A stretch of 64,000 bases of DNA from Jatrophihabitans telluris (GTDB lineage: Bacteria > Actinomycetota > Actinomycetes > Mycobacteriales > Jatrophihabitantaceae). Every line of letters begins with the position of its first letter. Position 1 is the first letter of the stretch. Shown one piece after another: positions 1-64,000 of this stretch. Below the pieces are notes generated by a model that saw only the letters and a list, made by a program, of their open reading frames with translations, was not told where the DNA came from and made no database searches. The position numbers and the translations under genes were made by a program. Location of the stretch: the NCBI RefSeq assembly GCF_023516435.1, contig NZ_CP097332.1, positions 2,294,001 to 2,358,000 on the forward strand, in the 5' to 3' direction.

Positions 1-705
1 GGCCCCGGCGGCCGCGGCCCCGGCGGCGAGGGCGGTCGGCCAGGGCCGATAGATCACGTCGAAGACGGCCTGCTCGGGACGCCAACCGAACGCGCCGAGC
101 GGATCGGCCACCCCGGCGGGCAAGGTGGAGATGACCAGGTCGGCGGAGCCGAGTCCGGCTCCCGAGTCCAGCCTCGCGACGGTGACGGCCACGTCCAGGC
201 GCTCGGCGGTAGCGCGAAGCTCGACGGCACGGGCGGGCTCGCGCACCAGGACCGTCACGGTCTCGACATCGACGAGGGCCGCAAGCGCGGCCTGAGCCGT
301 GCCACCGGCGCCGAGCACGACGATCCGTCCACCAGCCGGCACCCCGGCCTCGGCCAGAGCGTCCCGGATCCCGATCCAGTCGGTGTTGTCGGCGTACCAG
401 TCCTCGTCGACGCGAAGCAGGGTATTGCCGGCTCCGATCGCCGCCGCCTGCGCACTGATCGAGGTCGCGACCCGCAGCACCTCTCGTTTGAGCGGCATGG
501 TGCACGAGTACCCGACCTGGTTGGGCGGTGCGTCGACCAGCAGCGCACCGAGGTCGGCCTCGGTGCATTCGATCGCGTCGTAGTGCCAACCGGTCAGGCC
601 GAGTGCGGCGTAGGCCGCGTTGTGCAGGTCCGGCGACAGCGAATGGCTCACCGGCGAACCCAGCACGGCGGCGCGCCCGCGCGCGGGATCGGCCTCAGAC
701 GCCAT
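1..705 (-). CDS. aroE: Shikimate dehydrogenase, partial (C-terminus beyond the window)
   Basis: Reduces 3-dehydroshikimate to shikimate with NADPH in the chorismate pathway, in the cytosol. The minus-strand frame is open from an ATG at 705 to the window edge, giving 235 residues of a family that is usually about 270 long, so only the C-terminus is missing. Visible signatures are PVSHSLSP near the N-terminus (substrate binding), TMPLK (catalytic Lys), ADNTDW (catalytic Asp) and GAGGTAQAA (dinucleotide-binding loop). The ATG overlaps the mltG stop by one base (TGATG), which indicates translational coupling. The order alaS-ruvX-mltG-aroE is a conserved actinobacterial arrangement. No anomalies are visible in the part seen. 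Confidence 0.95.
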   Translation of the reverse strand, partial: MASEADPARGRAAVLGSPVSHSLSPDLHNAAYAALGLTGWHYDAIECTEADLGALLVDAPPNQVGYSCTMPLKREVLRVATSISAQAAAIGAGNTLLRVDEDWYADNTDWIGIRDALAEAGVPAGGRIVVLGAGGTAQAALAALVDVETVTVLVREPARAVELRATAERLDVAVTVARLDSGAGLGSADLVISTLPAGVADPLGAFGWRPEQAVFDVIYRPWPTALAAGAAAAGA

Positions 706-1877
706 CAGCCGCAGCCCCACCCTTGCTTCTTGCACTTGTCGGCAGCGGCCAGGAACTGCGCCTCATCGGTGAAAAATCCCAGGTGCCCGGCGGCGTCGAT
801 GTTGACGTAGTACATCCAACTACCCGCCGGCGGGTTCAGTGCGCCGGAGATGGCCGCGACGCCAGGATTGCCGATCGGCGTCGGCGGCAACCCTGCATTC
901 TTGTAACTGTTGTAGGGCCCGGGGATCGAGGCGTAGACGACCTTGGCCGGGTCCTTGCCGTTCAGCTTGGCCCAGTAGGCACTGGTTGCATCCACCTGCA
1001 GGGGACGCCCGGCCGCGATCCGGTTCATGATCACCCGCGCGACCTTGGCCCGATCGGCGTCGAACTTGGCCTCGGCCTCGGCGATCGAGGCGATGATGAG
1101 CACCTTGTAGGGACTCAGATTGAGCGCCTTGGCCTTGTCCGCGACACCGAGCTGGACGTACTCGGCGCTGAACTTGTCCACCATCGACTGCAGGGCAGTG
1201 CTGGCCGTGGTGTTGTCCGAGTACTGGTAGGTCGCGGGAAACAGCAGGCCCTCGACCGAACTGACCTGCAGGTCCGACGGGATACCCAGACCTGACAGGT
1301 CCTTCGCGGCGGTCTGCAGCGCAGCGGTGCTGATCCCGGTCGCCTTGCTGATCGCGGCGAACGCCTGCAGGTAGGTGAAACCCTCGGGAATCACGAACTG
1401 CTGAACGATCAGGTTCTTCGGGTCGAGGATCGCCGTCATGGCGGCGGTGCCCGATGAGTGCAGGCGAACCTGGTACGTCCCGGGCTGGATGTCGGCGGCG
1501 CGGCCCGACTTCTTGGCCGCGTTGATGAAGGCCTGGGTCGACTTGACGACGCCCTGGTTCTTCAGGGTCACGGCGATGTCGCTCGCGCCCTGCCCGGACA
1601 CGACCTGGATCCGCACGAACTTGTCACCCGCGCCGCTGTAGTCGGCGACGGCGAAGCGACTCTTGAGGTTGTTGACCGCGATCCAGCCACCCGCTACCAC
1701 GGCGAGGATGACCAGAATGGCCAGGATCGGGGCGAGGGTGCGGTGTCGGCGAGGACGGCGACGATGCCGGTCGGTCCGGCTCTGTCGCCCTGGGACGTAA
1801 TGGTCGGACTCGGCCGGAGCGTCGGCGCCGAACAACGGATGATCGTCGTCCGGTAGTTCGTCGATCGAATGCTCCAC
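705..1877 (-). CDS. mltG: Endolytic murein transglycosylase MltG (YceG family)
   Basis: Membrane-anchored enzyme that cleaves nascent peptidoglycan strands inside the chain and helps to set glycan length. A basic cytoplasmic head is followed by one membrane helix (about residues 48-68, LAPILAILVILAVVAGGW), a LysM-like region and the YceG catalytic domain. The catalytic Glu should be the first Glu of ASIAEAEA, about residue 267. The end matches the family (NAGLPPTPIGNPG). I place the start at GTG 1877, which has AAGGGA nine bases upstream. An in-frame GTG at 1895 would add six residues but has poorer spacing. The stop overlaps the aroE start by one base. Confidence 0.92.
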   Translation of the reverse strand: MEHSIDELPDDDHPLFGADAPAESDHYVPGRQSRTDRHRRRPRRHRTLAPILAILVILAVVAGGWIAVNNLKSRFAVADYSGAGDKFVRIQVVSGQGASDIAVTLKNQGVVKSTQAFINAAKKSGRAADIQPGTYQVRLHSSGTAAMTAILDPKNLIVQQFVIPEGFTYLQAFAAISKATGISTAALQTAAKDLSGLGIPSDLQVSSVEGLLFPATYQYSDNTTASTALQSMVDKFSAEYVQLGVADKAKALNLSPYKVLIIASIAEAEAKFDADRAKVARVIMNRIAAGRPLQVDATSAYWAKLNGKDPAKVVYASIPGPYNSYKNAGLPPTPIGNPGVAAISGALNPPAGSWMYYVNIDAAGHLGFFTDEAQFLAAADKCKKQGWGCG

Positions 1878-1948
1878 AGGCGCAGATCCCTTCACTGTCC
1901 CCAGTCAGACGGCCGGCTGCTTTTCAGCCGAGCTCCGCGGCCGACGCG

Positions 1949-2428
1949 CTACTGCCCGCCTTCGGTGGCCTGCGAACCGCGCTGACGATCGAGGAACGAC
2001 TGCAGGATTTCCACCGCAGCCGCCTGGTCGACCCGGGCTCGCTGAGCGCGGCCACGGACGCCGCTCGTGGAAAGGTTACGCTGCGCAACCACGGTGGTCA
2101 TCCGCTCGTCCGCGTACACGAGCGGAATGCCGGGCATCAGGGCAGCCAGGGCAGTGCCGTACGCCCGCGCCGCCGCGACCGCCGGGCCCTCGCGGCCGGC
2201 CAGCGTTCGCGGCAGCCCGACAACGATGCCGACGCCTTCGTATTCGGCGAACAACCTTGCGAATGCGGCCAGATCCGCGTCCTGGCGGGTATCGCGGCGC
2301 AAGGTCTGCACCGGTACCGCCAGCACGCCGCGCGGGTCGCTGCGCGCCACCCCGACACGTACCGATCCAACGTCCACGGCGAACCAGACCCCCACCGGAA
2401 GCAACTCCTGTGAGTCGGGTGTGTTCAC
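1949..2428 (-). CDS. ruvX: Putative pre-16S rRNA nuclease / Holliday junction resolvase-like RuvX (YqgF)
   Basis: RNase H-fold nuclease of the YqgF family, implicated in 16S rRNA 5'-end maturation and often annotated as a Holliday junction resolvase. The 159 residues carry the family signatures: [16 protein letters not shown] (first acidic motif), [20 protein letters not shown], and the terminal acidic helix [15 protein letters not shown]. The GTG start overlaps the alaS stop by four bases (GTGA), so translation is probably coupled to alaS. The alaS-ruvX-mltG order is conserved in actinobacteria. Confidence 0.93.
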
Positions 2429-5127
2429 TCAGCGCGCGCCGGTGAGCCGGCCACCGCCCGCAGGACTGCCGCCAGGGCCTCGACGATCTTTGCGGCGTCG
2501 CCCCCCGCGCCCTGGGCCAGATCGGCCTTGCCCCCGCCGCGAGCCCCGAGCACCGGCGCGAACACCTTCACCAGGTCGCCGGCGGACAGCCCCGATTGCT
2601 GCCCGGCCGGATTCACCGCCGCTACGAAGCTGACTTTCCCGTCGGTCTCCGACGTCAGCACGACCACCGCCGGGGCCGCCGCGTCCAGGCGTCCGCGCAC
2701 GTCCAAGGCGAGGGTGCGCAGGTCGTTGCCCGACACGCCCTTCGGTGCGTCGACGGCGACCACTTGGACCCCGTTGACCGACTGAGCCTGGGCGGCAAGC
2801 TGTCCGGCGCCGGCCAGCACGGCCTGGACCCGGTTGCGTTCCAGTTCCTTCTCCACGACCCGTAGCCGCTCCACGAGGGCGGCGACCCGATCGGGCACCT
2901 CCGACGGCGGCACCTTCAGCGTTTCGGACACGGCGTTCACCAGCGCCCGCTCGTTGGCCAGGTAGCGCAGCGCATCCAGGCCCACGAACGCCTCGACCCG
3001 GCGGACCCCGGCGCCGACGGAAGACTCCCCCACGACGGTCAGCGCGCCGACCTGGGAGGAGTGATCGACGTGGGTGCCACCGCACAGCTCTCGCGACCAC
3101 GGGCCGCCGATGGTGACGACCCGCACCTCGGTGTCGTAGTTCTCGCCGAACAGCGCCAAGGCGCCGAGTTCCCGAGCGCGCTGCAACGGCATGTACTCCA
3201 CCGACACCGGAAGGTCCTCGCGCAGGGCACGGTTGGACACTTCCTCGATGTCGCGTCTGGTGGTGTCGTTGAGCGCTTGGCCCCACGCGAAGTCCAGCCT
3301 GAGGTAACCGGGCTTGTTGTAGGACCCACTCTGCAGTGCGGTCGGGCCGAGTACCTCACGAAGGGCCGCATGGACGACGTGCGTCCCACTATGAGCCTGT
3401 CGGGCAGAGCGCCGCCATTCCGGATCGACCTGCGCGCGCACGACCGTGCCCGCACCGATCTCTCCGTCGGCGACCTCGACGCGGTGAACGATGAGGCCCT
3501 TCACCGGCTTCTGCACGTCGAGCACCCGCAACGTCGCGCCGTCGGAGGTAATGGTCCCCTCGTCGGCGATCTGGCCTCCGGACTCGGCGTAGAACGGTGT
3601 CTCGTCGAGTACGACCTCCACGACCTGGCCCGTCTGTGCCCTGTTCACCAGCTGCCCGTCGGCGACGATGCCGCGGACCGCGGTCTCCGTCGACAGATCG
3701 GTGTAGCCGATGAACACGGTCTCGCCCAGATCGCGCAACTGCCGGTAGGCGGGCGAATTGCCGTGCGCGGCCTTGTTGGCCTTCGAGTCGGCCTTGGCCC
3801 GCTCCCGCTGCTCGGTCATGAGCCGGTGAAAGCCCTCGGTGTCGACCGACAGTCCCTGTTCTGCGGCCATCTCCAGGGTCAGATCGATCGGGAAGCCGTA
3901 CGTGTCGTGCAGCTTGAACGCATCACTGCCCGGCAGTTTCGGACTGCCCGAACGCTGGACGTCGGCGACGGCACCTTCGAAGATGCTGGTGCCGGAAGCA
4001 AGGGTGCGGCGGAACGTCTGCTCCTCCGAGTACGCGATCATCGCGATGCGTTCGAAGTTGGTGGCCAGTTCCGGGTACGACGGCGCCATGCAGTCGCGCG
4101 CCACCGGGAACAGCTCCGGCAGCGATTCGGCCTCCCAGCCGAGCAGGCGCATCGACCGGATCGCCCGGCGCAGGATCCGTCGCAACACGTAGCCACGGCC
4201 TTCGTTGGACGGCGTGACCCCGTCACCGATGAGCATCAGCGCTGTGCGGATGTGGTCGGCGACCACACGCAGGCGGACGTCGTCGGGGTGGGACTGGCTG
4301 GCCGCGTGGCCGGAATGCTCGCCGTACTTCTTGCCGGTCAGCTGCGCGGCGCGGTCCAGGACCGGCTTGGTCTCGTCGATCTCGTAGAGATTGTCAACGC
4401 CTTGCAGCAAGGCGGCCATCCGCTCCATGCCCATGCCGGTGTCGATGTTCTTGGCCGGCAGCTCGCCCAGGATCGGGTAGTTCTCCTTGTCGCTGCCGGC
4501 GCCTCGCTCGTTCTGCATGAAGACGAGGTTCCAGAACTCCATGTACCGGTCCTCGTCGACCTCGGGACCGCCCGGCTCGCCGTAGTCGGGACCACGGTCG
4601 TAGTACAGCTCGCTGCACGGTCCACACGGGCCCGGGATGCCCATCGACCAGAAGTTGTCCGCCTTGCCACGGCGGACGATTCGCTCCAGGGGCAGGCCGA
4701 TCACCCGGTGCCAGATGTCGATGGCCTCGTCGTCGTCCAGGTAGACCGTCGCCCAGATCCGCTCCGGGTCCAGACCGAAGCCACCGTCGTCCTGGGACTT
4801 GGTCGACAGCTCCCAGGCGAGGGTGATTGCTTCCTCCTTGAAGTAGTCACCGAAGGAGAAGTTGCCGTTCATCTGGAAGAAGGTGCCGTGGCGGGTGGTC
4901 TTGCCGACCTCTTCGATGTCCTGGGTGCGGATGCACTTCTGCACGCTGGTCGCCCGTTGCCACGGCGCCGCCTGCTGGCCGATGAAGTACGGGACGAACT
5001 GCACCATTCCCGCGTTGATGAAGAGCAGGTTGGGGTCGTCGAAGGGTAACGGGGCGCTCGGCACCACCGTGTGGCCGTTCGCCTCGAAATGCGCGAGGAA
5101 CCGCCGACGTATCTCGGCAGAGCGCAT
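2425..5127 (-). CDS. alaS: Alanyl-tRNA synthetase
   Basis: Class II synthetase that charges tRNA-Ala. At 900 residues it is full length. In order it has the aminoacylation core ([36 protein letters not shown]), a tRNA-recognition region, the editing domain with Zn-binding [11 protein letters not shown] and [10 protein letters not shown], and a C-Ala domain ending in [15 protein letters not shown]. The ATG at 5127 is preceded by AAGGAG in the stretch that reads tactcctt on the plus strand. This is the first gene of the alaS-ruvX-mltG-aroE unit. Bases 5128-5270 upstream hold no convincing gene and probably carry the promoter. Confidence 0.98.
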
Positions 5128-5270
5128 GGCAATACTCCTTCTGCGGTGCGGATCTCCAACCCGGAACCGCCCGCCGGAGACTCCGGCGTGACGATCGCCG
5201 GGCTGGTACCCGGTGGGTCGTGGTCAGGCCACGCTCACGCGTGCCCGTCCACATTCAAGCCTAAGCCGGG

Positions 5271-5513
5271 TCAGCGACCGCTTTCGGGCGCACCGTCGAA
5301 GCCCGCGGCGTCGCGAAGTTCGGTCTCGCGCTGCGACATCGCCGCGCGCACGTCGTCGGTGAAGTCTCGCAAGGCGTAGGCCAGCTCGTTCAGTCCGGAC
5401 GACAGGCTGCCGGCGATACCCTGCGGAGTCAGCTTCTGCGCTGCCTGGGACAGCTTTCGGAAGATGAGAACGCCCAGGGTCGCACCCAGAGCCAGCCAGA
5501 ACAGGCGCCGCAT
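5271..5513 (-). CDS. Small hypothetical protein with N-terminal membrane segment
   Basis: An 80-residue protein with a hydrophobic N-terminus (LFWLALGATLGVLIF, about residues 4-18) and a charged, helical C-terminal half (ELAYALRDFTDDVRAAMSQRETEL). It starts one base after the stop of the upstream DUF948-type gene, so the two are almost certainly co-translated. Similar small proteins accompany DUF948 genes upstream of alaS in actinobacteria, but I cannot assign a function. No catalytic motif is visible. Confidence 0.75.
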   Translation of the reverse strand: MRRLFWLALGATLGVLIFRKLSQAAQKLTPQGIAGSLSSGLNELAYALRDFTDDVRAAMSQRETELRDAAGFDGAPESGR

Positions 5514-5514
5514 G

Positions 5515-5919
5515 TCAGTGGCTCCGCCGGTGCGAGCGGCGGTCCCGTCGGGCGGTGACGACGGCCTGGGCGTCCTGACGCTTCTTCACGCTCGAGCGCA
5601 CGCCGTAGGAGAAGGCGGCGACCTTGATCAGCGGGCTGCCCACGGTCGCCGAGACCAGCGAGGTGAGCGCGGCGGCGTTCGTGGTCATCGAGCTGACGCC
5701 CTTGGTGATTCCCTCGACCTGGTCGAGCTGGCTGTTGACGTTGGCGACGGTGGTGTGCGCCTCGGCCAGCAACGGCGCCGCACCCTCGTGGGTCTTGCGG
5801 ATCGCCAGGGTCGCCTCGTCGAGGGTCTTGCCGAGCTTGAGCAGCGGCACCGCCAGCAACAACACGAGCAGCACGAACGCACCGGCGGCGATCAACCCCG
5901 CCACAGCACCAGCAGACAC
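5515..5919 (-). CDS. DUF948-type membrane-anchored protein
   Basis: A 134-residue protein with one N-terminal membrane helix (AGLIAAGAFVLLVLLLAVPLL) and then a coiled-coil-like stretch (KLGKTLDEATLAIRKTHEGAAPLLAEAHTTV, described here by composition) typical of DUF948. The basic tail is rich in Arg and His. The GTG start at 5919 has AAGGAGG eight bases upstream. It forms a two-gene unit with the 80-residue gene that follows one base after its stop. Function is unknown in the family; a role in envelope or chemotaxis-like signalling has been guessed from topology only. Confidence 0.75.
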   Translation of the reverse strand: MSAGAVAGLIAAGAFVLLVLLLAVPLLKLGKTLDEATLAIRKTHEGAAPLLAEAHTTVANVNSQLDQVEGITKGVSSMTTNAAALTSLVSATVGSPLIKVAAFSYGVRSSVKKRQDAQAVVTARRDRRSHRRSH

Positions 5920-6001
5920 TGACTGGCCTCCTTCTTCTGGAACGTCGTGGGTCTCTGACGTCGGAGCAGACCCTACCGGGTACCCGTGGACGCGCCCTCG
6001 C

Positions 6002-7369
6002 CTACGGCCGCAATCGGCCTCGTATCACCGCGCGCAGCTTGCTCAGCCGTTCGGCGATCGGCCGCTCCGCGCCTCGACCGGCCGGTCGGTAGTAGTCGCG
6101 GCCGACCAGTTCGTCCGGCGGGTACTGCTGGCCGGCCACACCCTCGGGCAGCGAATGCGGGTAGATGTAGGTCTGGGCGTGTCCAAGCTTGGCCGCGCCC
6201 TTGTAGTGGCCGTCGCGCAAAGCCATCGGAACCGCGCCCGCCAGGCCGCCGCGGACGTCGGCGATGGCGTCGTCGATCGCACTGACCACGGCATTCGACT
6301 TCGGCGCCAGCGCCAGATGGATCGTGGCCTGGGCGAGATTGATGCGCGCCTCCGGCATCCCGATCAGGGCCACGGCATCCGCGGCCGCGGTGGCGGCAAG
6401 CAGCGCCGTCGGGTCGGCCAGGCCGATGTCCTCACTGGCGTGCACCACGAGCCGGCGCGCGATGAACCGCGGATCCTCGCCGGCCACGATCATGCGGGCA
6501 AGATAATGCAGCGCCGCGTCGACGTCCGATCCGCGGATCGACTTGATGAAGGCACTGATGACGTCGTAGTGCTGGTCGCCGTCCCGGTCGTAGCGGACCG
6601 CAGCCGAATCCACAGCGAGCTCGAGCCGCTCCAGGCCGATCTCGGACTGCCCGTCCGCGATGGCCGAGCCGGCCGCTGCCTCCAGCGCGGTGAGCGCCCG
6701 GCGCGCGTCCCCGCCGGCCACGCGCAGCAGGTGCGCCATCGCCTCCCCCGACAGCCGGACGGTGTCGCCCAAGCCCCGTTCGTCGGACAGGGCCCGCTCC
6801 ACCAGGCCGCGAATGTCGTCGTCGGTCAACGGCTGCAAGGTCAACAGCAGGCTGCGCGACAGCAACGGCGAGACCATGGAGAAGAACGGATTCTCGGTGG
6901 TGGCCGCCACCAGCGTCACCGTCCGCGCTTCGACCGCCGCCAGCAGGGAGTCCTGCTGGGTCTTGGAGAAACGGTGGATCTCGTCGATGAACAGCACGGT
7001 AGGACGGCCGCCGTGCTCCAGGGTTCGCTTGGCGGTCTCGATCACCGCGCGCACGTCCTTCACCCCGGCGTTGAGCGCCGACAGCTGCACGAACCGTCGG
7101 CTGGATGCCGTCGACACGATCGAGGCCAGGCTGGTCTTGCCCGTGCCGGGCGGCCCGAAGAGGATGACCGACATGGGGGCGTCACCCTCGACCAACCGAC
7201 GCAGCGGCGAGCCCGGGCCCAGCAGGTGTTGCTGGCCTACGACCTCGTCCAGCGTCCGGGGGCGCATCCGCACCGCCAGCGGTGCGGTCGCGTCGGTCGG
7301 CTCGCCGAACGATGCCACGGCGTCCGACCCCGGCTCCGCGGAATCCGCCTCCTGCCCGAACAGTGTCAT
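6002..7369 (-). CDS. rarA: Replication-associated recombination protein RarA (MgsA/WRNIP1 family AAA ATPase)
   Basis: AAA+ clamp-loader-like ATPase that acts at stalled replication forks. Its 455 residues contain Walker [13 protein letters not shown], Walker [10 protein letters not shown], sensor ATTENPFF, and the C-terminal tetramerisation domain ([43 protein letters not shown]). The length fits the family. The ATG at 7369 lies six bases after the stop of the upstream repeat-rich membrane protein, so the two may be co-transcribed. It is located near alaS, as in mycobacteria. Confidence 0.96.
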
Positions 7370-7375
7370 CGCGAG

Positions 7376-8773
7376 CTAGCTCGGCGAGTAACGAGCGGCG
7401 AAGAGCAGCTTGATGTAGCTGGTCAGGACCGCACCTGGATCGGCGCTTCCGTTCGAGCACAGTTTCAGCGCAACCCACTTGGAGCCGCTGAGGTAGCGCC
7501 CGACCGTGTAGGACTGGCAGCCAGGACGAGCAGCCAGCGCATAGACGTGTACGGCGGTGCTCGGTGAGGCAACCGGGGTCGCTCCGCTCTGGCGCTCCGT
7601 CATGATCTGACCGACGACCGCGGTGCGGGCTTTCGCCGCACTGGCGCAGGGGAAGGCGGCCAGAGTCAGCGTCCATTTCGCGGTCGCGTCGGCGATCGAC
7701 TGCACCGGACCCTGGGTGGCTCCGCAGGACTGCAGGGCCGCCGTCTCGCCGGCGTCGGTCGCGCCCTGACCCAACGCGCCCTGCATGGTCCGGACCCCGT
7801 AGGCGGTGGTCCTGGCCGGGCCCGCGGGCGCGACGAGGCTGGCGGCCGGGGCGATCGTTTTCGACGGAGCCGACTTCGGAGAGCTCGGCTTCGTCGAAGG
7901 GCCAGGCGTCCGGGCCAGGCTCGTGGAAGTCGCGGTCGCGCGCGCGGTCGCGCTGGGCCGTGAGGCGCTCGGCGACGTGGAGCTCTGGGTGAGCGCCACG
8001 CCGACCGCGATGGCGATCAACAGGACCAGCACGACCGCGCCGGCCGCGATCAAACCGCTGCGTCCCGGCCCTCGGGAGCGGTTGGGGTCCCGTCGCGGCG
8101 CGGGCTGGGACGGGGGCTGGGACGGGGGCTGGAACGAGGGCTGGGACGGGGGCTGGAACGAGGGCTGGAACGAGGGCTGGGACGGGGGCTGGGACGGGGG
8201 CAGGTACGGAGGCGGCGGGCTTGAGTCAGGCTCAGGCCCGGGAAGCCGGGGCAGTACCCAGGTCTCGTTCGTCGCGGCGGCAGCGGGCAGGTCCAGCGCG
8301 ATGGCACCAGGGCTGCCCGGCGGCGGTGGCGCGTCGCCGGTGGCCTGCTGAACCCAGGCCGGGACAGCGAGGTCCAAGTCGTCGACCGGGTCCAGGGGCT
8401 CGTCCACAGGTACGGGAATCGCGGTGCCCGGGCGGTGCTCCCACGGCGACGGTGGGGCGGCAGGAGTGAGGGCCTCGGGGGCCGGAGGTTCAGAAGCCGG
8501 AGGTTCAGAGGCCGGAGGTTCAGAGGCCGGAGGTTCAGAGGCCGGAGGTTCAGAGGCCGAAGGTTCAGAGGCCGAAGGTTCAGAGGCCGAAGGTTCAGAG
8601 GCAGGGGCGCCCGACGCGAGCGGCTCACGGCCCGGCACCGACCCGGTCGGGTCACTGTTACCGGAGGGCTCCGGCGGAAGAAGCCGTGCGCGGAGCTGAA
8701 AGTACTCGGGCAACCGGAGCTCGCCGCGCCGCAGGCGTTCGTCCAGCTCGTGCAGCTGCTCCTGGCTGTCCAC
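7376..8773 (-). CDS. Repeat-rich single-pass membrane protein with SHOCT-like N-terminus
   Basis: Function not recognised. From GTG 8773 the protein has 465 residues. It has a short helical N-terminus (LHELDERLRRGELRLPEYFQ, SHOCT-like), a long Pro/Ser/Glu-rich region with two tandem-repeat tracts, one membrane helix (LIAAGAVVLVLLIAIAVGVAL) and an extracytoplasmic Ser/Thr/Ala linker. It ends in a C-terminal domain with four Cys that may form disulfides. The start choice rests on AGGAGG seven bases before GTG 8773. The frame stays open to 8935, but no comparable ribosome site is seen there. It runs directly into rarA. It could be a cell-surface sensor or anchor; this is inference from topology. 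Confidence 0.75.
   Translation of the reverse strand: MDSQEQLHELDERLRRGELRLPEYFQLRARLLPPEPSGNSDPTGSVPGREPLASGAPASEPSASEPSASEPSASEPPASEPPASEPPASEPPASEPPAPEALTPAAPPSPWEHRPGTAIPVPVDEPLDPVDDLDLAVPAWVQQATGDAPPPPGSPGAIALDLPAAAATNETWVLPRLPGPEPDSSPPPPYLPPSQPPSQPSFQPSFQPPSQPSFQPPSQPPSQPAPRRDPNRSRGPGRSGLIAAGAVVLVLLIAIAVGVALTQSSTSPSASRPSATARATATSTSLARTPGPSTKPSSPKSAPSKTIAPAASLVAPAGPARTTAYGVRTMQGALGQGATDAGETAALQSCGATQGPVQSIADATAKWTLTLAAFPCASAAKARTAVVGQIMTERQSGATPVASPSTAVHVYALAARPGCQSYTVGRYLSGSKWVALKLCSNGSADPGAVLTSYIKLLFAARYSPS
8102..8209. repeat. 12-bp tandem repeat, about nine units, inside the membrane-protein gene
   Basis: Units of the form GGGCTGGGACGG, with a GGGCTGGAACGA variant, run head to tail in frame. 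On the minus strand they encode a Ser-Gln-Pro / Phe-Gln-Pro tract (PSQP and PSFQP blocks) just before the membrane helix. The period is a multiple of three, so copy-number change would alter length without a frameshift. Confidence 0.9.
8481..8600. repeat. 15-bp tandem repeat, eight units, inside the membrane-protein gene
   Basis: Eight consecutive 15-bp units (GCCGGAGGTTCAGAG, with GCCGAAGGTTCAGAG variants in the last three) encode repeated EPPAS / EPSAS pentapeptides on the minus strand. The near-identity of the units at DNA level indicates recent expansion. Confidence 0.92.
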
Positions 8774-8992
8774 CGGTCGTCCTCCTGGCTCTGCTCGCTT
8801 GCTGGTCCTACCGTTTGCTGGTTGCGCGCGTCCCGCTGATGCCGTCGCTCTGCCTCGCGTGGCCGCCGGGCACGTGGCGCGCTCCCCGTCGGTGACGCAC
8901 CCCAGTCTGCCCGAGTCGGCGGCGCTCGGTACCACAGGCTCACCGCCCTACACTCGGCTCGACAGATCATCTCGGGCCGATGGGGGAATTTC

Positions 8993-9847
8993 GTGGCGGT
9001 GATGAGCACGCGTAGGCGGGTCATCCGGCTCGCCTTCGCCGACGACGGCACCTTGCGCGAGTCCGACGGGCGAGGCGACGACCTGTCGGCCGAAGCGCCG
9101 CTGAATCTGGTCGTCGACGGCACCGTCATCGCGACCCTGATGCGCACGCCTGGCCACGACGTCGAACTGGCGGCGGGGTGGCTGGTCGTGGAGTCGAGCC
9201 TGCATCGCCCCGACCAGCTGCTCCAGCTGCGGCAGTGCCGGACCGAGGACGATCTGGACGCCCGAGCCGAGGACGCCGGCGGTCGCGGGGTGGACCAGGT
9301 GCACCTGACCCTCGCCCCGGACGTGACCCCTCCGCAGCCACGCGCGTGGGTGACCGGGACCTCGTGCGGCGTCTGCAGCGCCGATGTGCTGGACCTGGCT
9401 CCGTTGCGGTGGGCCCCGGCGAGCACTTCGGGCTGGCGGGTCAGCCCCGAGGTACTGCAGGAACTGCCGGACCGGGTTCGCACCCAGCAGAAGACCTTCC
9501 AGCGCACCGGTTCGCTGCACGCCGCCGCGCTGGCCACCAACCGCGGCGAGTTGCTGGTCGTGCGCGAGGACGTCGGCCGGCACAACGCGGTCGACAAGGT
9601 TCACGGCTGGGCGCTGCTCGACAGCCGGCTGCCCGCCACCGATCTGTTGCTGGTCGTCAGCGGTCGGGTGTCCTTCGAGATCGTGCAGAAGGCAGTGGCT
9701 TCCGCGGTCGCTGGAATCGTCGCGGTCTCAGCCCCGTCGGATCTGGCCGTCGATCTTGCCCGCGAGCACGGCCTGCTGCTGGCGGGCATGGTTCGGCCCG
9801 GTCGGTTGAACCTCTACTCGGGCGAGGATCGGGTGGTTGGCCTCTGA
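8993..9847 (+). CDS. fdhD: Formate dehydrogenase accessory sulfurtransferase FdhD
   Basis: Carries sulfur from a cysteine desulfurase to the molybdenum cofactor of formate dehydrogenases. The 284 residues show the family signatures: NLVVDGTVIATLMRTPGHD near the N-terminus, the sulfur-carrying Cys pair in TSCGVCSAD, and VREDVGRHNAVDKV. The GTG at 8993 follows TGGGGGAATTTC; an in-frame ATG at 9002 is a fallback. No formate dehydrogenase structural gene is in the window. The molybdate importer modABC at 53-56 kb fits the same cofactor economy. The 3' end overlaps the convergent thioesterase gene by 34 bases. Confidence 0.95.
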   Translation: MAVMSTRRRVIRLAFADDGTLRESDGRGDDLSAEAPLNLVVDGTVIATLMRTPGHDVELAAGWLVVESSLHRPDQLLQLRQCRTEDDLDARAEDAGGRGVDQVHLTLAPDVTPPQPRAWVTGTSCGVCSADVLDLAPLRWAPASTSGWRVSPEVLQELPDRVRTQQKTFQRTGSLHAAALATNRGELLVVREDVGRHNAVDKVHGWALLDSRLPATDLLLVVSGRVSFEIVQKAVASAVAGIVAVSAPSDLAVDLAREHGLLLAGMVRPGRLNLYSGEDRVVGL

Positions 9848-10278
9848 TCAGGGCTGATGGTCGCCATCGACGCGGTCATGAGGGCGCAGCTGACCCGGTC
9901 GCCGTTGGCCCGGATCGCGAAGGCCTCGGCCCGGACGAACGTGATCGTGCGTCCCGGTTTGACGACTTCGGCTACGGCGAGAATCTGCTCCCCCACGGAC
10001 GGGCGCATCAGATGCACCGTGAAGTCGACGCTGAGCACCCCGGACCCAGGCGGCATCAGCGTGCTGGCCGCGAAACCGCACGCGGTGTCCAGGATCGCGG
10101 TGACCGCACCGGCGTGGACGAAGCCGTCCTGCTGGGTGATCTCCGGCCGCACCGGCATCGCAACGTCCACCCGGCCCGCCTCGATCCGGACGATCTCGGC
10201 CTGCAGGGTGTCCATCAGCCCCTGTTGGGCAAAGGCTTCCTGCGCCTGCCGGATCGACAGGTCGGTCGCTTGACTCAT
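9814..10278 (-). CDS. PaaI-family hotdog thioesterase
   Basis: A 154-residue hotdog-fold protein, probably an acyl-CoA thioesterase. The core DGFVHAGAVTAILDTACGFAA holds the conserved HxG and active-site Asp region of the PaaI group, followed by LSVDFTVHLMRPSVGEQ and VKPGRTITFVRAEAF. The substrate cannot be told from sequence. It starts three bases after the aspS stop, so it is probably the last gene of the aspS unit. Its last 34 bases overlap the 3' end of fdhD on the other strand. Confidence 0.85.
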   Translation of the reverse strand: MSQATDLSIRQAQEAFAQQGLMDTLQAEIVRIEAGRVDVAMPVRPEITQQDGFVHAGAVTAILDTACGFAASTLMPPGSGVLSVDFTVHLMRPSVGEQILAVAEVVKPGRTITFVRAEAFAIRANGDRVSCALMTASMATISPDQRPTTRSSPE

Positions 10279-10281
10279 ACC

Positions 10282-12111
10282 TCAGCTGCGCTTCGGGTTC
10301 GGCGGCACGCCGGGCTCGTCGTCGTTCAGGGGCGGGATCGCCAACGCGCCGCTGTCGGGCTTGGGCCGGGCGTCGATGCCGGCCTCCTTGCGCTGCTCGG
10401 GGGTGATCGGCGCCGGCGCCTCGGTGAGGGGGTCGAAACCGTTGCCGGTCTTCGGGAAGGCGATGACGTCGCGGATGGAGTCGGTACGGGAGAGCAGGGC
10501 GCAGATCCGGTCCCACCCGAAGGCCAGCCCACCATGCGGCGGCGCGCCGTAGGCGAAGGCATCCAGTAGGAACCCGAACTTCTCCTGGGCCTGTGCGGGC
10601 GAGAGCCCCATGATCGCGAAGACCCGCTCCTGGATCTCGCGGCGGTGGATACGGATCGACCCACCACCGATCTCGTTGCCGTTGCAGACGATGTCGTAGG
10701 CGTAGGCCAGCGCGCTGCCCGGATCGGTGTCGAAGGTGTCCAGGAACTCGGCCTTCGGGCTGGTGAAGGCGTGATGGACGGCGGTCCAGGCGCCGGCGCC
10801 GACCGCGACGTCACCGCTGGCGGTGGCGTCGGCGGACGGCTCGAACAACGGGGCGTCGACGACCCACAAGAAGGACCACGCGGTCTCGTCGATGAGGCCG
10901 GCACGGCGGCCGATCTCCAGACGAGCGGCACCCAGCAGCGACTGGGACGACTTGCGCGCGCCGGCAGCGAAGAAGACGCAGTCACCGGGCTTCGCCCCGA
11001 CCTGGGTAGCCAGGCCTTCGCGCTCGGGCTCGCTGAGGTTCTTGGCGACCGGTCCCGACAGTTCGCCGTCCTCGCCGATCAGGACGTAAGCCAGGCCACG
11101 CGCACCCCGTTGCTTGGCCCACTCCTGCCACGCGTCGAGCTGGCGACGGGCCTGCGCGGCACCTCCGGGCATGACGACCGCACCGACGTACTCGCTCTGA
11201 AACACCCGGAAGGGCGTGTCCGCGAAGTACTTGGTGCACTCGGTCAGCTCGAGATCGAAACGAAGATCGGGCTTGTCCGAGCCGTACCGGTTCATGGCGT
11301 CGGCGTAGGTCATCGTGGGGATGGCCGGGATCTCGTACCCGATCAGACGCCACACGGCACGCAGCACGTCCTCGGCGACCGCGATGACGTCGGCCTGCTC
11401 GACGAAGCTCATCTCCAGGTCGAGCTGGGTGAACTCCGGTTGCCGGTCGGCGCGGAAGTCCTCGTCCCGGTAGCAACGCGCGATCTGGAAGTACCGCTCC
11501 ATCCCGGCCACCATCAGCAACTGTTTGAACAGCTGCGGCGACTGCGGCAGCGCGTACCACGAGCCGGGCTGCAGGCGGGCCGGGACCAGGAAGTCGCGCG
11601 CCCCCTCCGGCGTCGATCTGGTGAGCGTCGGCGTCTCGATCTCGACGAAGGCCTGCTCGTGCAGGACGTCGCGGGCGGCCTTGCTGACCTGGCTGCGGAG
11701 ACGGATCGCTGCTGCCGGAGCGGGACGGCGCAGGTCGAGATAGCGGTACTTCAACCGGGCCTCCTCGCCGACCTCGGTGTGCTCGTCGATCTGGAACGGC
11801 AGCACGGCCGCGGGGTTCAAGACGGTCACCGAGTCGGCGACGAGCTCGATCTCGCCGGAGGCGATGTTCGGGTTGATCTTGCCCTCGAGCCGGCTGCGCA
11901 CCTCGCCCCTGACCTGGATGCACCACTCGTTGCGAAGGTCGTGGGCGATGGCGTCATCGCGAACCACGACCTGGACGATGCCCGACGCGTCGCGCAGATC
12001 GATGAAGGCGACCCCGCCGTGATCACGCCGGCTGGCGACCCAACCGGCCAGAGTGACGGTTTCACCTGCGTGGTCGGCTCGAAGCGAGCCGGCCTCATGC
12101 GTGCGCAGCAC
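10282..12111 (-). CDS. aspS: Aspartyl-tRNA synthetase
   Basis: Class II synthetase that charges tRNA-Asp. It may also charge tRNA-Asn if the organism relies on transamidation, but sequence alone does not decide this. Order of domains: OB-fold anticodon domain ([20 protein letters not shown]), class II motif 2 ([20 protein letters not shown]), bacterial insertion domain, and motif 3 ([13 protein letters not shown]). I choose GTG 12111 (609 residues), whose product begins [11 protein letters not shown] like other AspRS proteins and which has AAGGA nine bases upstream. A TTG at 12135 would add eight unrelated residues. Confidence 0.96.
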
Positions 12112-12191
12112 GAGATGGTGTCCTTTCGAAGACAACGAATGCGTTCATTGTTTCACCCGGTCGAGGGGGCGTTGACCTGGCGGCGAAGCCA

Positions 12192-12259
12192 GCCGGCCGG
12201 TCGGTGGGGCGGACTGGTCCGTGGGGCCGGCCGGTCGGTGAGGCCGGCCGGTCGGTGAG
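12192..12259. repeat. 17-bp tandem repeat, four units, between hisS and aspS
   Basis: Four consecutive 17-base units: GCCGGCCGGTCGGTGGG, a diverged GCGGACTGGTCCGTGGG, then two identical GCCGGCCGGTCGGTGAG. The tract ends two bases before the hisS stop codon, in the 150-base gap between hisS and aspS. It could be mRNA structure or a simple local expansion. No gene is visible here. Confidence 0.85.
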
Positions 12260-12261
12260 GG

Positions 12262-13656
12262 TCAGGGCTCGGACCTGACCACCTGCGGACGAAGATCCTC
12301 GGCGGGCGGTGTCCAGGTCTGCGGATCCGCGTCGAGCTGGTCGCCGCTGCGGATGTCCTTGACCTGGTGTCCGATGGGGGCGCCACTCTCCGCCGCCGAG
12401 TCCGAATCGGCGGGGAACCACACGTACGGGATGCCGCGGCGTTCGGCGTAACGGATCTGTTTGCCGTATTTCTGGGCCGAGACCGCCACCTCGGTCGGGA
12501 TCCCGCGGGCGCGCAACTGGGCGGCGATCACGATGCACTGCTCACGCGAACCCTCGTCCGGCAGCGCCACGAGCACGGCGGAGGGCACCGATCGGCTGGC
12601 CGTGAGCTTCTTGCGGGTGAACAGTGGCGTCAGCAGCCGGGTCACCCCGAGCGAGATTCCGACGCCCGGGTAGCTGGTCCGCCCGTCGTTGGCCAGTGAG
12701 TCGTAGCGACCGCCCGAGCAGATCGAGCCGAGGCTCTCGAAGCCGGCCATCCGGGTCTCGAAGACGGTCCCCGTGTAATAGTCCAGCCCGCGCGCGATCC
12801 GCAGATCCGCCTCCACGACGAACCGTTCGGTGGCCACGCCGGCACAACCGGAGATGACCGTGGCCAGCTCCTGCAGACCCGTCTCGAGCAGCTCGTCCTC
12901 GACCCCGAGCGCGCGGACCCGCTCGACGAAGGAGCTATCGCTCGACCGGATCTCGGCCAGGGCCAGACATTGCTTGGCCTGGTCATCGGACAGGCCGGCC
13001 TCGTTGACCAGCATCGTGGCTACGATGTCGGCGGGAACCTTGTCGATCTTGTCGACGACCCGCATCACGCTCGCGACGTCCGGGGCTCCCAGACCGCGGT
13101 AGAAGCCCTCGATCAACTTGCGGTTGTTGATCTGCAGACGCAACGGGGGAAGGGGAAGCCGCGACAGGGCCTCGGCCATCACCCGAGCCACCTCGACATC
13201 GTGGTGGAAGGGAAGCTCACCGGCGGCGACGACGTCGATGTCGGCCTGGGTGAATTCGCGGTAACGGCCCTCCTGCGGGCGCTCGCCGCGCCAGACCTTC
13301 TGGATCTGGTATCGGCGGAACGGGAAGTCCAGCTTGCCGGCGTTCTCCAGCACGTAGCGGGCGAAGGGCACCGTGAGGTCGAAGTGGAGGCCGAGGGTGT
13401 TCGGGTCTCCCGCGTCCCCGCCGGAGTCCTCACCGTCCTCGCCGGCCTGCAGTCGACGCAGGATGTAAACCTCCTTGTCGATCTCGCCCTTGCGGAGCAA
13501 CTGCGACAGCGGCTCAGCGGCGCGGGTCTCGACGTTGGCGAAGCCGTGCAGCTCGAAGGTCGCGCGCAACTGGTCCAGAACCTGCTGCTCCACGGCGCGT
13601 TCGGCGGGCAGCAGTTCGGGGAAGCCGCTCAACGGAGTCGGCTTTGTGACACTCAT
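12262..13656 (-). CDS. hisS: Histidyl-tRNA synthetase
   Basis: Class II synthetase for tRNA-His, 464 residues. Characteristic motifs are LHFDLTVPFARYV (motif 1 side), RYQIQKVWRGERPQEGRYREFTQ (motif 2, described here as the RGERPQEGR loop) and RGLDYYTGTVFE (histidine A region). The C-terminal anticodon domain ends with GHQVKDIRSGDQL. The ATG at 13656 lies six bases downstream of the metallo-hydrolase stop, which suggests a common transcript. The MBL hydrolase-hisS adjacency is conserved in actinobacteria. Confidence 0.97.
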   Translation of the reverse strand: MSVTKPTPLSGFPELLPAERAVEQQVLDQLRATFELHGFANVETRAAEPLSQLLRKGEIDKEVYILRRLQAGEDGEDSGGDAGDPNTLGLHFDLTVPFARYVLENAGKLDFPFRRYQIQKVWRGERPQEGRYREFTQADIDVVAAGELPFHHDVEVARVMAEALSRLPLPPLRLQINNRKLIEGFYRGLGAPDVASVMRVVDKIDKVPADIVATMLVNEAGLSDDQAKQCLALAEIRSSDSSFVERVRALGVEDELLETGLQELATVISGCAGVATERFVVEADLRIARGLDYYTGTVFETRMAGFESLGSICSGGRYDSLANDGRTSYPGVGISLGVTRLLTPLFTRKKLTASRSVPSAVLVALPDEGSREQCIVIAAQLRARGIPTEVAVSAQKYGKQIRYAERRGIPYVWFPADSDSAAESGAPIGHQVKDIRSGDQLDADPQTWTPPAEDLRPQVVRSEP

Positions 13657-13662
13657 GTCCGG

Positions 13663-14328
13663 TTACAGATCCTTCAGGAAGGGGTTGGTGAGGCGCTCAT
13701 GCCCTATGGTCGTCTGTCCCCCGTGCCCGGGCAAAACGATTACCTCGTCGTCCATCGGCAGGATGACCTCACGCAACGATCGTGTCATGTCGGTCATGGA
13801 CCCGCCCGGCAGGTCCGTGCGTCCGATGGAACCGGCGAAAAGCACGTCACCGGCGAACAGCACCTGTTGGTCGTCGGCAGGCAGGGCGAACACCACCGAA
13901 CCCGCCGTGTGCCCTGGGGTGTGACGCACGGTGAATGACATTCCGGCCAACGTCAGGCCGTCCTTGTCGGCGAGTTCACGGACGTCGTCCGGCTCGGCGA
14001 AGGTCAGGCCCGGCACCCCGAAGAGGGGGGCTCCGTACGGCAGCCCCAGACCGGTCCAGGGGTCGGCGAGCGCGGAACGGTCCGAACTATGGATGTAGGC
14101 CGGAACGTCTCGGGCCTGGCAGACGGGCAACACCGAGAAGGTGTGGTCGAGATGGCCGTGGGTCAACACCACCGCGACGGGATGCAGCCGGTGCTCGGCC
14201 ACGATCTCGTCCAACTGCCCGGTGACGCCCGCCCCGGGGTCGATGATCACGCATTGCTCCCCGGGACCGCTGGCCACCACGAAGCAGTTCGTCCCGGCGA
14301 CCTGGGCCGGAAATCCCTGAATCAGCAC
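13663..14328 (-). CDS. Metallo-beta-lactamase-fold hydrolase (glyoxalase II-like)
   Basis: A 221-residue zinc hydrolase with the complete metal-binding set: THGHLDHT (HxHxDH), HTPGHTAGS, GDVLFAGSIGRTD (bridging Asp) and PGHGGQTTIGHE (last His). The length and order resemble YcbL-type glyoxalase II-like enzymes, but the thioester or other substrate is not determinable. GTG start at 14328 with AGGG upstream. Its position next to hisS, with the cyclophilin gene divergent, matches the arrangement in mycobacteria. Confidence 0.88.
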   Translation of the reverse strand: MLIQGFPAQVAGTNCFVVASGPGEQCVIIDPGAGVTGQLDEIVAEHRLHPVAVVLTHGHLDHTFSVLPVCQARDVPAYIHSSDRSALADPWTGLGLPYGAPLFGVPGLTFAEPDDVRELADKDGLTLAGMSFTVRHTPGHTAGSVVFALPADDQQVLFAGDVLFAGSIGRTDLPGGSMTDMTRSLREVILPMDDEVIVLPGHGGQTTIGHERLTNPFLKDL

Positions 14329-14536
14329 CGCTCGACCCTAGCCGTCCGCGCCCTGGGCTCGAGCCCCCAGCCCATCGGGGACTTCCCGCTGCGCCACGCT
14401 GGCCGGAATCCCCGGCCACGGTTCACAGCCCGTTGGGGTGGTCCCCACACCACGCTCTTACGAGATTTCGTAGACTTCGGCACCGTTGCCACTTATTCGC
14501 CGCGCCCTGTCACGGTGATTCCAGGAGGATCAGCTC
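14329..14536. other. Divergent intergenic region between the MBL hydrolase and cyclophilin genes
   Basis: A 208-base gap with no credible gene. It must hold promoters for both directions. Two small inverted repeats are visible: TGGCCGG/CCGGCCA (14400-14418) and TACGA-GATT-TCGTA (14459-14472). I cannot assign them to a known regulator. AGGAGG just before 14537 is the ribosome site of the cyclophilin gene. Confidence 0.5.
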
Positions 14537-15373
14537 GTGCCGACCAGCAAACAGAAGCGTGAGGCCGCCCGCCGCCATCTCGAGCGCCAGCTCCAGCGAC
14601 GCCAACAGCGGGAGTCCCGCCGCCGCCAGCTGACTCTCATCTCGACGGTGATCGGCATCCTGGTGATCTTCGCCGTTGTGATCGTCGGCGTCGTGATGCT
14701 CAGCAACGACAACAAGAAGTCCCCAACCGCTGCCGGCAGCACGACTCCGGCCGCGAGCGTCACCGCGAGCGCCAGCCCGACCGCGTCGGCCACGCCGAAC
14801 AAGATCTCCGGAACATGCAGCTTCACCAAGGGCACGGCGGCGGCGGCGAAGAAAGTCGGGCTCCCTGCGACCACAGTCGCCACCAAGGGGACGGCAGTCG
14901 TGAAGATCGCCACCAACCGCGGCGAGCTCACCTTCACCCTGGACCGCGCCAAGGCGCCGTGCACGGTCGCGAGCTTCGTCTCTCTGGTGAAACAGAAGTA
15001 CTACGACAACACCAGCTGCCACCGTCTGACCACCACGGGCATCTACGTCCTGCAGTGCGGCGATCCGACGGCCACCGGCAGCGGCGGGCCCGGCTACACG
15101 ATTCCCGACGAGTACCAGGGCAGCGAGACCTACGGCGTCGGCGTGCTCGCGATGGCCAATACGGGAGCCGCGCACAGCGGCGGCAGCCAGTTCTTCATCG
15201 TCTGGAAGGACAGCACGGCCGGCCTTGGCAAGACCTACACCGTCTTCGGCACGGTGACCGCGGGCATGCCCGTCGTGCAGAGCGTGGCCAAGGCGGGCTC
15301 TGACAATGCCAACGGCAGCGGGGACGGCAAGCCCAAGCTGCCGCTGAAATTCACCACGGCGACAACGGCCTGA
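14537..15373 (+). CDS. Membrane-anchored peptidyl-prolyl cis-trans isomerase (cyclophilin type)
   Basis: Folding catalyst on the outer face of the membrane. The 278 residues have a basic cytoplasmic head, one membrane helix (about residues 36-57, STVIGILVIFAVVIVGVV), an Ala/Ser/Thr linker, and a cyclophilin domain beginning KIATNRGELTFTLD, with HRLTTTGIYVLQCGDP, GSQFFIV and TVFGTVTAGMPVV. The catalytic Arg is in CHRL. GTG start with AGGAGG nine bases upstream. It is followed by a strong hairpin shared with the convergent rel gene. The rel/cyclophilin convergence is also known in mycobacteria. Confidence 0.93.
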   Translation: MPTSKQKREAARRHLERQLQRRQQRESRRRQLTLISTVIGILVIFAVVIVGVVMLSNDNKKSPTAAGSTTPAASVTASASPTASATPNKISGTCSFTKGTAAAAKKVGLPATTVATKGTAVVKIATNRGELTFTLDRAKAPCTVASFVSLVKQKYYDNTSCHRLTTTGIYVLQCGDPTATGSGGPGYTIPDEYQGSETYGVGVLAMANTGAAHSGGSQFFIVWKDSTAGLGKTYTVFGTVTAGMPVVQSVAKAGSDNANGSGDGKPKLPLKFTTATTA

Positions 15374-15388
15374 GCCGGCAAGAGCGAC

Positions 15389-15429
15389 ACGACAGGGCCC
15401 GGACCGTTCGCCGGTCCGGGCCCTGTCGT
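15389..15429. terminator. Perfect 17-bp hairpin between the cyclophilin gene and rel
   Basis: Arms 15389-15405 and 15413-15429 are exact reverse complements around a 7-base loop (GTTCGCC). It lies 16 bases after the cyclophilin stop, and the rel gene ends against it from the other side, so it can serve as a bidirectional intrinsic terminator. There is no long T run, as is common in high-GC actinobacteria. Confidence 0.9.
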
Positions 15430-15434
15430 TCTCG

Positions 15435-15482
15435 GCTCAGTTTGCCGCTCAGTTTGCGGATCTGGTTCGCGGCTCAGTTTGC
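15435..15482. repeat. Three copies of GCTCAGTTTGC at the 3' end of rel
   Basis: The 11-mer GCTCAGTTTGC occurs at 15435-15445, 15447-15457 and 15472-15482. The last copy contains the rel stop codon and encodes its final Ala-Asn. The 3' end of the gene has therefore been locally duplicated into the spacer. No function is evident. Confidence 0.75.
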
Positions 15483-17945
15483 GGCATGGATGCGGTAGAC
15501 GTCGTAGACGCCCTCGACGTTGCGAACGGTCCGCAACAGGTGACCAAGGTGTTTGGCTTCGGCCAGCTCGAAGGTGAACCGGGAGACCGCGACTCGGTCC
15601 CGGTTGGTGGTCACCGACGCGGAGAGGATGTTCACCTTCTCATCCGAGAGCACCCGCGACACATCCGAGAGCAGCCGATGCCGGTCCAGCGCCTCGACCT
15701 GAATGGACACCACGAACACCGAATCGGCCGAAGGAGCCCACTCGACGTCGACGAGCCGGTCCTGCTGCTCCAGCAGGGCTGAGGCGTTGGTGCACGTCCT
15801 GCGGTGCACCGACACACCACCTCCCCGGGTGATGAAGCCCAGGATCTCGTCACCCGGCACGGGAGTGCAGCAACGGGCCAGCTTCACCCAGACGTCCGAC
15901 ATGCCCGACACCATGATGCCGGCGTTGCCACCGGCCCGGCGCGAGGACGGACGTCCGGTGATCTCGCGGGTGGGAATCTCGGTCTCGGCCAGGTCCTCCA
16001 CCGCGCCCTCGACCCCGCCGAGTGACGCGACGAGTTTCTGCACGACCGACTGGGCCGAGACGTGACTTTCGCCGACGGCGACGTAGAGGGCGGTGATGTC
16101 GGCCAGATGCATCTCGCGGGCGATGGTGACGAGCTGATCACCGCCGAGCAGGCGTTGCATGGGTAGCGACGACTTGCGCATGGCGCGCGTCAGCGCGGTC
16201 TTGCCCGCCTCGACGGCGTCCTCGCGACGCTCCTTGGCAAACCATTGACGAATCTTGGTCTTGGCCCGGGGTGAGGCGACGAAGGCCAGCCAGTCCCGCG
16301 ACGGCCCGGCGCCCTCAGCCTTGGACGTGAAGACCTCGACGGTGTCGCCGTGATCGAGCTCGGTCTCCAGAGCAACGAGTTTGCCGTTGACGCGGGCACC
16401 GATGCAACGGTGCCCGACGTCGGTGTGCACCGCGTAGGCGAAGTCGACCGGGGTGGAACCGGCGGGCAGGCCGATGACGTCCCCCTTCGGCGTGAACACG
16501 TAGACCTCGCGGGCGCCGAGGTCGAAGCGCAGGGTGTCGAGGAACTCCCCCGGCTCCTGCGCCTCGCGCTGCCAGTCGAGCAGCTGGCGCAACCAGCCCA
16601 TCTCGTCGCTGACGGCGGCCGGTGTGGAAGCCGTCGCGGCGGCGTCCTTGTACTTCCAGTGCGCGGCGATGCCGAACTCGGCCGTGCGGTGCTGCGCCTG
16701 GGTGCGGATCTGCAACTCCACCGGCTTACCGCCCGGGCCGATCACCGTCGTGTGCAACGACTGGTACATGTTGAATTTCGGCATCGCGATGTAATCCTTG
16801 AACCGGCCGGGGACGGGCTGCCAGTTCGCGTGGATCACTCCTAGCGTGCCGTAGCAATCCCTTTCGGAATCGACCAGAACTCGGATGCCGACCAGGTCGT
16901 AGATGTCGGTGAACTCGCGTCCGCGCACGATCATCTTCTGGTAGATCGAGTAGTAATGCTTCGGCCGGCCGTACACATCGGCGTTGATCGAGCCGGCCTT
17001 CAGATCGGACTTGACCCGCTCGATGACCTGATTGAGGTAGACGTCGCGCTGAGGTGCTCGCTCGGCGACCAGCCGCACGATCTCGTCGTAACGCTTGGGG
17101 TACAGGGTGGCGAAGGCGAGATCCTCCAGTTCCCACTTGACGGTGTTCATGCCCAGGCGGTGCGCCAGCGGGGCCAGCACCTCCAGGGTCTCGCGCGCCT
17201 TGCGCTCCTGCTTGGCCGGCGGCAGGAATCGCAGGGTCCGCATGTTGTGCAGCCGGTCGGCGAGTTTGATCACGAGCACCCGGGGGTCGCGTGCCATGGC
17301 GACGATCATCTTGCGGATCGTCTCGGCCTCGGCGGCCTCGCCGAACTTCACCTTGTCGAGCTTGGTGACGCCCTCGACGAGGTGGGCGACCTCAGCCCCG
17401 AACTCCTCGGCGATTTCCTCGGTGGTGAGCCCGGTGTCCTCGACCGTGTCGTGCAACAGGGCGGCGACCAGGGTGGTGGTGTCCATTCCGAGCTCGGCGA
17501 GGATCGTCGCCACGGCGAGCGGGTGGGTGATGTAGGGATCGCCCGACTTGCGCAGCTGGCCGCGGTGGCGTTCCTCCGCGACGTCGTAACCGCGCTGCAG
17601 CAGTTTCGCGTCGACCTTGGGATGCGCGGCCCGGTGCACAGCGAGTAGCGGCTCGAGGACGGGCCGGACGGCGGCCGAGCGCTGCGGAGTGACGATGCGA
17701 CGCGCTACCCGGTCCCGGATGCGGCGCCGGTGCGCGGTCGAGTTGGGCTGGGGCGGCTGGGGCGGCTGGGCCGCGGCCGGCGATCTGGGGGGAGACGGCG
17801 GCGCCGCGGGCGCGGGCGCAGAGGCGGAGGCGGAACTGGGCGGCGCGACGGGAGCCCCGCCGGCCGCGGCCGCGCCGGCGATAGCGCGCGCCGACCTGCC
17901 CTCGGTCGAGGAACCGGGGGCAGGTGTGTTGGCCTCGGTCGTCAG
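15474..17945 (-). CDS. rel: Bifunctional (p)ppGpp synthetase/hydrolase Rel, probable CTG start
   Basis: Makes and degrades the stringent-response alarmone. Order of domains: HD hydrolase ([23 protein letters not shown]), synthetase ([21 protein letters not shown]), TGS ([21 protein letters not shown], given by position after the synthetase), zinc-finger region ([13 protein letters not shown]) and C-terminal ACT. The first ATG/GTG/TTG in frame is GTG 17639, but the codons before it encode RDRVARR...VLEPLLAV, which matches the conserved N-terminus of mycobacterial Rel. In that upstream frame no standard start exists back to the in-frame stop. CTG 17945 has GGAGG five bases upstream and gives 823 residues with a Pro/Ala-rich leader. 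I annotate from CTG. Confidence 0.93.
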
Positions 17946-18057
17946 CGGAACCTCCGGGTGTGCACCTCAGAACAACTGGTTGCGCTTGCAGTCTATGCCG
18001 ATGGCGGGTCCGCCTTCAGCGGATCGATCACGGTAGCGGGTCAGTGGCCCGGCGGCG

Positions 18058-18615
18058 TCACAGCACCAGGAGGGAGGTGAGGTCCTGACCTTCGAGCCGC
18101 TGCCGTCCGTTGAGGAAGGACAGCTCGACGAGGACCCCGACGCCGGTGATCGTCGCGCCCGCACGGGTGAGCAGTTCGATGGTCGCGGCCAGCGTTCCAC
18201 CGGTGGCCAGGACGTCGTCGACGAGGTAGACGCGCTTGCCCTCCAGCAGCCCGACCGGGACCTCGATCTCGGCGCTGCCGTACTCCAGCTCGTAGCGGGC
18301 GCTCACCGTCGGCGGAGGCAGCTTGCCGGCCTTGCGTACCGGCACGACGCCGGCATCGACCGCACGCGCCACCGCGGCCGCGACCACGAAGCCGCGGGCC
18401 TCGACCCCGGCGATCAGATCCGCCTCGAACGCAGCAGGCAGGTCGGCGAAGGCGTCGATGCAGGCGTTGAAAGCGGCTGCGTCGGCCAGCAGCGGAGCGA
18501 TGTCCTTGAACAGGACTCCCGGCAGCGGGAAGTCGGGAACATCGCGCAGCATGCTGTCGATCAGCTGCGCGAGTTCCTCGCCGCCGAGGCCACGACCGTC
18601 CGCGGCTGCCGTCAC
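18058..18615 (-). CDS. apt: Adenine phosphoribosyltransferase
   Basis: Salvages adenine to AMP using PRPP. 185 residues. The PRPP loop is VYLVDDVLATGGTLAAT, and the family motif FKDIAPLLAD is near the N-terminus, with EARGFVVAAAVA in between. The GTG start at 18615 overlaps the secF stop by four bases (GTGA), so it is translationally coupled to secF. The secD-secF-apt-rel order is a conserved actinobacterial arrangement. The gap to rel (17946-18057) holds no gene. Confidence 0.95.
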   Translation of the reverse strand: MTAAADGRGLGGEELAQLIDSMLRDVPDFPLPGVLFKDIAPLLADAAAFNACIDAFADLPAAFEADLIAGVEARGFVVAAAVARAVDAGVVPVRKAGKLPPPTVSARYELEYGSAEIEVPVGLLEGKRVYLVDDVLATGGTLAATIELLTRAGATITGVGVLVELSFLNGRQRLEGQDLTSLLVL

Positions 18616-19715
18616 GGGCGTTTCCGGGGCTGTTTACGACTCGGCCGGGCGCCTGGGCGCGGAGCTGGTGCCGGGGTACCGAGAGTCGCCGGCCGGTTGA
18701 CCTCGACCCCCGCGGCGCCGGCCAGGACGGGCTCACCCGACTTGGCGGCAGCGGCGCGCTTGGCCGCGACCCGCTTGGCCAGAGCCTTGCTCTCGGCTTC
18801 CCGTTCCTTCAGCTCCACCACGATCGGCGTCGCCAGGAAGAGTGAGGAGTACGCACCGACCGCCAGCCCGATGAACAGAATCAGCGCCAGGTCCTTGATG
18901 GTGCCCACGCCGAGGAGACCGGCACCGACGAACAGCAGACCGGCCACCGGAAGCAGCGAGATGAGCGAGGTGTTGATGGACCGCATCAGCGTCTGGTTGA
19001 CCGCGAGGTTGGCGGCCTCTCCGTAGGTCATGCGCGCGGTCGCGCCGAGATCCCTGACGTTCTCGTTCACCTTGTCGAACACGACGACGGTGTCGTACAG
19101 GGAGAAACCAAGGATGGTGAGCAGGCCGACGATGGTCGAGGGTGTCAGCTCGAAGCCCACGATCGAATAGATGCCGGCGGAAATGATCAGGTCGTGCAGG
19201 AGGGCGACCAGCGCCGCAATGCCCATCTTCCACTCGTAGCGGATGGTGATGTAGATGAACACCGCGATCAGAAAGACGATCAGACCCTGGACGGCCTTCT
19301 TGGTGATCTCGCTACCCCAGGTGGAGGACACCGAGTCGACCGTGATCGAGCTGGCGGGGATCTTGAGCTGACCGGCCAGGGCGTTCTTGACCGCGGTCTG
19401 CTCGGTCTGGCTGATCTCCTTGGTCTTGATGATCACCGAACGGTTGCCGCCGTTGCCGACCTGCTGGGCGGCGCCGTCGGCGTGCACGGGACCCTTCGAC
19501 ATCGCGTTGTCGACCGTGGTGGCGGTGACGCCGCTGCCGCCGGGGACTTGGAACTGGGTGCCGCCCTTGAAGTCGATCCCCACGTTGAAGCCGCGCAGGA
19601 GAAAGCTCAGCAGGCACACGAGGACGAGCAGCAGCGAGGCCGCGTACCACCGGCGACGGGTCCCGATGAAGTCGAACCGGGTTTCACCGCGATAGAGCTT
19701 GGATGCGAGTCCCAT
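18612..19715 (-). CDS. secF: Protein translocase subunit SecF
   Basis: Works with SecD as a proton-driven partner of SecYEG in the membrane. The protein has one N-terminal helix (WYAASLLLVLVCLLSFLLRG), an extracytoplasmic domain starting GIDFKGGTQFQV, and five C-terminal helices including the conserved GFSLYDTVVVFDKVNEN stretch. The Lys/Ala/Pro-rich tail is unremarkable. ATG 19715 (367 residues) is five bases after GGGGAG; GTG 19718 is an alternative one codon earlier. It overlaps the secD stop and, at its own end, the apt start. Confidence 0.96.
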   Translation of the reverse strand: MGLASKLYRGETRFDFIGTRRRWYAASLLLVLVCLLSFLLRGFNVGIDFKGGTQFQVPGGSGVTATTVDNAMSKGPVHADGAAQQVGNGGNRSVIIKTKEISQTEQTAVKNALAGQLKIPASSITVDSVSSTWGSEITKKAVQGLIVFLIAVFIYITIRYEWKMGIAALVALLHDLIISAGIYSIVGFELTPSTIVGLLTILGFSLYDTVVVFDKVNENVRDLGATARMTYGEAANLAVNQTLMRSINTSLISLLPVAGLLFVGAGLLGVGTIKDLALILFIGLAVGAYSSLFLATPIVVELKEREAESKALAKRVAAKRAAAAKSGEPVLAGAAGVEVNRPATLGTPAPAPRPGARPSRKQPRKRP

Positions 19716-21892
19716 CACTTCTCCCCGTTCTGCTGCGCGCGTTGGGCGGCCCGTCGGGCGGCGGCCCGTTCGGCCGCGGTGGTGGCTGTAGCGGTGGGCT
19801 CATCGGCAGGCCGGCCCTTGGGGACGGTGACCGAATCGCCGTCCGCCGCGCCGGGCACGTCGCCGTCTGGTTCGGGCTCGGCGATGTCCGGGCGGGCGTG
19901 GGCCGCGGCAGGCTTGCCCCGGACAACCCTCGCCTTCGTCGGGGTCGGCACGTCGGCACCCGCCCGCGCCCGGTGCCGGGCGACCTCGGCTTCGAGCCGA
20001 TCGGCTTCCTGATCGAGTTCTTCCTCGGCGGTGAGTTCGTCGGCGCCTCGGCGTTGCCGGGCCGGCTTCTCGTAACGGGCGATGCCACCGGCCCGCGCGT
20101 GGTTGAGGCCGGTGAAACGAGCCGAGCCGAACGCGGCGCTGCGAGAGAAGAGCGAGACCATCGGGTGGGTGAACAGGAAGACCACGATCAGGTCGAGGAT
20201 CGTCGACAACCCGAGGGTGAACGCGAAGCCCCGAACCTCACCGGCAGCGAAGTAGTACAGGATGATCGCGGCGAGGAACGACACGAAGTCGGCGGACAGG
20301 ATCGTCCGGCGCGCCCGGTCCCACGCGCGCGGGATCGCGACCCGGGCTGTTCGCCCTTCGTGCACTTCGTCCTTTATTCGTTCGAAGAAGACGACGAACG
20401 AGTCGGCGGTGATACCGACGGCGACGATGAAACCGGCGATACCGGCCAGGGTCAGGGTGAAGTCGATCTGCTTACCGAGGATGACGAGCATCGCGTACGT
20501 CAACGCACCGGAGACGACGAGCGACGCGATGGTCACCAGCCCGAGGGCGCGGTAGTAGAACAGCGAGTAGATGATGACCAGCGCAAGGCCGATACCGCCG
20601 GCGAGCAGGCCAGCCTTGAGCTGATCGGTACCCAGCGTCGCTGAGATATCGGTGTTCGTCAGGGTCTTGAAGTTCAGAGGCAAGGCGCCGTACTTCAGGG
20701 CGTTGGCCAGATTCTTGGCCTGGGTGTCGGTGAACTGCCCAGTGATCTGGGTCGACCCGGTGATCGTCGACTGGATGGTCGACGTCTGATAGACGAAGCT
20801 GTCGAGCGTGTCGGCAACCTGATCGGCGGGCGTTGCCGTGACCGCTCCGTTGTTGACGTTGTGTTTGGCGGTGTAGTCCGCCCACTTCTTCTGGCCCGAA
20901 GGCTTGAAGTCCAGGCTCACCGACCAGATTCCGGTGCTGTCGACCACCGCCTGGGCCGACTTGATCTCGGTGCCCTTGACGATGACCGAACCGAGCAGGT
21001 ACTTGGCGCTTCCCCCCTGGTCGCAGGTGATCAGCGGCTGATCCACGTCGTCCTTCGGGTACACATTCGGGTTGCACACCCACGCCGCGACCATGCTCTG
21101 CAGGAACTGCTGGTGGGTGCTGTCGAGCGCGGCGTACGCCGCGGCGTCCTTCGGCGGATCGGTCTTGAACTGCTTGCGGTACGTGGCCCAGATGTCGATG
21201 ATGCGCGTCGACGTGTCAGCCCCCGTCGAGCTCGACGACGCCGACGACGTTGCCAATGGTGAGGCCGATGCCGCGCTTGTCGTCGGGGACGAGGCCGAGG
21301 GCGAGGCGGTGGCCTTCGCGGGCGTGCCGGTCGAACCCGCCGCGAGCGGAACGACCCGTCCCGCCGGAGACGGAGAGGTGCTGCTCGAGGTGGCGGGCTT
21401 GGCGGTCGACCCGGTAGAGGTGGCCGGTTTCGACGTGGCGCTGCCACTCGGTTTCGCCGTGGAACCGGTACTCCCCGACGCTGACGCGGTGGGTGAGGTC
21501 GAGGCCGAGCTCGCTGCGACCGGGTCGATCATGAGCGGGCGAAGCTGCAGCTGGAACGCTCGGCCGACCGAGTCCAGCGACTTGTTGTTCTTGCCCGGGA
21601 CGGAGACGACGATGCGGTCACTGCCCTGGATCTGCACTTGGGCCGATGACACGCCGAGGCCGTTGACGCGGTCGGTGATGATCTGCTGGGCGAGCTGCAT
21701 GGACGCCTTGGACGGGGCCTTACCGTTGGCCGTGGCTTGCAGCACGACTTGCTTGCCGCCCTCGAGGTCGAGCCCGAGCTTGGGGGTCTTGTTGCTGCCC
21801 GGCCAGAACACGATGGCATAGAGCACGGCCATGAGGGCCAGCAGCGCGGTGAAGTATCGGCCGACGCGCAGCGTTCCGGCAGTAGGTGGCAC
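19715..21892 (-). CDS. secD: Protein translocase subunit SecD with low-complexity insertion
   Basis: Membrane translocation partner of SecF. The N-terminal helix is followed by KLGLDLEGGKQVVLQ, the P1 periplasmic region, then six helices with YSLFYYRALGLVTIASLVVSG and AGIAGFIVAVGITADSFVVF (positions late in the protein). Between about residues 145 and 245 there is a long Ser/Thr/Ala/Pro-rich insertion that splits the P1 head. The cytoplasmic tail is charged and about 120 residues long. I place the start at GTG 21892 (725 residues), with AGGAG ten bases upstream; GTG 21922 would add ten residues without a good site. Confidence 0.95.
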   Translation of the reverse strand: MPPTAGTLRVGRYFTALLALMAVLYAIVFWPGSNKTPKLGLDLEGGKQVVLQATANGKAPSKASMQLAQQIITDRVNGLGVSSAQVQIQGSDRIVVSVPGKNNKSLDSVGRAFQLQLRPLMIDPVAASSASTSPTASASGSTGSTAKPSGSATSKPATSTGSTAKPATSSSTSPSPAGRVVPLAAGSTGTPAKATASPSASSPTTSAASASPLATSSASSSSTGADTSTRIIDIWATYRKQFKTDPPKDAAAYAALDSTHQQFLQSMVAAWVCNPNVYPKDDVDQPLITCDQGGSAKYLLGSVIVKGTEIKSAQAVVDSTGIWSVSLDFKPSGQKKWADYTAKHNVNNGAVTATPADQVADTLDSFVYQTSTIQSTITGSTQITGQFTDTQAKNLANALKYGALPLNFKTLTNTDISATLGTDQLKAGLLAGGIGLALVIIYSLFYYRALGLVTIASLVVSGALTYAMLVILGKQIDFTLTLAGIAGFIVAVGITADSFVVFFERIKDEVHEGRTARVAIPRAWDRARRTILSADFVSFLAAIILYYFAAGEVRGFAFTLGLSTILDLIVVFLFTHPMVSLFSRSAAFGSARFTGLNHARAGGIARYEKPARQRRGADELTAEEELDQEADRLEAEVARHRARAGADVPTPTKARVVRGKPAAAHARPDIAEPEPDGDVPGAADGDSVTVPKGRPADEPTATATTAAERAAARRAAQRAQQNGEK

Positions 21893-22041
21893 GGAAGATG
21901 TTCTCCTCGTAATCGACAGCACGTACGACCCGCACAGCTTGGGCGCAGGTGCTCAGCCCCACCGGGACTGTGTCGCTAGCAGGGCTCGCCGGACAGTATG
22001 ACCGACGTGAACCAGATTCACATCAGCGACTGACCGGCTCT

Positions 22042-22377
22042 TCACTTCAGACCGGACTCCTCCGGTCCGTTTCCGGTGGCGCCACCGACCCCCGGACGGT
22101 ACTGACCGGGCAGTTCCTGGGCCTGCCGAAGGGCGGCGATGGCCCATTTCACCTCGACGCCCCTGGCGATCGACAACAGCGCCGTGTCGTCCTCGGGGTT
22201 GACCGAGACGACGGTGCCGTAGAGGCCGGAGGTGGTCATGACCTCCGCGCCCGGGTGCAGACTGTCGCGCCTGGTCGCGTCCGCGCGGGCGGCCCGGTCA
22301 CGATTGCGCCGGTTGAAGGCGATCAACCCCACGAAGATGAGGGCGATGATGATCAGCGGCACGATCTCGGCCAGCAC
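22042..22377 (-). CDS. yajC: Preprotein translocase accessory subunit YajC
   Basis: Small membrane partner of SecDF. The 111 residues have an N-terminal helix (IVPLIIIALIFVGLIAF), a basic segment (NRRNRDRAARADATRRDSL) and the characteristic PGAEVMTTSGLYGTVVSV fold, ending in a disordered Pro/Gly tail. The GTG start at 22377 follows GGGAGG. It lies immediately upstream of secD in transcription order, with a 149-base gap (21893-22041) in which I see no gene. Confidence 0.92.
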   Translation of the reverse strand: MLAEIVPLIIIALIFVGLIAFNRRNRDRAARADATRRDSLHPGAEVMTTSGLYGTVVSVNPEDDTALLSIARGVEVKWAIAALRQAQELPGQYRPGVGGATGNGPEESGLK

Positions 22378-22458
22378 GAATACCCTCCCGGCATGTTGTC
22401 AGGCCGATCGGCTCGGGCCCGGACCCGTCCACAGTAGTCGGAGTGACGGATGCGTCGG

Positions 22459-23532
22459 TCAGGAGTCGAACAGCGTCGGTCCGGCAAAGCCGCCCGTGCC
22501 CGAGCCCGGTCCCGCGGACGGGGACGAGGGCGGCGTCAATCCGAGGTGGTGCCAGGCCGCCGGGGTGGCCACCCGTCCCCGGGGAGTGCGGGCGAGCAGG
22601 CCGGCGCGCACCAGGAACGGTTCGGCCACCTCCTCGACGGTCTCGATCTCCTCGCCGACCGCGACCGCCAACGTGCTGACGCCGACCGGTCCCCCACCGA
22701 AACGCCGGACCAGCGCGTCCAGGACGGCCTTGTCCAAGCGGTCCAGGCCTAGTTCGTCCACGTCGTAGACCGCCAGGGCGTCGTGGGCGACCTGGGAGGT
22801 GACCACCCCGTCCGCCCGCACCTCGGCGAAGTCTCGGACCCGGCGCAGGAGCCGGTTGGCGATCCGCGGCGTTCCCCGGGAGCGGCTGGCGATCTCCGCG
22901 GCTCCGTCTCCGGTCACGCTCACCCCCAGCAGCTGAGCCGAGCGGGTCAGCACGTGCTCGAGTTCGTCGGTGTCGTAGAAGTCCATGTGCGCGGTGAAAC
23001 CGAAGCGATCCCGCAACGGACCGGTCAGCAGGCCGGCGCGGGTGGTCGCACCGACGAGGGTGAAGGGGGCGAGTTCCAACGGGATGGCGGTCGCGCCGGG
23101 TCCCTTGCCGACGATGATGTCGACCCGGAAGTCCTCCATCGCCATGTACAGCAATTCCTCGGCGGGGCGGGCGATGCGATGGATCTCGTCGATGAACAGG
23201 ACCTCACCCTCGGTGAGGCTCGTGAGCAGCGCGGCGAGGTCACCCGCCCGTTCTATCGCGGGCCCGGACGTCAGGCGGAACGGGGCACCGAGCTCCGCCG
23301 CGATGATCATGGCCAGGCTGGTCTTGCCCAGCCCCGGCGGCCCCGACAACAGCACGTGGTCGGGCGGGCGGTTGCGTCGCAGTGCGCTCTCCAGCACGAC
23401 CTGCAGCTGCTCGCGCACCTTGGGCTGGCCGACGAACTCGGACAGGTGCTTCGGCCGGAGGCTGGCCTCGATGTCGGTCTCGTCGACTTCGGGCAGCGGC
23501 GAGACCACATCGCGATCGAGGTTGCCGTCCAT
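22459..23532 (-). CDS. ruvB: Holliday junction branch migration helicase RuvB
   Basis: Hexameric AAA+ motor that drives branch migration with RuvA. 357 residues. Walker [14 protein letters not shown], Walker [11 protein letters not shown], the arginine-finger region [17 protein letters not shown], and the C-terminal winged helix ending [13 protein letters not shown] are all present. The C-terminus carries a short Ser/Pro/Gly tail. It is the third gene of the ruvC-ruvA-ruvB unit, and presumably comes under the LexA-type box in front of ruvC. Confidence 0.97.
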
Positions 23533-23615
23533 CGCTCAGCTCACCGCCTTCTCGTTCACCGACACGTCGCCCGGGCCCGGCCGCCGACGCGCGGTGCTCA
23601 GCGGTTCGCGGCCGA

Positions 23616-24227
23616 TCACCGGGTTCGGCCGAGCAACTGGATCGCCCGACGCAGTATCACGGCAACCTCGGGATTGTCGGCGGAATCCGCCGCGACCGTG
23701 TCGATCGCCTCCGCCGCTTCCTTGCCGGTGAAGCCCAGCCCGGCCAGTGCATGCAGGACCTGGTCCTTCCACGGGGCGATGGCGGTGACGCCGGCGAGTT
23801 CGGAAGCGCCGCTGTCCGAGCCGTCGATCGCCCCGATCCGGTCCCGCAATTCGATGACGATCTTCTCCGCACCCTTGCGGCCGATTCCGGGGACCTTCAC
23901 CAGCGCGGTGTGATCGGCGGTCGCGATGGCCCGGCGCACCTCGCGGGGCGGATACACCCCGAGAATGGTCTGGGCCAGCTTAGGCCCGACGCCGTTGGCG
24001 GTCTGCAGCAGCTCGAACAGCGACCGCTCGTCGTCGTCGGAGAACCCGTACAGCGTCAGGGAATCCTCACGTACGACGAGGCTCGTGGCCAGCCGGGCGT
24101 CGTCACCGACGCGAAGCCGCGCCAGGGTCCCCGGCGAGCAGGAGACCGCCAGCCCGACGCCGCCGACCTCGACCACCGCTCCGTCCGGCCCCAACGCGGC
24201 GACTCTGCCGTGCACACTCGCGATCAT
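23616..24227 (-). CDS. ruvA: Holliday junction DNA-binding protein RuvA
   Basis: Tetrameric protein that holds the four-way junction for RuvB. 203 residues. The N-terminal OB domain (MIASVHGRVAALGPDGAVVEVGGVG, by position) is followed by paired helix-hairpin-helix motifs (TANGVGPKLAQTIL; VPGIGRKGAEKIVIEL) and the C-terminal domain III that contacts RuvB (ALAGLGFTGKEAAEAI). The ATG at 24227 lies 49 bases after the ruvC stop. Confidence 0.96.
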   Translation of the reverse strand: MIASVHGRVAALGPDGAVVEVGGVGLAVSCSPGTLARLRVGDDARLATSLVVREDSLTLYGFSDDDERSLFELLQTANGVGPKLAQTILGVYPPREVRRAIATADHTALVKVPGIGRKGAEKIVIELRDRIGAIDGSDSGASELAGVTAIAPWKDQVLHALAGLGFTGKEAAEAIDTVAADSADNPEVAVILRRAIQLLGRTR

Positions 24228-24276
24228 GGTGTGACCTCCTCAGCTGGCTTTTCCGGGGGCGGGGTCGTTGCCGGTT

Positions 24277-24804
24277 TCACCGGCGCACTCCAGCAGCCGC
24301 GCGGACGGCCGCCGCGTCGAGACGGTTGAGCGCGGTCCCCCGCCAGATATGACAGATGGCCAGCGCGAGGGCGTCAGCAGCGTCGGCAGGCGTCGGACGC
24401 GCGGGCAACTTCAACAATCGGGTGACCATCGTGGTGACCTGGGCCTTGTCCGCCGTCCCTGATCCGGTGATGGCGGCCTTGACCTCCGACGGCGTGTGCA
24501 GGGCGACCCGGATGCCCCGACGGGACGCGGCCACCAGCGCCAGGCCCGAGGCCTGGGCCGTGCCGGTCACGGTCCGCAGGTTCTGCTGGGCGAAGACGCG
24601 CTCGACCACGACCGCGTCGGGTGCGAACCGCTCGACCGCGGCCTCGATGCCGTCGAAGATCGCCAGCAGCCGCAACCCGAGATCGTCGCCCGGCGGGGTG
24701 CGCAGAACGTCCACATGCACCATGGTGAGCGCACGACCGGGCGCACCGTCGACAACCCCGATCCCGCAGCGGGTGAGGCCGGGGTCGACGCCGAGGACGC
24801 GCAC
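24277..24804 (-). CDS. ruvC: Crossover junction endodeoxyribonuclease RuvC
   Basis: Resolves Holliday junctions by paired nicking. The four acidic catalytic positions are visible: [10 protein letters not shown] (Asp), [10 protein letters not shown] (Glu), and the final pair in [17 protein letters not shown] use GTG 24804 (175 residues, product VRVLGVDPG like mycobacterial RuvC) because GGGGG lies seven bases upstream. GTG 24810 would sit almost on the ribosome site. The frame remains open far upstream, but that part is antisense overlap with the MFS gene and not real. Confidence 0.95.
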
Positions 24805-24825
24805 GCTCACTCCCCCGCTCTGCAA

Positions 24826-24841
24826 TCGAATGGACGTTCGA
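24826..24841. promoter_or_regulatory. LexA-type SOS box upstream of ruvC
   Basis: TCGAATGGACGTTCGA matches the actinobacterial/mycobacterial SOS-box consensus TCGAAC-N4-GTTCGA at 11 of 12 defined positions. It lies 21 bases before the ruvC start and just after the MFS stop. In mycobacteria ruvCAB is known to be DNA-damage inducible through such a box, so SOS control of ruvCAB here is well supported by position and sequence. Confidence 0.88.
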
Positions 24842-24845
24842 CAGA

Positions 24846-26156
24846 CTACCGGGGGACCGCCTCGGCGGGATCGTCCGACACGCCTGCGGGACCGTCCCGA
24901 CCGGCCGATGCCCGCGCCGGCAGACCGACGCCCGACCCGGAGCTCGGATCGGCGGCGGCCCGGCCGGTCACGATCGGCGTCCTGGGCACGAAATAGGCCA
25001 GCAGCGTGGCCGCGACGAAGCCGATCCCACCGTTGCTCACCACGCCGGCGGCCAGCGTGGCCGCGCCGGTGATGACCGACAGCAGCAGCGGACCCCCGCA
25101 GCTGCCCAGATCGGACAGGAAACGCCAGATCCCGAGGAACGCCGGTCGGGCATGAGCGGGGGCGTAGTCCGCGCCGAGCGTCATGACCATGCCCGAGCCG
25201 ATGCCGTTGCCGAAACCGAGCAGCAGCGCGAGGACCAGCAACCAACCGACGTGGTGACACAACGGCACCAGCATCAGCGAGGCGCCGAGCAGCAGCATGG
25301 AGGGCAGCACCACCCACAGCCGCCCCTTGCGGTCCATGACCTTGCCGGCCGGGTAGAACACGGCCATGTCGACAGCGCCGGCAACGCCGTAGATGAGCGA
25401 GTTCGCGGTGGGGCTCAGTCCGATGTGCTCGGCCCATAGCGGCAGGACGACCTGGCGCGACGCCCGGACCGCGCTGATGAGGATGACGCCGATACCGATG
25501 GTCAGGAACAGCCGGCGATGCGAGCGCAGCACGGCCCGGATCGTGGTTGTCTCGGGCTCCACCTCCGTCGACCTGACGGTGGACACGAGATCGGCTGAGA
25601 ACAGGCCGATGCCCCCAGCGGTCAGCGCGGCGACGAGCCCGACGGCGTAGGCGGCGCGGATCCCCCACTGGTGGATCGCGGCGGCAGCGAGGAACGGGCC
25701 GATGAAGACCCCGACGCGGGCGCTTCCGCCGAGCGAGGACAGGGCCCGCGCGCGCCACCGAACCGGCACGTTCTCGGTCAGGAAGGACTGTCGAGCGAGG
25801 GAGAACACCGCGTTGGCGAAGCCGATCAGCAGCATGGCGACCGCGAGGACGGCAACGTCGGGGGCAAGCATGGCCACCAGCATCGCGCTCGCGCTCACGC
25901 CGCTGGCCAGCACGATCGCGAAGCGCTCACCCAGGCGTTGCGTGATCATCGCCGAGGGGATGTTGCTGACCAGCGAGCCGATTCCGATGAGGGCGTAGAC
26001 GACCGACGCGGCAGCCACACTGGCACCCAGGTGCAGCGCCGTCAGGGCGACGACGGGCAGCACCGCGCCCTCGGCGGCTCCGAACATGATCGCGGGACCG
26101 AATGCGGGTAGCGCGATAGACCTCAGCGAGAAGGGTGCCTCATCGGTCTCGGTCAT
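24846..26156 (-). CDS. Major facilitator superfamily transporter
   Basis: A 436-residue protein with about twelve hydrophobic helices. The first is [20 protein letters not shown], and the loop between helices 2 and 3 ([14 protein letters not shown]) is MFS-like. A central loop lies around residues 205-225. The general pattern resembles drug or siderophore exporters. The substrate is not determinable. A 13/19 match to the IdeR/DtxR-type iron box lies about 45 bases upstream, which hints at metal control but is weak. The C-terminal tail is hydrophilic and Pro/Gly-rich. Confidence 0.88.
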
Positions 26157-26199
26157 CAGCGCAGCGGGCGGTTTCCTGGTCAGGGACAGGCCTACAGAT

Positions 26200-26218
26200 T
26201 TTGCTTAGCCAAGCGTAC
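26200..26218. promoter_or_regulatory. Weak iron-box-like palindrome upstream of the MFS gene
   Basis: The palindromic core GCTTAGCCAAGC (26203-26214) and its flanks match the IdeR/DtxR 19-mer consensus at 13 positions by eye. It lies in the divergent region between the MFS transporter and the site-2 protease. The match is much poorer than the box at 55839, so I treat it as a candidate only. Confidence 0.3.
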
Positions 26219-26310
26219 TACCGGCCGCACCCGTGAGATCGGCGGGCCTCGCAGGAGAAGTCTCATAGAGTGGACGTCCAGACCCCGATCGAGCAGGAGC
26301 CCTCGGCCCG

Positions 26311-27096
26311 ATGAGCTATCCGTTCCGCCAGCCCCGTCGCGCCGCGATCCGTCCCAGCCCGATCTTCCTGGGCGTGCTGGCCCTGGCCGTCGCGACCGGT
26401 GGCTATGTCTACGCCGTCGGCAACACGCTGACCCGGACGACCCAGTTCCTGGCGTTCCTGTTCGTCGTGGGTGCCTGGATCGTCAGCCTCTGCCTGCACG
26501 AGTTCGGTCACGCGTTTCTGGCCTGGCGGTTCGGGGATCGCGAGGTCGAGACCCGCGGCTACCTGACCCTCAACCCGCTCAAGTACGCCAATTGGGTGCT
26601 CAGCCTGCTCTTGCCGGTGTTGTTCATCATGGTCGGTGGGATCGCGCTGCCCGGCGGGGCGGTCTACCTGCACCACCACTATTTCCGCACGAAACTCCAG
26701 CGCTCGCTCGTCAGCCTCATCGGACCGGCCGCCAACGCGGTGCTCGGTGTCCTGCTCATCCTGCTCGCCCGCGACAGTCTCATCGCGAACCACCGGGTCT
26801 TCTTCGCGATGGTGTCGTTCGTGGCCAGCCTGCAGATCATGGCGGCGATTCTCAACGTGCTCCCGATCCCAGGGCTCGACGGTTACGGGGCGATCGAGCC
26901 GTACCTCAGCCCGCAAACCCAGCGATCGTTCGAGCCGGTCAAGCCGTTCGGAATGCTCGGGCTGTTCGTACTGCTGCAGGTTGCCTCGCTGAACCGGTTC
27001 TTCTTCGACATCATCTACGGGATCTTCTCCGCCGTCGGCGGCAATCGCAGCGCCGCCTCGCTCGGCTACGACATCATGCGGTTCTGGATCGCCTGA
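26311..27096 (+). CDS. Site-2-protease-family (M50) membrane metalloprotease
   Basis: Intramembrane zinc protease. 261 residues with about five or six hydrophobic segments. The zinc motif HEFGH is in CLHEFGHAFLAWRFGDRE, and the third ligand region is VLPIPGLDGYGAIEPYL (the family's NxxPxPxLDG signature). The protein has no PDZ domain, as in the small YwhC/Rip3-like group. The substrate is unknown. It lies alone on the plus strand between two minus-strand units and ends convergently with yebC. A CTGAGCCC/GGGCTCAG stem (27093-27179) that contains both stop codons may assist termination. Confidence 0.88.
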   Translation: MSYPFRQPRRAAIRPSPIFLGVLALAVATGGYVYAVGNTLTRTTQFLAFLFVVGAWIVSLCLHEFGHAFLAWRFGDREVETRGYLTLNPLKYANWVLSLLLPVLFIMVGGIALPGGAVYLHHHYFRTKLQRSLVSLIGPAANAVLGVLLILLARDSLIANHRVFFAMVSFVASLQIMAAILNVLPIPGLDGYGAIEPYLSPQTQRSFEPVKPFGMLGLFVLLQVASLNRFFFDIIYGIFSAVGGNRSAASLGYDIMRFWIA

Positions 27097-27175
27097 GCCC
27101 ACAGGGGCCCTCGCCGGTCGGCCGCGGGATGGACGGGGAGGCCGTCCCCGCTCCAGCGTCCCCAGCGCCCAGGGC

Positions 27176-27925
27176 TCAGCCGACCGCTTCCATGACCTCG
27201 TCGGAGACGTCGAAGTTGGCGTAGACGTTCTGCACGTCGTCGGAGTCCTCCAGCGCGTCGATCAGCTTGAAGACCTTGCGCGCACCGTCCTCGTCGAGGG
27301 GAACCTGCACACTGGGCAGGAACGAGGAGTCCGCCGAGTCATAGTCGATGCCCGCTTGTTGCAAGGCGGTGCGGACGGCGATGAGATCGGTCGCCTCGCT
27401 GATCACCTCGAAACTGTCACCGATGTCGTTGACCTCCTCGGCGCCGGCCTCGAGGACCGCGAGCAGGACGTCGTCCTCCGACAGGCCGGTCTTGGGCACG
27501 ATCACCACACCCTTGCGGCTGAACAGGTACGACACCGACCCGGGATCGGCCATGTTGCCGCCGTTGCGGGTCATCGCGGTACGAACCTCGGTCGCCGCCC
27601 GGTTGCGGTTGTCGGTCAGGCATTCGATGAGCAGCGCGACACCGGACGGGCCGTAGCCCTCGTAGGTGATCGTCTCCCAGTCGGCGCCGCCGGCCTCGGC
27701 CCCGGAGCCGCGCTTGACCGCGCGGTCGATGTTGTCCAGCGGAACCGAGGACTTGCGAGCCTTCTGAATGGCGTCGTAGAGAGTCGGGTTGCCGTCCGGG
27801 TCACCGCCGCCGGTGCGAGCCGCAACCTCGATGTTCTTGATCAGCTTGGCGAAGAGCTTGCCGCGCTTGGCGTCGATGCCGGCCTTCTTGTGCTTGGTCG
27901 TCGCCCATTTTGAGTGACCACTCAT
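27176..27925 (-). CDS. YebC/PmpR-family protein (TACO1-like)
   Basis: A 249-residue member of a universal family, annotated as a transcriptional regulator and more recently linked to translation of proline-rich stretches. It begins [25 protein letters not shown] (first 20 positions diagnostic), followed by [14 protein letters not shown] and [19 protein letters not shown]. Its ATG overlaps the pdxT stop by four bases. The pdxS-pdxT-yebC order matches that of mycobacteria. Confidence 0.95.
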
Positions 27926-28566
27926 GAGGTGGCACCCCCTCTCTGCTCCGGGAGCACGCCCGCGGATCGCGCGCCGTCCCTCACCATCCGAACGAAGTAT
28001 TCGTGCACTCGCGCGTCACCCGTGAGTTCGGGATGGAACGAGGTGGCCAGCAGGTGCTGCTGGCGAATCGCGACCACTTTACCTGCGGCCGGTCCCGTCG
28101 TGACGGTGGCCAGCGGGGTGGCGTCCGGACCCACCGACTCGACCCAGGGCGCGCGGATGAACACAGCCGTGAACGGACCGCCGTCGATGCCCTCGACGCT
28201 GACCTGCTCCTCGAAGGACTCGACCTGACGGCCGAAGGCATTGCGCCGCACGGTCATGTCGATGCCACCGAAGGTGGTCTGGTCGGCCGTGCCGTCCAGA
28301 ATTCGGTCGGCGAGCAGGATCATCCCTGCGCACGACCCGTAGGTGGGCATTCCCCCGCTGATGCGCTTACGCAGCGGCTCGACCAGATCGAAGTGCTGCG
28401 CCAGCTTGATGATCGTGGTGGACTCCCCACCCGGAATAACCAGGGCGTCGACCTCGTCCAGTTCACGCTCACGGCGCACCGAGATGACGGTGGCACCGGC
28501 GAACTCGAGGGCGGCGACATGTTCCTGAACGTCGCCTTGCAGCGACAGCACGCCGATCGTGGGCAT
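27922..28566 (-). CDS. pdxT: Pyridoxal 5'-phosphate synthase glutaminase subunit PdxT
   Basis: Releases ammonia from glutamine and channels it to PdxS for de novo vitamin B6 synthesis. 214 residues from ATG 28566, product [16 protein letters not shown]. The catalytic triad is visible: Cys in [13 protein letters not shown], and His and Glu in [15 protein letters not shown] binds the substrate. The ATG overlaps the DUF2277 stop by one base (TGATG), and its stop overlaps the yebC start by four bases, so this is a tightly coupled unit. Confidence 0.96.
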
Positions 28567-28853
28567 CAGTGGGTGTGGGCCTGCTTCTCGCGATGAGCCA
28601 GCACGTGGGCGGTGTGGTTGGCGAACTCCTGGGCGTGCTTGGACGTCGTGGGCTTGAGCACAAGTTCGTCCAGCAGTTGCGAGGTCGCAGCCGTCACGGC
28701 CAGCACCGCCGCCTCGAACGCCTCGGTGTTCGCCTTGGACGGAGCGCGCATGCCGGCGATCTTGCGAACGTATTGCAACGCCGCCGCCTGAACGTCCTCG
28801 GGCGTGACGTGCTCGACGAAGGGCGGTCGCAGGGTGTGGATGTTGCGGCACAT
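28566..28853 (-). CDS. DUF2277 protein inside the PLP-synthase operon
   Basis: A 95-residue protein of the DUF2277 family, recognisable from its start [12 protein letters not shown] and the helix [26 protein letters not shown]. The rest is Ala/His-rich helix. Function is unknown. It starts five bases after the pdxS stop, and its own stop overlaps the pdxT start by one base, so it is translated between the two subunits of PLP synthase. This suggests, but does not show, a role linked to vitamin B6. Confidence 0.88.
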
Positions 28854-28858
28854 AGCGA

Positions 28859-29785
28859 CTACCAGCCGCGCTCGGCCAGGCGGTGCGGCTGCGGGATGTC
28901 CTCGACGTTGATCCCGACCATGGCCTCGCCCAGGCCGCGAGACACCTTCGCGATCACGTCGGGGTCATCGAAGAACGTGGTTGCTTTGACGATCGCCTCG
29001 GCGCGCTGGGCCGGATTGCCGGACTTGAAGATTCCCGAGCCGACGAACACGCCTTCGGCGCCCAGCTGCATCATCATGGCCGCGTCGGCCGGTGTTGCGA
29101 TGCCGCCCGCGGTGAACATCACGACCGGCAGCTTGCCGGTGCGGGCCACCTCGGCCACCAGCTCGTACGGGGCCTGCAGTTCTTTTGCGGCAACGAAGAG
29201 CTCGTCGCCCTTGAGCGAGGTCAGCCGCCGGAGCTCGGCGCCGATGGTGCGCATGTGCGTGGTCGCGTTCGACACGTCACCGGTGCCGGCCTCGCCCTTG
29301 GAGCGGATCATCGCCGCGCCCTCGGTGATGCGCCGCAGCGCCTCCCCCAGGTTCGTCGCGCCGCAGACGAACGGCACGGTGAACTGCCACTTGTCGATGT
29401 GATTGGCGTAGTCGGCCGGGGTGAGCACCTCGGACTCGTCGATGTAGTCCACTCCGAGGGACTGCAGGACCTGCGCCTCGACGAAGTGCCCGATCCGAGC
29501 CTTGGCCATCACCGGGATCGAGACCGCGGCGATGATGCCGTCGATCATGTCCGGATCGCTCATGCGGGAAACGCCGCCCTGGGCGCGGATGTCGGCGGGA
29601 ACACGTTCGAGAGCCATCACGGCGACCGCCCCGGCGTCCTCGGCGATCTTGGCCTGCTCCGCGGTGACCACGTCCATGATGACGCCGCCCTTGAGCATCT
29701 CGGCCATGCCGCGCTTCACTCGCGCGGTCCCGACGGTGTGCTCGGAGCCGGAGGATTCGGGCGCAACCCCGTACTGAGAAGTCAT
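28859..29785 (-). CDS. pdxS: Pyridoxal 5'-phosphate synthase lyase subunit PdxS
   Basis: Forms PLP from ribose 5-phosphate, glyceraldehyde 3-phosphate and ammonia. 308 residues. [34 protein letters not shown], the Schiff-base Lys in [13 protein letters not shown], and the second Lys with the phosphate loop in [15 protein letters not shown] are all present. The ATG at 29785 is the first gene of pdxS-DUF2277-pdxT-yebC. The strong hairpin just upstream (29860-29902) separates it from the DUF3048 gene. Confidence 0.97.
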
Positions 29786-29859
29786 GCCGCGATTCTACGT
29801 CCGGCCGACCAGGTTCTTTACCAGCCACAGCACAGCGAATGGACCGGTTTCCGTGGCCA

Positions 29860-29902
29860 TTTCGGTCCCCGACCGGGTATATCCCCGGTCGGTGGACCGA
29901 AA
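29860..29902. terminator. Long hairpin between the DUF3048 gene and pdxS
   Basis: Left arm 29860-29877 pairs over 18 bases with the right arm 29884-29902 (one bulged T at 29893) around a 6-base loop TATATC. It begins 15 bases after the stop of the minus-strand DUF3048 gene and lies about 75 bases before pdxS, which is the right place for an intrinsic terminator. Alternatively it could act as a leader structure of the pdxS mRNA. Confidence 0.82.
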
Positions 29903-29916
29903 CGAGCACGGATTCG

Positions 29917-30999
29917 TCAGCTGACGGGCGCGCCCTTCGTGGCCAGCACCACGGTGGCCCCGCCCGGGCGCATGAACAACGGCTTGCCGCGCAGGTCACG
30001 GTAGGTCGTGATACCGGTGACCGACGTGCGCGACCAGGTGCCGTTGACGCGCTTACCGTCGCGGAACAACACCACCGGCCCTGAACCGACGGTCTCGGTG
30101 AACTGCGACGGGTTGCCCATGACATCGACATCGGCCGGGTTCGTGCGGACGGTGCACAGCTGGACGAGAACGTTCGCGGCCCCGATCGGCGTCCCGTCGG
30201 CCGCGATCAGCTTCTGTCCACCGATCGTGCGGGCGTAGCGGTGCGCCGACGGTACGTAGGCGAAGGTGACGGAGGTGCTGCCGACGACGGTGCTGACCGT
30301 CGGGGCAGCCTTGGCCCGGGCCAGCTGGGAGTAGGGGGTGGACCAGGTGAAGCCGATGTTCTTGGCGCCGCCGGACTTGGCGTTGGCGGCAATCTGAGCG
30401 AGGTTGGCGGTCAGGTTGTACGGCGCCGGACGGTTGCCGTCCCGGCCGAAGCCGGCCGCGCCGCGATCGTTGATGACGCCGGTGACGACGGAGCGGTCGA
30501 GGGTCGACAGCGAGTCGCCGCCGCCCCCGGAGGCCACGAGCTGAATCCGGCCGTACTGACTGAGCAACTCCGCGTCGCTGGCCCGCACGCTGCGCACCGG
30601 CTCCACCAGCGGGTGGTTGGTGCCGAACACGGCGACCATTCGGGTCAGGCCACCTTCAGCCTGTTCGATGTAGACGACGTCGGCCTTGTCGAGTCCGACC
30701 GGCGGCCGTCCGTTCTCGGTGTCGTCGATCTTGACCGCCAGCACCCGGCCCTTGAACGGGGCGCCGACGCCGGTGAGTGGGTTGACGGCAGCGACGGGCT
30801 TGGCGGTCGGCTTGCTCGGTGCCGGGGAGGGCGAGGGGGTCGTGGACGCCTTGGGTGTGGACGAGGTCGACGTGGCCGGATTCGCCGCCGGTTTGGCGTC
30901 CTTACCGGTCAGCGCGACCGCGGCTGCCGTGCCGAGGACCAGGACTGCGACCACACCCGTTCCGACGAGTGCGGTGCGCTTGGAAATGGCGGGTGCCAT
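29917..30999 (-). CDS. DUF3048-domain exported protein (YerB-like)
   Basis: A 360-residue exported protein. An N-terminal hydrophobic segment (TALVGTGVVAVLVLGTAAAVALTG, by position 7-30) is followed by a Ser/Thr/Pro linker. The DUF3048 domain has GRVLAVKIDDTENGRPPVGL, DVVYIEQAEGGLTRMVAVF, PVRSVRASDAELL, and a C-terminal part with VLVQLC and FRDGKRVNGTW. No enzymatic role is established for the family. It is the last gene of its unit, ten bases after the LemA-like gene. Confidence 0.85.
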   Translation of the reverse strand: MAPAISKRTALVGTGVVAVLVLGTAAAVALTGKDAKPAANPATSTSSTPKASTTPSPSPAPSKPTAKPVAAVNPLTGVGAPFKGRVLAVKIDDTENGRPPVGLDKADVVYIEQAEGGLTRMVAVFGTNHPLVEPVRSVRASDAELLSQYGRIQLVASGGGGDSLSTLDRSVVTGVINDRGAAGFGRDGNRPAPYNLTANLAQIAANAKSGGAKNIGFTWSTPYSQLARAKAAPTVSTVVGSTSVTFAYVPSAHRYARTIGGQKLIAADGTPIGAANVLVQLCTVRTNPADVDVMGNPSQFTETVGSGPVVLFRDGKRVNGTWSRTSVTGITTYRDLRGKPLFMRPGGATVVLATKGAPVS

Positions 31000-31009
31000 G
31001 AACTACTCC

Positions 31010-31600
31010 TCATTCTTCTTCGACCGTTCGGTCTTCCGGTCGTGCGGTCACGGGCAGGGGGAACGGGTCCGGCTCGCCCTCGGTCGGCCCGTCGAACGGG
31101 CTGCTGTCATCGATGTCGAAGTACTGCGGCAGCTCCCGGTAGCCCGCCAGGTGCAGCATCCGGGGCATCCGGCGCGCCCGGAGCGTACGAGTGTCGCGCA
31201 CCGCATCGTTGTAGAACCGCCGAGCGATCACGACTCTCGTAGCTGATTCCGACAGTTCCTCCACCGCGGCGGCCGGTAACAACGCGACGCTGCCGGCCAG
31301 CTCACGCAGTGCCCGGCCCAGTCGGTTCTCGGCCGCCGGGCGGTCCCGCTGATCCGGCGCGAGGGCGTGCTGAGCGACCTCGGCGAGTTGGTCGGCCTGT
31401 TGCCGGGGCAGTCGGCTGCCGGGCATCTCGGCCACGTGCTGCAACGCCGCCGCGCGCCGGACAAGCTGGGAATCCAGGGCCGCCTGCGCGGCGTCGACCC
31501 GCGCGTGCAGCCGATCCAGCCGCGTCAGGGTGAAGCTCACCCAGAGGGTCAGCACGATGGCGACCAGCACGGCCGCGATCAGCCAGCCGACCGACAACAT
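31010..31600 (-). CDS. LemA-like membrane protein of the PIM locus
   Basis: A 196-residue protein with one N-terminal helix (VGWLIAAVLVAIVLTLWVSFTL), then a long helical region (RLDRLHARVDAAQAALDSQL) and the motif RRFYNDAVRDTRTLRARRM, which recalls LemA-family proteins. The acidic C-terminal tail is Pro/Glu-rich. Its position directly after pimA matches the mycobacterial gene Rv2609c. A link to PIM synthesis is inferred only from neighbourhood. Confidence 0.75.
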   Translation of the reverse strand: MLSVGWLIAAVLVAIVLTLWVSFTLTRLDRLHARVDAAQAALDSQLVRRAAALQHVAEMPGSRLPRQQADQLAEVAQHALAPDQRDRPAAENRLGRALRELAGSVALLPAAAVEELSESATRVVIARRFYNDAVRDTRTLRARRMPRMLHLAGYRELPQYFDIDDSSPFDGPTEGEPDPFPLPVTARPEDRTVEEE

Positions 31601-31658
31601 AGGACAACACCCTAGGTCAGCCAGGCGGTGCGCCCGAAATCTCGCGGGCGGCCGGCGC

Positions 31659-32786
31659 TCAGACCGGGACGGACCCGGCGATAGCGATCTCGTACACGCG
31701 CAGGATCTGGGTGGCGACGACGCCCCAGTCGTAGGGACGGACGACTTCGGCGCTGGCCTCGGCCAACTGACCCCGAAGGGCGGGGTCGGCGAGCACCGAC
31801 TCCAGGGCCCCGGCCAGGGCGGCGGCGTCGCGCGTCGGGAACAGCACGCCCGCCCGGCCGTCGTCCAGCACCCGCGAGAACGCGTCGAGGTCGCTGGCCA
31901 CGATCGCCGTCCGGGCGGCCATCGCCTCCAGCAGGATGATGCCGAAGCTCTCCCCGCCGGTGTTCGGCGCCACGTAGACGTCCACGCTGCGCAGCAGGCT
32001 CGCCTTCTCCGGCTCGCTCACCATGCCGAGCATCCGCACCGCCCCGCTCAGCTCCTGCGGCAGCTCGCGTAAGAAATCGTCCTCATCGCCCCGCCCGGCC
32101 ACCAGCAGCTCGATGCCCGGGCGCGTCACGATCAACTCCTGCAGGGCCTCGAGCAGCACGCTCATCCCCTTGCGGGGCTCGTCGTAGCGACCGATGAACC
32201 CGACCGTGCCGCCCCGGACCGGGTCCCGCGGGTAGCCGGCCAGCGGCTCGGCCTGGGCGTAGGCGGACACGGCGACGCCGTTCGGGATCACGACGGCGTC
32301 CGCCCCGAGGTGAACCATGATCATCTTGCGGGCGGCCTGGGAGACCGCGATCCGGCCCGACAGGCGCTCCAGAACGGCCTGCACCACGCCGTCGAACATG
32401 GCCAGGAAGCGGGACCGCTCCGAGGACGAGTGAAAGGTCGCCACCAGCGGAGCGTCGGCCAGCAGCACGGTGAGCAGGGACAGGCTCGGCGGCGCCGGCT
32501 CATGCACGTGCACGACGTCGAACTCACCGTCACGCAGCCAGCGACGAACCCGGGTCGCCGAGACCAGGCCGAACTGCAAGCGGGCTACCGAGCCGTTGTA
32601 GGGAATCGGCACCGTCTTGCCCGCGGCTACGACGTAGTCCGGCAGAGCGGGCGTGTCCTCGTCGCCCGGAGCCAGCACGGACACGGCGTGTCCGAGGCTG
32701 ATCAGGGTCTCGGCGAGATCTCGAACGTGGGCCTGCACGCCGCCGGGAATGTCCCATGAGTAAGGGCAGACGATGCCGATCCGCAT
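31659..32786 (-). CDS. pimA: Phosphatidylinositol mannosyltransferase PimA
   Basis: GT-B (GT4) enzyme that transfers the first mannose from GDP-mannose to phosphatidylinositol at the inner membrane face. 375 residues. The N-terminal signature is RIGIVCPYSWDIPGGVQAH, the acceptor region is VHVHEPAPPSLSL, GRYDEPRKGMSVL binds the donor, and ESFGIILLEA is the EX7E motif. The ATG at 32786 is three bases after the patA stop. Together with pgsA and patA it defines the PIM pathway characteristic of Mycobacteriales and some related orders. Confidence 0.95.
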   Translation of the reverse strand: MRIGIVCPYSWDIPGGVQAHVRDLAETLISLGHAVSVLAPGDEDTPALPDYVVAAGKTVPIPYNGSVARLQFGLVSATRVRRWLRDGEFDVVHVHEPAPPSLSLLTVLLADAPLVATFHSSSERSRFLAMFDGVVQAVLERLSGRIAVSQAARKMIMVHLGADAVVIPNGVAVSAYAQAEPLAGYPRDPVRGGTVGFIGRYDEPRKGMSVLLEALQELIVTRPGIELLVAGRGDEDDFLRELPQELSGAVRMLGMVSEPEKASLLRSVDVYVAPNTGGESFGIILLEAMAARTAIVASDLDAFSRVLDDGRAGVLFPTRDAAALAGALESVLADPALRGQLAEASAEVVRPYDWGVVATQILRVYEIAIAGSVPV

Positions 32787-32789
32787 TGC

Positions 32790-33806
32790 TCACTCGCCCC
32801 CGGCGGAGATAGGTGCGGCCGGTGCGGCGGGTGCGGCCGGTGCGGCCGGTGCGGCGGGTGCGGCCGGTGCGGCGGGTGCGGCCGCCAGCCGGGCCTGGTC
32901 CAGATCGGCCAGCCACAGTCGCTGCATCATGTGCCAGTCACTCGGGTGGCGGGCGATCCGCTCGGCGAAGACGTCGGCCAGCGCCTGAGTACCGACCGCC
33001 AATTGCTCCCGCAGCCGACCCGGTCCGAGGTCCACGGGAGCCCCGATGTATTGCTCCCACCCGCGGCCACGGTAATTCAGGTGCACGGGGAGCAGGGCTG
33101 CTCCGGTGGTCGCCGCCAGCAGCGAGGGTCCGGCCGGCATCCGCGTCGGCTCGCCGAAGAACTCGACCTCGATGCCGCTGCGGGACAGATCCCGGTCAGC
33201 CACGAGGCAGACGACCCCGCCGGCCCGAAGGCGCTGCTTGAGCACGTCCAAGGGCGGGTGAGGGCCACCGGTGAGGGCGAGCACCTCCATGCCCAGGCCC
33301 TCGCGATAGGCGACGAACTTGTCGAAGAGAGTTTCCGGCTTCAACCGTTCGGCGACCGTGGTGAACGGGTGGCCGCGTTGAATCAGCCACAGACCGGCCA
33401 CGTCCCAGTTCCCGCTGTGCGGAAGAGCGACCACCACACCGCGTCCCGCGGCCGCCGCCGTCTCGAGGTGCTCGTAGCCCTCGGTGTGGACGTCGGCCAG
33501 GACCCGGTCGATGTCCATCGACGGCAGGCGGAAGGTCTCCAGCCAGTACCGGGCGTAGCTGCGCATGCCCTCGCGCACCGCCGCCGCCAGCTCGTCCTCG
33601 CTGCGCTGCGGGCCCAGCACCCGACGCAGGTTCTTCCGCAACTGCTGAACCGATCGCCCGTCGCGATGGGTGGCCAGATCCGCCACCCGCTCGAAAGCAC
33701 GCCGCGCCGCGGGCTCCGGCAGTGCGCGGACGAGCTTCCAAGCCGCCGAGTAGCCGAAGTCGGTCAGGCCGTCGGTGACCCGCTCCCGGGAGGGCAGGGA
33801 CTTCAC
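32790..33806 (-). CDS. patA: Phosphatidylinositol mannoside acyltransferase PatA, with repeat tail
   Basis: Acylates PIM1/PIM2 at the membrane. From GTG 33806 the product has 338 residues (VKSLPSRERVTDG) of the lysophospholipid acyltransferase superfamily. The catalytic HSGNWD motif is present, followed by GVVCLVADRDLSRSGIEVEF. The C-terminus ends in a run of Ala-Ala-Pro repeats encoded by eight 9-bp units, which is not a feature of the family. The start overlaps the pgsA stop by four bases (GTGA), and pimA begins three bases after the stop. The frame extends upstream to 34121, but that region is antisense to nothing useful and lies inside pgsA. Confidence 0.93.
   Translation of the reverse strand: MKSLPSRERVTDGLTDFGYSAAWKLVRALPEPAARRAFERVADLATHRDGRSVQQLRKNLRRVLGPQRSEDELAAAVREGMRSYARYWLETFRLPSMDIDRVLADVHTEGYEHLETAAAAGRGVVVALPHSGNWDVAGLWLIQRGHPFTTVAERLKPETLFDKFVAYREGLGMEVLALTGGPHPPLDVLKQRLRAGGVVCLVADRDLSRSGIEVEFFGEPTRMPAGPSLLAATTGAALLPVHLNYRGRGWEQYIGAPVDLGPGRLREQLAVGTQALADVFAERIARHPSDWHMMQRLWLADLDQARLAAAPAAPAAPAAPAAPAAPAAPAAPISAGGE
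32812..32883. repeat. 9-bp tandem repeat, eight units, encoding the PatA tail
   Basis: Eight exact-period units GGTGCGGCC or GGTGCGGCG encode an (Ala-Ala-Pro)n tail on the minus strand, close to the patA stop. The period keeps the frame, so tail length could vary between strains. Confidence 0.9.
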
Positions 33807-34429
33807 GAACCGAGCCCGGCCGCCGGTTGTGCGCGGGCCTGCTTGTAGACGGTCGCGAACCGCTGCGCCACCGTGATCGTCGATGCCGCGACGAGCAGCC
33901 ACAACGCGATCGCCTGGGCGTAGGGCACCTGGAAGGGCCAGCCGGTGAGCCCGGTGCCCACGAGCACGATCACGAGACGTTCGGCGCGTTCGGCGATCCC
34001 GACGTTGGCGGTCATGCCCATTCCTTCGGCGCGAGCCTTGATGTAGGACGTCAACGACCCCAGGACCAGGCAGAGCAGGCTGGCGGCAAGCAGGGCGGGG
34101 TGGTCGTGCCGGGCGAACCACCAGGCCAGCGTCGCGAACACCGCCGCGTCGGCGATCCGGTCGCAGGAGGAGTCGAGCACCGCGCCGAACCGGCTACTCA
34201 GACCGGCTACCCGGGCGATCGCGCCGTCGACCATGTCGAGCATCACGAAGAACCAGATGAGCAGCGTGCCGGTGAAGAAACTGCCGCGCGTATAGAAGCC
34301 GAGGGCAGCGGCCGTGGCGCCGATGGTGCCGAACACCGTGACCATGTCCGGGGTGACGCCGGCGTTGGCCAGTGACCGCCCCAGCGGGTCGACGACCTTG
34401 GACAGCGGGGCCCGGAGCACATTCAGCAC
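33803..34429 (-). CDS. pgsA: CDP-alcohol phosphatidyltransferase, probable phosphatidylinositol-phosphate synthase
   Basis: Integral membrane enzyme that joins CDP-diacylglycerol and inositol phosphate. 208 residues, with the complete CDP-alcohol signature DMVDGAIARVAG...FGAVLDSSCD (DxxDGxxAR...GxxxDxxxD), and about five or six helices. The assignment to inositol phosphate rather than glycerol phosphate rests on its place ahead of patA and pimA. GTG start at 34429. It is divergent from the EF-G-like gene across a 79-base gap. Confidence 0.92.
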   Translation of the reverse strand: MLNVLRAPLSKVVDPLGRSLANAGVTPDMVTVFGTIGATAAALGFYTRGSFFTGTLLIWFFVMLDMVDGAIARVAGLSSRFGAVLDSSCDRIADAAVFATLAWWFARHDHPALLAASLLCLVLGSLTSYIKARAEGMGMTANVGIAERAERLVIVLVGTGLTGWPFQVPYAQAIALWLLVAASTITVAQRFATVYKQARAQPAAGLGS

Positions 34430-34508
34430 TGCCCAAAGATACCGGCCCGGGGGTTGTCCTCCGCCCGGCGTGGGTGTCGAATGCGATCAGGCGAAATCGA
34501 GGTGATCG

Positions 34509-36623
34509 ATGATGTCGATGAAGACAGCGGGCAAGACGGCGAGCAAGGCACCAAATGTGCGCGCGGGCATCCGTCCGGCGAGCCGTCCGGCCGAGATCCG
34601 CAATGTCGCCCTGGTCGGCCATTGCGGCGTCGGCAAGACGACGCTCGTCGAGTACCTGCTCGCGCACGTCGGCATGATCGGCCGCGCCGGTTCGATCGCG
34701 GAGGGGACCACGGTCTGCGACGCCGATCCGGTCGAAGTGGCCCAGCAGCGTTCGGTCTTCCTGGCGGCCTGCCCGATCCAGTACGGCTCCGGGGAGACCG
34801 CGGTGCGGATCAACCTGCTCGACACGCCGGGCTTCGCCGATTTCGTCGGAGAGCTGCGGGCCGGCCTGCGCGCCGCGGACGCCGCGTTGTTCGTGGTTTC
34901 GGCCGCAGACAGTCTCGACGAGACGACCCTCGCGCTCTGGGAGGAGTGCGCCGCGATCGGCATGCCCCGGGCGGTGGTGGTGAACCGGCTCGATGCGCCG
35001 CGCGCGGACCTGCCCGCCACCCTGGCCGCCTGCCGGGACGCCTTCGGCGAGTTGGGTGGCAATGCCGTGCTGCCGCTGTATCAGCCCGGCCCGGACGGGG
35101 ACGGCCTGGTCGGATTGCTGTCCAGCGCGCAGGACGTCTTCGCCGAGGACCGATCGGCCCTCATCGAGGCGGTGATCGCCGAAAGCGAAGATGAGACGCT
35201 CCTGGACCGGTACCTGTCCGGAGCGAGCTTGGACCCCGAGATGCTCTCGCACGATCTGCACACCGCAGTCGGACGGGGGCATTTCCATCCGGTCATCCCG
35301 GTGTCGGCGACGACCGGTCTGGGACTGAGCGAGCTGCTGGAGCTGATGGTCAGCGGATTCCCGACGCCACTGGAACGACCGGCACCGGTGTGCACCACGC
35401 CCGATGGCCAGACGTTGCCCGAGCTGCACTGTGACCCGGACGGGCCGTTGGCCGGCGAGGTCGTGCGCAGCTACCTCGATCCGTACCTCGGACGGGTCTC
35501 ACTGGTCCGGCTGTTCTCGGGCACCGTCCGCGCCGATACCGCGCTGCACGTCTCCGGTCACGGGGGCGAGTCACGAGGCCATCCAGATCACGACCTGGAC
35601 GAGCGGTCCGCGGCGCTGCTCAGCTGCGCACTGGAACCCATCGATGCGGCGGTCGCCGGTGACCTGTGCGTGATCGCCCGGCTGGCCACTGCCGAAACCG
35701 GCGACACCATCTCGGCGCAGTCGTACCCGATGCTCATCCAGCCCTGGGTCATGCCCGACCCGCTGTTGCCGATCGCCCTCCGGCCGGCGACGCCGAACGA
35801 CGAGGACCCGTTGGCCAAGGCGCTCAACCGGCTCGCCGCCTCCGATCCGGGGCTGCGGATCGAGCGCAACGCACACACCGGGCAACTGGTGCTGTGGTGT
35901 CTGGGCGAGGCACACAGCGAGGTGGTCCTGGCCCGGCTACGGGCCGGCGGCGCCGCGCTGGTCACCGAACCCGTCCGGGTGGAGTTGCTGGCGACCTTCG
36001 CCGACACCGCCCGCGGCCACGGCCGGCAGGTCAAGCAGTCCGGGGGCCACGGCCAGTACGCCGTCTGCGATCTGGAGATAAGCCCGTTGCCCAGGGGCAG
36101 CGGTGTCACGTTCGTCGACAAGGTCGTCGGCGGCGCGGTGCCCAACCAGTTCATCCCTTCGGTGGAGAAGGGCGCCCGTGCCCAGCTGGCGCACGGCATC
36201 ACCTCGGGTGTCCCGGTCACCGACGTCCAGGTCACGCTGTTCGACGGCAAGGCCCACAGTGTCGATTCCTCCGACGCGGCGTTCCAGGTGGCCGCCGCCC
36301 TGGCGGTCAAGGAAGCAGCGGCCGCAGGCTCGGTCAAGCTCCTCGAACCTATCGACGCGGTCGAGATCATCGTGACCGACGAGCACATCGGCGCCGTCAT
36401 GTCGGATCTGTCGGCACGCCGGGGGCGGGTCAGCGGCTCCGAGCCGCTCGCCTCGAACCGTCCGGGCAACCGCAGTGTCGTCCGCGCGGAGGTTCCCGCA
36501 GTGGAACTGCTCCGCTACCCGATCACCCTGCGCTCGCTCAGCGCCGGTGCCGGGACGTTCCGCCGCAGCTACCTGCGCCACGAGCCGGCACCCGCGGCGG
36601 TGGCCGCGGCCATGCTCGGCTGA
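34509..36623 (+). CDS. Elongation factor G-like protein EF-G2
   Basis: A 704-residue translational GTPase paralogue. The P-loop GHCGVGKT is at about residue 37. G3 reads DTPGF instead of the usual DTPGH, and G4 reads NRLD instead of NKxD, as in the actinobacterial EF-G2 group. Domains III-V follow with GQYAVCDLEISPL, GGAVPNQFIPSVEKG and the C-terminal FRRSYLRHEPAP. These changes suggest altered GTP hydrolysis and a role other than routine translocation. It starts with tandem ATG codons after GAGGTG. It interrupts the pgsA-HIT adjacency seen in mycobacteria. Confidence 0.9.
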   Translation: MMSMKTAGKTASKAPNVRAGIRPASRPAEIRNVALVGHCGVGKTTLVEYLLAHVGMIGRAGSIAEGTTVCDADPVEVAQQRSVFLAACPIQYGSGETAVRINLLDTPGFADFVGELRAGLRAADAALFVVSAADSLDETTLALWEECAAIGMPRAVVVNRLDAPRADLPATLAACRDAFGELGGNAVLPLYQPGPDGDGLVGLLSSAQDVFAEDRSALIEAVIAESEDETLLDRYLSGASLDPEMLSHDLHTAVGRGHFHPVIPVSATTGLGLSELLELMVSGFPTPLERPAPVCTTPDGQTLPELHCDPDGPLAGEVVRSYLDPYLGRVSLVRLFSGTVRADTALHVSGHGGESRGHPDHDLDERSAALLSCALEPIDAAVAGDLCVIARLATAETGDTISAQSYPMLIQPWVMPDPLLPIALRPATPNDEDPLAKALNRLAASDPGLRIERNAHTGQLVLWCLGEAHSEVVLARLRAGGAALVTEPVRVELLATFADTARGHGRQVKQSGGHGQYAVCDLEISPLPRGSGVTFVDKVVGGAVPNQFIPSVEKGARAQLAHGITSGVPVTDVQVTLFDGKAHSVDSSDAAFQVAAALAVKEAAAAGSVKLLEPIDAVEIIVTDEHIGAVMSDLSARRGRVSGSEPLASNRPGNRSVVRAEVPAVELLRYPITLRSLSAGAGTFRRSYLRHEPAPAAVAAAMLG

Positions 36624-36689
36624 GGTTCGCGCGCCAGCTCTGACGGCAGGGAGCGCGCAGCGTCTGGTTGGTCGACAGGTTTCCGGTAA

Positions 36690-36706
36690 GTAACCCGCCG
36701 GTAACC
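36690..36706. promoter_or_regulatory. GTAACC-N5-GTAACC direct repeat upstream of the lytic transglycosylase
   Basis: Two GTAACC hexamers spaced by 11 bases lie 58-75 bases before the start of a secreted peptidoglycan hydrolase. MtrA, the actinobacterial cell-wall response regulator, binds direct repeats of this general type and often controls such hydrolases. The assignment is from memory of the motif and is tentative. Confidence 0.4.
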
Positions 36707-36713
36707 CAGTCGT

Positions 36714-36745
36714 TGAACCGACATCGACCCCTCGACGTCGGTTCA
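36714..36745 (+). promoter_or_regulatory. 14-bp hairpin in the leader of the lytic transglycosylase gene
   Basis: Arms 36714-36727 and 36732-36745 pair with a single mismatch around a CCCC loop. It lies 19 bases before the ATG of the transglycosylase and 90 bases after the EF-G2 stop. It could end the EF-G2 transcript or modulate the leader of the next gene. Confidence 0.6.
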
Positions 36746-36764
36746 GCGGAAGGCACCAACCACC

Positions 36765-38231
36765 ATGTCCGATCCGGTCCGCAGCACGCAGGGAAGTCCG
36801 CGCACCCGCCCGCACCGCGGCCCGCGCCGCCGCCCGTCCGCGCCACGCCACGCGGCGGTCGGCGTGACCAACCCGGGACCGAGCCTCGGCGGCTGGCTGC
36901 CGAGCCCGTCGCGGCTGAGCCCGGCGATCCCCAAGGCCCTGCTCGCCGTCGGGGTGGCGCTGGCGCTCGGCCTGCTCACGACGTCCTCGGCCGGTGACGC
37001 CCAGACCGGCCGGAAGTCCGCCGACACCGCGACGGCCCAGCGGCCGGGCGCCGGAACCGGCTCCCCCGTCCGCAGCATCACCAGCGTGACCGATCTGTCC
37101 CGCGGTGCACCCCGCGGCGCGAAGGTCATCACCGCCCAGCCGGTGAGGGTCGCCAAGCCGCGGGCCGCCGACCCCAGGTCCGTGTCCGCGCTCGCCGCCA
37201 ACGGCATACCGTCGGTCGCCCTGAACGCCTACCGGGTGGCCGCTGCCCGGATGGCCTCCGTGCAGCCGTCGTGTGGGATCGACTGGTCCCTGCTGGCGGG
37301 CATCGGTCGGGTGGAGTCCGATCACGGCCGCTACGGCGGCGCCGCGCTACTGGCGGACGGAACGTCGAGCATCCCGATCATCGGGCAGGCCCTGGACGGC
37401 AACAAGTGGGATTACATCGCCGACACCGACGCCGGCCGGCTGGACGGTGACCCGGTCTATGACCATGCGGTCGGTCCGATGCAGTTCATTCCGTCCACCT
37501 GGATGGCCTACGGAGCCGATGGGGACGGCGACGGCGTGGCCAATCCGTTCGACATCAACGATGCCGCGCTCGGTGCCGCCCGCTACTTGTGCGCGGCCGG
37601 GGGAAATCTGCGCACAGACGCCGGCCAGCGGCGGGCCGTCCTGGCCTACAACCACTCGGATGAGTATCTGGCGCTGGTGCTGGCAACGGCGCGCGCCTAC
37701 GCTGCGGGCACCCCGATCACGGGGCCGGTCACCGGCAACACGACCGGGCCGCTGCCCCCGGTGGACGCCGGCTTCGTGCCGCCGGTCAACCCCGGCGCGG
37801 CCAGCGCGATCGAGCCCGCCGCCACGCCGTCGGCCTCCGCACCCACTACCTCCCGGCGCGGATCCGGCGCCGGCTCTGGGCCTAATTCTGGCTCGGGTTC
37901 TGGCTCGGGTTCTGGCTCTGGTTCTCGTTCTGGCTCGGGTTCTGGCTCGGGAACTGCGGCCGGCTCCGGAGCTGCGGCAGGTGGCACAACTTCGGGCTCC
38001 GGCTCGCCGGCAGGTGGCGGCGCGGGCGCTGGTGGTGGTGGCGGGTCCACACCGTCTCCGGCTCCGGCTCCGGCCACCTCGCCCGCGGCCGGTGTGCCCT
38101 CGGTTCTGCCGACCTCGCCCGCAGCGCCGTCCTCGATCCCCAGCCCCGTGGGCGGGGTGGTCACCAGCACCGTGTGCACGGTGACCGGGTTGCTCGGCAA
38201 TCTGATTCCGGCGCCGTGTCCGAACCACTGA
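36765..38231 (+). CDS. Secreted or anchored lytic murein transglycosylase with Gly/Ser-rich tail
   Basis: Cleaves peptidoglycan. 488 residues: a long basic N-terminus, a hydrophobic signal-anchor ([19 protein letters not shown], about residues 61-79) and the transglycosylase domain. The domain runs from [19 protein letters not shown] (catalytic Glu in RVESDHG) through [20 protein letters not shown] to [16 protein letters not shown] Ser/Gly tandem tract (12-bp units near 37886-37950) and a Pro/Ala/Ser tail follow. The DGDG near the domain end resembles a Ca-binding loop. It is preceded by the GTAACC repeat and hairpin described separately. Confidence 0.88.
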
Positions 38232-38307
38232 CCGCGCCAGCCAACGGGCGCCGATGCCAGTGACGATGCCAGCCACGATGCCAGCAAACCGGGAGAAGGA
38301 TCACTAG

Positions 38308-38757
38308 ATGAAACAGGGCGATCAGATTGCCGACTTCGAACTCCCCGACCAGAACGGCAAGAATCGCCAGCTGTCAGAGTTGCTCTTGGACGGGCCGGTC
38401 GTGCTGTTCTTCTATCCAGCCGCGATGACGGGCGGGTGCACGAAGGAAAGCTGCCATTTCCGCGATCTCGCCGCGGAATTCGCCGCTCTCGGAGCCCAGC
38501 GAGTGGGCATCTCGACCGACTCGATTGCCACCCAGAAGCAATTCGCCGAGCTGAATGGGTTCGACTACCCGCTGCTGTCCGACGCCGACGGCGCCGTGGC
38601 CAAGCAGTTCGGGGTCAAGCGGCGCTTCGGCCCGCTGCCGGTCAAGCGACACACGTTCGTCATCGGAACCGACTCCCGCCTGATCGCTGAGATCTCGAGC
38701 GAACTCAACATGGATCTGCATGCCGACGAAGCGCTGAAAGTCTTGGCTCGGCCCTAG
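38308..38757 (+). CDS. Peroxiredoxin (BCP/AhpC-TSA family)
   Basis: Thiol peroxidase of 149 residues. The peroxidatic Cys sits in [20 protein letters not shown], where T..C and the following Cys two-thirds of a turn later suggest an atypical 2-Cys (BCP) enzyme. [25 protein letters not shown] continues the fold (first 20 positions typical). ATG at 38308 with GAAGGA upstream. It is the last plus-strand gene before the 32-bp repeat array, which begins eight bases after its stop. Confidence 0.92.
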
Positions 38758-38764
38758 CTCCTGA

Positions 38765-38945
38765 GCAACAAGGGCAACCTCAACGTCCGTACGGGTGCAA
38801 CAAGGGCAACTTCAACGTCCGGACGGGTGCAACGAGGGCAACCTCAACGCCCGGACGCGCGCAACAAGGGCAACCTCAACGCGTGGACGGGTGCAACAAG
38901 GGCAACCTCAACGCCCGCACGCGCGCAACAAGGGCAACCTCAACG
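38765..38945. repeat. 32-bp-period direct repeat array, six units (locus A)
   Basis: A 21-bp core that begins GCAACAAGGGC and ends CCTCAACG starts at 38765, 38797, 38829, 38861, 38893 and 38925, exactly every 32 bases. Units 2 and 3 each differ by one base and the rest are identical. The 11-base spacers vary around two types (CGTGGACGGGT/TCCGGACGGGT and CCCGGACGCGC). The array fills the gap between the peroxiredoxin and the HIT gene. The last core contains the HIT stop codon. The same core with the same period recurs at 52513-52620. Confidence 0.95.
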
Positions 38946-39521
38946 CGTGGCGGGCCAGGCTTCGGCGATCAGGGCACGGGTCTCGTGCAACAACTGGGGC
39001 AACACCCGGGTGTGCCCGACGATGGGCATGAAGTTCATGTCACCGCCCCACCGGGGCACGACATGCTGGTGCAGGTGCGCCGCAATCCCTGCACCGCCGA
39101 CGACGCCCTGGTTGATCCCGATGTTGAACCCCATCGGGTTGGCCGCAGCGCGCAACGCGATCATCGACTGCTGCACGAACAACGACAACTCCGCACCCTC
39201 GTCCGGGGTCAGTTCGGTGAAGTCGGCGATGTGGCGGTAGGGCACCGTCATCAGGTGCCCGGGGTTGTAGGGGTACAGGTTGAGCACGGCGAACACCAGC
39301 TCGCCGCGAGCGACGATCAAGCCGTCGTCGTCGGACCGGGACGGGATCTCGCAGAACGGGCAGTGGTGCTCGGCGTCGGACTGCGGCTTGCCCTCGCCCC
39401 CGATATAGACCATCCGGTGTGGCGTCCACAGTCGTTGGAAGGCGTCCGGAACTCCGGCGAACTCATACGGCTCAGCGAGCTCGCCGGGATGGGATGCCCC
39501 GGACTCGACCGGTGCGGTCAC
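38940..39521 (-). CDS. HIT-family nucleotide hydrolase/phosphorylase
   Basis: A 193-residue histidine-triad protein. The triad reads HLHQHVV in [12 protein letters not shown]. An N-terminal CPFCEIP and [18 protein letters not shown] complete the fold of the Ap4A-phosphorylase-like group. GTG 39521 overlaps the thrS stop by four bases (GTGA). The stop codon falls in the last unit of the 32-bp repeat array. In mycobacteria this gene lies directly between thrS and pgsA; here a plus-strand block and the array separate it from pgsA. Confidence 0.92.
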
Positions 39522-41623
39522 GATCGAGGACCCGTGCCGGCTCCGAAATCGGCCGCGGTCGGCGAGGAATTGACCCGCCGCGCGACGAAGTCGGCGATCT
39601 CGGCAACGGCCTGCTCGATGGGGACGCCGTTGCGCTGCTCGCCGTCGCGATAGCGGAAGGACACCGCACGGTTGTCGACATCCTGCGCACCCGCGATCAG
39701 CATGAACGGCACTTTCGCCTGCTGCGCCGACCGAATCTTCTTCTGCATGCGCTCGGAGCTGGCGTCCACCTCGACGCGAATTCCGGCCTTCTTGAGGGTG
39801 GCGGCGACGTCGAGGAGATAGTCGATCTGGTCGTCGGAGACGGGAATCGCGATCGCCTGGACCGGTGCCAGCCACGCCGGGAACGCACCCGCGTAGTGCT
39901 CGGTCAGCACCCCGATGAAGCGCTCGATCGACCCGAACTTGGCCGAATGGATCATGACCGGTTGCTGGCGCGAGCCGTCGGAGGACTGGTATTCCAGTTC
40001 GAAGCGCGCGGGCTGGTTGAAGTCGTACTGCACGGTCGACATCTGCCAGGTCCGGCCGATCGCGTCGCGCGCCTGCACGGAAACCTTCGGGCCGTAGAAG
40101 GCGGCGCCGCCCGGATCGGGCACCAGTTCCAGTCCCGTGTCGAGCGCCGCCTGCTCAAGCACCGCGGTCGCCGTCTCCCAATCCGAGTCCGACCCGATGA
40201 ACTTGTCGGAATTAGGGTCGCGGGTGGACAGCTCGAGGTAGAAGTCGTCCAGCCCGAAATCTCGCAACAGGCCCAGCAGGAAGTTCAGCAGCAGCTTGAT
40301 CTCCCCCGGTGCCTGCTCCGGGGTGCAGTAGGTGTGCGAGTCGTCCTGCGTCATACCCCGTACCCGGGTCAGTCCGTGCACCACGCCGGACATCTCGTAC
40401 CGGTACACGGAGCCGAACTCGAACAGCCGCAGCGGCAGTTCCCGGTAAGAGCGTCCGCGGGATCGGTAGATCAGATTGTGCATCGGGCAGTTCATGGCCT
40501 TGAGCCGGTACTCACTTCCCTCCAGATCCATCGGGGGAAACATCGTGTCGGCGTAGTAAGGCAGATGACCGGAGGTGTGGAACAGGCCGTCCTTGCTGAT
40601 GTGCGGGGTGTTGACGAAGTCGAAGCCTTCGTCGATGTGCCGCTGCCGGACGTAGCCTTCCAGTTCCCGCCGCAGGATGCCGCCCTTGGGATGAAACACC
40701 GCAAGGCCGGACCCGAGTTCGTCGGGGAAACTGAACAGATCGAGCTCGACGCCGAGCTTGCGGTGGTCGCGCTTGGCCGCCTCCTCCAGACGGTTCAGGT
40801 ACTCCTTCAGCGCGTCTTTCGACGGCCAGGCCGTGCCGTAGATCCGCTGCAGTTGCTCATTCTTCTGGTCACCACGCCAGTAAGCCGCTGCCGTGCGCAT
40901 CAGCTTGAACGCCGGGATCCGACGAGTGGTCGGCAGGTGCGGACCGCGGCACAGATCGGTCCAGGCCAGCGAGCCGTCCTTGTTGACGTTGTCGTACATG
41001 GTCAACCGGCCGCCGCCCACCTGCGAGGCCTCCTCGGCGTCCAACTCCGACGCCGTGTAGTTTCCCGCCTCCGGACTGTCCGCCTCGCCGCCGCCCTTCA
41101 GGCCGATCAGCTCGAGTTTGAACTTCTCGTGCGCCAACTCCGAACGCGCGTCGTCGTCGGCGATCTCACGACGGGAAAAGCGCTGCGCCGCCTTGATGAT
41201 CTCGGTCATCTTCTTCTCGATGGCCGACAGGTCCTCTGGCGTGAACGGCCGAGACGGCAGGAAGTCGTAGTAGAAACCGTTCTCGACCGGCGGCCCGATG
41301 CCCAGCAGGGTGTTGGGGAACAGTTCCTGCACGGCCTGGGCCATCACGTGCGCGGTCGAGTGGCGCAGCACGTTCAGGCCGTCCGGCGAGTCGATCGCTA
41401 CAGGTTCGACGGTGTCCTCGGTCTCGAAGGGAACGTCCAGGTCGCGCAGCGCGCCCGCGGAATCGCGGACCACGACGGCACCCGACGGCCCGTTGACGTC
41501 GCTGCCGGCAACACCGGCCGCGGCGGCCGATTCCAGTGCTGCCCGGGGCGTGGTGCCCGCGGCCACCGTCAGAGTCGGCCGGGGATCCGGCTGAGCTGCT
41601 GCGGGCGCCACGGAACTGGACAC
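39518..41623 (-). CDS. thrS: Threonyl-tRNA synthetase
   Basis: Class II synthetase for tRNA-Thr, 701 residues. An N-terminal TGS-like region precedes the editing domain with [12 protein letters not shown]. The core has [15 protein letters not shown] (Zn Cys/His), [32 protein letters not shown] (motif 2) and a C-terminal anticodon domain ([18 protein letters not shown]). GTG start at 41623 with AGGAG five bases upstream. It is followed by the HIT gene with a four-base overlap. Confidence 0.97.
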
Positions 41624-41728
41624 GTTTTCTCCTCGAGTCGCTGCGGGCCGCGCAGGAACGCGCGAACCTCGGGGCTCATGTTAGTGGTGGGCCGAGAACG
41701 GATTCCCGGGGCGAGCCCGCACCGGCGA

Positions 41729-42361
41729 TCATTCGCCCAGGGCCAGCGCACGTACCAGCACGTCGATCGCGGGGCGGTCGGCGCCGTCGACCATTCGCTG
41801 CACCCGCTCGGCTCGCTCCACGCGCAGGCTGACCCCGGTAAGAGCCAGATCGGTCACGACGTCATCCGGGCTGTAGAGCACCGCGGCGTCCTGGGGGCCG
41901 CCGACGCCATCGGTCAGGTTGGTCGAGTCGTGGCCGATGACCAGCAGGGTCCCACCCTGAGCCAGCGCCTCGGCCGCGCGGTGCAGAATCCGGCGGCGCG
42001 GCTCGGGCGCGACCTGTAGGTAACAGATCAGGGCCAGGTCGAATGCGGCCGGCTCGGGCTGGTAGTCCAGTAGATCGGCATGGTGCCAGGCGAGCAGTCC
42101 GGCGGCGTGACCCAGCACGCCCTCCGCCCGTCGCCGGCCCTTGTCCAGCGCTACCCGGCTGAAGTCGACCACGGTGACCGCCCATCCCGCCTGGGCCAGC
42201 CACAGCGCGTTTCTCCCCTCCCCGGCGCCCAAATCCAGAGCACGCCCGGGTGCCAGGTCGGCCAACTCGGTCGCCACGAACTGATTGGGACCACCTGACC
42301 AGACGAGCTCGGCGGCGGCATAACGCTCGTCCCAGGCGGCACTGTCCACGCTGCCCATCAT
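41729..42361 (-). CDS. Class I SAM-dependent methyltransferase
   Basis: A 210-residue Rossmann methyltransferase of the TehB-like/small-molecule type. The SAM loop is ALDLGAGEGRNALWLA, followed by VTVVDFSRVALDKG, LALICYLQVAPEPRRRILH and GGTLLVIGHD. The substrate is unknown. Two tandem ATG codons (42361 and 42358) are both possible starts. It is divergent from the SDR/DUF2867 gene and has its own unit upstream of thrS. Confidence 0.85.
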   Translation of the reverse strand: MMGSVDSAAWDERYAAAELVWSGGPNQFVATELADLAPGRALDLGAGEGRNALWLAQAGWAVTVVDFSRVALDKGRRRAEGVLGHAAGLLAWHHADLLDYQPEPAAFDLALICYLQVAPEPRRRILHRAAEALAQGGTLLVIGHDSTNLTDGVGGPQDAAVLYSPDDVVTDLALTGVSLRVERAERVQRMVDGADRPAIDVLVRALALGE

Positions 42362-42454
42362 GGCTCACGAGGCAATGGGTGGCCACGCGAGGCTACGGTG
42401 AGCAGAACAGCCCTGAACTCACAGGCGCCGGAACGAACAGGACGCGACTGCGAC

Positions 42455-43915
42455 ATGCGAGTTCTAGTGAGCGGAGCCACCGGCTACATCGGTGGGCGAC
42501 TGGTGCCACAGCTGATCGAGGCCGGGCACCAGGTACGCGCGATGACCCACACCAAAGGCAGGCTCGACGGATTGCCGTGGGCCGATGAGGTCGAGATCGT
42601 CACGGCGGATGCGGCCGAACCCGAGGACCTCGCCAACGCGATGCACGAGGTCGAGGTGGCCTACTTCCTGATCCACTCCATCGGTACCGGGTCGAAGTTC
42701 GCCGAACAGGACCGGGTCGTGGCCGAGAACTTCGCGGCCTCTGCCGAGCGAGCGGGGGTCGGCCGCATCGTCTACCTCGGTGGCCTGGCCGACGAGAACG
42801 CCGCCGAGGTCTCCGAGCACCTGGCCTCCCGCGCCGAGGTCGGGACCATCTTCCTGAACTCCTCGGTACCTGCCGTCGTACTCCGGGCAGCGGTCATCAT
42901 CGGCAGCGGGTCCGCGTCGTTCGAGATGCTGCGCTACCTCACCGAGCGGCTGCCGGCGATGATCACACCGAAGTGGCTGAGCACCCGCATCCAGCCGATC
43001 GCGGTCCGCGACGTGCTGCGCTACCTCGTCGCGGCCGCGGAATTCCCGGCCGGAATCAATCGCACGTTCGACATCGGCGGCCCGGACGTACTGACCTACC
43101 GCGAGATGATGCAGCGCTATGCCGCTGTCGCGGGCCTGCACAAGCGGATCATCGTCGGCTCGCCGTTGCTCACTCCCAGGCTGTCCAGTCATTGGGTCGG
43201 CCTCATCACCCCGGTCCCCGCGGCGCTGGCCCGGCCGCTCGTGCAGTCGCTGCGCACCGAAGTGATCTGCCGGGAGGACGACATCGCCGACTATGTGCCC
43301 GACCCTCCCGGTGGGCTGCTCGGGTTCGAGGATGCCGTCGCACTGGCGCTGCAGCGGGTGCGCGAGGCGAAGGTGACCACGCGCTGGACGGAGAGCGGGG
43401 CGGTCCGGGCACCGAGCGAGCCCTTCCCGTCGGACCCGGACTGGGCCGGAGGGACTCTGTACACCGACGAACGTCGGCGCACCGTGAACGGGACCCCCGA
43501 GCAGGTGTGGACCGGCATCGAGCGGATGGGCGGCGAGCAGGACTTCTACGGTCTGCGGTCGCTGTGGCGGGTCCGCGGCCTGGCCGACCGGGTCGCGGGT
43601 GGGCCAGGACTGCGCCCGGGGCGTCGTGATCCGAACTCGCTGCGGGTTGGCGACGCACTGGACTTCTGGCGTGTGGAGGAGGTCGCCGCACCGGAACTGT
43701 TGCGCCTGCGGGCGGAGATGAAACTGCCCGGAGTGGCCTGGTTGGAATTCCACGTGACCCCGGACGGCGCCCAGCGAAGCGAGATCACGCAACGGCTGAC
43801 GTTCTACCCGCGAGGGATCGCCGGTCACCTGTACTGGCGGGCGGTCGCCCCGTCGCACCCGCTGATCTTCTCTGCGATGCTGCGGGCGGTTGCGCGCCGA
43901 GCCGAGAGCCATTGA
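42455..43915 (+). CDS. NAD(P)-binding SDR-type protein fused to DUF2867
   Basis: A 486-residue two-domain protein. The N-terminus is a Rossmann domain of the NmrA/atypical SDR type (MRVLVSGATGYIGGRLVPQL, ADAAEPEDLANAM, DIGGPDVLTYREMMQRY). The C-terminal part has the DUF2867 START-like features (YTDERRRTVNGTPEQVW, LRVGDALDFWRVEEV). It is probably an oxidoreductase or epimerase with a lipid-binding domain; the substrate is unknown. I start at ATG 42455, which begins at the canonical SDR fold. The open frame extends 19 codons upstream without conserved content. Confidence 0.85.
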   Translation: MRVLVSGATGYIGGRLVPQLIEAGHQVRAMTHTKGRLDGLPWADEVEIVTADAAEPEDLANAMHEVEVAYFLIHSIGTGSKFAEQDRVVAENFAASAERAGVGRIVYLGGLADENAAEVSEHLASRAEVGTIFLNSSVPAVVLRAAVIIGSGSASFEMLRYLTERLPAMITPKWLSTRIQPIAVRDVLRYLVAAAEFPAGINRTFDIGGPDVLTYREMMQRYAAVAGLHKRIIVGSPLLTPRLSSHWVGLITPVPAALARPLVQSLRTEVICREDDIADYVPDPPGGLLGFEDAVALALQRVREAKVTTRWTESGAVRAPSEPFPSDPDWAGGTLYTDERRRTVNGTPEQVWTGIERMGGEQDFYGLRSLWRVRGLADRVAGGPGLRPGRRDPNSLRVGDALDFWRVEEVAAPELLRLRAEMKLPGVAWLEFHVTPDGAQRSEITQRLTFYPRGIAGHLYWRAVAPSHPLIFSAMLRAVARRAESH

Positions 43916-44106
43916 CGTTCCCACGACCAGGTCCTGGAGCCGCATTCGGGCGAACCTGCTCCGCTCCGTCGGCGAAATGTCTGGGCGGTCCGGGTATTGC
44001 GGAAGGTAGACACTCGGCAGTCTGCTCGCGGGCTAGTCAGTCCACTTGATCTGGGCGCATGCTTGGCCCGAACCTGTGCGCCGTTCGGCGCGCAGTGGAG
44101 GCGCTG

Positions 44107-44646
44107 ATGAATCCGCAGTTCGGCAAGTTTCGGGGCACTGTCGTCGACAACCGTGATCCGCTGCTGATCGGGCGCATCCTGGTGTCGTGCCCGGCGGTGC
44201 TGGGCGAGGAGCCGGCGTGGGCCGAAGCCTGCCTGCCGTTCATGGCGCCCAACACCGGCTTGCTGAACCTGCCACCGGTGGGAGCTTCGGTTTGGATCGA
44301 GTTCGAGGCGGGCGATTCCCGGTATCCGATCTGGGCGGGCCAACGGTTGGATGCCAGCAGCCAGTGGCCGGAGGCACAACAGATCAGTCTGACCGGTCCC
44401 AGGGGCGAGCGCATCGACATCGACGAGCGCGCCCAGACGATCTCACTTACGCACCCGAACGGCACCAGCGTGGTGGTGTCCGAGGCCGCGGTCCGGATCA
44501 CGGCGCCCACGTCGGTGGAGGTAACCGCTCCGGTGGTCAGAGTCCGAACCGCTGAGCTGTCGGTCGACGGGACGTTGAGCGCCGCCACCGTCGTGGCCAG
44601 CCGCGGAATGGTCTCGCCGAGTTACCAGCAGCGGGCCAACCACTGA
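44107..44646 (+). CDS. Orphan phage baseplate V / gp5-like spike protein
   Basis: A 179-residue protein resembling the OB-fold of phage baseplate assembly protein V, gp5 and VgrG. MNPQFGKFRGTVVDNRDPLLIGRILV, by position at the N-terminus, is followed by PPVGASVWIEFEAGDSRYPIWAG. The C-terminal half is a run of short alternating strands (ISLTGPRGERIDID, ISLTHPNGTSVVV, VRITAPTSVEVTAP) like a spike beta-helix. ATG 44107 has GGAGG six bases upstream. No tail sheath, tube, other baseplate or ATPase gene is in the window, so it is an orphan, either a domesticated injection part or a remnant. It converges on hutI with four bases between stops. Confidence 0.8.
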   Translation: MNPQFGKFRGTVVDNRDPLLIGRILVSCPAVLGEEPAWAEACLPFMAPNTGLLNLPPVGASVWIEFEAGDSRYPIWAGQRLDASSQWPEAQQISLTGPRGERIDIDERAQTISLTHPNGTSVVVSEAAVRITAPTSVEVTAPVVRVRTAELSVDGTLSAATVVASRGMVSPSYQQRANH

Positions 44647-44650
44647 TATC

Positions 44651-45814
44651 TCAGCCGGGAATTTCCAGCGCCCGAGCGATCGGAACGCCCGGACGATAGG
44701 CCAGGTGCAGGTAGCTCGGTGCCTCCAGCACGGTGAGGTCGGCCGACATGCCGACCCGAAGCGCGCCGATGTCCGCGCGGCGTAGTGAGTGCGCGCTGCC
44801 TGCGGTGGCCGCCCACAACGCCTCGGCCGGGGTCAGGCCCATCTCGCGGACCGCGAGCGCGATGATCAGCGGCATCGAGGACGTGTAACACGTACCGGGG
44901 TTGCAGTCGGTCGCCAGCGCCACGGCCACGCCGGCGTCGAGGAGCGCGCGGGCGTCGGGATAGGGCGACCGGGTCGCGAACTCCACACCGGGCAGCAACG
45001 TCGCCACCGTCTGCCCGCCGGCGAGAGCATCGATGTCGGCAGGTGAGAGGAACGTGCAGTGATCGACGCTGGCCGCGCCCAGCTCGACCGCGAGCTGCAC
45101 GCCCGGACCGGCCGCAAGCTGGTTGCCGTGCACCCGGAGCTGCAGCCCGGCGGCCCGACCGGCCAGCAGGATCTCGCGGGATTCGTCCCCATCGAAGGCG
45201 TGCGCGCTTGCCGGTTCGCAGAACACATCGATCCAGCGGGCCAGCGGTGCGCATGCGGTGAGCATCTCGCCGACGACGAGGTCGATGTAGTGCCGTCGAT
45301 CGACTCCGGCCGGCACCACGTGGGCGCCGAGGAAGGTCGTTTCCGCACTGAACTCGCCGGCGACGCTCAGCGAGTTGACCTCGTCGGCGACAGACAGGCC
45401 GTAGCCGCTCTTGATCTCGACGGTCGTCGTCCCCTGGGCTCGCATCTCCGCGACCCGACCGGCCACCAACGTCCGCAGCTCGGCGACACCGGCGGCCCGA
45501 GTGGCGGCCACCGTGGTCGAGATTCCCCCACCGTCGTAAGCGATCCCGGCCATGCGGGCGGCGAACTCGGCGCCCCGGTCGCCGGCGAAGACAAGATGGG
45601 AGTGGGAGTCGACGAAGCCGGGGACGACGGCTCGCCCGGCGACGTCGACCCGACGATCGGCCGCCGGGGCAGCCCCGGCGGAGCCCAACCAGCTGATCCG
45701 GCCGGCCTCGACGACCACCGCCGCATCGCTCAGCAGACCGAGGGTGCTGCCGTCGCCGACTGCGGAGTCGTTGGTGACGAGCTCGCCGATGTTGTCGACG
45801 ACGACGCTGCTCAT
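44651..45814 (-). CDS. hutI: Imidazolonepropionase
   Basis: Third step of histidine degradation: opens imidazolonepropionate to N-formimidoylglutamate. 387 residues of the amidohydrolase superfamily, with [20 protein letters not shown] (metal His and substrate Arg), [26 protein letters not shown] and [18 protein letters not shown] 45814 overlaps the hutF stop by four bases (ATGA). A start four codons earlier exists but lies in the overlap without a better site. It is the last gene of the hut operon and ends next to the orphan spike gene. Confidence 0.95.
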
Positions 45815-47151
45815 CGCTGCTCCCACAGAGGGGCGATCGCCGCGTTGAGCAACTGCCCTATGTCGCCGAGACGGTGGCGGCCCTGTTGCACGATCGGGCG
45901 CCCGTCGACGTAGACGCTGTCGATGTCGCTGGCCGTTGCCGCCAGAAGTAGCTGATCAGCCCGAGCACCCGCGGTACGGACCGTGTCGGCGCGAACGCAC
46001 ACGAGGTCGGCGCGCTGACCGACGGCGATCGTTCCCGCGTCGGCCCAGCCGAGCGATGGGTGGTTGGTGAGCGCACTGAGCAGTTCCTCGGGCCGGAATC
46101 GCCCCCGCTGCAGGGTGTTCAGGCGTTCATGCGCCTCCAGGGCCTTGGCCTCCTCGATCAGGTCGACAACCGCATTCTGATCACTGCCCAGGCTCAGCAC
46201 CGCGCCGGCCTCGCGCAGCGACCGCGCCGGTCCGATGCCATCGGCCAGATCCCGCTCGGTCGTCGGGCAGAAACACGCGGTGCTCCGCCGCGATCCGAGC
46301 AGGCCGATGTCCGCTTCGGTGAGATGGGTGGCGTGCACCGCCGTGGTGGCCGCATCCAGGACGCCCTCGTCGTCGAGCAGGGCCGTCGGCGTCCGACCGT
46401 AGAAGGCGACGCACGCCTCGTTCTCGGCCGGCTGCTCCGACAGGTGCACATGCAACGGCGATTGCCCTCCGTGGCGCCCGCCCAGCTTCCCGGCCGCGGC
46501 GCGGACTTCGCCCAGTACCTCGCGGGGCACGGCCCGGACGGAATGGATCGCCGCGGCCACCCGGAAGCCGTCACTGTCCTGCAGTCGGGTGACGCGGGTC
46601 TGCCAGCCGTCGACGTCGCCATCACTGAAGCGCTCCTGCACGGCGTCCAGCGGCAGATGGCCGCCCGCGTCGAGGCCACCGGCCAGGTAGGCCGTGTCCA
46701 GCAGGGTGATCCGGATCCCGGCCTCGGCCGCGGCCTGTCGCAGCGCCTCGGCCATCGCGTTGGGATCGTCGTAGCGCAGGCCACCTGGGGCGTGATGCAG
46801 GTAGTGGAACTCCCCCACCGTGCTCACGCCGGACAATGCCATCTCGGCGTAGACCGCCCGCGCCAGTTGCAGGTAGGAATCCGGGTCGAGCCGGCGGGCC
46901 ACGGCATACATCGCTTCGCGCCACGTCCAGAACGTGCCACCGTCGGCGTGCGTACGACCCCGCAGAGCGCGGTGGAAGGCGTGACTGTGGGCGTTGGCGA
47001 AACCGGGATACACCACACCGGTGAGTCGCTCGGCGCCGGAGGACGATCCACCCTGCACCACGGCGGAGAATCGACCGTCGGTGACCTCGATGCGAACGTC
47101 TCGAGCGAGGCCGCCGGGCAACACGGCCTGCTCGGCGAACAGGGCGGTCAT
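45811..47151 (-). CDS. hutF: Formimidoylglutamate deiminase
   Basis: Removes ammonia from N-formimidoylglutamate to give N-formylglutamate, which marks the five-step branch of histidine degradation. 446 residues of the amidohydrolase superfamily: [78 protein letters not shown] and [20 protein letters not shown] 47151 overlaps the stop of the upstream M20 gene by four bases. The enzyme next in the pathway should be a deformylase (see the M20 gene). Confidence 0.95.
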
Positions 47152-48371
47152 GAGGCTAGGTCCTCGACCACGCTCGCCAGGGCGTGCACGCCGACGACGC
47201 AATCGTCGCGCTCGGCGAACTCCACCGGGGAGTGGGAGATTCCGCTGGGATTGCGAACGAAAAGCATTGCCGTGGCGACCCCTGCGTTGGCCAGGATGCC
47301 GGCGTCGTGGCCGGCGCCGGTCGGCAGCAAGGGCACCTCGCCCAGCCGCTCGGCGAGGCGGCTGGCCAGGGTCCGATCGAAGAACGTCTCGTCCGTCCAG
47401 GACTCCTCGGCCAGGCTCGCGCCGGCACCGGACAGCCAGTCGGTGAACTCCGCGATCAAGGCACGAACGCCGGCCGGGTCTCCACCCCGCGAATCCAGCC
47501 ATCCGGTCACCTTGGACGGGATCGCGTTGACGCCGTTCGGCTCGACGAGGATCTTGCCGCACGTAGCGAGGACATCGTGCCGGACGGCGAGATCGCGGGC
47601 CCGCTGAACGGCGGCGGCATAGGTGAGCATCGGATCGTGCCGGTCGACCAGGCGCGTGGTGCCGGCGTGGTTGGCCTGCCCGTTGATCTCGAACCGCCAG
47701 CGCCCGTGCGGCCAGATGGACGTTCCGACGGCGACCGGATGCCCGAGATCGACGAGACCGCGACCCTGCTCGACGTGCAATTCCACGAAGGCACCGACCC
47801 GTGCCAGCGTTTGGTCGTCGCGGCCCACGTGAGCCGTGCTTCGGCCCGCGCGCGTCATCGCCTCGGCCATCGAGGTGCCGTCGGCGTCGGTCAGACCGAG
47901 CGCGCGATCACCCGCAAGCGCGCCGGTGATGATCCGCGATCCCGCACAGGCAATGCCGAACCGCGCGCCCTCCTCGTCGCCGAAGTTGACCACGCCGATC
48001 GGGCGGGCCGGAGAAAACCCTTGTGCGCGCAGACGATCCACGGCCAGCAGGGCCGAGACGACGCCCAGCGGTCCGTCGAACGCGCCGCCGTCGGGCACCG
48101 AGTCCAGGTGCGATCCGATGACTACCCCGGGGTCTCCGGCCGACACGGCGGCGTCGGGATCACCCCACCACGCCCACTGGTTGCCGGCCCGGTCGGTGAC
48201 CAGATCGAGCCCGCGCGCGGCGGCCTGCGCGGCGAACCATTCGCGCAGGCACACATCGGCCTCGGTCCAGGCGAACCGTCGGTACCCGCCGTTGACGGGA
48301 TTGCGACCGACCGGTTCGAGTTCGGCCCACAGCCGGTCGAAGCCGCTGCCGACGGAATCGGGGGTGCTCAC
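47148..48371 (-). CDS. M20-family amidohydrolase (allantoate amidohydrolase-like) in the hut operon
   Basis: A 407-residue M20/M28-type zinc amidohydrolase of the AllC/carbamoylase group, with EEGARFGIACAGSRII, ELHVEQGRGLVDL, NGQANHAGTTRLVDRHDP and TGAGHDAGILANAG. It lies between hutU and hutF with a three-base gap and a four-base overlap, so it is part of the pathway operon. No HutG (N-formylglutamate deformylase) is present in the cluster. I infer that this enzyme may remove the formyl group. The allantoate label from sequence family alone would be misleading here. Confidence 0.88.
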   Translation of the reverse strand: MSTPDSVGSGFDRLWAELEPVGRNPVNGGYRRFAWTEADVCLREWFAAQAAARGLDLVTDRAGNQWAWWGDPDAAVSAGDPGVVIGSHLDSVPDGGAFDGPLGVVSALLAVDRLRAQGFSPARPIGVVNFGDEEGARFGIACAGSRIITGALAGDRALGLTDADGTSMAEAMTRAGRSTAHVGRDDQTLARVGAFVELHVEQGRGLVDLGHPVAVGTSIWPHGRWRFEINGQANHAGTTRLVDRHDPMLTYAAAVQRARDLAVRHDVLATCGKILVEPNGVNAIPSKVTGWLDSRGGDPAGVRALIAEFTDWLSGAGASLAEESWTDETFFDRTLASRLAERLGEVPLLPTGAGHDAGILANAGVATAMLFVRNPSGISHSPVEFAERDDCVVGVHALASVVEDLAS

Positions 48372-48374
48372 GGC

Positions 48375-50051
48375 CTAATGCTGGGCCATCGGCACGGACA
48401 CGCAACCTTCGGGGTGTTCGGCCAGCGGGCCTGCCTCGTTGCCGAAGTCCGGGGCGTCGCCGGAGTCGATGTGGCGAATGACGCCCATGCCGGGGTCGTT
48501 GGTCAGCACGCGCTCGATCTTGCGCCCGGCGAGTTCGGTGCCATCGGCGACCGTGACCTGGCCCGAGTGGATGGACCGGCCGATGCCGACGCCGCCACCG
48601 TGGTGGATCGACACCCAGGACGCGCCCGAGGCGGTGTTGATCAAGGCGTTGAGCAGCGGCCAGTCGGCGATGGCGTCCGAGCCGTCGGCCATCGACTCGG
48701 TCTCGCGGTAAGGCGAGGCCACCGAGCCGCAGTCCAGGTGGTCACGTCCGATCACGATGGGGGCCGAAACCTCACCCCGGGCGACCATGTCGTTGAACCG
48801 GACGCCGGCCTTGTCCCGCTCGCCGTAGCCCAGCCAGCAGATCCGGGCGGGCAGTCCCTGGAAGGCGACCTTGTCCTGGGCCGCGCGGATCCAGCGGTGC
48901 AGATGATCGTTGTCCGGGAAGAGGTCCAGCACGGCCTGGTCGGTGGCCCGGATGTCGGCCGGGTCCCCGGACAGCGCCGCCCAGCGGAACGGTCCCTTGC
49001 CCTCGGTGAACAGCGGCCGGATGTAGGCCGGGACGAAGCCGGGGAAGGCGAAGGCACGGTCGTAGCCGCCCTGGCGTGCCTCGTCCCGGATCGAGTTGCC
49101 GTAGTCGAAGACCTCCGCACCGGCGTCCAGGAATCCGACCATCGCCTCGACGTGCTTGGCCATCGAGGCCCGGGCGCGATCGGTGAACTCCTCAGGCTTG
49201 GCGGCGGCGTAGTCCTGCCAGTCGCCGAGGTCGATGCCCTCGGGCAGGTAGGACAACGGGTCGTGGGCTGAGGTCTGGTCGGTGACGATGTCGATCTCCG
49301 CGCCACGAGCCAGCAGTTGGGGCAGGACCGTCGCGCAGTTGCCGACCAGGCCGACCGACAGCGGGATGCGGTCGCGTTTGGCCTGCTCACAGCGCACGAT
49401 CGCGGCGTCGAGGTTCTCGGCGACCTCGTCGAGGTAACGGTGTTCGACCCGACGTTGCAGACGCGAGGGATCGACGTCGATCACCAGGCACACACCGTCG
49501 TTGAGCGTTACCGCCAGCGGCTGCGCGCCACCCATGCCGCCCGCCCCGCCGGTCACCGTCAGCGTTCCGGCCAGGGTTCCGCCGAATCGCTTGGCCGCGA
49601 CCGCGGCGAAGGTTTCGTAGGTGCCCTGCAGGATGCCCTGGGTTCCGATGTAGATCCACGAGCCGGCCGTCATCTGGCCGTACATGGTCAGGCCGAGGTG
49701 CTCGAGGCGGCGGAACTCCGGCCAGGTGGCCCAGTCCCCGACGAGGTTGGAGTTGGCCAGCAGCACCCGCGGCGCCCACTCGTGCGTGCGCATCACACCG
49801 ACCGGCTTGCCCGACTGGACCAGCATGGTCTCGTCGTCCTTGAGGGTGGTGAGCGTCTTGACCATCGCGTCGAAGGAAGCCCAGTTGCGCGCGGCCCGTC
49901 CGGTGCCGCCGTAGACGACCAGGTCATCCGGCCGTTCGGCCACCTCCGGGTCGAGGTTGTTCATCAGCATCCGCAACGGGGCCTCGGTCTGCCAGGATCG
50001 CGCGGTCAGCGTAGTACCTCGGGGGGCACGGACCGGACGGGCGCCTTCCAT
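48375..50051 (-). CDS. hutU: Urocanate hydratase
   Basis: Converts urocanate to imidazolonepropionate using tightly bound NAD. 558 residues with [10 protein letters not shown] near the start, [20 protein letters not shown] (NAD region), [19 protein letters not shown] (active-site Cys) and [18 protein letters not shown] at 50051. It lies between hutH (50 bases apart) and the M20 amidohydrolase (3 bases apart). Length and motifs are ordinary for the family. Confidence 0.97.
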
Positions 50052-50101
50052 GTGTTTCTCCTTATGCCAGCGGGACGTTCGTGAACGGGACGGTTGGACG
50101 A

Positions 50102-51649
50102 TCAGCCGAGCGGGCCCGCCACCGACTCGGCGGCGGCCAGGGCGGCGCCGGTGGCCACGTAGCTCACCGCCGCCTCGATCTCGGGGGCCAGGTAGCGGTC
50201 CGTCGCCGGACCGGCCACGTCGGACCTGAGGCCGGCAACGACGGCTGCGGTCGCCGGCGCCGGGGTCAGGGGCGCGCGCAGGTCCAAGGCACGGGCGGCG
50301 GTGAGCAGTTCCACGGCCAGCACCCGGATCAGGCCGTCGACGCTGCGGCGCAGCTTGCGGGCGGCCGACCAGCCCATCGACACGTGGTCCTCCTGCATGG
50401 CACTGGACGGGATCGAGTCGACCGAGGCCGGTGCGGCCAGTCGCTTGAGTTCGGAGACGATTGCGGCCTGGGTGTACTGGGCGATCATGTGTCCGGAGTC
50501 GACGCCCGGATCGTCGGCCAGGAAGGCCGGCAGCCCGTGGCTGCGGGAGACATCGAGGAATCGGTCGGTGCGCCGCTCGGAGATCGAAGCCAGATCGGCG
50601 ATGGCGATCGCGAGGAAGTCCAGCACGTAAGCGATCGGGGCACCGTGAAAGTTGCCGTTGCTCTCGACCCGTCCGTCGCGCGTCACAACCGGGTTGTCCA
50701 CCGCGCTGGCCAGTTCACGCCCGGCCACCAACTCGGCGTGCGCGAGCGTGTCGCGCACGGCGCCGTGCACCTGAGGAGAGCACCGCAGCGAGTACGCGTC
50801 CTGCACCTTCGTACAGCCAGGACCGCGGTGACTGGCCATGACCGCGGAGTCGGCCAGCAGGGCCCGCAGGTTCGCCGCGCTCACCGCCTGGCCGGGGTGC
50901 GGGCGTAAGGCCTGCAGGTCGGCCGCGAAGACGGCGTCGGTGCCGAGCTGGGCCTCGACGCTCATGGCGGCGGTGATGTCGGCGGTGCGCAGCAGCCGGC
51001 GGAGGTCATGGCTGGCCAGCACAAGCATCCCGAGCATGCCGTCCGTGCCGTTGATCAGGGCGAGCCCTTCCTTTTCCTCCAGCACGATCGGCGCGATGCC
51101 GGCCTCGGCCAGAACCTCGCCGGCCGGACGGAGGCGCGCGGCGGCGTCGCGAACGGTGCCCTCACCCATGGCGGCCAGTGCGCAGTGTGCCAGCGGAGCC
51201 AGGTCCCCGGAACAGCCGAGCGAGCCGTACTCGTGCACCACCGGCGTGATCCCGGCGCTCAGCATGGCGGCATAGGCGCGGGCGGTCTCCAGCCGCACGC
51301 CGGTGCGTCCGGTGGCCAGCGTCGACAACCGCAGCAGCATGAGTGCACGCACCACCTCACGTTCGACCTCTGGGCCCGAGCCCGCGGCGTGTGAACGGAT
51401 CAGGCTCCGCTGGAGCTGGGCACGCAGTTCGGTCGGGATGTGCCGATTGGCCAGCGCCCCGAACCCGGTCGACACGCCGTAGTGCGGTTCGACATCGTCG
51501 GCCAGGGCCTCGATGACCTTGCGGCTGGCGGTGATCTCCTGCTCGGCCTCGGGCGAGAGGACTACGCCCGCGCCATGCCGGGCCACCGCCACGACGTCGT
51601 CGGGGCTGAGAGGGCCGATGCCGAGGACGACGGGATCGATGAGCTGCAT
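50102..51649 (-). CDS. hutH: Histidine ammonia-lyase
   Basis: First step of histidine degradation, giving urocanate and ammonia. 515 residues. The MIO prosthetic-group tripeptide reads CSG in [14 protein letters not shown] rather than the commoner ASG; I recall the same in Streptomyces enzymes. [31 protein letters not shown] and [18 protein letters not shown] are also typical. I start at ATG 51649 ([14 protein letters not shown]); GTG 51664 is an in-frame alternative. The frame stays open to 52567, but that is antisense overlap with the regulator gene. First gene of the hut operon. Confidence 0.96.
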
Positions 51650-51700
51650 GACCTCATCGGACACCCAGGGGACCGGTGCGCGCCAGAGCGGCGCGCCAGG

Positions 51701-51731
51701 TTGTGTCTGGTATCTGAGACGATTCGATAAT
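51701..51731 (+). promoter_or_regulatory. Probable promoter of the IclR-type regulator
   Basis: TTGTGT (51701-51706) and GATAAT (51726-51731) are spaced by 19 bases. The -10 element ends eight bases before the ATG at 51740, so the transcript is likely to be leaderless or nearly so. This 90-base region also separates the divergent hutH start and is the likely operator region for hut control. Confidence 0.5.
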
Positions 51732-51739
51732 CTGCCACC

Positions 51740-52498
51740 ATGGCCCAGGTCCCGGCAGCAGCCCAGGTGCTCGATGTGCTCCGCTATCTGGCGCGCCAAC
51801 CCGGGCCCGCGGGCGCGGCGGCGATCGCCCGCGACCTCGACCTGCCCCGATCGAGCACCTACCACCTGCTCGGCGCCCTCATCGAGGCCGGCTTCGTCGT
51901 CCACCTGCCCGAGGAGCGCCGGTACGGGCTGGGCGTCGGCGCGTACGAGCTGGCCACCGGCTACGCCCGCCACGAGCCGCTGCAGCGGTTGGCCCGCATG
52001 CCGTTGGCCGCGCTGGTGGACCGCACCGGCTACAGCGCGCACCTGGCCGTCCTGCACGGCCGGGAGGTCATCTACGTCATCGAGGAGCGGGCGCTCGGAC
52101 GGCCACCGCTGGTGACCGACGTCGGCGTTCGGCTGCCGGCGCAGCTCACCGCGTCCGGACGGGCGATGCTCGCGGGGCTTCCCCCGGCGCAGCTGCGGGC
52201 GCTGTACCCCGATCCCAGCGCTTTCGTCCTGCGCAATGAGTTGGGTCCGCGGTCGCTGTCGGCGTTGCGGCCACTGCTGGTCCAGGTTCGGCGGGCGGGA
52301 TTTGCCCGCGAGGACGGCGAGATCACCGCCGCCTTCGGCTCGGTTGCTGCCGCGGTGAACGACCATTCGGGCCATCCGGTGGCCAGCGTTGCTCTGACGT
52401 TCCCGGATTCGGAGGTCGCCGCTCCCGGCCGGCGCGAATTCCTGGCCGGCCACGTGGTGCGGACGGCCGCGTCCATCACCCGCCGCATCGGCGGCTGA
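51740..52498 (+). CDS. IclR-family transcriptional regulator, probable hut regulator
   Basis: A 252-residue regulator with an N-terminal winged helix (AQVLDVLRYLARQPGPAGAAAIARDLDLPRSSTYHLL, by position) and an effector domain (TGYSAHLAVLHGREVIYVIEE, DVGVRLPAQLTASGRAML). It is divergent from hutH by 90 bases, so I infer control of the hut operon, with histidine, urocanate or a later product as the possible effector. The ATG lies directly after a GATAAT box. The 32-bp repeat (locus B) starts 14 bases after its stop. Confidence 0.9.
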   Translation: MAQVPAAAQVLDVLRYLARQPGPAGAAAIARDLDLPRSSTYHLLGALIEAGFVVHLPEERRYGLGVGAYELATGYARHEPLQRLARMPLAALVDRTGYSAHLAVLHGREVIYVIEERALGRPPLVTDVGVRLPAQLTASGRAMLAGLPPAQLRALYPDPSAFVLRNELGPRSLSALRPLLVQVRRAGFAREDGEITAAFGSVAAAVNDHSGHPVASVALTFPDSEVAAPGRREFLAGHVVRTAASITRRIGG

Positions 52499-52512
52499 CC
52501 TCACCCCACCCC

Positions 52513-52620
52513 CGTTGAGGTTGCCCTTGTTGCACCCCCACCCCCGTTGAGGTTGCCCTTGTTGCAAGCAACAAGGGCAACCTCAACGAGCCGACCCGAG
52601 CAACAAGGGCAACCTCAACG
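52513..52620. repeat. 32-bp-period repeat, two inverted plus two direct units (locus B)
   Basis: The 21-bp core of locus A occurs at 52513-52533 and 52545-52565 in reverse orientation and at 52568-52588 and 52600-52620 in forward orientation. Within each pair the starts are exactly 32 bases apart. All four cores are identical to the locus A consensus. The two inner cores are separated by only two bases (AA), so they make a perfect 21-bp inverted repeat. It fills most of the gap between the IclR gene and the mod operon. Confidence 0.95.
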
Positions 52621-52687
52621 GCGGGCGGATAGGAGGCTGCGATCCGCGGAGGCGGTGAAATTCCGACCAGGTCGCCGCAGCTGCTGC

Positions 52688-52693
52688 TATGTT
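52688..52693 (+). promoter_or_regulatory. Probable -10 element of the mop-modABC operon
   Basis: TATGTT ends six bases before the GTG at 52700, and no ribosome-binding sequence lies between. This is the pattern of a leaderless actinobacterial transcript. A clear -35 element is not visible. Confidence 0.45.
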
Positions 52694-52699
52694 GCCTGC

Positions 52700-53125
52700 G
52701 TGCCCAGCTACCGGATTCGCGAGGCCGCCGAGCTGCTCGGCGTCAGTGACGACACCATGCGCCGCTGGATCGACGCGGGCCGGATCGCGGCGGGCAAGGC
52801 CGAGCAGAGCAGAGGCCGCCACCAGGTCGTCGACGGGGCGGATCTGGCGCGCTTGGCCGTCGAGGTGGCGGCCCAGGCCGAGCGCCCGACGCCGCGCCCG
52901 GTGGTCAGCGAGTCCGCGCGCAATCGCTTTGTCGGCCTGGTCACTCGTGTCGTCCGCGATGCCGTGATGGCGCAGGTCGATATCCAGGCAGGTCCGCATC
53001 GCATCGTGTCCCTGATGAGCCGTGAGGCCGCGGATGAGCTCGGACTCGTGCCCGGCGTGCTCGCCGTCGCTTCCGTCAAGGCCACCAACGTGGTGGTCGA
53101 GGTTCCCTCCGGAGAGGTCCCATGA
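52700..53125 (+). CDS. HTH-TOBE (Mop) domain molybdate-responsive protein
   Basis: A 141-residue fusion of an N-terminal excisionase/MerR-like helix-turn-helix (YRIREAAELLGVSDDTMRRWIDAGRI) and a C-terminal Mop/TOBE domain (SARNRFVGLVTRVVRDAVMAQVDIQ, then VKATNVVVEVP). TOBE domains of this type bind molybdate. The four-base overlap with modA (ATGA) and the position ahead of modABC suggest a molybdate-sensing regulator or storage protein for its own operon. I start at GTG 52700, just after a -10-like TATGTT. Confidence 0.88.
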   Translation: MPSYRIREAAELLGVSDDTMRRWIDAGRIAAGKAEQSRGRHQVVDGADLARLAVEVAAQAERPTPRPVVSESARNRFVGLVTRVVRDAVMAQVDIQAGPHRIVSLMSREAADELGLVPGVLAVASVKATNVVVEVPSGEVP

Positions 53126-53928
53126 AGCCGCTGCCCCGCTTGCTCGTCCCGGTCCTGACCGCGGCCGCCATCGGCATCGCACTGGTCGGCTGCAGCAGTT
53201 CGAACAAGGCCGCTACCGGTGCGGCGGGCTCGACCTCGGCAGCAACCGCAGTGACGGGCACGATCACGGTCTTCGCGGCCGCCTCGCTCACCGGCACGTT
53301 CACCGAACTGGGCACACAGTTCCAGAACGCCCACCCCGGTACGACCGTGAAGTTCAACTTCGGCGGCAGTTCGGCGCTCGCCGAGCAGATCAACTCCGGC
53401 GCACCCGGGGATGTCTTCGCCTCGGCCGCCCCGAAGAACATGACCACCGTGACCGCCAAGAACGGCACGTCCGCCCAGCCGGTCAACTTCGCGACGAACA
53501 AGCTCGAAGTTGCCGTCCCGCCGGCGAATCCCGGCAAGGTCAGCTCCCTGAGCGACCTGGCCAAGAGCGGCGTCAAGGTCGCGCTCTGCCAGGCCCAGGT
53601 GCCCTGTGGTGCCGCCGCGCTGACGGTGCTGCAGAAGAACAACCTGGCGGTGACACCGGTTACCGAGGAGCCGGATGTCAAGTCGGTGCTGACGAAGGTG
53701 CAGTTGGGTGAGGTCGATGCCGGCGTCGTCTACGTGACCGACGTCAAGGCCGCGGCGGCCAAGGTCACCGGGGTGGAGATCCCGGACGCGCAGAACACGA
53801 TCTCGCAGTATCCGATCGCGCCGCTGACCGAGTCCAAGAACGCCACGACCGCGAAGGCCTTCGTCGACTTCGTGACCTCCGCCGGCGGGCAGGCGATCTT
53901 GCATGCGGCCGGCTTCGGAAAGCCCTGA
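53122..53928 (+). CDS. modA: Molybdate ABC transporter substrate-binding lipoprotein
   Basis: Captures molybdate (and possibly tungstate) outside the membrane. 268 residues, with a signal peptide ending in lipobox LVGC (about residue 24) and a periplasmic-binding fold with TITVFAAASLTGTFTELG, FGGSSALAEQINSGAPGDVF and VTDVKAAAAKVTGVEIP. The ATG overlaps the upstream Mop gene by four bases. Its stop codon TGA is preceded by C, forming the CTGA used as the proposed modB start. Confidence 0.94.
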   Translation: MKPLPRLLVPVLTAAAIGIALVGCSSSNKAATGAAGSTSAATAVTGTITVFAAASLTGTFTELGTQFQNAHPGTTVKFNFGGSSALAEQINSGAPGDVFASAAPKNMTTVTAKNGTSAQPVNFATNKLEVAVPPANPGKVSSLSDLAKSGVKVALCQAQVPCGAAALTVLQKNNLAVTPVTEEPDVKSVLTKVQLGEVDAGVVYVTDVKAAAAKVTGVEIPDAQNTISQYPIAPLTESKNATTAKAFVDFVTSAGGQAILHAAGFGKP

Positions 53929-54740
53929 TCCTGAATACGCGACCGGACCGTTCGACCCGTCCCCCGCTGGGGATCGCGATCCCCGCAGGGCTGTGTCTCC
54001 TCTTTCTCGCGGTGCCCCTGCTGGCGTTGCTGATTCGTGCCCCGTGGAGCGCGCTGGGATCGCTGCTCGGCCAGCGCACCGTCGTCACCGCGCTGCGATT
54101 GTCGGTGGAATGTGCCAGCGCGGCAACGGTGATCTCGATCGTGCTCGGAGTCCCGCTGGCGTGGGTGCTGGCCAGGGTGCGCTTTCCCGGCCTGCGTCTG
54201 GCCCGCGCCGTGATCACCGTGCCGTTGGTGTTGCCACCCGTGGTCGGCGGCGTGGCCCTGCTCATGGCCGCGGGACGTAACGGCGTCGTCGGGCAGCACC
54301 TGGACTCCTGGTTCGGCATCACCCTGCCGTTCACCACCGCCGGCGTGGTCGTGGCCGAAACCTTCGTGTCGATGCCCTTCCTGATCGTCTCGGTGGAGGG
54401 CGCGCTGCGCTCGTCCGACCTCGGTCTCGAGGAAGCCGCCGCGACTTTGGGCGCCGGCCGGTGGACGGTCTTCCGGCGCGTGACCGTGCCATTGGTGCTT
54501 CCCTCGATCGGCGCCGGAGCGGTGCTGTGCTGGGCTCGGGCGCTCGGTGAGTTCGGCGCCACGATCACGTTCGCCGGCAACTACCCGGGGACCACGCAGA
54601 CGATGCCGCTGGCGATCTACAACGCCTTCCAGACCGACCCGGACGCAGCGATCGCGCTCAGCCTGGTGCTGCTGCTCGTGGCCGTCACCCTGCTGGTCGC
54701 TCTGCGCGACAACTGGCTGCGGGCCGGGTCCCCGACGTGA
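53925..54740 (+). CDS. modB: Molybdate ABC transporter permease, probable CTG start
   Basis: Membrane channel subunit of the importer. Predicted helices include GIAIPAGLCLLFLAVPLLALL, and the EAA loop EEAAATLGAGRWTVFRRVTVP contacts ModC. The first ATG/GTG/TTG in frame is GTG 54012, which would remove about half of the first helix. The frame upstream, RSTRPPLGIAIPAGLCLLFLA, is a normal permease N-terminus but offers no standard start. CTG 53925 overlaps the modA stop as CTGA (271 residues). CTG 53931 has GGAAAG eight bases upstream (269 residues). Either is more likely than 54012. Confidence 0.9.
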   Translation: MILNTRPDRSTRPPLGIAIPAGLCLLFLAVPLLALLIRAPWSALGSLLGQRTVVTALRLSVECASAATVISIVLGVPLAWVLARVRFPGLRLARAVITVPLVLPPVVGGVALLMAAGRNGVVGQHLDSWFGITLPFTTAGVVVAETFVSMPFLIVSVEGALRSSDLGLEEAAATLGAGRWTVFRRVTVPLVLPSIGAGAVLCWARALGEFGATITFAGNYPGTTQTMPLAIYNAFQTDPDAAIALSLVLLLVAVTLLVALRDNWLRAGSPT

Positions 54741-55822
54741 GCGGCGATTACGCCGCGCTGGACTTCGACGTCAGCGTCGAGCGGGAGGAGTTCCGTCTCG
54801 ACGTGTGCGACCAGGCGCGGCCGGGCGAGGTCCTCGGCGTTCTCGGACCCAACGGCGCCGGAAAGACGACCTTGTTGCGGGCACTCGCCGGGCTGCAGCC
54901 GCTGCGACGCGGCCGGATCGAGCTGGACGGGATGGTCCTGACCGACGTCGCGGCGGGCATCCAGATTCCGCCCGAACGTCGCGAGCTCGGCGTGGTCTTC
55001 CAGAACTACCGGTTGTTCCCCCACCTATCCCTGCTGGACAACGTCGGATTCGGCCTGCGCAGCAGGGGAATCAGCCGCAGTGAATCCCGCCTGGAGGCCG
55101 CGAACTGGCTCCGGCGGCTGGACCTGGCCGAGTACTCCGAGCGCCGCCCCGGTCGGCTGTCGGGCGGCCAGGCGCAGCGGGTGGCCCTGGCCCGTGCGCT
55201 GGCCTGCCGCCCCCGGGCCTTGCTGCTCGACGAGCCGCTGGCCGCTCTCGACGCACGGACCCGGTTGAGTGTGCGCGCCGAATTGGTTCGTCAGCTCCGA
55301 GCGTTTCCCGCCCCGGCCCTGCTGATCACTCACGATCCGTTGGAGGCGATGGTCCTCACGGATCGTCTGCTCGTGCTGGAGTCCGGACGGGTGGTTCAGA
55401 CCGGGACGCCCGCCGAGATTGCCCGTCGGCCGGCGACGAACTACATCGCGCGCCTGGTGGGGCTCAATCTCTACCGCGGGCGGCTGGAGCGTGGTGCGGT
55501 GCGGCTGGCCGGTGGCGGGGCCCTCGTCGCCGCTGCCGGCCACGAACTCGCCTCCGGCGCGAATTGTCTGGTCGCCGTCCGTCCCAGCGCCATCACGTTG
55601 CATACCGAGCGCCCGGCGGCCAGCAGCGCACGCAATCTGTGGAGCGGGACGGTTCGCGGGCTCGAGCCGCTGCTCGACCGGATTCGCGTGGAGGTGGCCG
55701 GCGAGCCCGGGGCCCTGGTCGACATCACCGCGGCCGCCGCGGCCGAGCTGCAACTCAGTGACGGGACGCCGGTGTGGCTGTCGGCCAAGGCGACCGACAT
55801 CGACGCCTACCCGGAGCCCTGA
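54737..55822 (+). CDS. modC: Molybdate ABC transporter ATPase
   Basis: Powers molybdate import. 361 residues: Walker A GPNGAGKTTLLRAL, Q-loop VVFQNYRLFPHLSLLDNV, signature LSGGQAQRVALARAL, Walker B LLLDEPLAALD, switch His in LLITHDPLEAM, and a C-terminal TOBE domain (NCLVAVRPSAITLH; WSGTVRGLEPLLDRIRVEV). GTG start overlaps the modB stop by four bases. It closes the mop-modABC operon. The 35-base gap to the next gene holds an iron box. Confidence 0.95.
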   Translation: MSGDYAALDFDVSVEREEFRLDVCDQARPGEVLGVLGPNGAGKTTLLRALAGLQPLRRGRIELDGMVLTDVAAGIQIPPERRELGVVFQNYRLFPHLSLLDNVGFGLRSRGISRSESRLEAANWLRRLDLAEYSERRPGRLSGGQAQRVALARALACRPRALLLDEPLAALDARTRLSVRAELVRQLRAFPAPALLITHDPLEAMVLTDRLLVLESGRVVQTGTPAEIARRPATNYIARLVGLNLYRGRLERGAVRLAGGGALVAAAGHELASGANCLVAVRPSAITLHTERPAASSARNLWSGTVRGLEPLLDRIRVEVAGEPGALVDITAAAAAELQLSDGTPVWLSAKATDIDAYPEP

Positions 55823-55838
55823 GGGAACCTCAACAGAG

Positions 55839-55857
55839 TTAGGCTACCCTAACCCAC
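55839..55857. promoter_or_regulatory. IdeR/DtxR-type iron box at the SIP start codon
   Basis: TTAGGCTACCCTAACCCAC matches the IdeR/DtxR consensus 19-mer at about 15 positions and contains the inverted repeat GTTAGG-N4-CCTAAC. It ends one base before the ATG of the siderophore-interacting protein, which is the kind of gene IdeR-type regulators repress when iron is sufficient. Confidence 0.8.
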
Positions 55858-56727
55858 ATGACCGAGCCAGTGGGCCGCGAACGGCCACGCCATCCGATTT
55901 CTGCCCGCGTGCTGCGGCGTGAACAGCTCAGCCCGTCTCTGGTGCGGCTTGTGGTCGGTGACGGTGACATCGCCCGTTTCGACGGCGAACGGGCCGCCGC
56001 GTTCGCCGATGCCTACGTCAAGGTGATGTTCCTGCATCCTGAGGCGGACTACGACCGTCCGATCGACATGGCGGCGATCCGCACGAGTCATCCGGCTGAG
56101 CACTGGCCCAAGCTGCGCACGTACACCGTGCGCGAGTGGGACGCCGACGCCCAGGAGCTCACCCTCGATTTCGTCGTGCACGGCGAAGAAGGCCTGGCCG
56201 GCCCGTGGGCGGCGTCGGTGGGCACAGGAGCAGAGATCCTGCTCAACGGTCCGGGCGGCGGTTACTCCCCCGACCCCGAGGCCGATTGGCACCTGCTCGT
56301 GGGCGACGACAGTGCGCTGCCCGCCATCGCGGCCGCCCTGCAACGGCTCCGGAACCGGGCCGGAGACCCAGCGGAAACTCTGGTGTTCATCGAGGTCCAC
56401 GACCAGGCCCACGAGATCCCGCTTGCGATCGGCGCGAGAACGACGGTGCACTGGGTGCACCGCGGCGACGAAGCTGTCGGCCTACGGCTGGTCGAGCAGG
56501 TCGGTCGGGCGCTGTTTCCCGCGGGCCGGGTCCACGCCTTCGTCCACGGTGAGGCCGGAGCGGTCCGCCAGTTGCGTCGTCACCTGCGCGGCGAGCGAGG
56601 AATCGGTCTGGACCAGCTGTCGATCTCCGGCTATTGGCGACTGGGCGCAGACGACGAGGCGTGGCGAGCGGCCAAGCGGGACTCGAACACCGCGGTCGAA
56701 GCCGAGGATCCCGTCCCGGGCGGATAA
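55858..56727 (+). CDS. Siderophore-interacting FAD-binding protein (SIP/ViuB family)
   Basis: Cytosolic ferric-siderophore reductase family. 289 residues: FAD-binding part with RPHPISARVLRREQLSP-like start (positions 9-26), LRTYTVREWDADAQELTLDFV (RxYTxR flavin motif) and GPGGGYSPDPEADWHLLVGDDSALPAI, then the C-terminal NAD(P)H-like domain ending SISGYWRLGADDEAWR. It should release iron by reducing ferric siderophores. The IdeR-type box abuts the ATG, so the mRNA is probably leaderless and iron-repressed. Confidence 0.92.
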   Translation: MTEPVGRERPRHPISARVLRREQLSPSLVRLVVGDGDIARFDGERAAAFADAYVKVMFLHPEADYDRPIDMAAIRTSHPAEHWPKLRTYTVREWDADAQELTLDFVVHGEEGLAGPWAASVGTGAEILLNGPGGGYSPDPEADWHLLVGDDSALPAIAAALQRLRNRAGDPAETLVFIEVHDQAHEIPLAIGARTTVHWVHRGDEAVGLRLVEQVGRALFPAGRVHAFVHGEAGAVRQLRRHLRGERGIGLDQLSISGYWRLGADDEAWRAAKRDSNTAVEAEDPVPGG

Positions 56728-56887
56728 CACCCGCCGGCATGTGATGTTCTGCAACGAATGCCGGATGTCTGTTCAGCACGTTCATCCGGTTACGTATCAG
56801 ATACGGCCTGCCCTTGCTCTACCGCTGGGGGGCGGAGCCGCGCGACGATCAGCGCACGACGGTTCCCCCGACGGGGAGGAGCGGACC

Positions 56888-57952
56888 GTGGACGACGCCG
56901 ACGCGCTGATGGGGCGGATCGTTGACAGCTCGGTGGCCGCGATGGAAATGGCCACGCTGGTGCTCGGCTCGAGGCTGGGCCTGTGGCGGCAACTGGCCGA
57001 CGCGCCCGACGGGCTGACCAGCAGCGAGCTCAGCAGCCGGGCCAATATCGCCCCGCGCTACTGCCGGGAATGGTGCGAGGCGATGGGCGCTTCCGGTTTT
57101 CTGCAGGTCCGTCCGGGCGCGGGCGACGAGCCCCCCGTGTTCGTGATGTCCGACGCCGCGCGCGAAGTACTGCTCGAGCCGGAGTCAGAACGCTACATCG
57201 AACCCCTCGCCCGCCAGGTGATCGGTGCACTGGCGGCCATGCGTCGGCTGGAGGATGCCTACCGCGACGGAACCGGCTTCGGCTGGACGCACCACGATCC
57301 CGATGTCCGCGAGGGCGAGGCCGATCTCAACCGCTTCGCTTTGCGCCGGATGCTGCCGGGCTGGATCGACGACACGCTGCCCGAGGTGGCTCGCCGCCTG
57401 ATCCACGGGGCACGGGTGGCCGACATCGGGTGTGGACACGGTTGGGCGGGCATCGGCATCGCGGAGACCTTCGACGCGATCGTCGTGGACTCCTACGATC
57501 TGGACGGCGAAAGCATCGACGCGGCCAGGACCAACATCGCCGCCGCCGGCCTCAGCAACCGGGTGCGACCGCACCTGAGCCCGCTTGATCGGACGGACGG
57601 TCCCTTCGACCTCATCGTGCTGGCCGAGATGTTGCACGATGTGCCTGATCCGGTCGGCCTGCTCGCAACCTGCCGTCGCACGCTGGCGCCGAACGGCAGC
57701 ATCCTGGTGGTCGACATGAAGGTGGCCGATGACTACCGAGCGCCCGCGGACCTCGTCGAGCGGATGATGTACGGATTCAGCGTGTTGATCTGCCTGCCCG
57801 ATAGCATGGCGTTGTTACCCAGTGCCGCGACCGGCACAGTTCTCCGGCCGGCCACGCTTCGCCACTACGCCGAACGGGCCGGGCTGGTGGCGAGCGAACC
57901 GCTGGCCATCGAGCATGAAACGTGGCGGTTCTGGCGTCTACAACCGGCCTGA
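56888..57952 (+). CDS. Two-domain SAM-dependent methyltransferase (HTH-like N-terminus)
   Basis: A 354-residue enzyme. The N-terminus is a winged-helix-like dimerisation domain (SVAAMEMATLVLGSRLGLW, SSRANIAPRYCREWCEAM), and the C-terminal Rossmann domain binds SAM (VADIGCGHGWAGIGIAE; VVDSYDLDGESIDAA). This resembles the Rv2258c group of methyltransferases; the substrate is unknown. I choose GTG 56888 because GGGGAGGAG lies six bases upstream. The open frame upstream is a shadow over the SIP gene. The gap 56728-56887 shows no gene. Confidence 0.85.
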   Translation: MDDADALMGRIVDSSVAAMEMATLVLGSRLGLWRQLADAPDGLTSSELSSRANIAPRYCREWCEAMGASGFLQVRPGAGDEPPVFVMSDAAREVLLEPESERYIEPLARQVIGALAAMRRLEDAYRDGTGFGWTHHDPDVREGEADLNRFALRRMLPGWIDDTLPEVARRLIHGARVADIGCGHGWAGIGIAETFDAIVVDSYDLDGESIDAARTNIAAAGLSNRVRPHLSPLDRTDGPFDLIVLAEMLHDVPDPVGLLATCRRTLAPNGSILVVDMKVADDYRAPADLVERMMYGFSVLICLPDSMALLPSAATGTVLRPATLRHYAERAGLVASEPLAIEHETWRFWRLQPA

Positions 57953-57967
57953 TCATCAGGAGAACGC

Positions 57968-58495
57968 ATGAACCCCTCGGAACTGCTGGCCGAGGCCTTC
58001 GCCCGGATCGCGCCACTGGCCGAGCACGCGGTGTCAGGTCTGGCGCCGGAGCAATTGAGCTGGCAACCGTCGCCCGAGGCGAACTCGATCGGCTGGTTGG
58101 TCTGGCATCTGGCCCGGGTGCAGGACGATCACGTAGCGGAGGCCGCCGATCAGCAACAGGTCTGGCAGTCGGGGTGGGCCGATCGATTCGCGCTGCCTTA
58201 CTCCGCCGGTGCCACCGGCTACGGCCAGTCCAGCGATCAGGTCAGGCAGTTCCGAGTCGCTGACGGACAATTGCTGGTGGACTACCTGCGTGCCGTGCAG
58301 GATGCGACTCTCACCTTCGTCAACACTTTGAGCAGCGCGGATCTCGACCGCGTCGTCGACGACAACTGGGATCCGCCGGTGACCTTGGGCATCCGCCTGA
58401 CGAGCGTGGTGGGCGACGACCTGCAGCACGCGGGGCAGGCCAACTACCTCCGCGGCCTGCTGCCGGCGAACAGCGACGAACCCGCCGAGAACTAG
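57968..58495 (+). CDS. DinB-superfamily protein, mycothiol-transferase type (DUF664-like)
   Basis: A 175-residue four-helix protein. Metal-binding His residues are visible in LVWHLARVQDDHVAEAAD and DDLQHAGQANYLRG, the pattern of mycothiol-dependent DinB enzymes that attach mycothiol to electrophiles. The ATG at 57968 follows AGGAG and lies 15 bases after the methyltransferase stop, so the two are probably co-transcribed. The substrate is unknown. Confidence 0.88.
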   Translation: MNPSELLAEAFARIAPLAEHAVSGLAPEQLSWQPSPEANSIGWLVWHLARVQDDHVAEAADQQQVWQSGWADRFALPYSAGATGYGQSSDQVRQFRVADGQLLVDYLRAVQDATLTFVNTLSSADLDRVVDDNWDPPVTLGIRLTSVVGDDLQHAGQANYLRGLLPANSDEPAEN

Positions 58496-58525
58496 CGGCA
58501 GGTCGGCGGGGCAGCACACGGTCGG

Positions 58526-58566
58526 GATCGGATCGGGATCGGGATCGAGATCGAGATCGAGATCGA
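58526..58566. repeat. Hexanucleotide (GATCGG/GATCGA) tract
   Basis: About seven consecutive units of GATCGG changing to GATCGA form a simple-sequence tract in the 157-base gap between the convergent DinB and CapA genes. It is outside any gene I can support. Confidence 0.85.
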
Positions 58567-58603
58567 CAGGGTTCCCGAGCCCGAGCGTTCAATTGCCCTT
58601 CAT

Positions 58604-58649
58604 GTTGACCAGTTGGCGAAGCTCGCGTTGACCAGTTGGCGAAGCTCGC
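58604..58649. repeat. Perfect 23-bp tandem duplication
   Basis: Two identical 23-base copies (beginning GTTGACCAGTTGG) lie head to tail at 58604-58626 and 58627-58649, three bases before the CapA stop codon. It probably arose by slippage or recombination in the 3' spacer. Confidence 0.9.
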
Positions 58650-58652
58650 GCC

Positions 58653-59855
58653 TCACTTCGGCGGAGCCGCCAGCAGTCCGGTACAGCCGCGCAGGCTGGA
58701 CCACTCGGACAGGATGCGGCTGCGTTGCGTGCCTACGGCGGGAACTCCGATGCCTCGCTCATCCAGATGGGACGGGGCGAAGGCCGCGGCGCTCACGCGG
58801 CCGTGCGCCACGGTGAGCGTGAGGACGCCGTTGTCGTCCTGGGCGTTGCCGAAGGAGCGCCACCAGAAGTAGTTGCCCAACCCGAAGGCGACATAGTGCC
58901 CGTCCGGCCGCCAACCGGCACCCTGCAGTACGTGCGCGTGGGTACCCACGACCGCGGTGGCGCCGGCCGCGGCGAGCTGGTCGGCGAGGCTGCGCTGGTC
59001 GGCGTTCGGGCAACTGTCGTACTCGGTTCCCCAATGGACGTAGACGATCACGACGTCGCCCCGCGCTTTGGCTGCGCGCACCGCCGAGAGCAGTTCAGGC
59101 GAGTAGGCGTTGGCGATACCGGCAACGGCTGGACCTGCGGTGAAGTTGGCCAGCGTCTCATCCTGAACCTGGCTTGCCGCGAGCACGGACACGGCGACGC
59201 CGTTCACCGTAGTTCGGTAGGGGCGGTAGGCAGCGGCGGCATTGGCGCCGATACCGACAACGGGAAATCCGGTGTGCTTTATGGCGGCCAGGCTCTGGCG
59301 TAGCCCGGAGGCGCCGTAGTCGGCTCCATGATTGTTGGCCATGGTTGCCAGGTCTATCCCGGCAGCGTGCAGTGCGGTGAAGGCCGACGGCGGCGCCTCG
59401 AACGTGAAGGACTTCGACTGCGGTGCACCGCCGACCGCAATGGCCGTCTCCAGGTTGACCATGGTCAGGTCGGCCCGCGACAGCACCGCCGCGGACGGGC
59501 CGAACGCGGTTGCGGGATCGGCGGCGAGACGGGCAGCGGTGCGGCCGGCGAAGTGGACGTCGCCGGCGAAGGAGATCGTGAACTGTCCGGCCGGCTCGCT
59601 CGCGGCGGTACCGGAGGTCGCCGCCGGGGACGTGGCCGACGAGTGTGCCGACGCCGAGACCGATACCGACACTGATGCACGAGCGCCGCCCGACTGCACA
59701 GCGGTCGCGCCCCGGCTGCCCGACGAGCCGGTCGACGTCACCGCCGCCGCCCCCGCTGAATGATGCTGGGCCGGGCTGCATCCGATCAGGGCGAGCACCG
59801 CCGCGAGTGCCCCGATAGCCGCAACGGAGGAGCTGCGCGTCGGCAGTGACTGCAC
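58653..59855 (-). CDS. CapA-family lipoprotein (poly-gamma-glutamate-type metallophosphatase fold)
   Basis: A 400-residue exported lipoprotein. The signal peptide ends with lipobox LIGC (about residue 26). An Ala/Ser/Thr-rich linker precedes the CapA domain: ISFAGDVHFAGRTAARL, LTMVNLETAIAVGG, ATMANNHGADYGASGL, VYVHWGTEYDSCPN and VVGTHAHVLQGAGW, with metal-type Asp, Asn and His residues. The family is named for capsule synthesis but is broader; the substrate here is unknown. GTG start seven bases after the oxidoreductase stop. Confidence 0.88.
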   Translation of the reverse strand: MQSLPTRSSSVAAIGALAAVLALIGCSPAQHHSAGAAAVTSTGSSGSRGATAVQSGGARASVSVSVSASAHSSATSPAATSGTAASEPAGQFTISFAGDVHFAGRTAARLAADPATAFGPSAAVLSRADLTMVNLETAIAVGGAPQSKSFTFEAPPSAFTALHAAGIDLATMANNHGADYGASGLRQSLAAIKHTGFPVVGIGANAAAAYRPYRTTVNGVAVSVLAASQVQDETLANFTAGPAVAGIANAYSPELLSAVRAAKARGDVVIVYVHWGTEYDSCPNADQRSLADQLAAAGATAVVGTHAHVLQGAGWRPDGHYVAFGLGNYFWWRSFGNAQDDNGVLTLTVAHGRVSAAAFAPSHLDERGIGVPAVGTQRSRILSEWSSLRGCTGLLAAPPK

Positions 59856-59862
59856 CGGGGGC

Positions 59863-61371
59863 TCAGCGCTGGTGACGCTGGTTGTTGAGCGTCTCCAGCA
59901 GGCGGAGCCAGATCTCGCTCACGGTCGGATAGCTGGGAACCACATGCCATAGCGCCGAGATCGGCAGCTCACCGACCACCGCCATGGTCGCCGAATGATT
60001 GAGTTCGGCCACTCCGGTGCCGACGAAGGTCGCCCCGACCAGGGTGTCCTTCGATCGGTCCACCACGATCTTCGCCCGGCCGACGTAGTTGTCGCGAAGC
60101 ACGTAGGTTCCAGCCAGCGCGGCCAGGTCGTACTCGGCCGTCTCGACGTCCAGACCCGCCTCACGAGCCTCGGCCTCGGTCAGCCCGACAGATCCGATCT
60201 CGGGATCGGTGAAGGTCACCTGCGGCACCTTGCGGTGGTCGGCCACGTCGGTGTGGCGGCCGAACCGTCCACTGTCGAAGGGGGTTCCGGCCGCCCGAGC
60301 CGAGATGACCTCACCGGCGATGCGGGCCTGGTACTTGCCCATGTGAGTGAGTAGTGCGCGCCCGGTGAGATCACCGATCGCGTAGAGCCAATCGCCGTCC
60401 ACACCAACCACCCCGAGGTGGTCATCGACTTCGACGTAGCCGCCTTCGGACAGCCCAACGGATTCGAGTCCGAGGCCGCTGCTGTTCGGCGAGCGCCCGG
60501 CGGCGACGACGACCTCGTCGGCCTGGATCACGGTGCCGTCAGCGAGAGTGACGCTGACCTCGCCACCGTGTACATGCCCGTAGCCGGTGTCGCGGACGTC
60601 GTCGCGCGAGACGCTCTCGACGTGCACGCCCAGATGGACCGCCACACCGGCGTCCACGAAGCCCTGCCGGACGATCTCGCCCGCGAACGGTTCGAGTTTG
60701 CCCAGCAATCGCGGGCCGCCCTCGACGAGGGTGACGTGTTCCACGCCCAGACCACGCAGCCAGGTGGCCGACTCGCAAGCCACGACGCCGCCACCGATGA
60801 GCACCACGCGCCGCGGAATCTCGTGGATGTTGGTGACGTCACGACTCGTCCACGGCATGGCCTCGGCCAACCCTGTCACCGGCGGGACGGCCGCCGAACT
60901 GCCGGTGTCGAGCACGATGGCCTGCCGCGCGGTCAGCGTGCGTTCGGAGCCGTCTGGGGCGGTCACGACGATCGTCTTGACCCCTGCGAGGCGGGCGGTC
61001 CCGCGCACGATGTCGATGCCGACCCCGAGCGCCCAGTCCACCTGGGAACTGTCGTCGAGGTTCTTCACGACGGCGTCGCGACGGGCCAGTACCGCGGCGA
61101 CGTCCAGCTCATGCCGGCCGACGATCTCCTTCGTGCCCGGCAGGTCTCGGGCCTGGCTGAGAAGCTCCACCGGCCGGAGTAGGGCCTTGGACGGCATACA
61201 AGCCCAGTACGAGCATTCGCCACCCACCAGTTCTTTCTCGACGATTACGGCGTCCAGACCGGAGAACTGCGTCGCGTACTGGGCGGCGTTCTCACCGGCG
61301 GCCGCGCCCCCGACCACGATGACATCCCACTCCGACCGCGCTGGGTCGACCGCCGCCTGTTCCGCTGCCAT
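59863..61371 (-). CDS. FAD-dependent pyridine nucleotide-disulfide oxidoreductase
   Basis: A 502-residue class I flavin disulfide reductase. FAD site VIVVGGAAAGENAAQYA; redox-active disulfide GGECSYWACMPSK; NAD(P) site VLIGGGVVACESATWLRG; second FAD site LYAIGDLTG; and the C-terminal dimerisation domain, in which an ALWHVVPSYPTVSEIW stretch holds the partner His. It is of the dihydrolipoyl-dehydrogenase/mercuric-reductase-like group with an undetermined substrate. It is followed by the CapA gene with seven bases between, which suggests one transcript. Confidence 0.92.
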   Translation of the reverse strand: MAAEQAAVDPARSEWDVIVVGGAAAGENAAQYATQFSGLDAVIVEKELVGGECSYWACMPSKALLRPVELLSQARDLPGTKEIVGRHELDVAAVLARRDAVVKNLDDSSQVDWALGVGIDIVRGTARLAGVKTIVVTAPDGSERTLTARQAIVLDTGSSAAVPPVTGLAEAMPWTSRDVTNIHEIPRRVVLIGGGVVACESATWLRGLGVEHVTLVEGGPRLLGKLEPFAGEIVRQGFVDAGVAVHLGVHVESVSRDDVRDTGYGHVHGGEVSVTLADGTVIQADEVVVAAGRSPNSSGLGLESVGLSEGGYVEVDDHLGVVGVDGDWLYAIGDLTGRALLTHMGKYQARIAGEVISARAAGTPFDSGRFGRHTDVADHRKVPQVTFTDPEIGSVGLTEAEAREAGLDVETAEYDLAALAGTYVLRDNYVGRAKIVVDRSKDTLVGATFVGTGVAELNHSATMAVVGELPISALWHVVPSYPTVSEIWLRLLETLNNQRHQR

Positions 61372-61520
61372 TTCCGTATCTCACTTCCGTCGTCCGAATG
61401 CCGTTCCGAGCGCGGTCGCAAAGCCGCGGTCGCCCGTTGACCGGGTGCTGCCGAAGATACCCGGAACGGGTGACATGCCCGCGGCCCAACCGCCGCATCG
61501 CGCGGCCCAATTCGCGCATA

Positions 61521-61574
61521 GTGCGGCCCGAATTTTGCCGACACGCCGGTGGCGGACCAAAGTTCGGGCCGCAC
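61521..61574. terminator. Large inverted repeat between the oxidoreductase and His-rich genes
   Basis: Arms 61521-61537 and 61558-61574 pair over 17 bases with one G:T-type mismatch, around a 20-base loop. It lies 35 bases after the stop of the minus-strand His-rich gene and is a plausible terminator for that unit. The motif GCGGCCC recurs three times just to its left (61480-61530). The rest of the 237-base gap (61372-61608) holds no gene. Confidence 0.6.
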
Positions 61575-61608
61575 AATGCCGATCGGGAGGTGTGGACGTG
61601 AGTCGGCG

Positions 61609-63006
61609 TCAACCGAGCAGCACCACGGTGTACCCGCCGAACACCTCGCCCTGCTGGCTGGCCGTCACCCGATAGACGTGGGCCTGGCCGGGAGCGGGCA
61701 GGGTGTCGGCCGTGGCGAACGTGACCTGTTGATCGTCGCCGACCACCTGCTGTTGGGCCGCTTGACCGCCGAAGTTCGCCCCGCCGCCGATGGTGCGCGG
61801 CGCGCCGAGCAGAGCGGGACCGGTCACGGTGGCCTGAGCGGGGAACTGGCCCCGGACTCCGGTGCGTAGCTGAAGCCACGGCATCGTGTGTGGTGCCACC
61901 CGTTCGACCGCCACCTGAGCGGGCTCGCCGTAGAGCGGGCCGACCTTGAGGGTGAGTGGCGTGGCCAGCGTCTGGGCGAGCAGGTGAGGCAGCAGTACGC
62001 CGCCTCCTGCACCGGCAGCCAGCAGGGCGTGCTGCTGCTCCCCGGCCGCGATGACGTGGATATTCCGCTGGGCGACGTGCCGGTTCAAGGCGGCATCCCA
62101 CGGCGGCGTTCCGAGACCGTCGGACGTTTCTTCCCAGATCCGGACGACCAGGCACTCGTGACCCCCGTTGACGAAAGTGGGAATCCAGCCGGTCGGGCAC
62201 TTCACGACCGCGTGCGCGCGACCCGATCCCCGGGCGCCCAGGGACACCATCGTCTGTCCGATCAGATTCGCGCTCGAGGGCCCGATACCCAAGGACGGAT
62301 CGCACCAGTAGAACTCGACGACCACATTGGGCGCTTGGGCCACCCCGAAGTTCCAGACGTGGGCGTAGATCGTGTTGGGTTGGCCGGCCAAGGCGGTCTG
62401 CCCGAGCGCCGGCGGACGGGACGGGGCGACCGCGGGATCGACGCCGGCCAGCAACAGGATGTCCGGGCTTTCCCAGAAGGGCCCGACCACCGGCCGTGCG
62501 CCCAGGTCGCCCTGGTTGGCGCGCATGAACAGGAACGGCAGGTACAACTCATTGCGCGGACCGGGCCATTGATTGCCGGGCTTGTCGCCGAAACTGCCGG
62601 GAGTCACCGTTGCTCCGGGAACCTCGCCCGTGGACGTTCCGCAGGTGTGGCCGGGACGGTTCGGATTCTTCCAGCCGACCGTGGTTCCATCGCCACCGGA
62701 CCCGCCGCCATGGCCACCACCATGACCACCACCATGACCACACCCATGCGCGTCACCATCGCCATGGCCGCAATCCTCATGGCCGTGGCCGCAATCCTCA
62801 TGGCCGTGGCCGTGGCGGTTCACGCAGCCGCAGTTCACGCACCGGCAGTGGCCGCAGCGTTCGTCTCCGCCGTGATGAGCGCAGTGGACGGCCGACTCGC
62901 ATTCGTGGCAGCGATCGTGATGAACCTGATGCTCGTGATCGTGATCGTGATCGTGATCGTGAAAATGCGACTGGTGTTCGTGATCGCCGTGGTAGCCGTG
63001 GCTCAT
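61609..63006 (-). CDS. His/Cys-rich putative metal-binding protein with CARDB-like domains
   Basis: Not recognised as a whole. 465 residues. The first about 105 residues are extraordinarily rich in His, Asp, Cys and Gly (HDHDHDHDHEH; CHEC; CGHCRCVNCGC; two GHGHEDC units), which would bind zinc, copper or nickel. After a Gly-rich linker come one or two Ig/CARDB-like regions (TIYAHVWNFGVAQAPNVVVE; CLVVRIWEETSD; AQRNIHV). A third beta-rich region makes up the C-terminal 120 residues. No signal peptide is visible. The start overlaps the stop of the upstream gene by four bases (ATGA), so the two proteins are made together. Confidence 0.8.
   Translation of the reverse strand: MSHGYHGDHEHQSHFHDHDHDHDHEHQVHHDRCHECESAVHCAHHGGDERCGHCRCVNCGCVNRHGHGHEDCGHGHEDCGHGDGDAHGCGHGGGHGGGHGGGSGGDGTTVGWKNPNRPGHTCGTSTGEVPGATVTPGSFGDKPGNQWPGPRNELYLPFLFMRANQGDLGARPVVGPFWESPDILLLAGVDPAVAPSRPPALGQTALAGQPNTIYAHVWNFGVAQAPNVVVEFYWCDPSLGIGPSSANLIGQTMVSLGARGSGRAHAVVKCPTGWIPTFVNGGHECLVVRIWEETSDGLGTPPWDAALNRHVAQRNIHVIAAGEQQHALLAAGAGGGVLLPHLLAQTLATPLTLKVGPLYGEPAQVAVERVAPHTMPWLQLRTGVRGQFPAQATVTGPALLGAPRTIGGGANFGGQAAQQQVVGDDQQVTFATADTLPAPGQAHVYRVTASQQGEVFGGYTVVLLG
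62770..62811. repeat. Perfect 21-bp tandem duplication in the His-rich coding region
   Basis: Two identical 21-base copies (beginning GCAATCCTCATGG) at 62770-62790 and 62791-62811 encode the repeated GHGHEDC heptapeptide on the minus strand, including one Cys each. The exact identity points to recent duplication within the metal-binding tract. Confidence 0.9.
62935..62958. repeat. GTGATC hexamer tract encoding Asp-His repeats
   Basis: Four exact GTGATC units encode the alternating His-Asp tract near the N-terminus of the His-rich protein on the minus strand. In-frame copy-number change would alter the number of metal ligands. Confidence 0.88.
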
Positions 63007-64000
63007 GACGCGCCTCCGCTCTTGCGACGGGCTGTCTTCTTCGCGGCCTTGGCCGCAGTGCCGGCCGCCCCTGCGCGCGGTTTCCGCTCGATCACGATCT
63101 GGTCCGGCGGATCAACGTAGTGCAGCTTCATCGGCGACACCCCGAGGTCCCAGTGCGTCCGGTCCAGCCAGGGGGCGACCTCGGGCTTGTCGTAGGTAAA
63201 GCCGAGATCGGTCGTGCCGGTCTCGTTGCCCCGGATCCAATCCCAGGTCAGGTAGGCGAAACCCCGGTCCGCATCCAGGTTGAACTGCGTCGAATAGCCG
63301 GTCGGATTCGCCAGCTGCCCGATCAGATATGCGGAGAACGGCACCGGGTCGCCCAATGGCGAGCGGCCCTTCAACCGGTCCAGGCCGGTATTGATCATGT
63401 CGGTCTGCCACGGCGTCTGAGCGAGCTCGTAGGCCTGGCGGCGCTCGACATCATGACCGGCGCCCGTGCGGAAGAACACCGCGTCAGGTGTCGTTCCCAC
63501 CGGGTAGGGGCCGGGACGCGTCGGCTTGAAGCTGTGGATCGGCAGCTGCGTCTGCGGATCGATCGCGGCGGGATCGCAGGCCGCTGGGTCGTAGGTCTCG
63601 GTCGGAGTCGGAACATGGACGTTGCCCGTGCCGTCGTCGTGCTCGCTGATGGTCGGATAGGCCCACGGACGGTGGAACTCCCAGTCGTTGAAGGTGCTTC
63701 CGTCCGAGTTGGGTTTGTCCACGTACTGCAGCACCGGATAGTAGGGATAGTTCGGATCGTGAACCGAATGCCCGGTGATGAGGGACGTGTCGGCGTCGAG
63801 GTTGCCGAAGGGGTCCACGGCATCGGCCAGGGCGGCGAGGAAGGCGGCGTCAACGGTGCCGCCGAGGGTGATGAGCGGGAGGTCGATCTCATTGGGCAAC
63901 CGGAGTTCACCGTTGTCGGCGTAACGCTGTTCGCCGTGTGGCAAGAGGAATCCGGTGTGGGCCATGACGTCGTGGGTCTTCACCGCGACGTCCCAGACCT
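63003..64000 (-). CDS. Unrecognised protein, partner of the His-rich gene, partial (N-terminus beyond the window)
   Basis: Function not recognised. The frame is open to the window edge: a GTG at 63983 has no visible ribosome site, and the codons before it (VWDVAV) continue sensibly, so the true start is probably outside. At least 332 residues are visible, with many His, Asp, Trp and Tyr (DPNYPYYPVLQYVDKPNSDG; FNDWEFHRPWAYPTISEHDDG; RTHWDLGVSPMKLHYVDPP) and a basic Ala/Lys tail. No membrane helix is evident. The stop overlaps the start of the His-rich gene by four bases, which indicates a functional pair. Confidence 0.75.
   Translation of the reverse strand, partial: VWDVAVKTHDVMAHTGFLLPHGEQRYADNGELRLPNEIDLPLITLGGTVDAAFLAALADAVDPFGNLDADTSLITGHSVHDPNYPYYPVLQYVDKPNSDGSTFNDWEFHRPWAYPTISEHDDGTGNVHVPTPTETYDPAACDPAAIDPQTQLPIHSFKPTRPGPYPVGTTPDAVFFRTGAGHDVERRQAYELAQTPWQTDMINTGLDRLKGRSPLGDPVPFSAYLIGQLANPTGYSTQFNLDADRGFAYLTWDWIRGNETGTTDLGFTYDKPEVAPWLDRTHWDLGVSPMKLHYVDPPDQIVIERKPRAGAAGTAAKAAKKTARRKSGGAS

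Follow-up and report, generated by a model that had tools for sequence, protein, structure and literature searches.

Tandem arrays of a short site at gene borders in the Jatrophihabitans telluris chromosome: a putative family of multi-site DNA-binding arrays

Introduction

Short repeats that lie between genes take several described forms. REP and BIME elements are placed between convergent genes. MIRU are intergenic, tandem elements of 40–100 bp with a TGA-containing insertion site, and their whole units are homologous between loci. The STRR of cyanobacteria are head-to-tail heptanucleotides, and the Sal-box/TTF-I arrays of rDNA are polar, multi-site, protein-bound terminators. Excerpts of two papers describe the REP, BIME and REPIN sequences of E. 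coli and Pseudomonas as hundreds of short extragenic units, some near stop codons, some in tandem together with their flanks, and some forming inverted doublets (PMC3116915, PMC12306157). In the same excerpts REPIN units are singlets or doublets, with the doublet as the proposed replicating unit (PMC3116915).

The arrays considered here were followed up from two loci, A and B, in a 64-kb window of the Jatrophihabitans telluris chromosome (the window being the whole stretch of DNA analysed, 64,000 nucleotides). Their common element is a 21-nt core, GCAACAAGGGCAACCTCAACG, separated from the next by an 11-nt spacer. Pattern searches covered the whole genome, a single contig of 4,193,897 bases (4.19 Mb), while finer counts come from a sample of 80 spaced 20-kb stretches plus the window, together 1,664,000 bases or 39.7% of the chromosome. 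Gene borders were taken from a home-made gene caller, and all placement counts rest on it.

The dispersed intergenic repeats that bacteria carry as REP-like elements are palindromes linked to a known transposase, whereas the site described here, present at about 550 copies, is not palindromic. Like REP/BIME/REPIN sequences, the family comprises hundreds of extragenic units, some at stop codons, some in tandem and some in inverted doublets, and, if overlaps of 6 nt with stop codons are set aside, all 42 clusters in the sample lie outside genes. Unlike them, its unit is not an imperfect palindrome, it has no singlets at up to two mismatches and only one doublet among the 42 clusters, and it combines one fixed spacing with spacers that are mostly specific to their locus. 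A search of the genome for a RAYT transposase (Y1_Tnp, PF01797) gave 0 matches, the same search being positive in 5 of 14 control genomes. The arrays share with MIRU an actinobacterial host, a tandem intergenic arrangement at gene borders and an overlap with stop codons, the TGA of the core serving as the stop at 13 gene ends. They differ in that only 21–24 bp are common to the loci, most of what remains of the unit being specific to its locus: between loci the spacers are 39% identical against 34% by chance, with similar pairs slightly in excess. In the Sal-box/TTF-I arrays, too, oriented sites of about 20 bp stand in rows immediately past genes; the analogy is one of layout only, with a different domain of life, and a third of the AACG ends here face gene starts. 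The 32-nt unit with its 21-nt core also differs from the heptanucleotides of STRR. Among the papers listed by a literature search, titles and abstracts showed no comparable repeat family, which is no proof of absence, subscription papers being mostly outside its scope.

The two arrays of the window

The features of the two loci are collected in Table 1. The six-fold 21-bp core at an exact 32-base period that the earlier note had described for array A is confirmed, with units starting at 38765, 38797, 38829, 38861, 38893 and 38925. The core is exact in four of the six units; unit 2 carries a single C to T change and unit 3 a single A to G change. The five spacers are, in order, tccgtacgggt, tccggacgggt, cccggacgcgc, cgtggacgggt and cccgcacgcgc, and they do not alternate strictly between two kinds, as had been proposed. 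Array A fills the gap between the convergent peroxiredoxin and HIT genes. It was regarded as non-coding, which holds for the array as a whole and fails only for the six bases that close its last unit, where the HIT gene has its final Arg codon and its TGA. A repeat search found no inverted pairs within array A, and it contains no terminator-like site, that is, no G+C-rich hairpin followed by a T run as in an intrinsic (Rho-independent) terminator. An Rfam scan of the 64-kb window returned 0 families at the gathering score.

Table 1. Arrays A and B and their flanking genes, in window coordinates.
Feature	Start	End	Strand	Remark
Peroxiredoxin gene (AhpC-TSA)	38308	38757	+	Convergent left neighbour of array A; stop 7 nt from the array
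Array A	38765	38945	+	Six direct units of the 21-nt core, 32-nt period, 11-nt spacers
Last core end of array A	38940	38945	-	Minus strand CGTTGA, final codon CGT and stop TGA of the HIT gene
HIT-domain gene	38940	39413	-	Convergent right neighbour of array A
IclR-type regulator gene	51740	52498	+	Stop 14 nt ahead of array B
Array B, left half	52513	52565	-	Two reverse units (52513-52533, 52545-52565)
Array B, centre	52565	52568	.	C-AA-G, a CnnG element; overlap of two opposed 24-nt extended sites
Array B, right half	52568	52620	+	Two forward units (52568-52588, 52600-52620)
HTH_17/TOBE gene	52700	53125	+	Start 79 nt past array B by the home-made gene caller

The core does recur at 52.5 kb, as had been stated, in another arrangement: array B is not a direct array and consists of two reverse units followed by two forward units about a 2-base centre. 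Its left spacer, acccccacccc, is nearly reconstructed from the left flank (caccccacccc). Long inverted pairs were found only between the opposed units, and the array folds as a very long hairpin, but one without the T run of an intrinsic terminator. In the list of open reading frames the HTH_17/TOBE frame begins at an earlier TTG, at 52547, within the array. Both arrays of the window lie near the replication terminus, which cumulative GC skew places at about 2.3 Mb, with the origin at about coordinate 0.

Copy number and distribution

The core occurs about 550 times in the chromosome, with 283 forward and 270 reverse matches (553) at up to three mismatches, while the reversed pattern gave none on either strand of the same chromosome at the same threshold. 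A chance duplication of two loci, the outcome that the earlier note had named as fatal to its proposal, is thereby excluded. An exact dimer pattern with 9–13-nt spacers finds 127 + 123 dimers genome-wide. At up to five mismatches the sample contains 203 units (103 plus, 100 minus) in 42 clusters of at least two units, and 189 of the 203 have at most two mismatches. A further 20 hits stand alone, 17 with five mismatches, one with four and two with three; no lone site with two mismatches or fewer was found in the sample. The clusters hold two units (1 cluster), three (10), four (12), five (6), six (4), seven (6), or eight, nine and ten (1 each), so that 41 of the 42 have at least three, in a range of 3–10. 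Extrapolated from the 42 clusters in 40% of the chromosome, the family numbers roughly a hundred arrays.

The arrays are spread unevenly, with 6, 9, 4 and 23 sampled clusters in the four quarters of the chromosome. Within the last quarter, which holds the 23 of 42, five arrays stand within about 12 kb at 4,154,604-4,166,716. Units show no replication-strand bias (93 of 203), and core variants are not significantly shared between neighbouring arrays (10 of 22 near pairs, p = 0.16).

Anatomy of the unit

At fifteen positions of the core, 199 or more of the 203 units agree. The variable ones include position 6, mostly A or G (118/80), and position 15, mostly C or G (158/44). Constraint extends beyond the core: G stands at the third spacer position past GTTGC in 37 of 44 runs, which corresponds to C at core position -3 (153 of 203 units), and the consensus of the extended 24-nt site is CNNGCAACRAGGGCAACSTCAACG. 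The site is asymmetric, and by eye GCAACAAGGGCAACCTCAACG could form at most a 4-bp internal stem, which is broken by variants.

The period of about three helical turns pointed out for array A is tightly kept in the sample, since 130 of 145 same-strand spacings are 32 nt, the others being 31 (12), 33 (2) and 63 (1). Spacings of 21–22 or 42–43 nt do not occur among the 145, which suggests a protein–protein distance rather than helical phase alone. Where the strand changes within a cluster, it does so from minus to plus in all 16 mixed clusters, GCAAC end to GCAAC end. The centres of these changes measure 2 nt in 10 cases and 3, 13, 13, 14, 18 and 33 nt in the others, and the exact pattern with a 2-nt centre is found at 21 places genome-wide. 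The 2-nt centre of such opposed pairs (GTTGC-nn-GCAAC) can be understood because each core supplies the outer CnnG base of the other. The ten three-unit clusters read +++ (5), --- (1), --+ (3) and -++ (1); the minimum of three units thus applies irrespective of strand, which points to duplex DNA as the acting form.

Placement relative to genes

The arrays stand at gene borders. Among 41 classifiable clusters, 17 occupy convergent, 18 co-directional and 6 divergent gaps; convergent gaps are over-represented, 16.5% being expected from gap counts (p = 1.4e-4). The two ends of the array behave differently. Of 26 one-strand clusters, 22 have their AACG end closer to a gene than the other end (p = 0.0005). 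AACG ends with a neighbouring gene (n = 57) face the 3' end of that gene in 39 cases and a gene start in 18 (median 62 nt). All but two of the 39 lie within 23 nt of the gene, with a median gap of 4 nt, and 13 reach 6 nt into the gene, the core's own TGA serving as its stop codon. GCAAC ends (n = 26) are divided equally, 13 toward gene 3' ends and 13 toward gene starts. One-strand clusters in co-directional gaps have their AACG end toward the 3' end of the upstream gene in 8 cases and toward the 5' end of the downstream gene in 5, and polarity relative to transcription is weak and not clear.

Flanking proteins, chosen around arrays near gene starts, were compared with Pfam; 17 of 20 belong to a family and 3 to none, and genes with an array just upstream include those of nitroreductase, tRNA-editing and abhydrolase proteins. 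Strong hairpins are found in none of 14 convergent gaps with arrays, as against 16 of 128 without, and in 1 of 8 '--' gaps with arrays, as against 12 of 262 without; that arrays stand in for hairpins is only suggested by these counts. On the gene-sense strand, spacers of 3'-facing arrays are rich in C and poor in G (0.54 and 0.20), compared with 0.42 and 0.31 in 5'-facing spacers and 0.36 and 0.33 in the 60 nt past 582 other stop codons. The spacer C/G contrast gives a Fisher p of 0.013, on pooled counts back-calculated from fractions and with bases that are not independent. The 12 nt ahead of the first unit in 3'-facing runs, taken with the spacers, have the same composition on that strand (C 0.53–0.54, G 0.20).

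Origin of the spacers and growth of the arrays

Within a run, adjacent spacers agree at 90% of their bases (87 pairs), compared with the 39% between loci (907 pairs) and the chance value of 34%, which is calculated from pooled base composition. The flanks indicate where these spacers come from. Tandem duplication of a piece L-core-R would place the start of R and the end of L between the two cores; each spacer was therefore compared with the start of its own 3' flank joined to the end of its own 5' flank, at any breakpoint. Such a mosaic accounts for at least 80% of the spacer in 21 of 49 runs (2.2% of mismatched pairings), for at least 90% in 14 (0.4%), and for the whole spacer in 5 (none). 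The breakpoints vary from locus to locus. In about four runs in ten, then, the spacer arose when 32 bp of flank and core were duplicated in tandem; 28 of the 49 runs, array A among them (73%), fall below 80%. Many arrays have grown in place from one core, each reaching 32 bp.

A few arrays may have been copied between loci as whole units, to judge from their spacers. The spacer gggcccacccc is common to the arrays at 1,481,089 and 4,159,659, 2.7 Mb apart. Locus pairs with at least 8 of 11 equal spacer bases number 36, against a mean of 20.6 in column shuffles (reached in 0.4% of them), and there is no excess at 9 of 11 or more (4 against 3.7).

Duplication at 32 bp implies either that some machinery measures this length or that selection keeps it. 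Selection for the 32-bp geometry is favoured, because the breakpoints vary and departures of ±1 are tolerated. The core is likewise constrained: neighbouring units differ at 100 of 3024 core positions and at 94 of 924 spacer positions, a three-fold lower rate in the core, which becomes 52 of 2736 when the two freely variable positions are left out. Per run (n = 34), divergence of the core is lower in 21, higher in 10 and equal in 3 (Wilcoxon p = 0.002); pooling gives a Fisher p of 5e-15, which treats the data as more independent than they are. Unequal exchange would homogenise core and spacer alike, and the difference therefore requires the core either to be under selection or to be actively copied. 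Conservation of the core could thus stem from active copying rather than selection.

Relatives and databases

Among the genomes searched, the family has so far been found in the genome of Jatrophihabitans telluris alone. No array was found in 8 congeners. Of 396 genomes from the phylum, one, that of J. telluris itself, has the exact dimer pattern (0 of the 395 others), and the pattern was absent from a genome collection of 84,980 species, from which the own genome may be missing, and from viral contigs. A BLAST search of array A against plasmids and phages gave weak partial matches only, none covering 80%. With a degenerate core and up to two mismatches, 17 of 60 relatives had one or two matches and none of the 8 of the same genus had any. 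With two positions free and three mismatches, each of the 8 congeners yielded 5–20 hits, compared with 1–6 for the reversed control; core-like single sites are thus somewhat commoner there than in the control, and no two of the listed places are close together. The search of the genome and its relatives for which the earlier note had called therefore brought hundreds of further copies in the one and no conservation in the others.

The congeners were also scanned for another tandem family of their own. In 400 kb from four of them (G001–G004), no local-repeat 12-mer was common to at least three loci, as against 64 in the J. telluris sample; of these only G002, with 220 kb and five or six arrays expected at the density seen in J. 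telluris, is a fair test, the 100 kb of G003 and the 40 kb each of G001 and G004 being too small.

All 8 congeners keep at least the HIT gene, yet arrays were found in none, and the arrays are therefore not essential there. Beside HIT stand an EF-G-like gene in G004 and G006, a transglycosylase gene in G007, and bcp followed by pgsA in G005, in each case without an array. The earlier note had placed array A at a synteny break, with a three-gene block and the array between HIT and pgsA. Since the block varies within the genus without arrays, and parts of it adjoin HIT in congeners that lack them, this argument falls; the sample moreover holds 40 further clusters elsewhere in the chromosome.

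In G004 and G006, the 3' end of HIT is followed, in the place of the array, by a perfect 24-bp hairpin and then by the EF-G-like gene. This hairpin (from 1966 of the locus pieces) continues into TTTT in G004 and ATTTT in G006, and resembles a bidirectional intrinsic terminator. In G005 the HIT-bcp gap separates the same convergent pair without an array and contains, by eye, an imperfect repeat of its own, CGGCCATCGCGGCCAAACTGCCAGC, at a distance of about 27 nt.

Interpretation

The copy number, the scarcity of lone sites, the spacing, the gene-border placement, the orientation rule and the lower divergence of the core are direct observations, as is, for some four runs in ten, the derivation of the spacer from duplicated flank. 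We would put at about 0.5 the probability that the arrays are rows of DNA sites at gene borders to which a protein would bind, with a layout like that of BIMEs but neither REP nor CRISPR in kind. Cooperative binding to duplex DNA is favoured because the three-unit minimum is blind to strand, the distance between sites is fixed, the site is constrained and the arrays stand at gene borders. A binding array for a regulator or nucleoid protein was among the readings first offered for array A, and as a putative function it fits best of these. A candidate sequence-specific protein would bind the site as duplex DNA, and contacts between neighbouring bound molecules, at a set distance, would make a row of three or more sites necessary. 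An array would begin as a single site beside a gene, local duplication would follow, and only the 32-bp geometry would be kept. What the bound row might do can be proposed only tentatively, by analogy, and with considerable doubt: it might form a gene-border element that blocks or ends transcription leaving the gene, as a roadblock terminator or insulator, or tether the nucleoid in a BIME-like manner. The 18 of 57 AACG ends that face gene starts speak against a pure terminator. If a protein does bind the arrays, one lineage has gained a set of chromosome-wide gene-border sites that its congeners lack.

An alternative possibility, doubtful but the most serious of the rivals, is a selfish or passive short element. 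A putative recombinase or copying enzyme would plant the 21-nt core at stop codons, slippage would amplify it, and the core would be conserved through recent active copying, with no function for the host. The presence of hundreds of near-identical cores in one genome only is in keeping with such an element, as are their uneven spread over the four quarters, the spacer common to two distant arrays, the supply of a stop codon by the core at 13 of 39 ends, and an orientation that follows the nearest gene end and is not clearly tied to transcription; excerpts on Pseudomonas REPIN clusters likewise describe tandem units that include flanks (PMC3116915). A jumping 21-mer should, however, leave lone copies, and there are none at up to two mismatches and one pair among 42 clusters. 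Spacing stays constant although duplication breakpoints vary with the locus, and core and spacer differ three-fold in divergence even though they belong to one duplicated unit. No transposase was found in the genome by a search limited to the Y1/RAYT class. The earlier suggestion of a small transposable element could hold for the arrival of the core at new places, while many arrays, by their spacers, grew where they are. If no protein binds the arrays, they represent a new mode of short-repeat spread. The arrays preserve the marks of their own origin, so both alternatives are directly testable.

It is also conceivable, though unlikely, that a species-specific array-writing system is at work. 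A putative protein, perhaps guided by a nucleic-acid template, would set a 21–24-nt address beside genes in fixed orientation and multiply it in 32-bp steps, copying the local flank, to at least three sites; the result would be a new genome-wide set of gene-border elements (terminator/insulator or anchoring) acquired since the split from the congeners.

Less likely still is an RNA element of mRNA 3' ends, in which the sense transcript, (CGUUGAGGUUGCCCUUGUUGC + C-rich spacer)n after the stop codon, would load Rho, affect stability or be recognised by an RNA-binding protein. The 39 of 57 AACG ends that lie toward a gene 3' end at a median of 4 nt would agree with this, as would the high C and low G content of spacers on the sense strand in 3'-facing arrays. 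An element read as RNA should nevertheless not count both strands jointly toward its three-unit minimum, face gene starts with 18 of 57 AACG ends, or be in sense orientation in only 8 of 13 one-strand clusters of co-directional gaps. The frequent G at core position 15 interrupts the hairpin that a unit might form, GAGG-UUGC-CCUU, and other variants weaken it. A structured RNA, another of the first readings, is for this strand independence disfavoured too, as well as for a core that is hardly self-complementary and the lack of an Rfam family in the window.

A CRISPR-like array or an ordinary minisatellite (VNTR) without sequence-specific role, suggested by regular direct repeats of constant period with spacers and by 2–10 copies depending on the locus, can be dismissed as highly improbable: the 11-nt spacers are alike within arrays and many derive from their own flanks, the opposite of the unique foreign spacers of CRISPR, which the earlier note had also rejected, no cas genes adjoin the two window arrays (their neighbours being the peroxiredoxin, HIT, IclR and TOBE genes), and in an ordinary minisatellite 42 sampled clusters whose spacers are mostly unrelated would not have a single 21-nt core in common.

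Other observations

The G variant of the core matches a stretch of 16S rRNA, GCAACGAGCGCAACC, at 14 of 15 bases (L213, 1503-1517). This is probably a coincidence, as the mismatched base is invariant; the match of the G variant is equalled by 9 of 2000 shuffles and by 0 of 225 other 3-kb pieces, and that of the commoner A variant by 248 of 2000 shuffles. Two further repeats occur in the window. A 15-bp unit, GGCCGGAGGTTCAGA, is repeated in tandem at 8480-8602 (8.2 copies at 97%) and is possibly coding, and GTTGACCAGTTGGCGAAGCTCGC is an exact 23-bp duplication at 58604-58650, with a period that is no multiple of three.
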